Shown: positions 1-42,369 of the stretch, piece after piece
Position numbering within the stretch: position 1 is the first letter of the stretch
Layout of the letters: each line of letters starts with the position of its first letter
IMG/VR virus record: IMGVR_UViG_3300024999_000195
Span: 1-42,369 of that record
DNA from: a virus
Direction: 5' to 3' (one strand)
DNA: 42,369 bases
The notes under the pieces: model-generated
The model's database searches: none
The model's input: only the letters and a program-made list of their open reading frames with translations
Told to the model about the DNA's origin: nothing
Made by a program: the position numbers and the translations under genes

Positions 1-2
1 TT

Positions 3-974
3 TTTAAAGATAGTAGTGTCTCGACATTAATAGGAGACATATATAAATTTAATGATTCATATTGGATATGTACTGACGGAGGAACAATAGAATCTCCAAC
101 TAGTTCTTGTATTATTGAGAGATGTAACAACACCCTCCAATTCTACGACTCATCCTCAACCCTCCACTCTATCCCCTGCATAATCTCAAAAGGTTTAATC
201 TCCCTAGATGAACAAAAAATAATTTCAACTTTAGATTCAGAAATTGCAATACAAATAAGTAATACATCTATTACTAGACAAATTCCAATGAATTACATTT
301 TCAAACTTGGATTGAGGAATTATTCGGTTACGGACATTAATGATATTACTGTGAATGGACTATTGTTGATTAAGATGGTATATAGTGAAGTTGAGCAAGT
401 ATTTCCATCATATTCTCTTACTATTTTAAATGGAGATTCGATTCAAGCAGATATTAATACTCCTGTACAATTAAATATTCAAGTAAAAGATAGAGAGATA
501 ATAATTACATCTCCTTTGCTTACTTTTACTTCGAGTAATAATTTAATTGCTACTGTATCAAGCACAGGATTAGTAAATTTCTTATCTGTAGGGAGTGTAA
601 TGATTAATTGCAAATTAGATAATGATAATTTGATTCAGGATAGTATTGGAATTGAGATTGTTGATTTGCCACAAGATAATTTCACTTATACATTAGTAGG
701 AAATATTTTACCTGATACAGAAATAAAATCAGGATCAACTAAGATTTATACAGCACACAAATTTAATAATGGAATTGAAATTATGGATGCAATATTTGAT
801 TTTAGTATTATTGCAGGAACTACTCCAAGTAGTGCTTATGTTTTTAGTGTGCTGAGTGGGAATAGTTGTTCGATTAAATGTAATAGTTATACTTATTATG
901 TTACTTTAAGAGGTACTGATGTAGGAAATGGTGAGATTGTTGAGAAGGTTATTAAGTTGAGGAGTATTATGTAA
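3..974 (+). CDS. head-tail connector-like structural protein with Ig-like (Big2) domain, 5' partial
   Basis: The frame is open from base 3, so the gene begins before the window; the first internal ATG (288) is not the start because conserved-looking sequence precedes it. Early residues (GDIYKFNDSYWICTDGG, then IIERCNNTLQFYD) resemble the beta-barrel of phage head-closure or head-tail adaptor proteins, which seal the filled capsid and accept the tail. The C-terminal half holds a bacterial Ig-like Big2 module (TFTSSNNLIATVSSTGLVNF, then GSVMINC, about 175-210 codons from the window start), often added to virion proteins as a surface-exposed domain. The next structural gene looks like a tail terminator, which fits the usual connector-then-terminator order. 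The role is inferred from motifs and position; it could be another neck protein. Confidence 0.6.
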   Translation, partial: FKDSSVSTLIGDIYKFNDSYWICTDGGTIESPTSSCIIERCNNTLQFYDSSSTLHSIPCIISKGLISLDEQKIISTLDSEIAIQISNTSITRQIPMNYIFKLGLRNYSVTDINDITVNGLLLIKMVYSEVEQVFPSYSLTILNGDSIQADINTPVQLNIQVKDREIIITSPLLTFTSSNNLIATVSSTGLVNFLSVGSVMINCKLDNDNLIQDSIGIEIVDLPQDNFTYTLVGNILPDTEIKSGSTKIYTAHKFNNGIEIMDAIFDFSIIAGTTPSSAYVFSVLSGNSCSIKCNSYTYYVTLRGTDVGNGEIVEKVIKLRSIM

Positions 975-1043
975 TTTAATTAAAGAAAACAATTAAATAT
1001 ATGGTTCTTTGAGATGATTCGAAGCGTTTCAAGGGTAATAGTA

Positions 1044-1072
1044 AGACATGTGCCAGTATCACATGTCTTTTT
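1044..1072 (+). terminator. Rho-independent terminator after connector gene
   Basis: A perfect 9-bp stem (1044-1052 with 1060-1068, AGACATGTG/CACATGTCT) with a 7-nt loop is followed by a run of T. It lies between the connector gene and the free-standing HEG and would insulate the HEG from upstream structural transcription. Confidence 0.8.
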
Positions 1073-1111
1073 CCATTGTCTCTCTAAATACTGGAAGGAG
1101 AATGATAAATT

Positions 1112-2500
1112 ATGGGATTAATAACTAAAGAAGTTGAAGTTGGGTTAAAACCACAAACAATTAAATATTATGAGGATTTAGGTTATCAAATACCAAGAAT
1201 AAAAAATTCAAGTGGAAAATTGGTAGTCCCTGCAGGAAGCAAGATTCTTGTTAAAGTTGAAGATTTAACTAAAGGAAGCCATGCAAAAGTTGACATCGAA
1301 TGTGATGGTTGTGGAATAAATATAAAGAATGTCACATGGAAAAGATATCTTAATTCTTTACATGCAAATAATTTTTATTGTAGTAAATGTGCAAATAATG
1401 GATTTAAAAAATGGATTAGTTTTGAACAGTGGTGTATTGAAAATAATAGAAAAGATGTATTAGACAGATGGGATTATAAATTAAATAAGTATAGTCCAAG
1501 TGAAATAACATATGGAACAACTAAAAAATATTATTTCAATTGCCCAAAAGGATTACATGAAAGCGAATTAAAAACAATTAATGCTTTTACCAATGGACAA
1601 GAGGGAAGTATATATTGTAAAAAATGTAACTCATTCGCTCAATGGGGTATTGATAATCTTGGAGAAGATTTTCTTGAAAAGTATTGGGATTATAAGTTAA
1701 ATATTATTGATCCTTGGGAAATTAGTTTTGGATATGCTTATAAAAAAGTTTGGATTAAATGTCAAAAGAAAGATTATCATAGCAGTTATGATGTTTGGGT
1801 TAGTAATTTTATTAACAATAATAGTAGATGTCCTTATTGCCATAATTATGGAAAAGTACACATATTAGATAGTTTAGGAAAAATATTAGAAGATAAAAAT
1901 TTATTATATTTATGGTCGGATAAAAATGAGAAATCACCATATGAATATGCTCCATTTAGCAATCATTACGCTTATTGGAAATGTAAAGACAATATACATG
2001 AAGATTATTATAGAATGATTAGTAATTCACATCAATATAATTTTCGTTGCCCTGAGTGCCAGTATTCTAAAGGTGAGGAAAGAATTAATAATTATTTACT
2101 TAGTAATAGATTTCATAAATTAACAATGGAAGAAGAATATAATAGACTGTCATTTGATACAAAAAATAAGAATTCCTATTATATTATTCAAAAAACATTT
2201 GATAAATTAGTTGGTTTAGGTGGTGGTTTATTATCATATGATTTTTATTTGATCAAATATAACCTTCTTATAGAATATCAGGGTGAATTCCATGACATTG
2301 ATCAGAAAGGTAAATATAAGCGAACAAAATATTTAACAGATAATTTAGATAAACAAGTCGAACATGACAGACGTAAAAAAGATTATGCGTTATCAAACGG
2401 ATATAATTTTCTAGAGATTTGGTATTATGATTTCGATAATATAGAGATTATTCTTGAAGAATATTTAACTTCTTTAAAGGATGTGTTGCCTATTTCTTAG
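1112..2500 (+). CDS. free-standing homing endonuclease, zinc-ribbon repeats plus Vsr/EDxHD-type nuclease
   Basis: A 462-residue protein. Residues 1-75 form an N-terminal module (ITKEVEV, GYQIPR, VKVEDLTKGS, CDGCG) shared with the HEG at 4697. The middle carries several CxxC pairs (about residues 66-70, 92-95, 170-173, 241-244 and 313-316), consistent with tandem zinc ribbons that bind DNA. The C-terminus has SYDFYLIKYNLLIEYQGEFHD with Glu388 and His394-Asp395, then EHDRRKKDYALSNGYNFLEIWYYD, the pattern of Vsr-like (EDxHD) homing nucleases such as I-Bth0305I. It sits between two structural genes behind a terminator and has its own AAGGAG site at 1095-1100. The expected role is to cut intron- or HEG-less alleles and spread by homing; the target is unknown. 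Confidence 0.75.
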   Translation: MGLITKEVEVGLKPQTIKYYEDLGYQIPRIKNSSGKLVVPAGSKILVKVEDLTKGSHAKVDIECDGCGINIKNVTWKRYLNSLHANNFYCSKCANNGFKKWISFEQWCIENNRKDVLDRWDYKLNKYSPSEITYGTTKKYYFNCPKGLHESELKTINAFTNGQEGSIYCKKCNSFAQWGIDNLGEDFLEKYWDYKLNIIDPWEISFGYAYKKVWIKCQKKDYHSSYDVWVSNFINNNSRCPYCHNYGKVHILDSLGKILEDKNLLYLWSDKNEKSPYEYAPFSNHYAYWKCKDNIHEDYYRMISNSHQYNFRCPECQYSKGEERINNYLLSNRFHKLTMEEEYNRLSFDTKNKNSYYIIQKTFDKLVGLGGGLLSYDFYLIKYNLLIEYQGEFHDIDQKGKYKRTKYLTDNLDKQVEHDRRKKDYALSNGYNFLEIWYYDFDNIEIILEEYLTSLKDVLPIS

Positions 2501-2528
2501 ATAGTAAAAGTTAAAAGGTGGAGATGTA

Positions 2529-3032
2529 GTGGAACAAAAATCATTCAAATTCAAAAATATCGAAACAAATCTAGTGAAACTATTTTCTTTAATTTACAAT
2601 AATCAAAATATTAATAAATATATTTATTATTTAAATGATGATCCTTTAAGTTCCCCTGCTGTGCCTATTGATCTTTTAGAAGAAGGTAATTTCATTCTAG
2701 GATTCTTCGATGGAATTGTCTCAGAAACAGAAAAAATAAGATTATTTATCAATCCTGTATCTGGAATTCTAAATAAATATCCTTTAAGTGAAATTACATA
2801 TTTGGTTGAGATAGTTTTGCCCAATAGATTATCTATCCTTCGTGGACGTGGGGAAATTCGTTCAATGAGGGTTTTCGATGAAATATCACAGATGATTGAC
2901 CAACAAAAGGGCATAGGCATTACAGAAGCAGAAATAACCAGATTTAGGTCAGGTAGAATTGCAGACACAACTTATTGTGTATATTCTATCGAAATATCTA
3001 TTAACTCTTCAACTTTAAAAGGACTGAGATAA
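2529..3032 (+). CDS. putative tail terminator / tail completion protein
   Basis: A 167-residue protein with a GTG start at 2529 after AGGTGGAG; the nearby ATG at 2524 stops at once. I recognise no strong motif. Size, position after the connector and before the tail tube, and the alternating beta/alpha character (NFILGFFDGIV, YLVEIVLPNRL, a C-terminal strand with YCVYSIEISI) fit tail terminators, which cap the tube and join it to the neck. The next gene starts directly after its stop (3033), so the two are translationally linked. An alternative is another neck component. Confidence 0.45.
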   Translation: MEQKSFKFKNIETNLVKLFSLIYNNQNINKYIYYLNDDPLSSPAVPIDLLEEGNFILGFFDGIVSETEKIRLFINPVSGILNKYPLSEITYLVEIVLPNRLSILRGRGEIRSMRVFDEISQMIDQQKGIGITEAEITRFRSGRIADTTYCVYSIEISINSSTLKGLR

Positions 3033-3773
3033 ATGGCAGAACTTAAATACATATTTGCTCAACCTGACTATGTGGAAGGAATTGATAAAGATAATCCTAT
3101 ATGTATTTATCCAGTCAGATTAAAAGATTATGATAAATTTAGCGAAGTATCACATCTTTTACACATATCAAAAAATCATTTTGAGGAAACAGAATATCCG
3201 TTATTAATGTTAGTTTTTATGTGTATGCCACAATTAAATTTAACACAAGAAGAGTTGATTAAAAAATTAGAAGATACTTTTTCAATTATAACAAGAAAAG
3301 ATGTTAAGTTTATTTCTGATGAAAAAACTAAAATAGAAGGTTTTGTAGTTGATAATACAAATATAATTACAACTCAAAATTATGAACAAATCAGAGTCAT
3401 AATAATGAAGCAAAATTTAATATTTGAGCAAAAAGTTTATAAGAATAAATTAGTGCAAGAATGGGCTAATAAAGTATTGGAATCTAGGTCTAAAAATTCA
3501 TCTAAAATTACTATGGAAGACATTATTACAACTGTTTCGGTATATAAGGGAAAAGATTATTGTGACTTAATTGAATATACTCTTTATCAAATTTATGCTG
3601 ATTTTTATAGAATTCGCAAGATGAAAAAATATGATACAGATACTTTATTTGCTACAGTTGCAGAAAAGGTTACTATTGAGGATTTTGCAGAAGAAATAAA
3701 TATGTTTAAAAGTCCATACGATGACTTATTTGTTGACTCTAGCAAGTTAAATAAATTAAACTCGTTGGTCTAA
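3033..3773 (+). CDS. conserved phage tail-region protein, possible tail assembly chaperone
   Basis: A 246-residue protein starting directly after the previous stop, with AAAGGACTGAG as the ribosome binding site. It has an N-terminal IYPVRLKDYDKF segment and a long acidic/basic helical C-terminus (QEWANKVLESRSKNS, ITMEDIITTVSVYKGK, EYTLYQIYADFYRI). To my knowledge this combination recurs in genes next to tail-tube genes of low-GC Gram-positive phages and has no proven function. Its place just upstream of the tail tube gene suggests a tail assembly role. No catalytic motif, signal peptide or membrane segment is visible. Confidence 0.5.
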   Translation: MAELKYIFAQPDYVEGIDKDNPICIYPVRLKDYDKFSEVSHLLHISKNHFEETEYPLLMLVFMCMPQLNLTQEELIKKLEDTFSIITRKDVKFISDEKTKIEGFVVDNTNIITTQNYEQIRVIIMKQNLIFEQKVYKNKLVQEWANKVLESRSKNSSKITMEDIITTVSVYKGKDYCDLIEYTLYQIYADFYRIRKMKKYDTDTLFATVAEKVTIEDFAEEINMFKSPYDDLFVDSSKLNKLNSLV

Positions 3774-3799
3774 ATAAAATAATAAGGAGGAATTAAATT

Positions 3800-4561
3800 A
3801 TGAGTCTTATTGCGGATGTATTTGACGTAAGTATGATTGACAGTTCCGGCAATATATTTGCCACAACTACATTATCTAGTGCGGATATTGATATTAAATG
3901 TGATTCAAAGGAAATACGGGCAGGTAGAGGAGATTCCTTAATTTCGATATTAAGATCGAATCGTCAGGTAGATATCAAATTAGCTGAAGTAACATTTAAA
4001 TGGGATTTTATAAAATTACAATTAGGAAGAACTGCGACTACTGGAAGTACAGTTGCGTGGGCAACTAGTAAATGGTATGAATGTGTTGACTTAGATGGAG
4101 TAGGTGTAGGTACAGCAATCGGGTTTGTTTTAGATAATGAACCTTTGGCTTCTGCTAGTGGATTAAAAATATTTAATACAAGTGGAGTAGAAGTTGCAGT
4201 AACTTCGGGATATACAATTTCTAGTGATGATGTAACAATTGTTGGAGGTCTAGTTGGTTCTCGTTACGAAGTTAGAGGGTATAAATATAATACTCCTGCG
4301 ACAACAGAAACTGTATTAATTGATAATATTTCATTTCCTGATGATGTAATATGCGTACTTGAAACACTTGAAATAAGTGAAGAGGGCGAAACTCAGATAT
4401 CTAAAATCCAATATATCTTTGACAAAGCAGTCCCTGATGCCGCACTACAAATTTCGACAAAAAAGGAAAAGGATGCTAATGTCACTAATTTTGCTCTAAA
4501 AGCATTGAAACCGACAAATAGTGATAACATAGGTCGAGTTATCCGTATACCAATTAGTTAA
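3800..4561 (+). CDS. putative major tail (tube) protein
   Basis: A 253-residue, beta-rich protein with a very strong AATAAGGAGG site at 3779-3787, as expected for an abundant virion protein. N-terminal DVFDVSMIDSSGNIFATTTL and AGRGDSLISILRSNRQVDIK, then EVTFKWDFIKLQLGR, resemble the opening strands of tail-tube monomers that stack into the tail. The central part (LDNEPLASASGLKIF to GGLVGSRYEVRGYKY) looks like an inserted Ig-like or decoration segment, and the C-terminus (ALQISTKKEKDANVTNFALKA) returns to strand-rich sequence. A terminator follows. A capsid decoration protein is the main alternative. Confidence 0.6.
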   Translation: MSLIADVFDVSMIDSSGNIFATTTLSSADIDIKCDSKEIRAGRGDSLISILRSNRQVDIKLAEVTFKWDFIKLQLGRTATTGSTVAWATSKWYECVDLDGVGVGTAIGFVLDNEPLASASGLKIFNTSGVEVAVTSGYTISSDDVTIVGGLVGSRYEVRGYKYNTPATTETVLIDNISFPDDVICVLETLEISEEGETQISKIQYIFDKAVPDAALQISTKKEKDANVTNFALKALKPTNSDNIGRVIRIPIS

Positions 4562-4626
4562 TTAATTAACTACTAATTTTAAAAGATAGGCATTAATTGA
4601 GGTTCGAAACTTAATTAACTACCGAC

Positions 4627-4657
4627 AAGAGGGGTTGCTCACAACCTCTCTTCTTTT
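4627..4657 (+). terminator. Rho-independent terminator after tail tube gene
   Basis: An 11-bp stem with one G-U pair (4627-4637 with 4642-4652), a 4-nt loop and a following T tract. It ends the tail-tube transcript just before the second HEG. Confidence 0.8.
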
Positions 4658-4696
4658 ATGTCTAAATTGTGGGAGAACAGAGTGAGGTGTTTATTA

Positions 4697-5779
4697 ATGT
4701 TAATATCAAAAGAAGTAGAAGTAAGATGGCATCATACTAATAAAAACCATTATATAAACAGAGGATATAATTTTACAAAATTTAATGATAAATTTATGGT
4801 AAATGTTGATGATTTAACTAATGGTAGTTCTGCAACGATTGAAATTCTATGTGATTATTGTAAAATAGTAAAAGTTCAGAAACCATATGAAAGATATATC
4901 AATCAAAATAAAAAATCTATTACACCAAAAGATTGCTGTGGAAACCCTAAATGCCAAAATGAAAAAAGACAAGAAAGTATGTTTTCTAAATATGGAGAAA
5001 AATTAGCATTAAAATTAGATATTTTTAAAAACAAAATGATTGAAACAAATAATGAGAGATATGGAGTATCTAATGTATTATTAGTGAAAGAAATAAAAGA
5101 TAATGCATTGGCAACATTATCTAATAATTATGGAGTGCAAAATCCATCCGATAGTAAAATAATTCAAGAAAAGAGATTGAGTACGTTTAATGAGCGTTTT
5201 GGTTGTGATAATCCTTCACAATCTGATGACATAAAATTAAAGAAAATTGAAACATTGCAGAGAAATTATGGAGTAGATAATCCTTCTCAGTCTCCAGAAA
5301 TACAAGCAAAAATTAGAGAATCATTTTATAAAAATGGTACTACGCCTACAAGCAATCAGCAATTATATGTAAATGCCATTTATAAAGGTATTTTAAATTT
5401 CCCTTATTTTAATGCGTCTTTGGATATTGCATTCCCTGAAAATAAATTATATGTAGAATGTGATTTTGGTGGACATGATTTATCGGTAAAATTCGGAGAT
5501 TTAACACAAGAAGAGTTTGATAAAAAGGCAAGGAATAGATGGTATAGTTTAAATAGAAATGGATGGAAAGAAATTAGAATAATCTCAATTAAAGACAAAA
5601 TCCCTTCAAATTTAATTCTCTTTTATATGCTCCAATATGCTAAGAAATACATATCTACAGGTCATTCATGGATTAAATTCGATATAGATAATTCAAAAGT
5701 AATAACTTCCCAATATGAAAAACAATTTAACTTTGGTAAACTTCGTAACATAAGCAAAAAAGATGTTGAGCATATATAG
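4697..5779 (+). CDS. free-standing homing endonuclease with four DNA-binding repeats and EDxHD-type nuclease
   Basis: A 360-residue protein. The ATG at 4697 is preferred over an upstream ATG (4658) because GAGGTG lies 7 bases before it and 4658 falls in the terminator T tract. Residues 1-75 (LISKEVEV, VNVDDLTNGSSATIE, CDYCK) match the N-terminal module of the HEG at 1112. Four repeats of about 27 residues follow (RYGVSN, NYGVQNPSDS, RFGCDNPSQS, NYGVDNPSQS), typical of minor-groove-tracking helical repeats in HEGs. The C-terminal nuclease has LYVECDFGGHD, then FDKKARNRWYSLNRNGWKEIRIIS, the EDxHD/Vsr-like pattern. Terminators on both sides make it a self-contained cassette. Confidence 0.75.
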   Translation: MLISKEVEVRWHHTNKNHYINRGYNFTKFNDKFMVNVDDLTNGSSATIEILCDYCKIVKVQKPYERYINQNKKSITPKDCCGNPKCQNEKRQESMFSKYGEKLALKLDIFKNKMIETNNERYGVSNVLLVKEIKDNALATLSNNYGVQNPSDSKIIQEKRLSTFNERFGCDNPSQSDDIKLKKIETLQRNYGVDNPSQSPEIQAKIRESFYKNGTTPTSNQQLYVNAIYKGILNFPYFNASLDIAFPENKLYVECDFGGHDLSVKFGDLTQEEFDKKARNRWYSLNRNGWKEIRIISIKDKIPSNLILFYMLQYAKKYISTGHSWIKFDIDNSKVITSQYEKQFNFGKLRNISKKDVEHI

Positions 5780-5857
5780 TAGATAAATAATTATAGGAAA
5801 TGTACAATCCTATAATTAAATAAATACAACAAATCCAATCCCCAACAACAAAAACAA

Positions 5858-5910
5858 AAAATAAGGAGAAGACAGACAAAATCAAATTGTCTTCTTCTCC
5901 TTATTTTTTT
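5858..5910 (+). terminator. strong Rho-independent terminator after second HEG
   Basis: A long imperfect stem (AATAAGGAGAAG arm at 5859-5871, paired with CTTCTCCTTATT ending near 5904) closes a short loop, with a run of seven T at 5904-5910. Purines in the 5' arm also resemble a Shine-Dalgarno sequence, but no start codon follows. Confidence 0.8.
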
Positions 5911-5990
5911 ACTATTTCTTACCATCTTTATCACATCACACTAACCTCATCACACTCATCCCACAAAAAAACAAAAAGGAGGCGATTACA

Positions 5991-6501
5991 ATCAATGAAT
6001 TTAGATTTACAAATTCTTCTTCAGTAGAATCAATAAACACTAAAATTGGTACAATAACTCAAAATGCAACAGATAAGACATTATTAGGATACAATAATTC
6101 CCTATATCAACATATACATAATCCTGCACTATGCTATCCCTCTCTAGCAAATGGTATCACAATTGCTACAAGTGCTACAATATGGGGTTTGGGTGATTTC
6201 ACAGAAATTATCCCTGCAAATACAATTAATCACGCATATGATATTCATTACGTAAATTTTGAAGCATCCTCAACGACTGGAATATATGAATTACATTTAT
6301 TTTATGGTATAGTCGGTCAGGAAATATTAATTGCAAAAAATAAGAACATCGAGAGATACAAATCAATCAGGAATAACAAATGTTCCTGTGCAGATTCCAC
6401 CCCAATCTCCTAATGCAAGATTATCAGCAAAATTAGCATCGAATGGAATTAATAGGAATGTTACTTTATCAGTATATTATCATAATTATAATGGAATGTA
6501 A
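5991..6501 (+). pseudogene. tail-fibre accessory protein, frameshifted, with apparent AUC start
   Basis: A consensus AAAAAGGAGG site at 5973-5982 is followed by an open frame with no ATG, GTG or TTG until 6189, well inside conserved-looking sequence (SLYQHIHNPALCYPSLA). The codon 8 bases after GGAGG is ATC at 5991 (ATT at 5985 is closer). The frame stops at 6413, but the adjacent frame carries the natural continuation (SGITNVPVQIPPQSPNARLS, then TLSVYYHNY) to a stop at 6501. Skipping one base of the A6 run near 6334-6339 joins the two halves. The joined product of about 169 residues resembles small fibre-associated proteins of Gram-positive phages. It is either a broken gene, a sequencing slip, or a +1 frameshift. 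Confidence 0.6.
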
Positions 6502-6540
6502 TTTTAAAATACTTATATAGCAAAGAAAGGAATGATAACA

Positions 6541-6852
6541 ATGGCAATAGGCTCATTAATGCACTCAGGATTCATATCATCAATTAAATTTAATAATTTA
6601 ACACCTTGGTATTCTTTATTGCAAGAAAATGAAACAATAGAATTCAAGGAGGCAGATGGAACACAGAGATATCTTAATGATTTACTAATAGAAGCAAATA
6701 TAACCCCTTTATATGTTAGAATATTGCCTTCTGATTCTTGTATTTATGTTCCAGCAGGTGAATCAAGGAATTATTCTTATGAAAAAATCTCATCTATACA
6801 AGTTATGAATGCGATAGGAACTACATTGCGATGGTCAGGGCTTTATTTCTAA
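6541..6852 (+). CDS. small tail-fibre-associated protein
   Basis: A 103-residue protein; the ATG at 6541 is chosen because AAAGAAAGG (6522-6530) lies 10 bases upstream, while the ATG at 6532 overlaps that region. The C-terminal half (YVRILPSDSCIYVPAGESRN, YEKISSIQVMNAIGTTLRWS) has the pattern of small proteins encoded next to fibre genes in Bacillus-type phages. It has no signal peptide or membrane segment. It lies 22 bases before the fibre gene and is probably co-translated as part of the adsorption apparatus. The exact role is unknown. Confidence 0.55.
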   Translation: MAIGSLMHSGFISSIKFNNLTPWYSLLQENETIEFKEADGTQRYLNDLLIEANITPLYVRILPSDSCIYVPAGESRNYSYEKISSIQVMNAIGTTLRWSGLYF

Positions 6853-6874
6853 AAAGAAAGTGGTGATTAATTAA

Positions 6875-8146
6875 ATGCCTTTAACAATAGGTAAAAAGTA
6901 TATTTCTAGTGGATATAATGGTGTAATAACAGCAGTAAATGGCAAAACTGGTGCAGTTGCTTTAACTCCTTCTGATATAGGATTAGATAATGTGACTAAT
7001 GATGCTCAAATAAAGCGTTCCGAAATGGGAATTGCTAATGGTATTGCTTTACTTGACATTAATGGGAAATTAGTTAATACACAATTACCTGAATCTATAT
7101 TAGGGTCAGTGAATTATCGTGGAGTATGGAACGCAGACACAAATACACCACAAATACCTTCTGCTTTATCTGGTAATAAGGGATATTATTATGTTGTATC
7201 AGTATTAGGAGCAACAGAAATAGATGGAATCTCATCTTGGATAGTAGGTGATTGGATTATATCTGATGGTTCAACTTGGAGTAAAATTACAACAACTCAA
7301 TCTGTTTCATCTGTAGCAGGAAAAACTGGTGCAGTAACATTAGTTAAGGGTGATGTCGGTCTAGGAAATGTTGCTAATGTTGATCAAACTAATGCTGATA
7401 ATCTTACTTCTGGTACAGTTAATACCGCAAGACTTCCAGTAATGGGTGCTTCTGGAGCAAACCATAGTGCTGGTATAGTGCCTGATACAGGCGATGTTGA
7501 AGGAATCACAAAATTTTTATGTGAAGACGGAGTATGGAAGACTCCTGTAGGTGGAATAGCTGGATCTAACGGCCAGATCCAATTTAATGATAATGGTTCT
7601 TCTGGTGCGGATAGTAATTTAACTTGGAATAATATCTCAAAAGTATTAACTGTTGATGGAATAATTAGCACAGCAGATGGAACTAATGGTTATGTAACTA
7701 TGAATCCTGACAGTTCTCCCAATAGAACTGGTTTCTTTGAGTGGAAAAAAGGTGATGGAACTCGTTTAGGATTTATGGGTGATGGTGAAACTGATGTAAC
7801 TCTTGCCGTAGAGAATGGTGCTAACTTTGTAGTAAATGGATATACAAAACTTGGGAATGATGCACCTGCTATAAAGTTTAAGGAAATTAGTGGGAATACT
7901 CCAAGCACTGTTTCTACAATGGGATCTTATACACATGGACTAACTAAATCAAAAATACTTGGTGTTCAGGTAGTTGTTGAAAACTCAGGTGGGACACTAA
8001 TTCTACCTCACAATGGGCATCCTTATGAATCTGGAGATTATTATTATGCACAGGTAACAGATACAGTCTTGGCTATTCATACTGCTGCTAATTCAACAAG
8101 TATATTAAACAAGCCATTCAGAGCAATTATAACGTATAAAGAATAA
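6875..8146 (+). CDS. tail fibre protein
   Basis: A 423-residue protein with a clear AAAGAAAGTGG site. Two fibre-tip style repeats are visible, NGKTGAVALTPSDIGLDNVTN (about residues 22-42) and AGKTGAVTLVKGDVGLGNVAN (about 149-169), the trimer-forming motif found in many receptor-binding fibres. Between them lies a carbohydrate-binding-like segment (GYYYVVSVLGATEIDGISSW, IVGDWIISDGSTWSKI). The rest is Gly/Asn/Thr-rich beta structure with no protease or hydrolase motif. It likely forms a trimeric host-recognition fibre. It sits with two accessory genes at 5991 and 6541, far from Tal, as one of three separate adsorption loci in the window. Confidence 0.75.
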   Translation: MPLTIGKKYISSGYNGVITAVNGKTGAVALTPSDIGLDNVTNDAQIKRSEMGIANGIALLDINGKLVNTQLPESILGSVNYRGVWNADTNTPQIPSALSGNKGYYYVVSVLGATEIDGISSWIVGDWIISDGSTWSKITTTQSVSSVAGKTGAVTLVKGDVGLGNVANVDQTNADNLTSGTVNTARLPVMGASGANHSAGIVPDTGDVEGITKFLCEDGVWKTPVGGIAGSNGQIQFNDNGSSGADSNLTWNNISKVLTVDGIISTADGTNGYVTMNPDSSPNRTGFFEWKKGDGTRLGFMGDGETDVTLAVENGANFVVNGYTKLGNDAPAIKFKEISGNTPSTVSTMGSYTHGLTKSKILGVQVVVENSGGTLILPHNGHPYESGDYYYAQVTDTVLAIHTAANSTSILNKPFRAIITYKE

Positions 8147-8178
8147 ACAACAAAATAAATAAAAAGTAGGTGGTGTTA

Positions 8179-8367
8179 GTGGCAAAAGGAAAAGGGAATA
8201 AAAATAATCCTGATAATAAAAGCAATGGGAATGTAAAACAAAATAAATTAATATCAAGTGAATATTGTGAGAAGAATTGTAAAGATGTTGGTGAGTGTCA
8301 GAAATATAAGGATTATATAAATAGGATGGTAGGCAGAGTTTGCTATGGGATACGTTGCAATAAATAA
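8179..8367 (+). CDS. small cysteine-rich phage protein
   Basis: A 62-residue protein. GTG at 8179 is chosen because AGGTGG at 8168-8173 is its ribosome binding site; the earlier in-frame GTG codons fall inside that site. The N-terminal half is a disordered Lys/Asn/Gly stretch; the C-terminal half carries five cysteines (EYCEKNCKDVGECQKY, VCYGIRCNK), possibly a small metal-binding or disulphide-stabilised knot. It follows the fibre gene with a 32-base gap and is probably co-transcribed. No function is recognised. Confidence 0.5.
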   Translation: MAKGKGNKNNPDNKSNGNVKQNKLISSEYCEKNCKDVGECQKYKDYINRMVGRVCYGIRCNK

Positions 8368-8408
8368 TAATAATAATAATTTACTAATTTAATATTTTCA
8401 GCAGATTG

Positions 8409-8470
8409 AATCTCATTCTTTTATTGATTTATTAGAATGGGATTTTATTGTGTTGAAAAGCACAATAAAA
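8409..8470 (+). terminator. double hairpin: terminator plus leader hairpin
   Basis: The first hairpin pairs 8409-8419 with 8434-8444 (11 bp with one G-U) and runs into TTTT, a good terminator for the fibre operon. A second perfect 10-bp hairpin pairs 8443-8452 with 8461-8470 (TTTTATTGTG/CACAATAAAA), sharing bases with the first and ending just upstream of the AAAGGAGGTG site of the next gene. The stretch 8368-8495 holds no gene. Confidence 0.65.
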
Positions 8471-8495
8471 ATTTAAAATGAAAGGAGGTGTTACA

Positions 8496-8708
8496 ATGAG
8501 TGATTGCGTTAAAGAAAAAGTAACTTATATTTATAATTTTGATCAAATTAATTTCTACTTAAAAAATGGAGTATATCCATTAGAGATTGGAGTTCATCCA
8601 GTCAGTCGTAAGGCGTGGTGCAAATTTTCTTGGGACGGTTCAACAAATATTTTCACAGAATGGTGCAATAGAAAAGTTATATTAAATAAATTGAAGAAAG
8701 AAGGATGA
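8496..8708 (+). CDS. DUF5659-like small phage protein
   Basis: A 70-residue protein with an AAAGGAGGTG site 6 bases before the ATG at 8496; an earlier ATG at 8478 would put the site inside the gene. The order Tyr-rich start, FDQINFYLKNGVYPLEIGVH, then SRKAWCKFSWDGS and a W/N-rich end matches the DUF5659-type pattern (Y..F.L..NG..P...G.H....K.W..F). Such proteins are common near replication and regulator genes of Gram-positive phages and have no proven function. It lies 6 bases before the Rha-like gene and is probably in one operon with it. Confidence 0.5.
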   Translation: MSDCVKEKVTYIYNFDQINFYLKNGVYPLEIGVHPVSRKAWCKFSWDGSTNIFTEWCNRKVILNKLKKEG

Positions 8709-8714
8709 TTTATA

Positions 8715-9872
8715 ATGATGGAAAATAATTTAACAGTATTCGAGCAAGAGTTTGGTTTGACAGTAAACGAAGAAGGTAATGTAACAGTAGGAAGTAAATT
8801 TGTTTCTGAGAAATATGGTAAAAGACATGACAATGTATTGGCAAAAATAGATGGTTTCATTCAAACTATACCAGAATTAGGTCTCCTTAATTTTAAGGAA
8901 ACACAAACTATTGATAAACAAAACAAACAGTCATATAGGGAATATATTATGGATAGAGCTGGTTTTGCAATATTGGTAAATAAATTTTCGGGAGAAGATG
9001 CTTTAAAATTTACTTACGAATATACGAAAGCATTTGAATCAATGACTGAAGAGTTAGAACATAGAAGGAGACAAAGTGTAGAAGTCTTAAATGCTTTGAA
9101 TGAGAAAGACATAAAAATTCAACGCAAGAAATTACTTGAATCGTATTTTGGGAAACGAAAAACTGTAAATACTTTTAAATCATGTAATTATGAAGAATTT
9201 AATAATCTCTTATCAATGTTTGAGGAATATTTATTAAGTATTAGAGGATCAGAAGACAAAAGAATTGAATATATTAGGTTAGTAAATGGATTGACGAAGA
9301 ATCGTAATAAAATTAATCCATCTGACAAAATGTATATGCCAAAAACCACCACATACTCATATTATATTCAAGAATATGACAGAAAGAAAAGTTCTAGTGA
9401 AAATAAATCATATGGTCAGAAGATTAGATATAAAGATGAGATCATAAGAGAACAGCAAAATAAATTAAACTTCTTAGATCCTGATATTGAAGAATTTATG
9501 ATTATTGATAAACATGGGATGTCTAACAATAATCTCTATGAGAAAATAAAAGATAAATATACAAATGATTATAAAACAGTAAGAACAAATACATATAATA
9601 ATTGGATAAAATCATTTCCTTCAAAACAATTAAAACCTAAAGAATTATTAAATATTGATTGGAATAAACCAATTATTGTGTTTTTAAAATTTGATTGTTT
9701 GGAGTCTATAGATGTTCAAAATCTTGCAAAGTCTATTTTAGATCAGGTAATAACTAGGGAGTATGGTGAAGACGATAATATAGTTGAAAAAGTTATAGTG
9801 GAGAGAAATAAAATAGTAGAGTCGTATAAAGATGGTAAGATTTATATATGCATTCAGAATTTTAACTGTTAA
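8715..9872 (+). CDS. Rha-type phage regulator with RusA-like C-terminal domain
   Basis: A 385-residue protein. Residues 10-115 are a Rha (pRha) domain: VGSKFVSEKYGKRHDNVLAK, FKETQT, YIMDRAGFAILVNKFSGEDA, LKFTYEYTKAFESM. Rha proteins act as phage regulators and can interfere with growth in hosts lacking IHF. The middle (about 120-300) is a basic, helical segment. Residues 314-385 look like a RusA Holliday-junction resolvase fold: PIIVFLKF, D333-V-Q-N-L-A-K-S-I-L-D, then E352-D-D. In RusA the motif is DxDN; here the second Asp is Gln335, so cleavage may be lost while DNA binding is kept. The start could be ATG 8715 or 8718. A terminator follows, then a true RusA gene. Confidence 0.65.
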   Translation: MMENNLTVFEQEFGLTVNEEGNVTVGSKFVSEKYGKRHDNVLAKIDGFIQTIPELGLLNFKETQTIDKQNKQSYREYIMDRAGFAILVNKFSGEDALKFTYEYTKAFESMTEELEHRRRQSVEVLNALNEKDIKIQRKKLLESYFGKRKTVNTFKSCNYEEFNNLLSMFEEYLLSIRGSEDKRIEYIRLVNGLTKNRNKINPSDKMYMPKTTTYSYYIQEYDRKKSSSENKSYGQKIRYKDEIIREQQNKLNFLDPDIEEFMIIDKHGMSNNNLYEKIKDKYTNDYKTVRTNTYNNWIKSFPSKQLKPKELLNIDWNKPIIVFLKFDCLESIDVQNLAKSILDQVITREYGEDDNIVEKVIVERNKIVESYKDGKIYICIQNFNC

Positions 9873-9895
9873 AAAATAAATACTTGTACTAACAC

Positions 9896-9920
9896 GAGTG
9901 TCCGTTATGGACACTCTTTT
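9896..9920 (+). terminator. Rho-independent terminator after Rha-like gene
   Basis: A perfect 8-bp stem GAGTGTCC/GGACACTC (9896-9903 with 9909-9916), a 5-nt loop and TTTT. It separates the Rha-like gene from the RusA gene. Confidence 0.85.
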
Positions 9921-9947
9921 ATTGATAAATAAAAGGAGTGAATTAAT

Positions 9948-10376
9948 ATTCCACATTTATTAATTACAATAGACAATAATACATTAGAAAAATATAATAA
10001 ATACTATTTTTCACTATATCCAAGAAGAAGAAAAGAACCAATTCAAACACCACATCACCCATCAATAAATAAATGGATGATTATGAAACGTCCTCAGATG
10101 AATGGATTAAAACAAATCTGGAAGGATTTTATAGTCTGGTTAATTGAAGATTATGGTTATAGCAATATGAATTTAGAATCATGTGCTATGACATTTACAT
10201 ACTACTTTAAAACCAAAGCGAGACATGATACAGACAATTTGTCTCCTAAATTCATTTTGGATGGATTAGCAGAAGGATTTATAGTCGATGATGATTATAA
10301 ACACTTACATACTCTTACTTTGAAGTGTGGATATGATAAGGAACGACCAAGGACAGAAATATTGGTGGAATATTGA
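9948..10376 (+). CDS. rusA: RusA-family Holliday junction resolvase with AUU start
   Basis: About 142 residues. RusA resolves four-way DNA junctions made during recombination and replication. The active-site pattern is intact: RHDTDNLSPKFILDGLAEGF, then VDDDYKHLHTLTLKCGYDKE and a C-terminal PRTEILVEY, giving the DxDN and DD acidic residues. The reading frame opens only after a TGA at 9939-9941, and there is no ATG, GTG or TTG before the ATG at 10077, which would cut off a third of the protein including HPSINKWMIMKRPQMN. GGAG at 9935-9938 places ATT at 9948, nine bases downstream, as the probable start. Its stop overlaps the ATG of the GIY-YIG gene (TGATG). Confidence 0.75.
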   Translation: MPHLLITIDNNTLEKYNKYYFSLYPRRRKEPIQTPHHPSINKWMIMKRPQMNGLKQIWKDFIVWLIEDYGYSNMNLESCAMTFTYYFKTKARHDTDNLSPKFILDGLAEGFIVDDDYKHLHTLTLKCGYDKERPRTEILVEY

Positions 10377-11092
10377 TGGATAAAGAAATTAAAATTATAG
10401 ATCCATATGGTTTTGTTTATATTACAACAAATATGGTTAATGGTAAAAAATATATAGGCCAAAAAATATTTGATAGACATTGGAAATTGTATTTAGGTAG
10501 TGGGAAAAGATTAAAATCTGCTATTAATAAGTATGGAAAAGAAAACTTTAATAGAGAAATAATAGCAATTGCTTTTTCAAAAGAAGAATTGGACAATTTA
10601 GAAATAAATTATATTAATATCAGTAATGCGGTTATTAGTGAAGATTATTATAACATTGCTTATGGAGGAGGAACTAATACAGGATTAAAATTTTCAGATG
10701 AACACAAGCAAAAAATTAGCAACTCAGAAAAAGGTAAAAATGTTTCAGAAGAAACTAAACAAAAAATTAGTAAATCAAAAATGGGTAGAATATTATCAGA
10801 TGAACATAAGCAAAAAATATCTAAATCATTAAAAGGTAAAATAGTTAATGAAGATATTAAGGTTAAAAGAAAGTCTATAAAAGGAATAAATAATCCATCT
10901 GCCCGTTCTGTTGTTCAATTTGATTTGAACGATAATATTATTGCAATATATGGGACAGGCGTAGAAGCACATCTAAAAACTGGAATATTAGGAAATTGTA
11001 TATCTAGGTGTTGTTCTGGTCAAAGAAAAACTTCTGGAGGATTTAAGTGGAAATTTTTAGACGAATGTGATGAGTTAATACATAATAAATAA
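10376..11092 (+). CDS. GIY-YIG homing endonuclease with NUMOD3 and NUMOD1 motifs
   Basis: A 238-residue protein. The N-terminal GIY-YIG nuclease reads GFVYITTNMVNGKKYIGQK, DRHWKLYLGSGKRLKSAINK, NFNREII and a catalytic Glu in ELDNLEINYI. Residues about 100-160 hold three NUMOD3 repeats (GLKFSDEHKQKIS, GKNVSEETKQKIS, GRILSDEHKQKIS), followed by a NUMOD1-like DNA-binding segment (SARSVVQFDLNDNIIAIYG, then FKWKF). This is the SegE-like layout of free-standing HEGs. The ATG at 10376 shares its first base with the RusA stop, so expression probably depends on translational coupling, which would have let it invade without a promoter of its own. Confidence 0.85.
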   Translation: MDKEIKIIDPYGFVYITTNMVNGKKYIGQKIFDRHWKLYLGSGKRLKSAINKYGKENFNREIIAIAFSKEELDNLEINYINISNAVISEDYYNIAYGGGTNTGLKFSDEHKQKISNSEKGKNVSEETKQKISKSKMGRILSDEHKQKISKSLKGKIVNEDIKVKRKSIKGINNPSARSVVQFDLNDNIIAIYGTGVEAHLKTGILGNCISRCCSGQRKTSGGFKWKFLDECDELIHNK

Positions 11093-11116
11093 TAATTATA
11101 AAAGGAAGTGATTATA

Positions 11117-12148
11117 ATGGCAAGGGAAACTTTTAAGAAACAAATAACATCTCCAGAACTCACAGCACAATTTAATCCTAAAAATGTAAAATTAGTAGAT
11201 AAATTTCTAAAATATAAAAATACTTCCAAGAGCGATGGTACGGTAACTGGCTATACATCGGATTTAAATATCTTTTTCACATGGAATTTATTGGAAAATG
11301 ATAATAAATTATTTACTGATATGAAAAAAATTGAATTTGCAGATTTCTTTGGTTATGGAGTAGAAGAATTACGTTGGAGTTCAAATAGATTTAGTAGAAT
11401 ACGTTCTGCTTTAAGTTCATTATCAGAGTTTATTGAAAGATTTTATGATGAAGAATTTTTAAATTATAGAAATATTGTTTTAAAAGCAGTAGATTTAATG
11501 CCTAAGTCTCCTGTTAGAGAAAAGACAATCCTATCTGAAGAACAGATTGATTATTTATTGGATCATTTGAAAAACACATTAAAAAGACCACAAGAGGCAT
11601 GTCTTTTGGCATTAGCTATTAGTAGCGGAGCAAGAGTTAGCGAATTACTTAGATTTAAAACATCTATTATTGACGAAAACAACATTGCATGGGACTTATT
11701 TTTAGAAACCTTAAAACCTATAAAGACGAAAGGTTTTACAAAACAAGGAAAACCACTAATAAAATACATAGTGAAAGATATATTTTTACCATATTACAAT
11801 GATTGGTTAATTGAAAGAGAAAAAGTTATGATTAAATATAATACGGATCATGACTCTATTTTTATAACAAGAGACGGAAAACCTGCAACAATACATACTA
11901 TTAGAGGATGGATTGAAAAGTGGGATGATTTTATGGAAGATTCGATATATTTCCACAATTTTCGACATTATACTGTGACATATTTAACAAAAATTGGTTT
12001 AGAATCCGACTTTATCATTGAAATTATGGGATGGAGCAGTTCTGAGATGTATCGAATTTACAATGATCTTACAGCAAAAGATAGACAATGGAAAGGTTTG
12101 GATAAACTTAAAGCTCATTTAGATAATAAAGAAGTAATTGAAGAATAA
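11117..12148 (+). CDS. int: tyrosine recombinase (phage integrase family)
   Basis: A 343-residue protein; ATG 11117 follows AAAGGAAGTG at ideal distance. An N-terminal SAM-like core-binding domain (residues about 20-125) precedes the catalytic domain. Visible catalytic residues are Arg173 (SSGARVSELL), His280 and Arg283 (HNFRHY), Trp306 in place of the usual second His (MGWSSSEMY), and the nucleophile Tyr315 (RIYND). A Lys in KTKGFTKQGK fits the beta-hairpin lysine. Such enzymes integrate phage DNA or resolve dimers. It is encoded with RusA and the primase-helicase rather than at a genome end, and no attachment site was recognised, so chromosome or plasmid dimer resolution remains possible. 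Confidence 0.85.
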   Translation: MARETFKKQITSPELTAQFNPKNVKLVDKFLKYKNTSKSDGTVTGYTSDLNIFFTWNLLENDNKLFTDMKKIEFADFFGYGVEELRWSSNRFSRIRSALSSLSEFIERFYDEEFLNYRNIVLKAVDLMPKSPVREKTILSEEQIDYLLDHLKNTLKRPQEACLLALAISSGARVSELLRFKTSIIDENNIAWDLFLETLKPIKTKGFTKQGKPLIKYIVKDIFLPYYNDWLIEREKVMIKYNTDHDSIFITRDGKPATIHTIRGWIEKWDDFMEDSIYFHNFRHYTVTYLTKIGLESDFIIEIMGWSSSEMYRIYNDLTAKDRQWKGLDKLKAHLDNKEVIEE

Positions 12149-12152
12149 ATAA

Positions 12153-12210
12153 AGTAGGAAGTATTCGGGGATTAAAATTACAACTTAATCCCTCCTTCCC
12201 TTATCCTACT
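12153..12210 (+). terminator. two-part hairpin after the recombinase gene
   Basis: An inner perfect 8-bp stem (GGGATTAA at 12168-12175 with TTAATCCC at 12185-12192) lies inside an outer 7-bp stem (12153-12159 with 12204-12210). It starts five bases after the recombinase stop but lacks a T run, so it is a weak terminator or RNA stabiliser; an attachment-site role cannot be shown from the sequence. Confidence 0.4.
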
Positions 12211-12343
12211 CTCCATCCACCAAATAAAATAAAAGGACATTTTCATAGGATATTTGATACTCTAAAAGTGGCTTGTAGCAAGGATTTTATAAATCGTAAT
12301 GTTTATACAAATATAAAAATTTAATAATAATTTAAGATAGATT

Positions 12344-12374
12344 AAAACACCTTGAGATAATTAAGGTGTTTTTT
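12344..12374 (+). terminator. Rho-independent terminator upstream of primase leader
   Basis: A perfect 10-bp stem AAAACACCTT/AAGGTGTTTT (12344-12353 with 12363-12372), a 9-nt loop and a T run. The stretch 12211-12343 before it has no gene or clear promoter. Confidence 0.8.
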
Positions 12375-12417
12375 GATGTGTCTTAAATCTGACACAAATT
12401 TAATAACAAAACTCAAG

Positions 12418-12596
12418 AACTACTTAGAGAGTAGTTGAAAAACTATTCTAACATTTCTTTCTTTTCTTATTAGTGATAATAAGGTTGCGAGAGAAGAGTT
12501 AGGAGCAATTTTAACTTTTCTCTAAGTAGTTTTGTATGTTCAATTCGATATCGCAACTATTGTTTTGAACTTGAAATTACTAATAAAATAAGAAAG
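12418..12596 (+). promoter_or_regulatory. structured leader that can mask the primase-helicase ribosome binding site
   Basis: Four pairings can be read directly. P1: 12457-12474 with 12579-12596 (16 of 18 pairs). P2: GTTGCGA 12484-12490 with TCGCAAC 12551-12557. P3: 12491-12501 with 12512-12522 (11 bp with one G-U). Upstream, 12419-12430 can pair with 12519-12530 (12 bp), which crosses P1 and competes with P3; alternatively 12418-12423 forms a local hairpin with 12431-12436. The 3' arm of P1 covers the purine-rich ribosome binding site just before ATG 12607. Mutually exclusive folds suggest translational or transcriptional control; a replication-origin role is the other possibility. No known riboswitch class was recognised. 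Confidence 0.55.
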
Positions 12597-12606
12597 AAGT
12601 GATAAA

Positions 12607-15240
12607 ATGATAAAATTATCTTTAGACACGGTATGTTGGAATCGTAAGCCAAAAGGAAAACCAGAAATAGGTGCAATTAGTTTGTCTATTCCTAAGAATA
12701 TTGTTAAAATTAGTATTGAAGATTTTGCGAAGAATGTTGTTCAACCTTATGGTAAAAGTTGGAGTCCTACTATTTTTAAGGATGGAATAAGAAGTAATGA
12801 TACTTTTGTATCTCAACAGGTATTTTGTCTTGATATAGATGAAGGAATTGCCTTTGATGATATGTTAGAAAGATGTGATAAATACAATATTATTCCTGCA
12901 TTTGTTTATACTACATTTTCAAGTGCTTATAACAATAATAAATTTAGAGTAGTATTTGTATTAGAACATAATGTAGAAGATAAAAGAGTAAGGGAATTAG
13001 TTCAATTAGCGTTAATGAAATTATTTCCTGAAGCAGATAAAGCATGTAAGGATGTTAGTCATTTATTCTTTGGAGGAAAAGAATTATTATACACTAATTA
13101 TGATAGTAGGATTAATACTCCTGAATTAATAGATAGTATGATTGCTTATATTTATTCAACTGATAATGCTCATGCTACAAGGAGTATAAAAGATTTCTGC
13201 TCTATAACTGGAATAAATATGATTAATGGTTTACCTAATATTAAAATAATTGAAGAAGATGGTGATAATACTATGGATAATAATTTGGTCAATATTGGTG
13301 ATTTGGACACTCATCCTATTATATACTATAGGAGTGTCGATCAAATCACCAAAAACTATAGTATTGATTTTAGTGAGGAAACAATTATGAAACCAATAAA
13401 TGATAATACTCCAAAATCTAAATCATCAAAAACAAAATATAATGTAACAGATACTAAAGAAGTTAGAAACAATCTTGTTAAACATTTTAGTTGGGAAGAT
13501 TTAGAAGATAATTGTAAATTATATAAAGAATTCTCCAATAATATTCATTGGGCATATCATTTAGAATTATTTGGAATTGCAACAAATTTACTTGCCATTG
13601 AAGGTGGAAGAAAGAAATTATTTGAAATATTAAATCAAAATGAAAAATATGATATAAAGAATTGGGATTATCAATGCAATTATATTGTAAAGAAAAATTA
13701 TGCACCACAAAGATGTAATAATTTTTGCCCTCATAAAAATGAGTGTGAACATGCTATAAATATGATATGGCAAGCAAAAATACCTAGAGGGCGTATAAGT
13801 GTTCTATCTACTCCTATTCTTAAAACATTAGAACAAGCAGAACAGGATTTATCAGATGCTTTTGAAACCATTCAAGCAACAGGTAAGGTTGGAGAAATAT
13901 ATTGTTTGAAAGCAGTTACAGGATTAGGAAAAACACAAATGTATCTTAATGTTAAGAATACCACTATAGCCGTACCAAATCATAAATTAAAACTTGAGAT
14001 TTATGATCGTTGTTTAGAAGCAGGAAATGATGTAGTAATGACACCTTCACTGCCTGAATTACCAGAAGAACAAAGTGTTAGAATTAGCAAACTTTATAAA
14101 ATAGGAGCATATAGAGCTGCCACAAAATATATTCACGATTTAGCATTGGTTAATCCTAAAGTTAAAGAATATATCGCACAGAATGAATCTGCATTGAAAT
14201 CATATAAAACATTGGTTACTACTCATTCTAAATTATTATATTTACAAGAAACAAATAATGATACTGTGATAATTGATGAAGATATTTTATCAAATTTGAT
14301 TAATGTAGACTATGTTTATACAGCAGATTTGATGCAATTAGAAAGAGAAGCATTTTCTGAGAAGACACAAAATATTATTGATGATTTATTAATGTCTGTC
14401 AAGAAAGCAAAATGTAATATTATACAAGAGATGCCTAGTTATTTAATTAAGAATAAAGAAGTTTATAGTGTAATATTATCTCATACAAATAGTTTTAATA
14501 CTAATGTTTTAGGATTCTTAGATTGTACTCATTATATTAAATCTTATAATTCTAAAAAGCAAGAAATAATTAGTTTTGTAAATAGAAGAGTACTACCTAT
14601 AAATAAGAAAATAATTTTAATGTCAGCAACACTAAACGAAGAAATATGTAAGCTGGTATTTGGAGATCGTATGATATGGGTAGATTTAGGAGAAGTTGAG
14701 TTAAAGGGGAATATAGTTCAATATCCGCAAAAGAGTTTTAGTAGGTTTCAGATTAAAGAAAATAAGGATTTAATACCTTTAGCACAAAATATTGTAGGAG
14801 AATTACCAACCATTACATATAAATCATTAGCCAATAAATTTAATACAATTGCTACTTTTGGAGCAACAGCAGGTTTGGATAGTATGAAGGGTCAGAATAT
14901 CGCTGTAATTGGGACACCTCATGTCTCAGAAATTGTATATTTATTATTTGCTAATGCTTTAGGGTTAAAACCAAAGTTGAATGACGCAACAATGCATTAT
15001 ACAAAGATAAAAAGGAATGGCTTTGAATTTTATTTTAATACCTACAGCGAAAATTTATTACTTCGAGAAATTCAAATTTATATTATTGAATCTGAGTTGA
15101 CTCAAGCAATTGGTAGAGCAAGATTGCTAAGAAATGATTGTACTGTAGTAGTATTAAGTAATTTACCTATACAACAGGCTCAATTTGTATATTTGACAAA
15201 TGAAGAGATTGCTTCATTAAAAAAATGTAAGAAAGAATAA
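12607..15240 (+). CDS. primase-helicase fusion (AEP-like primase plus superfamily 2-type helicase)
   Basis: An 877-residue replication protein. The N-terminal third has a primase-like metal site, CLDIDEG with Asp76 and Asp78, followed by FVYTTFSSAYNNNKFRVVFV, the order seen in archaeo-eukaryotic-type primases. A Cys/His cluster (CNNFCPHKNECEH, about 369-381) may bind zinc or Fe-S. The helicase half has Walker A G439-L-G-K442-T, Walker B-like D557-E-D, motif III M672-S-A-T-L, and motif VI Q833-AIGRAR839, all superfamily 2 signatures. It would unwind and prime phage DNA. The weak ribosome binding site lies in the 3' arm of a long leader hairpin. The RusA and recombinase genes upstream form the same replication-recombination block. 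Confidence 0.75.
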   Translation: MIKLSLDTVCWNRKPKGKPEIGAISLSIPKNIVKISIEDFAKNVVQPYGKSWSPTIFKDGIRSNDTFVSQQVFCLDIDEGIAFDDMLERCDKYNIIPAFVYTTFSSAYNNNKFRVVFVLEHNVEDKRVRELVQLALMKLFPEADKACKDVSHLFFGGKELLYTNYDSRINTPELIDSMIAYIYSTDNAHATRSIKDFCSITGINMINGLPNIKIIEEDGDNTMDNNLVNIGDLDTHPIIYYRSVDQITKNYSIDFSEETIMKPINDNTPKSKSSKTKYNVTDTKEVRNNLVKHFSWEDLEDNCKLYKEFSNNIHWAYHLELFGIATNLLAIEGGRKKLFEILNQNEKYDIKNWDYQCNYIVKKNYAPQRCNNFCPHKNECEHAINMIWQAKIPRGRISVLSTPILKTLEQAEQDLSDAFETIQATGKVGEIYCLKAVTGLGKTQMYLNVKNTTIAVPNHKLKLEIYDRCLEAGNDVVMTPSLPELPEEQSVRISKLYKIGAYRAATKYIHDLALVNPKVKEYIAQNESALKSYKTLVTTHSKLLYLQETNNDTVIIDEDILSNLINVDYVYTADLMQLEREAFSEKTQNIIDDLLMSVKKAKCNIIQEMPSYLIKNKEVYSVILSHTNSFNTNVLGFLDCTHYIKSYNSKKQEIISFVNRRVLPINKKIILMSATLNEEICKLVFGDRMIWVDLGEVELKGNIVQYPQKSFSRFQIKENKDLIPLAQNIVGELPTITYKSLANKFNTIATFGATAGLDSMKGQNIAVIGTPHVSEIVYLLFANALGLKPKLNDATMHYTKIKRNGFEFYFNTYSENLLLREIQIYIIESELTQAIGRARLLRNDCTVVVLSNLPIQQAQFVYLTNEEIASLKKCKKE

Positions 15241-15399
15241 ATCCCACAACAAAAGTCCCATCTCAAATCAATCCACAATCCAATCACACGCTCCAGAATC
15301 GTCTGTGTTGGGTTAAAATTTATTATTGGTATGATTGTATGGGTCTAAATGATTTTGAGTTTTTAGAGATGATTAAATTAATAAAAGCACTAAAGAAAA

Positions 15400-15425
15400 G
15401 AGACTCTAATCCAACTTAGAGTCTC
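15400..15425 (-). terminator. Rho-independent terminator of the P63C gene
   Basis: A perfect 10-bp stem (15400-15409 with 15416-15425, loop of 6). Reading the minus strand, it follows the P63C stop and is trailed by TTTTCTTT. It could also stop plus-strand readthrough from the primase gene. The gap 15241-15399 holds nothing else I can support. Confidence 0.8.
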
Positions 15426-15433
15426 TATGATAA

Positions 15434-16387
15434 TTAATTGCAATTGCATATTATTTCATTTTCAACAACATCAATTCCATCTTTCTCAATATTGTCATAA
15501 ACACAATATCTCTTATTAAAAATCGCCTCAAATTCCTCCCATGTATCACTTATCATCATTAATGTAATTACAGATGACAAATGCTTATCTAAATGAGGAA
15601 TACCAGTATTATCTGTTAAGTATTGATGATGTCTATGTAAACGATGTAATTTACTAGTATTTGTTTTATTTTTAACTAAAGGATTTTTCTTTTTAATCTC
15701 TTCAATGACTGGTTCTGGTAATACATCGTAAACAAATTTATTTGTATATTGTCCAACTAAAGGAGATTTTGCTTTTCCTTTATAATCCCATCCTTTTAGT
15801 CTAAACATTTCTTTATAGAATTCATCTGGAAATCTTCTAGTCCAAGGGAGATATTCTTCTCTAACATATAATGATAATAGTTTTTGAAGTTCATCTTTCT
15901 CCCTTTCTGATTGATATCCAGTGGCCTCATCAATAAGTGCTATCACCCCGATTTTTGAAAGAGAGCGAACAAGAATTTCACTTACAATTGCTAATAGTTC
16001 TTGATTTTGTGTTAATACTCCATCTATTCTGGCTTGTAAAAATATATCGCAAATAGTTGGAAGTATTGTTGCTTTATATCCATCTAGTATTCTCTTATCT
16101 CTAGATATATACTTTATTGAAAAATTCTCGCCAGTGCTTAAAGCCTTATCTACGTAGGGTTTGAGGTTGTTTGAGGTCATAAAAATAGGCAAATTCTCGC
16201 CAGTCATAAATTCGCTATTTAAAGAACCTCTTGATCTATCAAATGCTTTAAACATAGCTCTACTAGATAATATTCTTGTGCCATCCTCTAAAACTGCACA
16301 AGTTAAGGATTTATCTCCAATAGTAATTTTACCAAAATGAGTTGCTTTTAGAATTTGTTCTTGATTTGTTTCTGTAGTGTTTTCCAT
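15434..16387 (-). CDS. P63C-domain phage protein
   Basis: A 317-residue protein on the opposite strand to its neighbours. The C-terminal half has the P63C signature: SLYVREEYLPWTRRFPDEFY, KEMFRLKGW, then VYDVLPEPVIEEIKKKNP, then HRHHQYL and GIPHLDKHLSSVITLMM. The N-terminal half begins FGKITIGDKSLTCAVLEDGT, RILSSRAMFKAF, a layout seen in phage and plasmid P63C proteins of unknown function. The ATG is preceded by AAGAAAGAAGG. Transcription would start about 220 bases upstream from a TTTACA-17-TATAAT promoter, leaving a long leader, and end at the terminator at 15400. Back-to-back promoters with the ribbon-helix-helix gene suggest a regulated switch. Confidence 0.7.
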   Translation of the reverse strand: MENTTETNQEQILKATHFGKITIGDKSLTCAVLEDGTRILSSRAMFKAFDRSRGSLNSEFMTGENLPIFMTSNNLKPYVDKALSTGENFSIKYISRDKRILDGYKATILPTICDIFLQARIDGVLTQNQELLAIVSEILVRSLSKIGVIALIDEATGYQSEREKDELQKLLSLYVREEYLPWTRRFPDEFYKEMFRLKGWDYKGKAKSPLVGQYTNKFVYDVLPEPVIEEIKKKNPLVKNKTNTSKLHRLHRHHQYLTDNTGIPHLDKHLSSVITLMMISDTWEEFEAIFNKRYCVYDNIEKDGIDVVENEIICNCN

Positions 16388-16611
16388 ATGTTTTTATTCC
16401 TTCTTTCTTATAATTTAATTATTTTTGTGTTTGTATAATTTGTCACTTACAAGGGATGATAAAATTTTTACATTCCTTTAAAGGTGGTGTATGTCTTGCC
16501 CTCTCCTTTTTATTTTACTCCCCTTATGTACCTTTGTCTACTCAGGCCCATCTCTAATAATATTTCTCACTTCCTTTCTATATTGTATTTTATATTTGTA
16601 TCACCTTTATT

Positions 16612-16640
16612 ATTATACATGGATAAGTTTGATTTGTAAA
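16612..16640 (-). promoter_or_regulatory. sigma-A-type promoter for the P63C gene
   Basis: On the minus strand TTTACA (16640-16635) is followed after 17 bases by TATAAT (16617-16612). It gives a leader of about 220 bases before the P63C ATG; that leader carries two Shine-Dalgarno-like tracts followed by very short open frames. Confidence 0.6.
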
Positions 16641-16657
16641 GCATAAAATAAAATTAA

Positions 16658-16686
16658 TTGACATATCTAATGTGGGATAGTAATAT
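16658..16686 (+). promoter_or_regulatory. sigma-A-type promoter, divergent from the P63C promoter
   Basis: TTGACA (16658-16663), 17-base spacer, TAATAT (16681-16686). Its -35 lies only 17 bases from the -35 of the opposite promoter, so one bound regulator could control both. It points toward the ribbon-helix-helix gene. Confidence 0.55.
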
Positions 16687-16742
16687 AGTTATTGTAGGTG
16701 GTTGATTAGATGAATTGATAATCTTTTCTCACTCCGTAAATA

Positions 16743-16778
16743 CATATGTGGTTACAACATATGAAATTCTGGTATAAT
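16743..16778 (+). promoter_or_regulatory. second promoter with extended -10 before the RHH gene
   Basis: TGGTATAAT gives an extended -10 with TATAAT at 16773-16778, about 24 bases before ATG 16802. Two CATATG palindromes (16743-16748 and 16758-16763) flank the -35 zone and might be operator half-sites, though this hexamer is common in the window. Confidence 0.5.
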
Positions 16779-16801
16779 AAAAACAGAATGGAGTGATATA
16801 A

Positions 16802-16984
16802 ATGCCAAGACTTAAAAGTGAACAGATAATCGTAAGATTGAGTCCAAAACTTAAAAAACAATTAGAAGAAAAGGCAAAAGACAATCAGACAACGGTTTCA
16901 GAATTAGTAAGACTTTTAATAGAGACAATGCTTATTCAAGATAATCTTAGCTATATTGAGAAATGGAAAGATAATAAGAGCTAG
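16802..16984 (+). CDS. ribbon-helix-helix (CopG/Arc-type) DNA-binding protein
   Basis: A 60-residue protein. The basic N-terminal strand (EQIIVRLSPKLKKQLEEKA) and the second helix with the TTVSELVRLLIETML turn match the RHH fold, in which two chains pair a beta ribbon that enters the DNA major groove. ATG 16802 has a GGAGTG site. It is likely autoregulatory and may also control the divergent P63C promoter. No toxin-like partner gene is attached, so an antitoxin role is not supported. Confidence 0.75.
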   Translation: MPRLKSEQIIVRLSPKLKKQLEEKAKDNQTTVSELVRLLIETMLIQDNLSYIEKWKDNKS

Positions 16985-17031
16985 AGTGTGAAAAATGGTA
17001 AAATATAATGTAATTACATTGGTTATTACAC

Positions 17032-17060
17032 TTGTTATTACATCTAAGATCCTCTATAAT
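17032..17060 (+). promoter_or_regulatory. sigma-A-type promoter before the small-gene pair
   Basis: TTGTTA (17032-17037), 17-base spacer, TATAAT (17055-17060). The stretch ATCCTCTATAATA around the -10 is repeated at the promoter near 37572. GTTATTACA occurs twice at 17022-17041, over and just upstream of the -35, a possible operator. Confidence 0.6.
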
Positions 17061-17122
17061 AATAGATGTAAGGCAAATAAAGCAATTGGCCTTGAAATAT
17101 TAGAGTAGAGGAGTTACATAAT

Positions 17123-17578
17123 ATGACTAAAGCATATGTAATTAAGGATACCAATGGTAATTATGGTGGTAAACTAAATATTTTCTCCAACGCAGAAAAT
17201 GGCAGAGGTGATTACAAGTGGAGTTATTACTCTACTTCCTATCCTTTTAGTTGGTTCGAGTGCGAATGTGATAATTGTAATAAGATTAATTTAGAATTAC
17301 AGAATGCGATTAGTGAACTAAGGGAAATTAATTTATTGGCAGGGTTTGATTTAGAGTGGGAAGTTGTAGAATTTTATAGTCGTGAGGAAGTTGTAGAATT
17401 ATTTGTAAAAGGTAGAGATTTGGGTTGTGGTGGGAATGATAGTTTTGTTGTTATAAAAGATATTGAGAGGGTTTGTAGTGGTTCTAGCAGGAGGATAATT
17501 AGAGAGATTAGGAAGAAATATAAGGAGATGAGTAAGGATATAGGTGATGAATACATAGCAAAAAGTGAGTTGGTATAA
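17123..17578 (+). CDS. hypothetical phage protein
   Basis: A 151-residue soluble protein with a GGAGTTACATAATATG start context. I recognise no family. The N-terminal part is strand-rich with a Cys cluster (FECECDNCNK, about residues 48-57) that may bind metal; the C-terminal part is helical and basic (SSRRIIREIRKKYKEM). It has its own promoter at 17032 and is followed two bases later by a 34-codon gene, with a terminator beyond, so the two form a small independent operon, probably expressed early or from the prophage. Confidence 0.5.
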   Translation: MTKAYVIKDTNGNYGGKLNIFSNAENGRGDYKWSYYSTSYPFSWFECECDNCNKINLELQNAISELREINLLAGFDLEWEVVEFYSREEVVELFVKGRDLGCGGNDSFVVIKDIERVCSGSSRRIIREIRKKYKEMSKDIGDEYIAKSELV

Positions 17579-17580
17579 TT

Positions 17581-17685
17581 ATGGGTAAGATTATTGAATT
17601 TCCTTGCAGAGATTATTACGAGGAATGGAATTATGAAGAGTATTATAGTGAAGAATTTGATAGTTTTAGGCAACAATCGGTTTAG
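17581..17685 (+). CDS. small acidic phage protein, 34 residues
   Basis: It starts two bases after the previous stop and reads MGKIIEFPCRDYYEEW then NYEEYYSEEFDSF. The MGKIIEFP opening followed by an acidic Tyr-rich tail is typical of tiny conserved proteins in Gram-positive phages. There is no independent strong ribosome binding site, so translational coupling is likely. The end of the gene overlaps the terminator stem. Confidence 0.5.
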   Translation: MGKIIEFPCRDYYEEWNYEEYYSEEFDSFRQQSV

Positions 17686-17735
17686 CTAACCGTAGAAGGG
17701 AATACACTCCTCCCTTCTTTTTTTGTTGCCTTTTT
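17668..17735 (+). terminator. compound terminator with nested stems
   Basis: An outer 9-bp stem AGGCAACAA/TTGTTGCCT (17668-17676 with 17723-17731) encloses a CGGTT/AACCG hairpin and an AGAAGGG/CCCTTCT hairpin. T runs follow both the inner stem (T7) and the outer stem (T5), so two stop points are possible. Confidence 0.75.
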
Positions 17736-17807
17736 ATAATAGAAATGAAATTGAGTTGGAGTGTGGTTGGTAGTTAGTAAGAAAATAAAAATTTAAGGAG
17801 TGTGGTT

Positions 17808-18708
17808 ATTAATGTTGTTAACAAAAACGGTAATAATAAAGGATTTAATTTAATAAACCAATTCAAGAAATATAATGAAGACATAAATTCTGCAATTAGT
17901 GAATTGGGGTATGAAAAAAGTTGTTTTTATCTTCCAAAAAACTATTATACTGATATTAATAATTTGGCAAATCTAATTGAACCAATAATTAAAAAGTATA
18001 ATAGATTTCCTACGTATACTGAAATTGCTAACGAATTAGGATTTAGTTCAAATATTATTAATACAAAAGAATCATTAAGTGAAATAAAAAAAATACTAAA
18101 TTATAAAGATCATGGAGAATTAGTTGATGATAGAGGATTTTTGAATAGGTCTTCCTATGAATACATAACTGCTCAATTTTTAATACATAATAATAAAACA
18201 TATAGAAGGGAACAGCGTCCATTTTCAGAAACAAAAGAAGGAACAAACTACTATCGAAGCGATTTCACTTTTTATACTTTCAACAATAAAGAAATACATT
18301 TAGAAATATGGGGGGGGATTAGTTGATACTTATGATTACGATAAGAAAATGGAAGAGAAGATTGCTTTGTATCATAAATATAATATTTCTCTTATTTCTT
18401 TATATCCTAGAGATTTTCTTGGGAAATATGAAGATATACAAAATATTTTGCAATTTAAATTGAGTGCTTTATTAAGAGAAGAATTTAAAATAGTTGAACA
18501 AAACGTATTGATCCCAGGAACCAAAATGTCTGATGAAGAAATATTAAATAAAATAATGGAATATAGTGATGATGGAATTACTTTTCCTTCATATGATAAA
18601 TTAAAAACTGAAAGACAAAACACACTTTATTTAAATGTTTTAAAAAGATATTCTAGTATGAGTGAATTTGCAGAAAAGTATGGTAAAATACCTCATGATA
18701 CCCTATGA
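17808..18708 (+). pseudogene. PD-(D/E)XK-type homing endonuclease, split by a G8 frameshift, apparent AUU start
   Basis: The first frame runs to a stop at 18326. Reading on after removal of one G from the run of eight at 18310-18317 joins it without a break to the frame ending at 18708, giving about 300 residues. The nuclease core is split at that run: YEYITAQFLIHNNKTYRREQ, NYYRSDFTFYTF, HLEIWGG, then YDYDKKMEEKIALYHKYNIS, LISLYPRDF. Asp and Glu-x-Trp match PD-(D/E)XK HEGs. AAGGAG at 17795-17800 places ATT 17808 seven bases away; the GTG at 17802 is too close and the ATG at 17812 is in another frame. The tail holds helical DNA-binding repeats (PSYDKLKTE, LNVLKRYSSMSEFAEKYG). Confidence 0.6.
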
Positions 18709-19025
18709 ATTATTGGAATAAGGAGAGGATATTTAGTGTATTCGAAAATAAATTAATAAAAGATGGATTTTTAGGGTCTAACAGTAATTTAAATGATTTC
18801 CAAGGTGGATTTACAAGCATATTATTAAACAGATATAAGAAAAGTATATTATATGTAAAAATAGACTTCTATAAATATTATATTGGTAACGGGAATTTAC
18901 TACCTAATGAAGAAATAAAATATTTACAAAATATTTTGATAAAAGGAATGTATGGAAATAAAACGATATTGACTGATGAAAATAAATTAGATATTGAAAA
19001 TGCAATAAATTTCAGCATTGGTTAA
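18705..19025 (+). CDS. C-terminal DNA-binding part of the broken HEG, or coupled small protein
   Basis: A 106-residue frame whose ATG overlaps the preceding stop (ATGA). Sequence YWNKERIFSVFENKLIKDG then GSNSNLNDFQGGFTSILLNR continues the repeat style of the upstream HEG tail (W/x-E-x-I helices followed by a fold-recognition segment), so it was probably the C-terminus of a longer endonuclease before a second frame change. The four-base overlap could still allow coupled translation. It has no independent ribosome binding site of note. Confidence 0.45.
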   Translation: MNYWNKERIFSVFENKLIKDGFLGSNSNLNDFQGGFTSILLNRYKKSILYVKIDFYKYYIGNGNLLPNEEIKYLQNILIKGMYGNKTILTDENKLDIENAINFSIG

Positions 19026-19054
19026 ATAATTAAATGAAAGAAGGAAATATAAAA

Positions 19055-19540
19055 ATGGCAAACAAAAAATTAACAACTTCTATAATGTCAAAATCATTAA
19101 CTAAATTCAATGAGAGACTTTCCCTAACTGTAACAGATCGTTTTTCAGATTCTTATAATATAGAAATAAATAAATACTTTAAAACTTCGGAAGTTCAAAA
19201 ACTTATTGTTGATTATCTATCTTTTAAAGAAGAATTGCCTAACTTAGTAAATGAATTAGAATTAATTAAAGATACCACATATCTATATTATGCTTTATTA
19301 GTAAAGTATTTTACTAATGTGCCTTTTTCAGATAATCTTGTGGAATTGATATCTGGAGTAGAAACATTAATTGATTTAGAAATATTTGACCATATTATAG
19401 GTGCGCTACCTAAAGAAGAAATTGAAAGAGTAAATGATCTAATTAAGAAGATGACAGATAATTTGCCTTTGGCAAATAAATTATTGGGAATTGAGAATGA
19501 CAAGACAACTGAAGAAGTACAAGAATTAGTAGAAGAGTGA
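19055..19540 (+). CDS. putative tail assembly chaperone
   Basis: A 161-residue protein. ATG 19055 is preferred over 19034 because GAAAGAAGG lies between them. The layout is a short basic N-terminus, an EINKYFKTSEVQKLIVDYL core, a mid-section YLYYALLVKYFTNVPFSDN, and an acidic tail (IENDKTTEEVQELVEE). This resembles conserved proteins encoded upstream of tape measure genes in low-GC Gram-positive phages and probably helps tape measure folding or tube initiation. No slippery frameshift extension is evident, unlike classical G/GT chaperone pairs. Confidence 0.5.
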   Translation: MANKKLTTSIMSKSLTKFNERLSLTVTDRFSDSYNIEINKYFKTSEVQKLIVDYLSFKEELPNLVNELELIKDTTYLYYALLVKYFTNVPFSDNLVELISGVETLIDLEIFDHIIGALPKEEIERVNDLIKKMTDNLPLANKLLGIENDKTTEEVQELVEE

Positions 19541-19547
19541 TGATGAT

Positions 19548-20009
19548 ATGCAAGTAAAACAAATGAATTTGCATAATCTTATGTCTAGTTCTGAGTTTAA
19601 AAAAAAAGTAGATTATATTAGAGGTGTTGGAGAACAAAGATTGCGAGACGCTATATGGGATAATGTTTATGCCACCTATACCCCGAAATATTACGTTAGA
19701 CAATATGAACTTTTAAATAGTGTGAGTTCGTCAGTTAAATTTAATACGACTTCATTTGAGATTAAGGTGTTTTGTGATTCAGAGAAGATGGATCATTTTT
19801 CGGTTGTCGATGGTTTACCTACTTATGTTGCTCCTTTAATGAATTACGGGTTCTCATGGAATGGATGGGAAGATACTACTCCTGACTATTTTCATAATCG
19901 TCCTGAATCTAAATTTCTTGAAAAGGCAATAGAAAAAATACAAATGGATTTGCAAAAAATGCTTGTTGATGCTGTCGTAGTGGCGCTTAATAGTAATAGG
20001 TATAGATAA
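19548..20009 (+). CDS. HK97 gp10-like neck / tail component
   Basis: A 153-residue protein starting seven bases after the previous stop, with a GAGTGATGATG site. The pattern is a helical start (NLHNLMSSSEFKKKVDYIRG), YATYTPKYYVRQYELLNSV, a beta section, then a closing NRPESKFLEKAIEKIQMDLQK. Aromatic YTPKYYVR followed by a C-terminal amphipathic helix is the usual layout of HK97 gp10-like proteins that sit at the head-tail junction or tail. In most siphophages this gene lies before the tail tube gene, so its position here just before the tape measure is unusual. Confidence 0.5.
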   Translation: MQVKQMNLHNLMSSSEFKKKVDYIRGVGEQRLRDAIWDNVYATYTPKYYVRQYELLNSVSSSVKFNTTSFEIKVFCDSEKMDHFSVVDGLPTYVAPLMNYGFSWNGWEDTTPDYFHNRPESKFLEKAIEKIQMDLQKMLVDAVVVALNSNRYR

Positions 20010-20023
20010 TAATATGTAATGAA

Positions 20024-20051
20024 AAAGAGACACTAACCAAAGTGTCTCTTT
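20024..20051. terminator. bidirectional terminator between convergent genes
   Basis: A perfect 11-bp stem AAAGAGACACT/AGTGTCTCTTT (20024-20034 with 20041-20051) with A-rich 5' and T-rich 3' flanks. It can end both the tail operon on the plus strand and the moron on the minus strand. Confidence 0.8.
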
Positions 20052-20071
20052 ATTAATGTTATTCTTTATAC

Positions 20072-20551
20072 CTATCTAAGTCTTTTAATAACATTTTCTA
20101 CATCGAATCTATCTCCACCTCTATTAAAAGAAAATATTGCAATACTATTGTCTTTAAAAGTAATTGTTAAATAATACATTAATTTAGTTATTTTTGTTCC
20201 GTCATTTATTCCAGAAATACCACCAACAATAGCACCAACTCCTCCCATTGCGCTTCCAATGATAGCTCTATTAATTACACTTTTCTCTTTCTCTACTAAT
20301 TGTTTAGAAGAAGAAATTTCTAATTTTTCTATGGAATATATTGGTATTTTTATGTTATCAATTTTTAATTTGCTTTCTTCAAAAGATATTCTTACATCTA
20401 TTTCTTTTGCTAGTTCGTTTATACCATCAACATGTTTAAAGGAAACAAGTTGTATTATGCCTTTTTTCTTTTGTATATTTAAATATCTAATAAAAAGAAA
20501 CGAAAGTAATAATGGAATAGAAAATATGAGAAGAATTAATTTTTCATTCAT
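20072..20551 (-). CDS. membrane-anchored moron protein
   Basis: A 159-residue protein on the strand opposite to the tail genes. Residues 3-22 form a membrane segment (KLILLIFSIPLLLSFLFIRY). The middle is a PH-like strand-rich region, and residues about 92-110 are a Gly-rich stretch (AIIGSAMGGVGAIVGGISG) of glycine-zipper type. It has its own TTGATT-17-TATAAT promoter and a shared terminator, the hallmark of a moron expressed from the prophage. It might alter the envelope or block superinfection; nothing in the sequence proves this. The ribosome binding site is weak. Confidence 0.55.
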   Translation of the reverse strand: MNEKLILLIFSIPLLLSFLFIRYLNIQKKKGIIQLVSFKHVDGINELAKEIDVRISFEESKLKIDNIKIPIYSIEKLEISSSKQLVEKEKSVINRAIIGSAMGGVGAIVGGISGINDGTKITKLMYYLTITFKDNSIAIFSFNRGGDRFDVENVIKRLR

Positions 20552-20583
20552 TATTTAACACTCATTTTTACCATTATATTGAT

Positions 20584-20612
20584 ATTATACATTTTTTAGA
20601 ATATTAAATCAA
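20584..20612 (-). promoter_or_regulatory. sigma-A-type promoter of the membrane moron
   Basis: On the minus strand TTGATT (20612-20607) and TATAAT (20589-20584) with 17 bases between, about 30 bases before the moron ATG. Confidence 0.65.
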
Positions 20613-20650
20613 GTTTTTATTTACCAAAAACAGAGGTGAGGTGAAATTAA

Positions 20651-21952
20651 TTGGCTGATAATTTAGGATTAGTCATACAGGTTAATTATGCAAGCAGTCA
20701 GAGAAATATTGATGATGCTATTAGGAGATTACAAACTTATGTTGATAGTAGAAGTTTACATATTGCTTTTGATTCAACATCAATTAGAGGATTGGATCAA
20801 ATAAGTAGAGCGATTGCCCCTGCTGTTAGTCAAACTAATAACCTTAATTCTTCAATGCAAAATTTAGAAAGAACAATGCAAAATGTAAACAAACAATCTT
20901 TTGCTGAAACAAGACGCAATGGAATGTTGACTGAAATAAAAGAAGTAAGAGAATTAGAAAACGCTTTTGGACAATTGACAAAAGTTACAGAAATATTTAA
21001 TGCTAGAACTGGATCTAGAAGCATTAATGATGACACTACCAATTACAAAAAACAACGAGAAGCAGTAGATGCGTTAAATGCTTCTAAAATGAAAATGCAA
21101 CAATCGTTAGAACCATTTAAATTAAATCCTACATTAGTTACAGAAGTTCAGCAATTATCTCAAAAAATAAAAGAATTGGATATGTCAAATGTATCTAAAA
21201 CCAATGTTCAAGAAATTAGAAATCAAATAACTACTCTTACTCAATTAGCAAGAGAAATAGATAATGTAAAAAAAGCAGAAGAAAGATTAGCACAGGAGCA
21301 ACTAAAGCAACGTCAATTAGCAGAGCAAAATATTCAAAGACAACAGCAACTATATGCAGGATTATTTAATCAAACAGAAAAATCAATACAACAACAAGCT
21401 AATTTATTAAATACTAGAATGCAATCTGCTTTAGGAATAGGTGTTAAAGTAAATGGTCTTTCTCCAGAAAGTTCTAGAGTATTAGAAAGTCAGTTAGAAC
21501 GATATAAGAACATTATCAAACAATTTCAAGGAAAAAATGAATTAGGTATAAATATAAGACCAGAGCAATTAACACAATTGCAAAATCTTGAAAACAGAAT
21601 AAAGAGATTTTACGAAACCATAAGGCAAGGGCAAAATGATTCTCATGGTTTTAATTTTACTCAATATGACCAATTTACTCGTCTAAATCCTGCTATTACT
21701 AATGCAACCCATGCACAGCAATATTATAATACTTCTTTATTAGAAGGTCATAGATTAATCGCTTCTAATATTCAACAAACAGAACAATATATAAGAGTTA
21801 CACAACAATTAAGAAATGGAAGTCAGCATCTAAATTTAGGTGTCTATATTGATAGAGCTACAGGTCAAATGTATCAATTCAACGAAGCTTTGAGAGATGG
21901 AATGACTAGAAGTTGGGGTTTGGGAGAAGCGATGAGCACAGCTGCCACAAAG
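20651..21952 (+). CDS. tail tape measure protein, exon 1
   Basis: The TTG start at 20651 follows GGTGAGGTG. This exon gives about 434 residues rich in Gln/Glu/Asn coiled coil (for example QQLYAGLFNQTEKSIQQQAN) and ends LGEAMSTAATK before group I intron 1. With exons 2-4 the gene encodes about 1817 residues. The tape measure protein sets tail length, fills the tube and helps DNA entry. The splice point is not certain: AGGT at 21951-21954 can pair with GCCT inside the intron, but an in-frame join with the next exon is easiest at 21952 or 21943. Without splicing the protein would stop at 21967. Confidence 0.8.
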
Positions 21953-22375
21953 GTAACAACAAGATAATTTTATTATTTTGTAGCCTCGTATGTACAGAAA
22001 TGTGCATAGGACACAACACGCATATGCAGGTAACTCCTAAAGCTCTACACCACAATATAAAGATGAAATAAGTTTTATATGATGGGACGAAAGTAGAAAA
22101 AACGTAGAGATGGATATAAGGTTAAATCCTAAGTATCCGTAAACAATGGATGTTCATGCAGGGAAAATCCGAATAGGATTGCCCTCAACGACTATGGCTG
22201 AAATGCCAGTACCCTACAAGTGATTGGTAGTGGGAAGTGTGTTGCCCTTAACAGGTAAAGCTGAAGGTGAAGAATTAGTCTGCACGTTGTATGAAAGTAC
22301 AAGAAGTTAATTTTAAACATTTTTTTTGTTTAATTGATAACTGCTGATATTTAACAAATGTCGGTGAACATATTG
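21953..22375 (+). ncRNA. group I intron 1 in the tape measure gene (ends approximate)
   Basis: About 420 bases without a long open frame. P7 is visible as GACTA (22190-22194, in CAACGACTA) with TAGTC (22276-22280, preceded by GAAGAAT). A P4-like GCAGGGAAAATCC segment precedes it. A P2-type hairpin (TATGTAC/GTGCATA) lies in the first 90 bases, and P9 hairpins TTGTA/TACAA and TTAAACA/TGTTTAA follow P7. The 5' guide GCCT can pair with exon AGGT. The 3' end is probably at G22375 (AACATATTG before exon GCAATGG, similar to the intron 2 end) or G22366. Confidence 0.7.
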
Positions 22376-22654
22376 GCAATGGTTTGGTCTGTGGTCATGG
22401 GAAGTATGTACGGATTATTAAACGTTCTCCAACAAATTCCATCTGCAATTATTGAGATTGATACTAGATTAGTAGAAATGTCTAAAGTAATGTCTTCCAA
22501 TACAGATTATAGTTTATTGATGGATAACCTTTCTAAATCTGCAAGTAATTATGGCAGAACAATTACTGAGACACAAGATGCAGTGGTAGAATTTGGTAAA
22601 CAAGGATTTGAAGCTGCTCAAGCTATGGAAATGGCTAATACCGCACTTTTGGGT
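22376..22654 (+). CDS. tail tape measure protein, exon 2
   Basis: About 93 residues: AMVWSVVMGSMYGLLNVLQQ, EIDTRLVEMSKVMSS, then QDAVVEFGKQGF to ANTALLG. The Trp followed by a short hydrophobic stretch, then a conserved EIDT and a KVM segment, is the N-terminal hallmark of TP901-type tape measure proteins. The exon ends at GGT 22652-22654 on a codon boundary. The 5' boundary is uncertain by about 10-20 bases. Reading straight on past 22654 meets a stop at once. Confidence 0.75.
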
Positions 22655-23847
22655 AGATAGTGCTCCCTAATACGGCAACGTATTAGTGAAAAGTTGGCTT
22701 GTTCGGGAAAACTCCAGAGATGGACAATTCCGAGGATAATTATTTTTATAATCGCGCTTAAATCGTATGACCATACTCATTTTTCAACAGAGGGGAAAGT
22801 GTTGTATGGTAATTATATGTCTAAATTGTGAAAAAGAGTTTAAGAGAAAACCCAGTCAAGTAAGTAGAGCAAAAAGACATTTCTGTTCAAGAGAATGCAA
22901 AAATGAATATCTTGATAAATATCATATGGTGGTATGTAATTGTCATCAATGTGATAAGGAATTTAAAATTAAAAAAGGTCATTACAAAAGATTTGAAAAT
23001 GGTGAGATCAAAAATCTATTTTGTTCACAGGAATGCAAAGCAGATTATGAATCTACACTTAAACAAGAAAAACATTGGAAATATAATAGGATTCCGGTTA
23101 CTTGTAAGTGGTGTGGTGGTGATTATTCTGTAATACCTAGTCAGTTAAATAGAACTAATTTTTGTTCAAAAGAATGTCAACATCAGTGGTTAAATGTTTA
23201 TTCAAAAACTGAAGAGTTTAAAGAAAATATGAGAAAAGCAAGTTTATTAGGTAAAAAGTTTACGCCTTCTAAGTTAACTAAACCAGAAAGATTCACATTA
23301 AAGTATTTAGAAGAACACAACATAGAATATATACCTCAACATTTAATGTATGATAAATTTACTGTTGACTTTTATCTTCCAGCATTAGATATTGTGATTG
23401 AGGTATTAGGTGATTATTGGCATGGGCATCCTGATAAATTCGGAGAAGGAGAAAATAAAAAACCACTAACCGACAGGCAAAAACATACTAAACAAAATGA
23501 TGATTCAAGATATAAATATTTAACGAAATGTGGGCATAAAGTATATATGATTTGGGAATGCGACATTTATAAAGACATCGAAAACACGATGTCTTTTTTG
23601 TTTATGTAAGTATGGTTATATATTTAAGGCGATTATAAATAATTATCTGTAGAGACTGAGTGGATATATGGTAATATATGTCCCATGCCAACCACCCTTA
23701 CATCCTCTAGTAAGGGTGAAGATACAGTCCGACCCACACATATAATCTAAAAAAGAAAGTGTGGAGTTAGGTAGAAATTCCTAACCGCTATAACATTTAT
23801 GTTGTAGTCAGTAATCAAAAAATAATTTTGATGAAAGTAACAGACTG
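22655..23847 (+). ncRNA. group I intron 2 in the tape measure gene, carrying an HEG
   Basis: A 1193-base intron between GGT (exon end U22654) and exon GCAAATG, with terminal G at 23847. P2 is a perfect 8-bp hairpin CTAATACG/CGTATTAG with a GCAA tetraloop (22667-22686). P7 pairs GACTG (23654-23658) with CAGTC (23725-23729, in GAAGATACAGTCC). P9 CCACAC/GTGTGG and further hairpins follow. The HEG lies in a peripheral loop between the core halves. Removal joins NTALLG to ANVTGLKTN in frame. Confidence 0.85.
22806..23609 (+). CDS. intron-encoded homing endonuclease, Vsr/EDxHD type with zinc fingers
   Basis: A 267-residue protein. ATG 22806 is preferred to 22767 because GAGGGG lies nine bases before it. 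The first 130 residues hold three CxxC...C-x4-C treble-clef zinc fingers (CLNCEKEF, CHQCDKEF, CKWCGGDY, each closed by FCSxEC). The nuclease domain reads FTVDFYLPALDIVIEVLGDY, WHGHPDKFG, then NDDSRYKYLTKCGHKVYMIW, ECDIY, the EDxHD/Vsr-like pattern of phage intron HEGs such as I-Bth0305I. It presumably cuts intron-less tape measure alleles at the exon 2-3 junction and spreads intron 2. Confidence 0.85.
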   Translation: MVIICLNCEKEFKRKPSQVSRAKRHFCSRECKNEYLDKYHMVVCNCHQCDKEFKIKKGHYKRFENGEIKNLFCSQECKADYESTLKQEKHWKYNRIPVTCKWCGGDYSVIPSQLNRTNFCSKECQHQWLNVYSKTEEFKENMRKASLLGKKFTPSKLTKPERFTLKYLEEHNIEYIPQHLMYDKFTVDFYLPALDIVIEVLGDYWHGHPDKFGEGENKKPLTDRQKHTKQNDDSRYKYLTKCGHKVYMIWECDIYKDIENTMSFLFM

Positions 23848-23963
23848 GCAAATGTGACGGGTTTAAAGACGAATCAAATGGCTGGATATTTAACAGCCAC
23901 AATGGCCCAATTTAATATAGTGGCCGAGGAATCGGTGTCCATCGTAAATAAAATTAATGAGGT
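23848..23963 (+). CDS. tail tape measure protein, exon 3
   Basis: A 116-base micro-exon coding ANVTGLKTNQMAGYLTATMA, then QFNIVAEESVSIVNKINEV. This matches the tape measure segment ANV..L....A...LTA...QF...A..S..I...LNEV. It lies between introns 2 and 3 and ends in the middle of a Val codon (GT at 23962-23963). It is too short to be found as a gene on its own and has no ribosome binding site. Confidence 0.8.
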
Positions 23964-24280
23964 TAACTTATTAGCCTCCTAATATGGTGACATATTAGTA
24001 AAAATTCTTAAACTGTCTGGGAAGTCCTTAGAGCCTTATAAACTACAACGTAGATGGAAACGTCAGGCGTGAATGTTTGAAAATTATAAGGATTGGGCAA
24101 TCAGCATCGAAATCCCTTAAAAGGGAGACGTTCAACGACTATAATAGAAGTAGTTTTATTTAAAACTATAAGGGATAGTCTGAACTTTATGGAAATCATA
24201 AAGAAGTAGAAAGAAATTTCTATTCGCCACTATAATATAGTGGTCAGTACCTTTAAAACTAAAGGGAAAGTAACAGAATG
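23964..24280 (+). ncRNA. group I intron 3 in the tape measure gene
   Basis: A compact 317-base intron without an open frame. Exon GAGGT pairs with guide GCCTC (5 bp with the required U-G at the splice site). P2 is CTAATATG/CATATTAG with a GTGA tetraloop (23979-23998). P7 pairs GACTAT (24137-24142) with ATAGTC (24175-24180). P9 hairpins CTTTATG/CATAAAG, TAGAAA/TTTCTA, CCACTAT/ATAGTGG and CCTTTA/TAAAGG follow. The last base is G24280. Its 5' and 3' ends resemble intron 2. Confidence 0.85.
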
Positions 24281-27200
24281 TGATAATAATTTCGCAGTCA
24301 CAAGTCAAGGATTAGCGCAAAGTTTGTCGAAAGCTGGCGAATCAGCGCAGTTATATGGCGCATCACTCGACAATGTTATTGGATACACTACGGCAATCCA
24401 AACCGCCACAAAAGAGAGTGGAAACGTCATCGGAAATTCGCTAAAATCTACGATTTCTCGCACATTTTCAGATGACTCCGAAAAAGCACTCGCAGGAGTA
24501 GGAATCGCGATAAGAGATATTTCAGGAGAAGTACGCACTGTTGACCAGATTTGGGGAGATTTAGCGGTAAAATTCAAAACTTTGTCGAATGAACAACGTC
24601 AGCAAATTGGTCTTACAATTGGAAGTCGTTACCATTTAACCCGTTTTCTGGCATTAATGGATAACTGGGATATTTCGACTAGGGCAGTAAAAACGTCACA
24701 ACAAAGTCTCTTCTCGGCGTTGGAGGAAAATAGAAAGCATTTAGCCAGTTTAGAAAGTCAGATTAATAAAGTCAAATCAGCAGGTCAGATTTTGGCATAT
24801 ACGTTAGGTGAGAATGGTTTAGGTTCTGCTATGTCTGGATTATTAGGAGCAACAACTACATTTATTAAGGGATTAAATGAGTTGGCAAATTTATCAACAA
24901 CCGCAAAAGTTGCCATTACAGCATTGTCAATAACGGCAATAGGTTTAACACTTCAAATAACAAACGTAGTAGGAGCAATTGTTAAACTTGGAACTGCTAT
25001 GAAAGTTCTTGCAGTAGCAAATCCATGGTTAGCTGTAATTATTGGATTGGCTACAGTGACAGTAGGAGTTGCTACTTATTTAGGAAAACAAAAACAATTA
25101 AAAGAAGAACAAGATAAAATTACAGAAACAGTAGAAAAATCAACAAAAGCATTTAATGATTTAAATGAAGTAATGGATAATATTGGATCTCCAAGTCTTC
25201 AAAATGTTAACGATGCAGAAGCAGAGATAAAAAAATTTGATGAATTAATTTCTAAAATAGCAGAAGCCAGTCAAAAAAAGAATGAGTTTTATACTCATGA
25301 TGAAGAATTAGGATTAATTCAAGCAAATGTTTCATATGACCCAACAAAATTGTCAGATGAGATGAAGGATTTAGCAACTAATTTAGGTATTAATATTCTT
25401 CAAATTAAAACTTGGTCAGAATTTATTGAAATTGCAAAACAAAGACAAGATGAATTAAACGGAAGTTTAGTAACTGGCAAGAAAAATTCAACAGAATATC
25501 AAGCAGAACAAATTAAATCTTCGCAAACTCAATTAGATATGGCTAATAACACAAGAGATTTAGTTAATGAATACAAAGAATTGCTTTCTGTTGCAGATAA
25601 AAATGAGCAACAAACTAAACGTTTAGCCGAAGTAAAGAATATGCTTTTATCTATGTTTCCTGCAGAATCTAAAAATGGACAAATAATTATCGCTCTTTTA
25701 GAAGAGGAGTCTAAAAAAAGAGTAGAACTTGCAGAAACAACAATGGCAAAATCTAGAGAACAATTGATAGCTAATGTTAAATCTCAACAAATTACTTATG
25801 AAACTGCTGTAAAAAATATGGCATTTTATCAAGCAGAAATTGATATGTTGCAAGAACTTTGGTCTGCCCGTTCTAATAACGCAGGTAGCACTGGAAATTG
25901 GAGAATGGCAGAAGATTTAGGGATGGCACAATATAATTTTGGAGAAACAAAAAAAGAAGTAAATTCATTATCAGATTCTATTAGTAAAATGAACGATGTT
26001 CTTAATTGGAAGCCAGCTTCTGTTTCTGGTATTGGAGATGATAAGAAAGATTCTGGTTCTAAATCATCTTCCAAATCTCCACAAACTCAATCCCAAGAAG
26101 ACCTAACAGCAGCCCTCCTAGCACAAATAAATGCACAACATCTTCTAACAAAAGAAAAAACAGATTCTCTCACAAAAGAGCAAGAAGCATTAAAATCTCA
26201 AAAAGACTACCAAGCAACTTTACTTAAAACAAATGAAGTAATTGCATCACAAACTCTAGAACTATCCCAACTCCAAACTGCAAAAGATGAAATAAATAAA
26301 CTTAAAGATTCTGCTATATCATCTGCACCGCCTCAATTTGGTGATATTAGTGAAAGATGGTTTACAGGAAATGATAATCAAAAATCTGTAGCATATATTG
26401 ATGAACATAATAAAGCATCAGAAGAAACTCGTACACAAATGGATAAAACATTTTCTTCTATGCAATTGTTGCGTAATGGATGGATGGATAATTCCAAATT
26501 AATAAAAGAAAATGCAGACTCACTAGTAGCATTAAAAAATTCTTTAGTTCAAATTGAAATTGAGAAATTTGAACAATCAATGACCGATCTAGATAAAAAA
26601 ATGAATTTATCTAAATCAATAATGGATTTATATGGTAAATCATCTGAAGAATATGCTAAAGAGCAAGCAAGACAAGTTACTATATTAAAAGAAAAAGAAG
26701 ATGCTATTTTTAATGAGATTGTTGCTATTGGTCATTTATTAAAAGCCACAGATTTAACAGCAGAAGTTCAAAAAGCTTTAAATGATGAAATGGCAAATCT
26801 TAAACTCACACTTAATCAAAATCAAAAATCATTACAAGATTACGCTAATGATATAATTCAAACATTAAAAGATGCAGCCAAACAAAAAGAAATAATTGAT
26901 TTAGCACTAATAGAAACACAAGTTAAAGATGAGGATCGTAGACATGAAAATGTAATTGATAATCTTGATGATGAAGAAAAAGCATATGAAGATGTTATTA
27001 ATGCTCAAATTGAGGCAATAGATCGTCTTGCAAATGCCGAAGATTATACAAAAAATCTTGATAAATCTCAGTCAGAAGCTCAAACGATCCAAGATCAAAT
27101 TAATATCTATTCTAGAGATACGTCTGCAGAAGGAAGAGCCAAATTAGCTGAACTTCAAGCCCAATTAGCAGAAAAACAGTCTGAAATTGATGATATGCAA

Positions 27201-28037
27201 GATACTCATACTATCGATCTTCGTAAACAAAATTTACAAGATGCATTAGATGCTATTAAAAAAGAATCAGAAGCAAAAAAACAATCGGAGAATGATGCTT
27301 ATGAAGCAAAGAAGCAATCTTTAGATGATCAAAAAACTTTAACAGAAACAACTTTTAATGAATTAATGCTAGATGATCAATATTGGTTAGATAAGGTTCA
27401 ATTAATTCTTGATGGCAATATTACGGGAATTAAAGAAAGTCTTAATATTTTTGCTGATGAATTTACTACTACATTAACAACTCAAGCTGGGAAAATTGAC
27501 ACAAGTTTTCAAGCAATAATTAATACTATTAAACAGATAGAATCTGCTGCAAAAGAACTTGATTTGATAGATCCACCTCAATATGCTTCAGGTACAAATG
27601 GCGCAATCGGTGGATTATCTATAGTAAGCGAAAAAGGAAGAGAATTAATATCTCCTCCAAATGGAAAACCATTTCTTAGTGGAAATAATGGCCCTGAACT
27701 AATGATTTTGCCTAAAGACACAGAAGTTCTCCCTAATAATTTAACAGAATCTCTTATTAGCAAAGCGAAGCTTCTAAATATACCTTCTTATGCCAATGGA
27801 ACAGGAATTAATGGTTCACTAATGGATTTGATTAAAAATATGCCATCTATTTTACCAAATATATCATTACAACCATTTAAAATGCCACAATTGGCAAATA
27901 ATCTAACAACTGCTACTACTACTAATAATCTAAATCCAACTTTTAATATTACAGTCCCAAAAGGTACAACAAGGGAGCAAGCACAAGAAGTAGTAAAATT
28001 AGTTTATAAAGATTTAGTAAAGATGATTAAAAAATAA
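24281..28037 (+). CDS. tail tape measure protein, exon 4
   Basis: After removal of intron 3 the Val codon is completed by T24281 and the frame reads DNNFAVTSQGLAQSLSKAGE, then LGYTT-like AIQTATKESGNVIGNSLKST, a core tape measure motif. A hydrophobic stretch follows (TAKVAITALSITAIGLTLQI and AVANPWLAVIIGLATVTVGV), likely the membrane-active part used in DNA entry. Long coiled coil then runs to about 27500. The C-terminus has Gly/Pro-rich loops (YASGTNGAIGGLSIVSEKGR, PKDTEVLP) and ends NITVPKGTTREQAQEVVKLV. No lysozyme or peptidase motif is evident. An upstream GTG at 24240 lies inside the intron and is not a start. Confidence 0.85.
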
Positions 28038-28046
28038 ATAATAATC

Positions 28047-28087
28047 AAAGTAGAGAGAGGTTACTCATAATAATTTCTCTCTACTTT
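28047..28087 (+). terminator. hairpin after tape measure gene
   Basis: A perfect 11-bp stem AAAGTAGAGAG/CTCTCTACTTT (28047-28057 with 28077-28087) with a 19-nt loop but no T run afterwards. It may be an RNA processing or stability element rather than a full terminator, since the Dit gene follows at once. Confidence 0.45.
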
Positions 28088-28114
28088 ATAACAAATGGAG
28101 GTGAAATATAATTA

Positions 28115-28885
28115 ATGCCTATTTCAGAATCCCTTTATATCCTATTTAATAACATTAATTCACAAGATTTTGATATTATTAATGCTCATGTTGATTCTTC
28201 TGGACTTTACCAAGAATCTCTCATCCCAGATAGAACAATAACCGAAACAAGGGTAAGAAATAATCCAATTCCATTCTTTCAAGGAATAGAAGAATCATCA
28301 AGAATAATAAAATGCTCCTTAGTATTTACTGAAACATTTGATGAAAATAAATTAAGAAAAGTAAAAAGATGGTTGCACACAGAATTTTACGTGCCATTAG
28401 TCTTTTCTTCAAGTCCAGATCATATTTATTACGCATTGTGCAGTAATGCTTCAAATTTAATGCACAACGGAATACAGGGATATATTGATGTGGAATTTGT
28501 ATGTGATTCAAATTTTGTTTACTCCCCAATTTATATTTCTGACCTTTACGATCTTTCCACAAATCCTGTTTCCACTACAATAACTTTTGAAAATTTAGGA
28601 GATTTAGATTGTCAACCAATCCTTTATTTAACTAAAATTGGAGACGGAGATATATCAATAATTAACAATTCAAATGGAGGAGAAACATTCACTTTAACAG
28701 CATTAACTTCAAACGAAGAATTAACAATAGACAATGAACATCAAGATATTTCAACTTCAATTCCAGATACTTATAGATATGATCACCACAATGGAATATT
28801 TCTTAATATGAAATTTGGAGTAAACAATCTTCAAATTGTAGGTACTTGTAAATTGCAATTTAAACATCAATTTAAACTTCTATAA
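28115..28885 (+). CDS. distal tail protein (Dit)
   Basis: A 256-residue protein with a GGAGGTGAAATATAATTAATG start context. The N-terminus (ESLYILFNNINSQDFDIINA), then RTITETRVRNNPIPFFQGIE, SSRIIKCSLVFTETFDENKL, RKVKRWLHTEFYVPLVFSSS match the sipho-tail Dit family (PF05709), which forms the hexameric hub at the tail tip to which Tal and fibres attach. The C-terminal part (TFENLGDLDCQPILYLTKIG) is the galectin-like domain of Dit. Its place between tape measure and Tal is standard. Confidence 0.85.
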   Translation: MPISESLYILFNNINSQDFDIINAHVDSSGLYQESLIPDRTITETRVRNNPIPFFQGIEESSRIIKCSLVFTETFDENKLRKVKRWLHTEFYVPLVFSSSPDHIYYALCSNASNLMHNGIQGYIDVEFVCDSNFVYSPIYISDLYDLSTNPVSTTITFENLGDLDCQPILYLTKIGDGDISIINNSNGGETFTLTALTSNEELTIDNEHQDISTSIPDTYRYDHHNGIFLNMKFGVNNLQIVGTCKLQFKHQFKLL

Positions 28886-28917
28886 TAAAATAAATCTCTC
28901 GAAAGGAGAAATAATAA

Positions 28918-31900
28918 ATGTATAATGATATAGATTTATCATTAAAACTTCAAACTCCAAAACTATCTTTACATAAGCCAACTGGAATAAAAATAGCGAA
29001 TCTTCCAGAGGAATATTATCCTAATTTAGAAATAAATATAGATGATTTAGATACATTGTCATTCTCTTTGCCTTATCAAATTACTAAAAATCATGAATTA
29101 ATTCGCAATCCTCACATAGATTTATTAAAAAATCGTTATCTAATTAAATTTATTCTAGGTGATTATATTCAATGGTTTGTAATTACTAGCCCAGTTCCTA
29201 CGTCAGATGATGATTCTGATTTTCTTGAGGTTAATTGTGTTTCTTTAGAAAATGAACTAAATGACAAAAGGATTAGAAATCTAACTATGAGTGCGGTTAA
29301 ATTGTCAGAAATAATGAATGGATTTTCAAGAGATACTACTACAATAATTGATGGTATTTATACAACTACAACCGTAACTACAGATGGAATACTTAAAGGT
29401 ACAGGGTGGACACTAGGAAATATTCCAACTTCCCTAGATACAACATATAGAACATTTGAGAATATTACAGGAACAAAATTAGAATTTATAAATAATCAAA
29501 TATCTGATAAATTTAAACTTCTTGCTCAGTTTGATACGACAAACAGAGTGATAAATTTTTATGAAACTGATGAGTTTGGAATAAATGATGGATTAAGATT
29601 GACAGATAAGAACTATTTACGTACAATTACACAAAGTGAAGACGATGAAGAGTTTTGTACAAGATTAAGTGTATATGGGCAAGATGGATTATCAATCCAA
29701 AGAGTCAACCCCATAAATACTCCTTGGATAGAAGATTATAGTTATTTCCTTTATCCATTTATTCGCGATGAGTTAGGTAATATCACTTCTCATAGTGACT
29801 ATATGACTGATAATCTTTGCAATGCTATTTTAGATTATAAGTTAGCATTGACACAAAGTGCATTGGTACATACTGATTTATTGGCACAATTATCTGCTTT
29901 GCAAATAACTTTAACAACTTTATCAAATGAAATGAAAGTATTAACTGATGCATTAAAAACAATTGAAGATAATATAGAATCAGAAAAATCTCTAGGACAT
30001 AGCGTTACAACACTTCTTGCAGATTTAGCGGCACAGCAATTATTGATAAACAATAAACAACAATTAGAGATTGATCCTATTAATGTTCAAATAGCAGATA
30101 TTGATTTGCAAATTGACACTATACAAACTGATCTTTCTGAATCTAATTATTTTACACCAGAATTATTAGAAGAGAAAATTAGATTTGAAATTGAAAGAGA
30201 ATGGTCAAATGAGAGTTATATATTAGACACAGACCTTTACTTCGCAGCCATTGATGAGATGAACGACCGAAAAATACCTCAAACATTACTCGAAATATCA
30301 ATTGTAAATTTTCTTGAAGTAATTACCGAACAACGCAATCATAAAAAAATAGTTGTTGGAAATAAAGTAGCTATCATACAAGAACAATTAGGGATTGATG
30401 TTGTAGCTTCAATAACAAAAGCTAGTTTTGATTTTGAGAATAAAGAAATAAAATTAACCATTTCAGATATAAAAAAAAGTAAATCTGCCAGAGATAAAAT
30501 TGCAGATTTTTTGTATCGTACTGATACATATATTGAAATAATTGATTCTAATAAACTTAAATGGAATGAATCTTTAATCACAGCTACAGAATACGTAGAT
30601 CAACAAATTGAAGAACTAAATGGCTCTCTCTTAAATCTAGAAATAGACCTTACAAGATTTGGAAGTGATGGATTCATAACAAGCATAGAAGCAAAGTCAT
30701 TGAGGCTAACATTGGATAAACTAATTGCAGAATCGTTAGATATAATAAATATCGCTACTCAACTTGAATTTCTTGATTTGCCAGACATAAATGAAAAAAC
30801 AAACTTTCAAATTGCTTTAACAACCTTACAGTCATATCTAATTGCAAATTGGATAGGACCAACAGTACCTCCATTAATTTATCCAATTGCTATTATCAGT
30901 GATTTAAGTCCAGAAGATGAAAGGATAAAAATCAGAGATTTATTTCAAGATGTAGAAAACAAAAAGTCAATCCTAATAAATGCAATTGGAAAAGCTCGCC
31001 AAGATGATGGAAAAAGATATGTAGAATCTCAAATTGCAGAATTAAATACAGCTCTAAGTGATTTCCAAATACAGGTAAACACCTACATTAATGCAAAACA
31101 AATCACAGAAACACAATCTGATGCATTAGAATTATTAAAAACAGCAGTACAAGATGAATCTGGTGATATTATTGCTATTGCTGATGGATTACTTGCAATA
31201 ATTGGAAATGATAATATATTATATAATGGTTTACTTAATGCAAAAGATGATTATTATAAGATTGGTACTACTCCTAGTGGTGCTATTGTAACTGCATTAA
31301 ATTCTGTAAGTGATTGGTTAAATCAAGATTCATCAGATTATCCAATTACAATCAAACCATCAAAAGGAGTCGATATAAACAAAAAACTTAAAATAGCAGA
31401 AACTAAAAAAGATATATTAACTGCATTAATTACTCAAGTACAAATTGATAATGAATTAACTTTAGTAGATCAACAATTATTTGAGGTAAGTGTTGCTATT
31501 ACTTCAATGCAAATGGACATTAAAACCTTTGCAAAAGATAATTATATTACATATGATGAATCTATTTCATTAAAAGCATCTTTTGATAAAATTCTTGCAG
31601 AAAGTATTGATGTAATTAATATTGCTAATAGTTTAACTGTTTCTATAGAATTAATAAATAATTATCAAAATTCATTGACTGGAACTGTTGCATCATGTGG
31701 TGTGGATGGATTACAAGTAGAATTAAATAAATGGGTAGGATTACCATTAATAAGTTATCCTAAGAAAATGAAATCAAATGAAAGAAAAGCATTATTAAAG
31801 AAATTTGATCTAGTAATGAGTACAAAATTAGCACTGCATAATGCAATTAATTTATTAACTGCTGAATATTCAATTGATGGAGAATTATCTATCAGAGGTA

Positions 31901-34845
31901 CAGGAGGTAATCAATCTAATAAAAGTAGAATATTTAAGATCAATAAAAAGAGTATTAGTGCGAGTGATGATTCTGGTACTGGTCTATTGCTTACAGTCAT
32001 TAGTCGAGAAGATTTATCTGTAATAACTGAACATACTCTTATTTATGATACTTATACTAACGATGGAGATAGAGATGCTTTAGCAACAAAACTAAATTCA
32101 TTAGACGATACTGTAATTGTTGCCTTAACATCTTATAATTCAATTGGATGGAATCAAAATCTATTAAATGCAATGATTAGATGTGGAGGAACTGGAACTG
32201 ACACAGGAACAGGTAGATTTCCTTTTGCTTTTGTTGGAATACCTAAATTGTTTAAAGGAACTGCGTTGGAAGTGTTTTATGACACTGGTAAAAAAGCACC
32301 ATATGCAGATATAAATACAAAAATAGTAGACGGAACTCCTCAAGGAATTGCTGTAGGAACAACATTAATTTCAGCAGAGGCAACTTTGGCAGTTCAAGTA
32401 GCAAAAGCAAATAGAGATATAGTTATGGTAGATATTACAAAAGTTGCAAGTAATACTTCAGTTACATCAAAAGAAAAGAAGGTTGTTAAAAGTTATTGGG
32501 ATATAATTATAAGTGAAAAAAATACAGTAGAAATGCAAGCAGATTATTGGAACAATACTATTTATCCTGATGTTTCAACACTTTTAACTAATTATCAAAC
32601 TGCATATTCTAATTTAAGTGCTTATATTATTCCTATATTATCAAATCTAACAACTTCATCTACAATCGTAAGTGCTACATTTATTAATTATTTTAAATTG
32701 TATTTTGATAATAAAATTGCATTATTAGAAGAATTAATGGTTATTGCAAGAGATTATATAGGAGAATCAATATCAGGACTAGCAGAATCAATAATTGCAT
32801 TAGGATTAAAAATAACTAGTTCATTTAGCACTTTTACAATAAGTGTAGCAGATTCTATTATTCTTGGAACTGATTTAGCTTTAGTAATTGAAGAATCTAG
32901 ACCATTGACTGATCTTGCTACTAAAGTAGGATTAAGTGATATAAGTCCTAATGAGAAAACAAATTATCAAACTGCTTTAAATTCATTACAAGCTGAGTTA
33001 AATAATTGGATTAATTTGTCAGTACCTAAGTCAATAACTGCACCTCAAATTGGAGTTATTCAAATATTGTATGATAGTTTACAAACTACGAAAACAGCAC
33101 TTATTGCAAAAGTATCTACATTAGAAATTGATAATTCTAAACCAAATGCAATTATAGCAACATCTTTAAAATTATTTGCAGATACATTGTATAATGCAGA
33201 TAATACTAATTTTCAGAATCAAAGTGCAGATAGTAAAATTGAGTGTTATTTTTATGGTTATGCTCCATTATTGACTAATCTTCCAAGTATTGAATGGGAT
33301 ACAAGTACAATTAAAAGCTATCATGTAGGTGATTTGTTTTATGATGTAGTTGAAGGAAATGCATATAGATTTTCTTCTTCATACTTATGGGATTTAATTG
33401 ATAATGTAGATGTAATTAAAGTATTGTCAGATGCTTCAAAATCACAAGGATCATTAGATTCAGAATTAAGAATATTCGTAGGAACTCCTCAACCTCCTTA
33501 TAATGTTCAAGATTTGTGGAGACAACAATCTAATGGAGATTTTAAGATTTGTATAGTAGAGAGATTAACAGGAAGTTATGTTGATTCTGATTGGATTTAT
33601 TATACTGAATATACAGATGATATTGCAGCAAATATTGCAAAAGCATTAGCGAATAAGGCAAAAACAGATGCTATTTTAGCATTAGAAGAATTGGCTGATA
33701 TAGCAAATGATAATAAAATTAGGAAGGATGAAAAAGTAAGAATATTAAAACCAAGATGGGATTCTATTGTAGTAGAAAAAACAAATTTAGCATCATCTGA
33801 ATCACAAGTTCTTTTATATCCGTCAGCAACAATGACTACATTATATGGAGCCTATGTTAGTGCTTTTGATGCGTTAGATACCTATCTTTCTCCAATTTTA
33901 GCGGATTTAACCACTGATTCTATAATTGTTAGAAATGATTTTAATGCAATATTTCAAACATATTATAGTTCAAAGGATATATTATCACAATTTATTGCTT
34001 CTTCGGCAAAAATATATGCTGATACAAAAGCGTCATATTTTCATATTAAGTATTCCAATGATGGTGGAACAACATTTACTGCAAATAGTGGAGAAGATGC
34101 AGGAATTTATATGGGGACATATTCTGATAATATAGTGGCTGATTCTACGTCTGTTTCTGCTTATACTTGGGTCAAAGCTGTTGGAGATCAAGGGATACAA
34201 GGGGAACCTGGAGAAGATGGTTCTCCTAGATATATTTGGATTAAATATGCCACTGATATTAATGGTTCAAATTTAAGCGATGATCCAACAAATAGAACAT
34301 ATATAGGAGTTGCTTATAATAAATTAGTTTCGTCAGAAAGCACAACTCCATCTGATTACACATGGAGTTTGATTAAGGGTACAGATGGAACAGATGGGGA
34401 TGACGGAACGATTATAGATGAGATTTATATCCCTTTATATTATCCTGCTCATAATTCTTATGTTAGCACAAGTGAATATGATCAAGATAAAGTAGTTAGA
34501 ATGGGCACAAATACAGTAGATAATATAAATGAATTAACATCTTCAAATGTTCTTCATACAGTTAGTTCATATTGGGTTACTGGAACATTATTTGCACTTG
34601 AGGCAAATTTAAGTAGTAGTGGAATAGGTGATTATGCTAGTGCAACTCTATTAAGAATTGCTAGTAATGGCGATGTTTACAATAGTGCATACGTATTAAC
34701 TAATAATACATCTCCAACAAAAGTAAGATCGCAATGGATTTCATTGGCAGCAGGAGATAAATTAGCAGTAGGTTTTATGGCAAATACATCTGGATACACT
34801 TGTAAACTATATAGAGCAGATTTAATAATTAAACCTCCAACATAA
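28918..34845 (+). CDS. very large tail-associated protein (Tal) with internal repeats and ILEI-like domain
   Basis: A 1975-residue tail tip protein. Residues 1-370 match the gp27-like hub of Tal/prophage tail proteins (VITSPVPTSDDDSDFLEVNC, ENITGTKLEFINNQISDKFK). Helical repeats follow: type A at about 561-695, 698-850, 852-983 and 1281-1404 (LAESxDIINIA, YQxAL, Wix), type B at about 1162-1279 and 1574-1694 (EKxxVxxxWDxI, YxxPILxNLTT). Residues about 984-1146 look like an ILEI/PANDER-type lectin fold (HTLIYDTYTNDGDRDALATK, IVALTSYNSIG, GTPQGIAVG). Collagen-like Gly-x-y stretches lie near 1754 and 1819, before a C-terminal beta domain. It probably pierces or binds the host surface; no clear peptidase motif was seen. 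Confidence 0.8.
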   Translation: MYNDIDLSLKLQTPKLSLHKPTGIKIANLPEEYYPNLEINIDDLDTLSFSLPYQITKNHELIRNPHIDLLKNRYLIKFILGDYIQWFVITSPVPTSDDDSDFLEVNCVSLENELNDKRIRNLTMSAVKLSEIMNGFSRDTTTIIDGIYTTTTVTTDGILKGTGWTLGNIPTSLDTTYRTFENITGTKLEFINNQISDKFKLLAQFDTTNRVINFYETDEFGINDGLRLTDKNYLRTITQSEDDEEFCTRLSVYGQDGLSIQRVNPINTPWIEDYSYFLYPFIRDELGNITSHSDYMTDNLCNAILDYKLALTQSALVHTDLLAQLSALQITLTTLSNEMKVLTDALKTIEDNIESEKSLGHSVTTLLADLAAQQLLINNKQQLEIDPINVQIADIDLQIDTIQTDLSESNYFTPELLEEKIRFEIEREWSNESYILDTDLYFAAIDEMNDRKIPQTLLEISIVNFLEVITEQRNHKKIVVGNKVAIIQEQLGIDVVASITKASFDFENKEIKLTISDIKKSKSARDKIADFLYRTDTYIEIIDSNKLKWNESLITATEYVDQQIEELNGSLLNLEIDLTRFGSDGFITSIEAKSLRLTLDKLIAESLDIINIATQLEFLDLPDINEKTNFQIALTTLQSYLIANWIGPTVPPLIYPIAIISDLSPEDERIKIRDLFQDVENKKSILINAIGKARQDDGKRYVESQIAELNTALSDFQIQVNTYINAKQITETQSDALELLKTAVQDESGDIIAIADGLLAIIGNDNILYNGLLNAKDDYYKIGTTPSGAIVTALNSVSDWLNQDSSDYPITIKPSKGVDINKKLKIAETKKDILTALITQVQIDNELTLVDQQLFEVSVAITSMQMDIKTFAKDNYITYDESISLKASFDKILAESIDVINIANSLTVSIELINNYQNSLTGTVASCGVDGLQVELNKWVGLPLISYPKKMKSNERKALLKKFDLVMSTKLALHNAINLLTAEYSIDGELSIRGTGGNQSNKSRIFKINKKSISASDDSGTGLLLTVISREDLSVITEHTLIYDTYTNDGDRDALATKLNSLDDTVIVALTSYNSIGWNQNLLNAMIRCGGTGTDTGTGRFPFAFVGIPKLFKGTALEVFYDTGKKAPYADINTKIVDGTPQGIAVGTTLISAEATLAVQVAKANRDIVMVDITKVASNTSVTSKEKKVVKSYWDIIISEKNTVEMQADYWNNTIYPDVSTLLTNYQTAYSNLSAYIIPILSNLTTSSTIVSATFINYFKLYFDNKIALLEELMVIARDYIGESISGLAESIIALGLKITSSFSTFTISVADSIILGTDLALVIEESRPLTDLATKVGLSDISPNEKTNYQTALNSLQAELNNWINLSVPKSITAPQIGVIQILYDSLQTTKTALIAKVSTLEIDNSKPNAIIATSLKLFADTLYNADNTNFQNQSADSKIECYFYGYAPLLTNLPSIEWDTSTIKSYHVGDLFYDVVEGNAYRFSSSYLWDLIDNVDVIKVLSDASKSQGSLDSELRIFVGTPQPPYNVQDLWRQQSNGDFKICIVERLTGSYVDSDWIYYTEYTDDIAANIAKALANKAKTDAILALEELADIANDNKIRKDEKVRILKPRWDSIVVEKTNLASSESQVLLYPSATMTTLYGAYVSAFDALDTYLSPILADLTTDSIIVRNDFNAIFQTYYSSKDILSQFIASSAKIYADTKASYFHIKYSNDGGTTFTANSGEDAGIYMGTYSDNIVADSTSVSAYTWVKAVGDQGIQGEPGEDGSPRYIWIKYATDINGSNLSDDPTNRTYIGVAYNKLVSSESTTPSDYTWSLIKGTDGTDGDDGTIIDEIYIPLYYPAHNSYVSTSEYDQDKVVRMGTNTVDNINELTSSNVLHTVSSYWVTGTLFALEANLSSSGIGDYASATLLRIASNGDVYNSAYVLTNNTSPTKVRSQWISLAAGDKLAVGFMANTSGYTCKLYRADLIIKPPT

Positions 34846-34866
34846 TAAAAGGAAGTGATTAAGCTA

Positions 34867-35445
34867 ATGTATCTATTTTATGACTCAAATGGTAATATCA
34901 CTTCTTTTTGTGGAGGTGATTCAATTGAAGGAAAAGATGATGAAATTAGTTATATACCAGAAGGAACAACTGCATTATATCTTGATGATACTGAATATGA
35001 ACATCTTAAAAACAATAAATTAAATTATAAAATTAGGGATAGAATTCCAATCTATACTCCTTTATCTGAATCTGATATTTTAATTAACTTAAATGATATT
35101 AAAAAGTCTAAGATAGAAGAAATAAATTCGAAATGTAATTTAGAGATAGTAGGAGGGTTTTATTCTAGTTGTACATCAGCCTTAGAACATAAATATAAAT
35201 TTGATTTAGAATGGCAAGCAAATCTAAACAGACAAATGAATATACTTATGTTGGACTCAAACATAGAATCTGTAGAATGGAATACAATTGATATTGGATG
35301 GGTTGCTTTAACTAGAGAAGAATTTATTGTATTGTATAAAGATTCTAATATGTTTATAGAGAGTAAATTAAGTAGATACAAGGAATTAAAAGAGCAAGTT
35401 ATGAATGCAGAAACTATCATAGACGTACAATTAATTCATTGGTAA
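34867..35445 (+). CDS. DUF4376-like tail tip accessory protein
   Basis: A 192-residue protein. ATG 34867 is used because AAAAGGAAGTG lies nine bases before it; the upstream GTG is part of that site. The N-terminal YLFYDSNGNITSFCGGDSI is a small beta domain, and the C-terminal half (KSKIEEINSKCNLEIVGGFY, SKYKFDLEWQANLN-like, DIGWVALTREEFIVLYKDS) has the pattern of DUF4376, common in proteins encoded after tail fibre or Tal genes. It may be a fibre chaperone or baseplate component. A promoter for the next gene starts 30 bases after its stop. Confidence 0.65.
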   Translation: MYLFYDSNGNITSFCGGDSIEGKDDEISYIPEGTTALYLDDTEYEHLKNNKLNYKIRDRIPIYTPLSESDILINLNDIKKSKIEEINSKCNLEIVGGFYSSCTSALEHKYKFDLEWQANLNRQMNILMLDSNIESVEWNTIDIGWVALTREEFIVLYKDSNMFIESKLSRYKELKEQVMNAETIIDVQLIHW

Positions 35446-35475
35446 TAAAATAAATATTGTCTATTAATATTATAG

Positions 35476-35504
35476 TTGCAATTATCTAATTTTTCGTATA
35501 TAAT
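35476..35504 (+). promoter_or_regulatory. sigma-A-type promoter of the secreted Big2/LRR gene
   Basis: TTGCAA (35476-35481), 17-base spacer, TATAAT (35499-35504), about 30 bases before a strong AAAGGAGGG ribosome binding site. It allows expression independent of the late tail operon. Confidence 0.65.
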
Positions 35505-35539
35505 AATGACATAAAAATACAAAGGAGGGAATTCTTAAT

Positions 35540-36574
35540 ATGAATAGATTATTAAAGTCATTTTCTACTATCGTGTTGTCTATGTCATTATTGTTTACAA
35601 CGGTATTACCATCATTAGCATCGGATGTGAGTTTTAGTAACACAAGCGACAATTATATCGCAGTAAAAACTGTAAAAGTATCAAAAGTAATTCTAAACAA
35701 GAAAACAACATCTGTTAATATTGGATCATCTGAAACATTAATCCCCACTATTACACCTATTACAGCTACAAATCAAAATGTAATATGGAAATCAAGTAAT
35801 AAATCAATTGCTATAGTAGATAATTTAGGTGTTGTCAGAGGAATTAAAAAAGGTAAAGTAACTATTACGGTAACAACTGTTGATGGTAAAAAGACTGCTA
35901 AATGCATAGTAAGTGTTACTATTGATCCTTTGCTTATTAAAGTTAGTGGAATTAAATTAAATACACTCTTATGCAATATTAACGTAGGAAGTAACGAGAC
36001 TATAATCGCTACTATTTTTCCAAGTAATGCTAGTAATAAGGAAGTAGTTTGGAAATCAAGTAAACCATCAGTAGCAACAGTTGATTTAAATGGCATAGTA
36101 AATGGTTTAAAGGTTGGAGAGACAATTATCACCGCAACTACCACAGACGGTAATAAAACAGTTCAATGTAAGATAATTGTAAATAATGAAATGATTAAAT
36201 TTAAAAGTCCCAATTTGGAAAATGCAATTAGAGAAATGATTAACAAACCAATTGGAATATTAGTAAAAAATGATGTAGTCGATATTGAATTTTTAGATGC
36301 AAGCTCATTAGGCATTGATGATTTAAGTGGAATAGAAAATTTAACGGGATTAGTTGATTTAGATTTAAGTGATAACAAAATTAATGACATAGGTGAACTA
36401 AATGGATTGGTAAAATTGATAAATCTCGATTTAAGTAAAAACAAAATTGAAGATATAACTGGATTAAAGGGGTTGGTTAATTTAGTTGAACTTAATTTAG
36501 AGAATAATAAAATTAGCGAAGAGGATGTAAGCGAGTTGAATAAATTTTTACCTAATTGTAAAATTGTTTGGTAA
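35540..36574 (+). CDS. secreted Big2/leucine-rich-repeat protein, likely moron
   Basis: A 344-residue exported protein. Residues 1-28 form a Sec signal peptide (basic MNRLLK, hydrophobic core, cut near LPSLASD). Two Big2 Ig-like domains follow, about 46-125 and 135-213 (VIWKSSNKSIAIVDNLGVVR; VVWKSSKPSVATVDLNGIVN). The end has internalin-style leucine-rich repeats (LVDLDLSDNKINDIGELNGL, LINLDLSKNKIEDITGLKGL, LVELNLENNKI). No anchor motif is present, so it is released or loosely bound to the wall. Its own promoter and terminator, after the tail genes, suggest a lysogenic-conversion gene active in the prophage. It has no holin or lysin character. Confidence 0.8.
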   Translation: MNRLLKSFSTIVLSMSLLFTTVLPSLASDVSFSNTSDNYIAVKTVKVSKVILNKKTTSVNIGSSETLIPTITPITATNQNVIWKSSNKSIAIVDNLGVVRGIKKGKVTITVTTVDGKKTAKCIVSVTIDPLLIKVSGIKLNTLLCNINVGSNETIIATIFPSNASNKEVVWKSSKPSVATVDLNGIVNGLKVGETIITATTTDGNKTVQCKIIVNNEMIKFKSPNLENAIREMINKPIGILVKNDVVDIEFLDASSLGIDDLSGIENLTGLVDLDLSDNKINDIGELNGLVKLINLDLSKNKIEDITGLKGLVNLVELNLENNKISEEDVSELNKFLPNCKIVW

Positions 36575-36603
36575 TTATGTTTTTAATAGTTAATGTAAAA
36601 GAG

Positions 36604-36627
36604 AAGACCTCTAATCAGGTCTTTTTC
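36604..36627 (+). terminator. Rho-independent terminator after the Big2/LRR gene
   Basis: A perfect 7-bp stem AAGACCT/AGGTCTT (36604-36610 with 36617-36623), a 6-nt loop and a T-rich tail. Confidence 0.8.
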
Positions 36628-36661
36628 TTTATGTAAAATTAAGAAAGGATGTGATATAAAA

Positions 36662-36793
36662 ATGACAGATAATAAAAAAGAAACTGCTCAAAATGAACAG
36701 TCTAAAATTGATATTCTTAAGTATTTATGGGACAAAATTGAGCAACAAAGTGTAATTAATACTAATGAATACAAATGGAATAAATCCAATTAA
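36662..36793 (+). CDS. small hydrophilic phage protein, 43 residues
   Basis: An AAAGGATGTG site precedes the ATG. It reads MTDNKKETAQNEQSKIDILK, YLWDKIEQQSVINTNEYKWN. No family is recognised. It is charged and probably helical, without a membrane segment. It ends convergently with the zinc-ribbon gene, overlapping it by four bases. Confidence 0.5.
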   Translation: MTDNKKETAQNEQSKIDILKYLWDKIEQQSVINTNEYKWNKSN

Positions 36794-36996
36794 TTTTCTT
36801 TAAACAACATTACATAATTACAGTTATCACAAATAATAGGAATTACTGCTAATACTTTTGTAGCATCAGGAATAAACTTTCCATGTTTATCTTTGTTTGC
36901 AGAAGTTAGAATAGCATATGGAGTTCCATCTCCTGCTAAAGCTCCAAATGTATTGTTTCCACAATTAGGACAATGGTTTGTTTTAGGTAGATTCAA
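36790..36996 (-). CDS. small zinc-ribbon protein
   Basis: A 68-residue protein with a TTG start after AAAGGAGGAG on the minus strand. Two CxxC knuckles (HCPNCGN at about 8-14 and ICDNCNY at about 55-61) indicate a single zinc ribbon, closed by a short hydrophobic end (VMLFKEN). Between them lies GTPYAILTSANKDKHGKFIP. Such small ribbons in phages often bind nucleic acid or act as adaptors; the target is unknown. A TTGTCC-16-TATAAA promoter candidate lies upstream at 37019-37046. Confidence 0.6.
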   Translation of the reverse strand: MNLPKTNHCPNCGNNTFGALAGDGTPYAILTSANKDKHGKFIPDATKVLAVIPIICDNCNYVMLFKEN

Positions 36997-37018
36997 TTTA
37001 ATCTCCTCCTTTCTTTAG

Positions 37019-37046
37019 TTTATAGTTTATCATATGTTGTGGACAA
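37019..37046 (-). promoter_or_regulatory. possible promoter of the zinc-ribbon gene
   Basis: On the minus strand TTGTCC (37046-37041), 16-base spacer, TATAAA (37024-37019). It is divergent from the promoters of the Cro-like gene. Confidence 0.4.
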
Positions 37047-37177
37047 TAAAGATTTATTCGACAATATTTGTCAGGAATAGTTATTATTTGTTTGAGGAGA
37101 ATTGATAATTTAGATTCTCCTCTTTTATTTATTATGAATATAAAGATTGATTTTCGTAAAATAATAAATAAAATTAT

Positions 37178-37207
37178 TTGACTTATATTTATTTAGTGTG
37201 TTATAAT
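37178..37207 (+). promoter_or_regulatory. upstream promoter of the Cro-like gene
   Basis: TTGACT (37178-37183), 18-base spacer, TATAAT (37202-37207). It lies in the 338-base gap between divergent regulators, which holds no gene. Confidence 0.5.
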
Positions 37208-37279
37208 ATAAATGTAAATATAATGTTTAAAAGTTAATCTTTATTCATAATCTCTTTTCTAATACATATGTTTATGATT

Positions 37280-37309
37280 TTGATGAGCATATGGGTAATG
37301 TGATATAAT
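37280..37309 (+). promoter_or_regulatory. proximal promoter of the Cro-like gene
   Basis: TTGATG (37280-37285), 18-base spacer, TATAAT (37304-37309), about 26 bases before ATG 37335. Confidence 0.45.
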
Positions 37310-37334
37310 AGATTGGAATGGAGTGATTGGGGTT

Positions 37335-37547
37335 ATGGCAGTAAAAAATAGATTAGAGAACATCCTTGCAGAAAGAGGAATTAAACAAACTTGGTTAGCA
37401 AATCAAGTTGGAGTTACTAGACAAACAATGTCTAACCTAGTAAAAAATAGATATACAACAAGTACAGATATAGGTTTAAAGATTGCGTATGTGCTTAATA
37501 TGGATTTTAATGATATATTTTATTTAGATGATTTAGAAGAATTGTAA
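37335..37547 (+). CDS. Cro/CI-type (XRE family) helix-turn-helix repressor
   Basis: A 70-residue protein. ATG 37335 is chosen because GGAATGGAGTG lies just upstream, so the earlier in-frame GTG is part of the site. RLENILAERGIKQTWLANQV, GVTRQTMSNLVKNR and TDIGLKIAYVLNMDFNDIFY form a complete XRE HTH, with recognition helix TRQTMSNLVKN. Single-domain size is like Cro. It likely controls the adjacent regulator genes, including the divergent zinc-ribbon gene and the antirepressors. Confidence 0.85.
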   Translation: MAVKNRLENILAERGIKQTWLANQVGVTRQTMSNLVKNRYTTSTDIGLKIAYVLNMDFNDIFYLDDLEEL

Positions 37548-37571
37548 TGTAAATTGTTTTTCCATAATGTA

Positions 37572-37600
37572 TTGACATAACTGACTCTATCCTCTATAAT
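37572..37600 (+). promoter_or_regulatory. consensus sigma-A promoter of the 37655 operon
   Basis: TTGACA (37572-37577), 17-base spacer, TATAAT (37595-37600). The segment ATCCTCTATAATA is identical to one at the promoter near 17032, which suggests shared control. Confidence 0.75.
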
Positions 37601-37654
37601 AGTATTAAGGGGTTGATAAACAATCCTAAATATGAATATAGAGGAGTTTTTATT

Positions 37655-38143
37655 ATGAGAGAAGTTTCAATTCAAGAGATGGTTGCTCTATCAGACACAT
37701 ACACAGGAAAACAGGTTCAGGTATTCATGTCGCCTATTCAATCTATTAAATCTATGAATACATATCAACAGTTCAAACTTGTGGAAGACGGAGACAATCT
37801 AGAGTTTTATGACATAAATATTAATAAACCAACTCTTCAGGAAATGATAATTCCTAAAGATATTATTGAAGAGATTAATTATTTTGAAGGCAGTAATATG
37901 TATGATTCAGTATTTTCAATTATATTAAACAATGGACAAATTGATTTTGCTATTAGCGAAAAACCTATGGTTTGCAAAAAATGTTATAAATTATTAGATA
38001 GACATTTTGACCCATCTTGGCAAATCAATAAAGTTGGTCAGTATGGTAGTCAATGGGATAATGAACGTATTGTGATTGATTTTTGTGAAAATTGTTTATT
38101 AGAATTTCTTGGTTATAATAAAGTTGGTGAACTTTGTGAATGA
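37655..38143 (+). CDS. hypothetical protein with C-terminal zinc-binding Cys pairs
   Basis: A 162-residue protein. ATG 37655 follows GAGGAG at good distance; in-frame codons upstream back to 37613 lack a suitable site. The N-terminal part (REVSIQEMVALSDTY) and the central beta region are unrecognised; CKKCYKLLDRHFDPS and FCENCLLEFLGY form two CxxC pairs that probably bind zinc. The stop overlaps the next gene by eight bases, so it is translated with the BRO-type antirepressor. Its role may be regulatory. Confidence 0.5.
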   Translation: MREVSIQEMVALSDTYTGKQVQVFMSPIQSIKSMNTYQQFKLVEDGDNLEFYDININKPTLQEMIIPKDIIEEINYFEGSNMYDSVFSIILNNGQIDFAISEKPMVCKKCYKLLDRHFDPSWQINKVGQYGSQWDNERIVIDFCENCLLEFLGYNKVGELCE

Positions 38144-38930
38144 TTTAGTATTGTTTAGTAATGAAAGATTTGGTAATCTAAGAGTATTTATTAAAAATGA
38201 AGAGCCTTGGTTTGTTGCAAAAGATATTGCTGATCTTCTTGAATATTCTAAAACCTCTAATATGCTAGATAGATTAGATGAAGATGATAAAATCAAGCTT
38301 AATTATTCCGACTCCGTTTCACTCGGACTCGAAAATGTAAACTCACAAGGAATGTATTTTATCAATGAGTCTGGTTTGTACAATGCTATATTTGGCAGTA
38401 AAAAACCAGAAGCAAAACAATTTAAGAAATGGGTTACATCTGAAGTCCTTCCTTCTATTCGTAAACATGGTATTTATATGACTGAGGATACAATTGAAAA
38501 AACCTTAAATGATCCTGATTTTATTATTAAATTAGCAACTCAATTAAAAGAAGAAAAGCAAAAGCGATTGTTAATTGAACAGCAATTAGAAGATCAGAAA
38601 CCAAAAGTTGAGATTTATGATGAGTTAATTGATCAAAAAGATTTAATGAATTTTAAGCAAGTTGCTAATACGTTTGGGTTTTGCGGAAGAAATACGCTCA
38701 TGAAAATATTGAGAGAAGAACATGTACTATCTGACAATGGTTTTAATTGGAATCTCCCCTATTCTCAATATCTTGAGGCTAATTTATTCAAAGTTAAGAT
38801 TATTCCAAGAAGGACTAGCGATGGTGTGACAAATATTTGCACGACATTGTGTACTACGAAGTCTTTGGAATTTATTAAGAAGATTTTAGACAAAAAGAAA
38901 GACCTGTTGTTAGAGCAACAGATCGTGTAG
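38136..38930 (+). CDS. BRO-N / KilAC phage antirepressor
   Basis: About 264 residues from GTG 38136, after AAAGTTGGTG; upstream in-frame codons lie in the previous gene. Residues about 1-105 are BRO-N (NLRVFIKNEEPWFVAKDIAD, LLEYSKTSNMLDRLDEDDKI, FINESGLYNAIFGSKKPEAK, FKKWVTSEVLPSIRKHGIYM). The C-terminal region (PKVEIYDELIDQKDLMNFKQ, VANTFGFCGRNTLMKILREE) is the KilAC DNA-binding domain (PF03374). Such proteins act as antirepressors or regulators that trigger lytic growth. It is in an operon with 37655 and ends at a terminator. Confidence 0.85.
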   Translation: MNDLVLFSNERFGNLRVFIKNEEPWFVAKDIADLLEYSKTSNMLDRLDEDDKIKLNYSDSVSLGLENVNSQGMYFINESGLYNAIFGSKKPEAKQFKKWVTSEVLPSIRKHGIYMTEDTIEKTLNDPDFIIKLATQLKEEKQKRLLIEQQLEDQKPKVEIYDELIDQKDLMNFKQVANTFGFCGRNTLMKILREEHVLSDNGFNWNLPYSQYLEANLFKVKIIPRRTSDGVTNICTTLCTTKSLEFIKKILDKKKDLLLEQQIV

Positions 38931-38974
38931 GAAGATTATTAAAGAATTCATGCAAGTAGAATTATACCATAGTT

Positions 38975-39011
38975 AAAGGAAAGAATCAATTATAGGTTCT
39001 TTCCTTTTTGT
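38975..39011 (+). terminator. Rho-independent terminator after the BRO/KilAC gene
   Basis: A 13-bp stem with one G-U (38975-38987 with 38995-39007), a 7-nt loop and a T run. Confidence 0.85.
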
Positions 39012-39065
39012 AAATTATTATCCACCTATACCCTATTTCTCTTTTAAATTATTTTTATTTATTGT

Positions 39066-39094
39066 TTGACATTACTTTTCTATTCAGGTATAAT
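39066..39094 (+). promoter_or_regulatory. consensus sigma-A promoter of the second antirepressor
   Basis: TTGACA (39066-39071), 17-base spacer, TATAAT (39089-39094). This matches consensus at both hexamers. Confidence 0.75.
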
Positions 39095-39117
39095 TGGATA
39101 GAAGGGTGGTGAGGTTT

Positions 39118-39153
39118 ATGGCTAGAGAACCAACTAATATATGTATGATTTAG
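39118..39153 (+). other. 11-codon leader open frame before the second antirepressor
   Basis: A strong GGGTGGTGAGG site is followed by ATG and a frame coding MAREPTNICMI and a stop, then 59 bases before the true antirepressor start. It is either a translated leader peptide or the remnant of a gene start. Confidence 0.35.
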
Positions 39154-39212
39154 TTGAGTCATTATCAATAAATAAAATAATATTAAAATTAAGAAAGAAG
39201 GAATGGGATAAT

Positions 39213-40130
39213 ATGGAAAACGAATTAATAATTAAAGAAGTGGATTTTAATGGAACAACTTTATTGGCTGTACAAGATATTAATGGCAATATTTTTGTGG
39301 GAGTTAGTTACATATGTAACGGAATAGGATTAACTGAAAAACAAAAAGATCACCAAGTTGCTAGTATGCAAGAAGATGTTGTTTTAAGGAAAGGGTGTAA
39401 AAAGCTTCCCCTAAAATTAGAGGGGCAGGTCAGAAACGCATTGTGTATTGAATTAGAATTTCTTCCAATATGGCTTGCTAAAATACCTATTACTCCTAAA
39501 ATGAAAAAAGAAAGTGAAGCCTTAAAAGTACAATATGGTAAAGATTATACAACAACCATAGACAATCTTATTGAATATCAACTAAAAGCAAAAGATGTTC
39601 TCGCGAAGGCATTTATTCCAAATATAGAATCATTCATTCAAAATTATCTTGATATGGATGAGGATGAAAGAGGTATTGCATACTTCAAAGAGAAAAAGGA
39701 AAGAAAACTTTTGGAATTACAAGCACAAGAATTGATTCCAAAGGCAAGAAGTTTTGATCAGTTGATTGGAGCAAATGGAAGCCAAAATATGAATTCCGTT
39801 GCGAAATCATTTAATGTTGGTCGTGGAAGACTATTTGCATTTTTACGTGAAAAAGATATTCTTATGACTGGAAGTAAAAATGATAAAGAAAAGCATAATG
39901 TTCCTAGACAACAATATCTTGAACAAAAATTATTTGTAGTCAGAGAATATACAATTCCTGATGCAGATGGCGAAATTGTAAATCGAACGCAGACACTTGT
40001 GACTGCAAAAGGAATTGAATTTATTGATAAATTATTGAAGGAAATTGATTATGATTTAGAAAAATTTTCTGATTCAGAACAATGTGAAAATAATAATTTG
40101 GATGTAGGAAACAGTCCGTTGTTACATTGA
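39213..40130 (+). CDS. P22_AR_N / KilAC phage antirepressor
   Basis: A 305-residue protein. ATG 39213 is chosen because AAGAAAGAAGG precedes it; the ATG at 39141 lacks a site. The N-terminal half matches phage antirepressor P22_AR_N: DFNGTTLLAVQDINGNIFVG, ICNGIGLTEKQKDHQVASMQ, ELEFLPIWLAKIPITPKMKK. The C-terminal half is a KilAC domain (PKARSFDQLIGANGSQNMNS, VAKSFNVGRGRLFAFLREKD, PRQQYLEQKLFVVREYTI), related to that of the gene at 38136. It would relieve repression or modulate gene expression. It has its own consensus promoter and a terminator after it. Confidence 0.85.
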   Translation: MENELIIKEVDFNGTTLLAVQDINGNIFVGVSYICNGIGLTEKQKDHQVASMQEDVVLRKGCKKLPLKLEGQVRNALCIELEFLPIWLAKIPITPKMKKESEALKVQYGKDYTTTIDNLIEYQLKAKDVLAKAFIPNIESFIQNYLDMDEDERGIAYFKEKKERKLLELQAQELIPKARSFDQLIGANGSQNMNSVAKSFNVGRGRLFAFLREKDILMTGSKNDKEKHNVPRQQYLEQKLFVVREYTIPDADGEIVNRTQTLVTAKGIEFIDKLLKEIDYDLEKFSDSEQCENNNLDVGNSPLLH

Positions 40131-40139
40131 TAATATTAT

Positions 40140-40191
40140 GAATACATAAATAAAGTTATTAAGAATCCATTATCAATTATGTATTCTTTTT
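40140..40191 (+). terminator. Rho-independent terminator after second antirepressor
   Basis: A perfect 10-bp stem GAATACATAA/TTATGTATTC (40140-40149 with 40177-40186), a 27-nt loop and T5. Confidence 0.75.
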
Positions 40192-40294
40192 GCATGAAAA
40201 TTTTTAAACAACTTTCACAATAATAGTAGTAAATTATTAAAGTTTAGTGAGATATTAATATTTATTAAAAAACAAAAATAAAACATTGTAAATT

Positions 40295-40324
40295 AGAGAG
40301 ATAATTAGTTTATCTCTCTTTTTA
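40295..40324 (+). terminator. second Rho-independent terminator before the tailspike
   Basis: A perfect 10-bp stem AGAGAGATAA/TTATCTCTCT (40295-40304 with 40310-40319), a 5-nt loop and a T run. Confidence 0.85.
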
Positions 40325-40348
40325 TATTAAAAAGGAGGAAAGAAATAA

Positions 40349-42369
40349 ATGGCATTTGAATTTAATAACCCACTTTTGTATGAATTAAGAGAAGATTTGA
40401 TTAGTAAACAAGACTTATGTGTAATTTCTAATGAAGGTAAAATAGTTCTCGATGAACTTGGCAGTGAATTTTATGGTGTAACTGCTGTATTAGTTGGTAC
40501 AGCACAAGCAGGAGCATCAAGTACAATTACATTGACATCCAGTGCTTCAGCTATTGACGACAGATATAATAATTTCACAATAACTATCACAGGCGGAACT
40601 GGTTCAGGACAATCAAAATTAATCACAGATTATGTGGGGAGTACAAAAATAGCAACAATATCTGGAACATGGGCAATAACTCCAAATAATACATCTGTAT
40701 ATTCTATTGCTTGTTACAATGAATCTAAAACAGTTACAGGTTTATCAATTAATTCTTTTTATGTAAATTACTTAAACTCTATAATTACTTTTAATTCTTC
40801 TGAAATCGGACAAACGGTTTTAGTATCGTATCAAGGTAGAGGAACTATCCAAATACCTGCAGAAAGAATCTATAGTACAGATGGAAACGATGTAACACAA
40901 ACTCTTCAAAATATGATAAATACAGGTTCAGTAGCAATTGAATCTTTAGGAGGATTAACTGCTGCCATTTCTACTGCTCAAGCTTTAGAAACAGAATTAG
41001 ATTCAGATATTGCTACGGGCAATATATTAAAATCAGATTTAGATTCTAGATTTACAACTGCTGATACCAAAAAAACAGCATTGGATTTATCCATTTCTAA
41101 TTCTACAACTTCTAAAACAAATTTAGATGCAAGTATAACTACATCTGGAATATCAAAAACAGCATTAGATTCAAGCAATACAACAGCAAATGTTACAAAA
41201 AGTAATTTAGACGCATCTAATACTACAGCTTTGGCAACCAAAGTTTCATTAGATGGATCGAATACTACAGCACTTGGAACAAAAACTGCACTTGATTCAA
41301 GTAATACAACAGCCAATTCAACAAAAAATAATTTAGATGATTCAATTGATTCTGCAACAATTATAAATGGAACTTTAGATGGTACTATTTCAACAGCAAA
41401 TACTTCAATAGGAGAATTAAATGAAACTAATGCTTCAGTTCAACTCAATGAAGATACTAGAATATCTCAAGAAAATACTCGTGAATCACAAGAAGAAAAT
41501 CGTCAAAATACATATTCATCTGGATATATAAATTTTAAAGGTGTTGTTACAGGAATAGCATCTCTTCCTGCATCTAGTAATATTCTTGGAGACACATATC
41601 AAGTAATTAATGATACAACCACATCAAATAATGCCATGTGGAGATATGATGGAACTATATTTAAAAAATCATATGTTTTAGATTTAACTTTTGCAGGAGG
41701 CTATGGAGCAAACGATAGTCAGGTTTTTACAGCAACAGAAAATCAGACATTGTTTACATTGACTGATTTTCCTTATTTAGTTGGTGTAAATCAATTGATG
41801 GTATATGTTACTGGAATTAAACAAATTATTGGAGTAAATTATACTGAAACTAGTACAAATTCATTTACATTAACTAGTGGTGTTGTTGCAGGAACAAAAG
41901 TAGAAGCTTTTAGAAGTGTTCCAGGAGGAGCCGGAAGTTTAACTACTCAAGAAGTAGAAAATGCTAGAGTTAGTTCATTAGGAGTTGGATATGCGAATCT
42001 TAAAGCAAGAATTGATGCTCATGATTTTGAAAAGGTTGGAGATTTAGCGAATCTTCCTACAGTTGCAAAATCAAATATTGTAAGTTCTATTACAGAAGTG
42101 TCAAATGAAATTGCAGTTTTAAATGGAGCAGGGGAGATAGTTGAAAAAGCAAATAATACTATAATAGATGCAGGAAATATAATAACTGCCACAACTGTGG
42201 AAGGTGCTTTGCAAGAGGTGGTTACTACATTTACTGAATATAAGGCAAATTATGCGACAGTGAATGTAAGACAATTTGGTGCAGTTGGAGACGGATTATT
42301 GCTAGATGGCAGTATAAATCCATCTCCAACAGATGACACACAAGCCTTTATTGATGCTTTTGATTTTGT
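40349..42369 (+). CDS. tailspike / upper-baseplate fibre with pectate-lyase-type beta-helix, 3' partial
   Basis: The frame is open from ATG 40349 (AAAAGGAGGA site) to the window end, at least 673 residues. The N-terminus (MAFEFNNPLLYELREDLISK) is a particle-binding beta domain. Residues about 242-339 hold seven 14-residue repeats. EDTRISQENTRESQEENRQN marks a coiled-coil segment typical of baseplate BppU proteins, followed by a carbohydrate-binding-like module (FKGVVTGIASLPASSNILGD, TYQVINDTTT). The last residues, VNVRQFGAVGDG then PTDDTQAF, are the start signature of Pectate_lyase_3 beta-helices, which in tailspikes cleave or bind capsule or wall polysaccharide. Two terminators precede it, so it must have its own promoter, which I could not place. 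Confidence 0.8.
   Translation, partial: MAFEFNNPLLYELREDLISKQDLCVISNEGKIVLDELGSEFYGVTAVLVGTAQAGASSTITLTSSASAIDDRYNNFTITITGGTGSGQSKLITDYVGSTKIATISGTWAITPNNTSVYSIACYNESKTVTGLSINSFYVNYLNSIITFNSSEIGQTVLVSYQGRGTIQIPAERIYSTDGNDVTQTLQNMINTGSVAIESLGGLTAAISTAQALETELDSDIATGNILKSDLDSRFTTADTKKTALDLSISNSTTSKTNLDASITTSGISKTALDSSNTTANVTKSNLDASNTTALATKVSLDGSNTTALGTKTALDSSNTTANSTKNNLDDSIDSATIINGTLDGTISTANTSIGELNETNASVQLNEDTRISQENTRESQEENRQNTYSSGYINFKGVVTGIASLPASSNILGDTYQVINDTTTSNNAMWRYDGTIFKKSYVLDLTFAGGYGANDSQVFTATENQTLFTLTDFPYLVGVNQLMVYVTGIKQIIGVNYTETSTNSFTLTSGVVAGTKVEAFRSVPGGAGSLTTQEVENARVSSLGVGYANLKARIDAHDFEKVGDLANLPTVAKSNIVSSITEVSNEIAVLNGAGEIVEKANNTIIDAGNIITATTVEGALQEVVTTFTEYKANYATVNVRQFGAVGDGLLLDGSINPSPTDDTQAFIDAFDF
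41072..41365 (+). repeat. seven 42-base repeats in the tailspike gene
   Basis: Units start at 41072, 41114, 41156, 41198, 41240, 41282 and 41324, each coding K-x-x-L-D-x-S-x-T-T-x-x-x-x (14 residues, two heptads). Leu and Ile/Thr positions repeat every seven residues, consistent with a trimeric stalk whose length could vary by repeat number. Confidence 0.75.

Follow-up and report, generated by a model that had tools for sequence, protein, structure and literature searches.

Start codons that lack a 3' G are discriminated against by initiation factor IF3 (PMC4611024), and the GTC start of Streptomyces sigR is reported to be repressed through IF3 (PMC5472188). Genes that begin with AUU, AUA or AUC (together AUH) have nevertheless been published. 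In Staphylococcus aureus, ccpN (AUA), cvfC1 (AUU) and citZ (AUA) have such starts, and AUU or AUA combined with an extended Shine-Dalgarno (SD) sequence gave about 10% of AUG expression in reporters, ccpN reaching as much as 30% when the medium was rich (PMC13009471). The AUH start of ccpN is also conserved in B. subtilis (PMC13009471). In the Streptococcus phage TP-J34, an AUU start was predicted for orf28 in the terS region, which was resequenced to exclude an error (PMC3952083). With ccpN, cvfC1, citZ and TP-J34 terS all published as AUH genes, the statement in the preliminary description of our locus that AUU is almost limited to infC was too narrow. Our searches of an open-access library turned up no phage family in which AUH starts recur, although this does not prove that none exists.

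Here we analysed a stretch of viral DNA of 42,369 nucleotides (IMG/VR record IMGVR_UViG_3300024999_000195; "the window", W among its relatives). It carries a rusA-like gene (Table 1) that we read, with good though not full confidence, as an AUU-started RusA-type resolvase gene in which an extended SD sequence and the inefficient AUU together keep the output low.

Start codons and Shine-Dalgarno sequences of rusA in the window and its relatives

The rusA frame opens after a TGA at 9939-9941, GGAG (9935-9938, within AAGGAG at 9933-9938) stands nine bases 5' of ATT 9948, and no in-frame ATG, GTG or TTG (canonical starts) occurs before 10077, all as first described; a start at 10077 would delete 43 residues, or 30% of the protein. 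Start-type codons account for 3.0% of the codons in the genes of the window, and with this codon usage 44 codons without one are expected by chance with p ~0.26. The absence of a canonical start in one sequence is therefore weak evidence for an AUU start, and the case draws its force from the conservation of the N-terminal region in relatives. Another in-frame ATT, at 9942, was rejected as the start because it abuts AGGAGTGA, too near the SD for a P-site codon.

Table 1. Features of the rusA locus and its neighbours in the window
Feature	Coordinates	Strand	Remarks
Rha-family phage regulatory protein, upstream neighbour	8715..9872	+	profile matches
Intrinsic terminator-like hairpin, GAGTGTCC-GTTAT-GGACACTC and T-rich tail	9896..9924	+	between Rha gene and rusA
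Extended Shine-Dalgarno AGGAGTGA	9934..9941	+	GTG extension linked with AUH starts in relatives
rusA-like Holliday junction resolvase gene	9948..10376	+	142 aa, probable AUU start
Inferred start codon ATT	9948..9950	+	aligned with AUU/AUA/AUC/AUG/GUG/UUG starts of relatives
First in-frame ATG, codon 44 of 142	10077..10079	+	rejected as start
GIY-YIG/NUMOD3 homing endonuclease, downstream neighbour	10373..11092	+	profile matches

Relatives were taken from IMG/VR (20, then 80) and from cellular genomes (4), with a genome copy added later (L113). Once duplicates were removed, 69 distinct 5' ends remained, with the window among them, and starts were assigned by hand from in-frame start codons, SD and spacing. 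An AUH codon occupied the aligned start behind an SD in 23 of the 69 sequences (9 AUU, 12 AUA and 2 AUC); the remaining starts were ACG in two (L037, L074), canonical in 40 and ambiguous in four (L044, L096, L097, L103). Since canonical relatives (40) outnumber those with AUH (23), the weak start is not essential. In the vicinity of the start, W, L020, L022-L027, L038, L054 and L086 offer no ATG, GTG or TTG served by a usable SD, nor does L074 with its ACG. Canonical relatives start at the same column or a few codons off, such as L018 (METIHLVID), L009 (GTG) and L016 (TTG). Start codons are even exchanged within the same context: ...GGTGATTTTC-ATG-TCT in L094 corresponds to ...GGTGATTTTC-ATA-TCT in L029, and in similar contexts L059 has ATG where L070 and L072 have ATA at codon 4.

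The AUH starts were associated with an SD sequence extended by GTG (RRGTG), which preceded 23 of 25 AUH/ACG sites as opposed to 11 of 40 canonical sites (Fisher 4e-7). Of the 25 AUH/ACG sites, 13 have an in-frame GTG within the SD itself, rejected as a start on spacing alone; with these cases left out, the extension was present at 10 of 12 AUH/ACG and 6 of 33 canonical sites (p = 1e-4). When phylogenetic pairs were compared, the extended SD went with AUH in 7.3 of 10 and the opposite occurred in 0 (median p = 0.016), while the same test without the in-frame-GTG cases had only 4 pairs and low power (p = 0.25). The median SD pairing energy was modestly stronger for AUH than for canonical starts (-11.2 vs -10.1 kcal/mol, p = 0.02, kinship ignored). 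The family has two features of infC- and ccpN-type genes, namely a conserved-site AUH without a usable AUG, GUG or UUG and extended pairing between SD and anti-SD.

On a tree of 68 proteins, built with the first three residues left out, we counted about 15 changes between AUH/ACG and canonical starts, and for the AUH label supported branches require at least 10. Restricted to 11 strictly chosen sequences, the count was 7. Such frequent switching would also be expected if the AUU were a real but neutral start, that is, if the strong SDs of AT-rich phages let ATG drift cheaply to ATT or ATA without any selected dosage or IF3 control. That these contigs contain further AUH candidates fits this explanation, and the extended SDs may merely permit the drift. 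Against it, the clade around the window has kept AUH across 30-40% protein divergence, with the third base alternating between T and A, and the cost of AUH in reporters is large (PMC13009471). We consider neutral drift unlikely and favour a start codon that is maintained for its low output.

RusA identity and the N-terminus of the protein

The 142-aa product matched PHROG 1682 (E = 2.6e-14) and PHROG 34 (E = 3.4e-10), and its Pfam RusA score of 20.6 bits was slightly below the cut-off of 22.8. In an AlphaFold model (pLDDT 87), beta-strand 1 spans residues 3-9, and residues 1-142 superpose on chain positions 1-116 of the E. coli RusA structure over the full length (1q8r_B; Z 11.1, rmsd 2.4, 104 aligned), the next, unrelated structure reaching Z 5.0. 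Residues D94, D96, K101 and D114-D116 are invariant in 14 homologs. Through the motif RHDTDNxxPK, we take them to correspond to D70, D72, K76 and D91 of E. coli RusA, the lysine spacing being one longer. By profile, modelled fold and motif, the product is a RusA protein with predicted resolvase activity. It has in common with E. coli RusA (1q8r, 2h8e) and SPP1 G44P (PMC3485210) the RusA fold or homology, the acidic catalytic motif and the character of a phage resolvase. The window subfamily differs in that an insertion of about 25-30 residues separates strand 1 from the PSINKW motif, as well as in its AUH starts, which are not described for E. coli RusA or SPP1 G44P. Annotated phage records offered only distant homologs of 33-46% identity.

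Residues 4-51, most of which a start at 10077 would remove, are conserved in divergent relatives, and in a 14-sequence alignment I8, D9, Y16, Y20, F21, P25, P31, P35, S39, N41 and W43 are invariant before codon 44. According to the model, beta-strand 1 of the RusA fold sits in this region. A protein beginning at that ATG, with the upstream codons untranslated, would use the first canonical start and its 99-aa product would keep the catalytic motif, but the ATG lacks an SD, the product would drop 43 conserved residues together with strand 1, and relatives with ATG begin at residue 1; we regard such a start as highly improbable. The alignment with homologues proposed in the preliminary description carried RusA similarity to the first residues, where independent relatives have AUU, AUA or AUC with a matching SD, and no relative starts near 10077; a relative with such a start had been named as a finding that would speak against AUU. 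Translation from AUU 9948, as originally suggested, is thereby strongly supported. The start position, its conservation and its association with the SD are results of sequence comparison, by which AUU 9948 is very probably the rusA start, whatever its purpose.

Neighbourhood of rusA and other candidate AUH genes

The hairpin of the terminator-like element (9896-9916) lies about 31 nt 5' of the rusA start. Of 68 sequences, 33 have a similar hairpin in the 100 nt before rusA, compared with 0.4% of shuffled sequences, and the stems are unrelated in sequence across relatives. These hairpins imply read-through or antitermination, suggesting that rusA is often expressed in this way, a matter separate from the start codon. 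As part of an AUH device, the upstream terminator was rejected for want of association (9/24 AUH vs 24/44, p = 0.21). A search upstream of rusA for an L20 leader or another Rfam element gave nothing credible, and a phage-encoded initiator tRNA was dismissed, there being no tRNA gene within the window.

Two relatives, L020 (~2925-3003) and L022 (~2395-2480), carry a short SD-led frame with an AUA or AUU start just 5' of rusA, whose stop overlaps the rusA ATT (ATTAA). The arrangement would suit translation of rusA by reinitiation or coupling, with terminating ribosomes using the AUU. In the window, however, 75 bases with a terminator hairpin separate rusA from the upstream gene, and an SD of its own precedes rusA; most relatives are similar, so that coupling can hardly account for this start. 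The short frame codes for the N-terminal part of another RusA type (LKLxSPISPSVNHYLKGV), of which L020 also has a full gene ending at 4453; the last 14 codons compared between L020 and L022 show seven synonymous and zero amino acid changes. Elsewhere among the relatives, rusA of L020 (3001-3183) is cut to 60 aa and fused with a GIY-YIG endonuclease-like frame, and L025 has an AUA-started GIY-YIG gene 3' of rusA (2990-3742). A small family of upstream neighbours (IIFYT...QPKFIWESEK...; L103 4768-5013, L044 1185-1424) has an apparent ATT start after GGTGATTAAT/GGTGATTAAA, and in L103 this gene stands behind a terminator hairpin.

The window contains further candidate AUH genes. One begins at ATC 5991 (AAAAAGGAGGCGATTACA-ATC), directly 3' of a strong terminator hairpin (~5863-5912; region 5863-6501), and the first in-frame ATG, GTG or TTG is codon 108 of its open frame. 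The frame apparently shifts near 6345, in an A-rich run, and runs on to ~6501. It was assigned to no known family, and a search of IMG/VR found no relatives. The other candidate (17808-18326, TAAGGAGTGTGGTT-ATT) likewise matched no known family, and its sole canonical alternative, GTG 17802, is too near the SD. With one or two other AUH-looking genes (5991, 17808) in the window, AUH initiation may be a common trait of these phages rather than a peculiarity of rusA. A control on frames without canonical starts, crude and swamped by antisense false frames, gave p = 0.22 and does not demonstrate a rusA-specific enrichment over other genes.

Loss of an ATG through faulty sequencing or assembly, or decay of the gene, could be argued from the metagenomic origin of the contig, the probable frameshift elsewhere in the window near 6345 and the interruption of L020 rusA by a GIY-YIG gene, but this is the least credible explanation, since AUH stands at the same site in more than 20 independent assemblies, including the cellular genomes L104 and L113, which excludes sequencing error in general, and the rusA frame of the window is intact.

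Proposed low dosage of RusA and comparison with described AUH genes

We consider a low-dose device for the nuclease the most likely role of the AUU start. The extended SD AGGAGTGA would position the 30S subunit, whereas initiation by fMet-tRNA on AUU would be inefficient, perhaps about 10-30% of AUG as in the S. aureus reporters, and RusA would be made at a low level; both the reduced yield and the selection for low dose are what we infer. A reason for a low dose is that the nuclease can be toxic, as was the SPP1 RusA-like G44P when cloned in B. subtilis (PMC3485210). The independent use of a weak start behind a strong SD by many relatives suggests that RusA is deliberately kept scarce. Because IF3 discriminates against AUH codons, the RusA yield would also be expected to follow IF3 activity, a plausible dependence in view of general IF3 biology (PMC4611024). 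We put forward only tentatively that an infC-like translational valve evolved repeatedly in this resolvase family, AUH and extended SD tying RusA to the IF3 or initiation state of the host and so adjusting junction resolution to host growth or lysogeny. Just as tentatively, AUH starts may form a wider control layer in Bacillota phages that annotation does not reveal.

The hosts themselves appear able to initiate at AUH. In five homolog-carrying Bacillota genomes (G001, G002, G003, G246, G265), an ATT stands where infC should begin, preceded by a GGGGGTG- or GGAGGTG-type SD and, further 5', by a terminator hairpin. Among the infC genes of genomes with homologs, those of L143 (1352-1520) and L145 (~1430-1500) have ATT behind GGAGGTG, 3' of a terminator hairpin, and in L143 an Rfam L20 leader lies upstream of infC.

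Gene finders limited to ATG, GTG and TTG would remove 30% of the protein or put its start in the wrong place, and annotation would therefore miss the AUH pattern. The roughly 15 switches between AUG and AUH provide natural matched pairs (L094/L029, L059/L070), with which selection on a weak start codon could be measured, as could IF3 discrimination as a regulator beyond infC.

The rusA gene shares with infC an AUH codon behind a GGAGGTG-type SD. In contrast to infC, it is a phage nuclease gene without an L20 leader, and autoregulation is inapplicable. The conserved AUH and conserved extended SD of ccpN (AUA) and cvfC1 (AUU) are mirrored in the rusA family, but ccpN and cvfC1 are cellular and keep a single start state, whereas the phage family switches repeatedly. 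Like the AUU of the window, that of TP-J34 orf28 is a predicted phage start, there in a temperate phage; it is a single case in a packaging gene for which no family-wide pattern was reported, while the rusA pattern is family-wide. The mode of initiation thus resembles that of infC, ccpN, cvfC1 and the TP-J34 gene, and what distinguishes rusA is the recurrence of AUH starts throughout a phage family.
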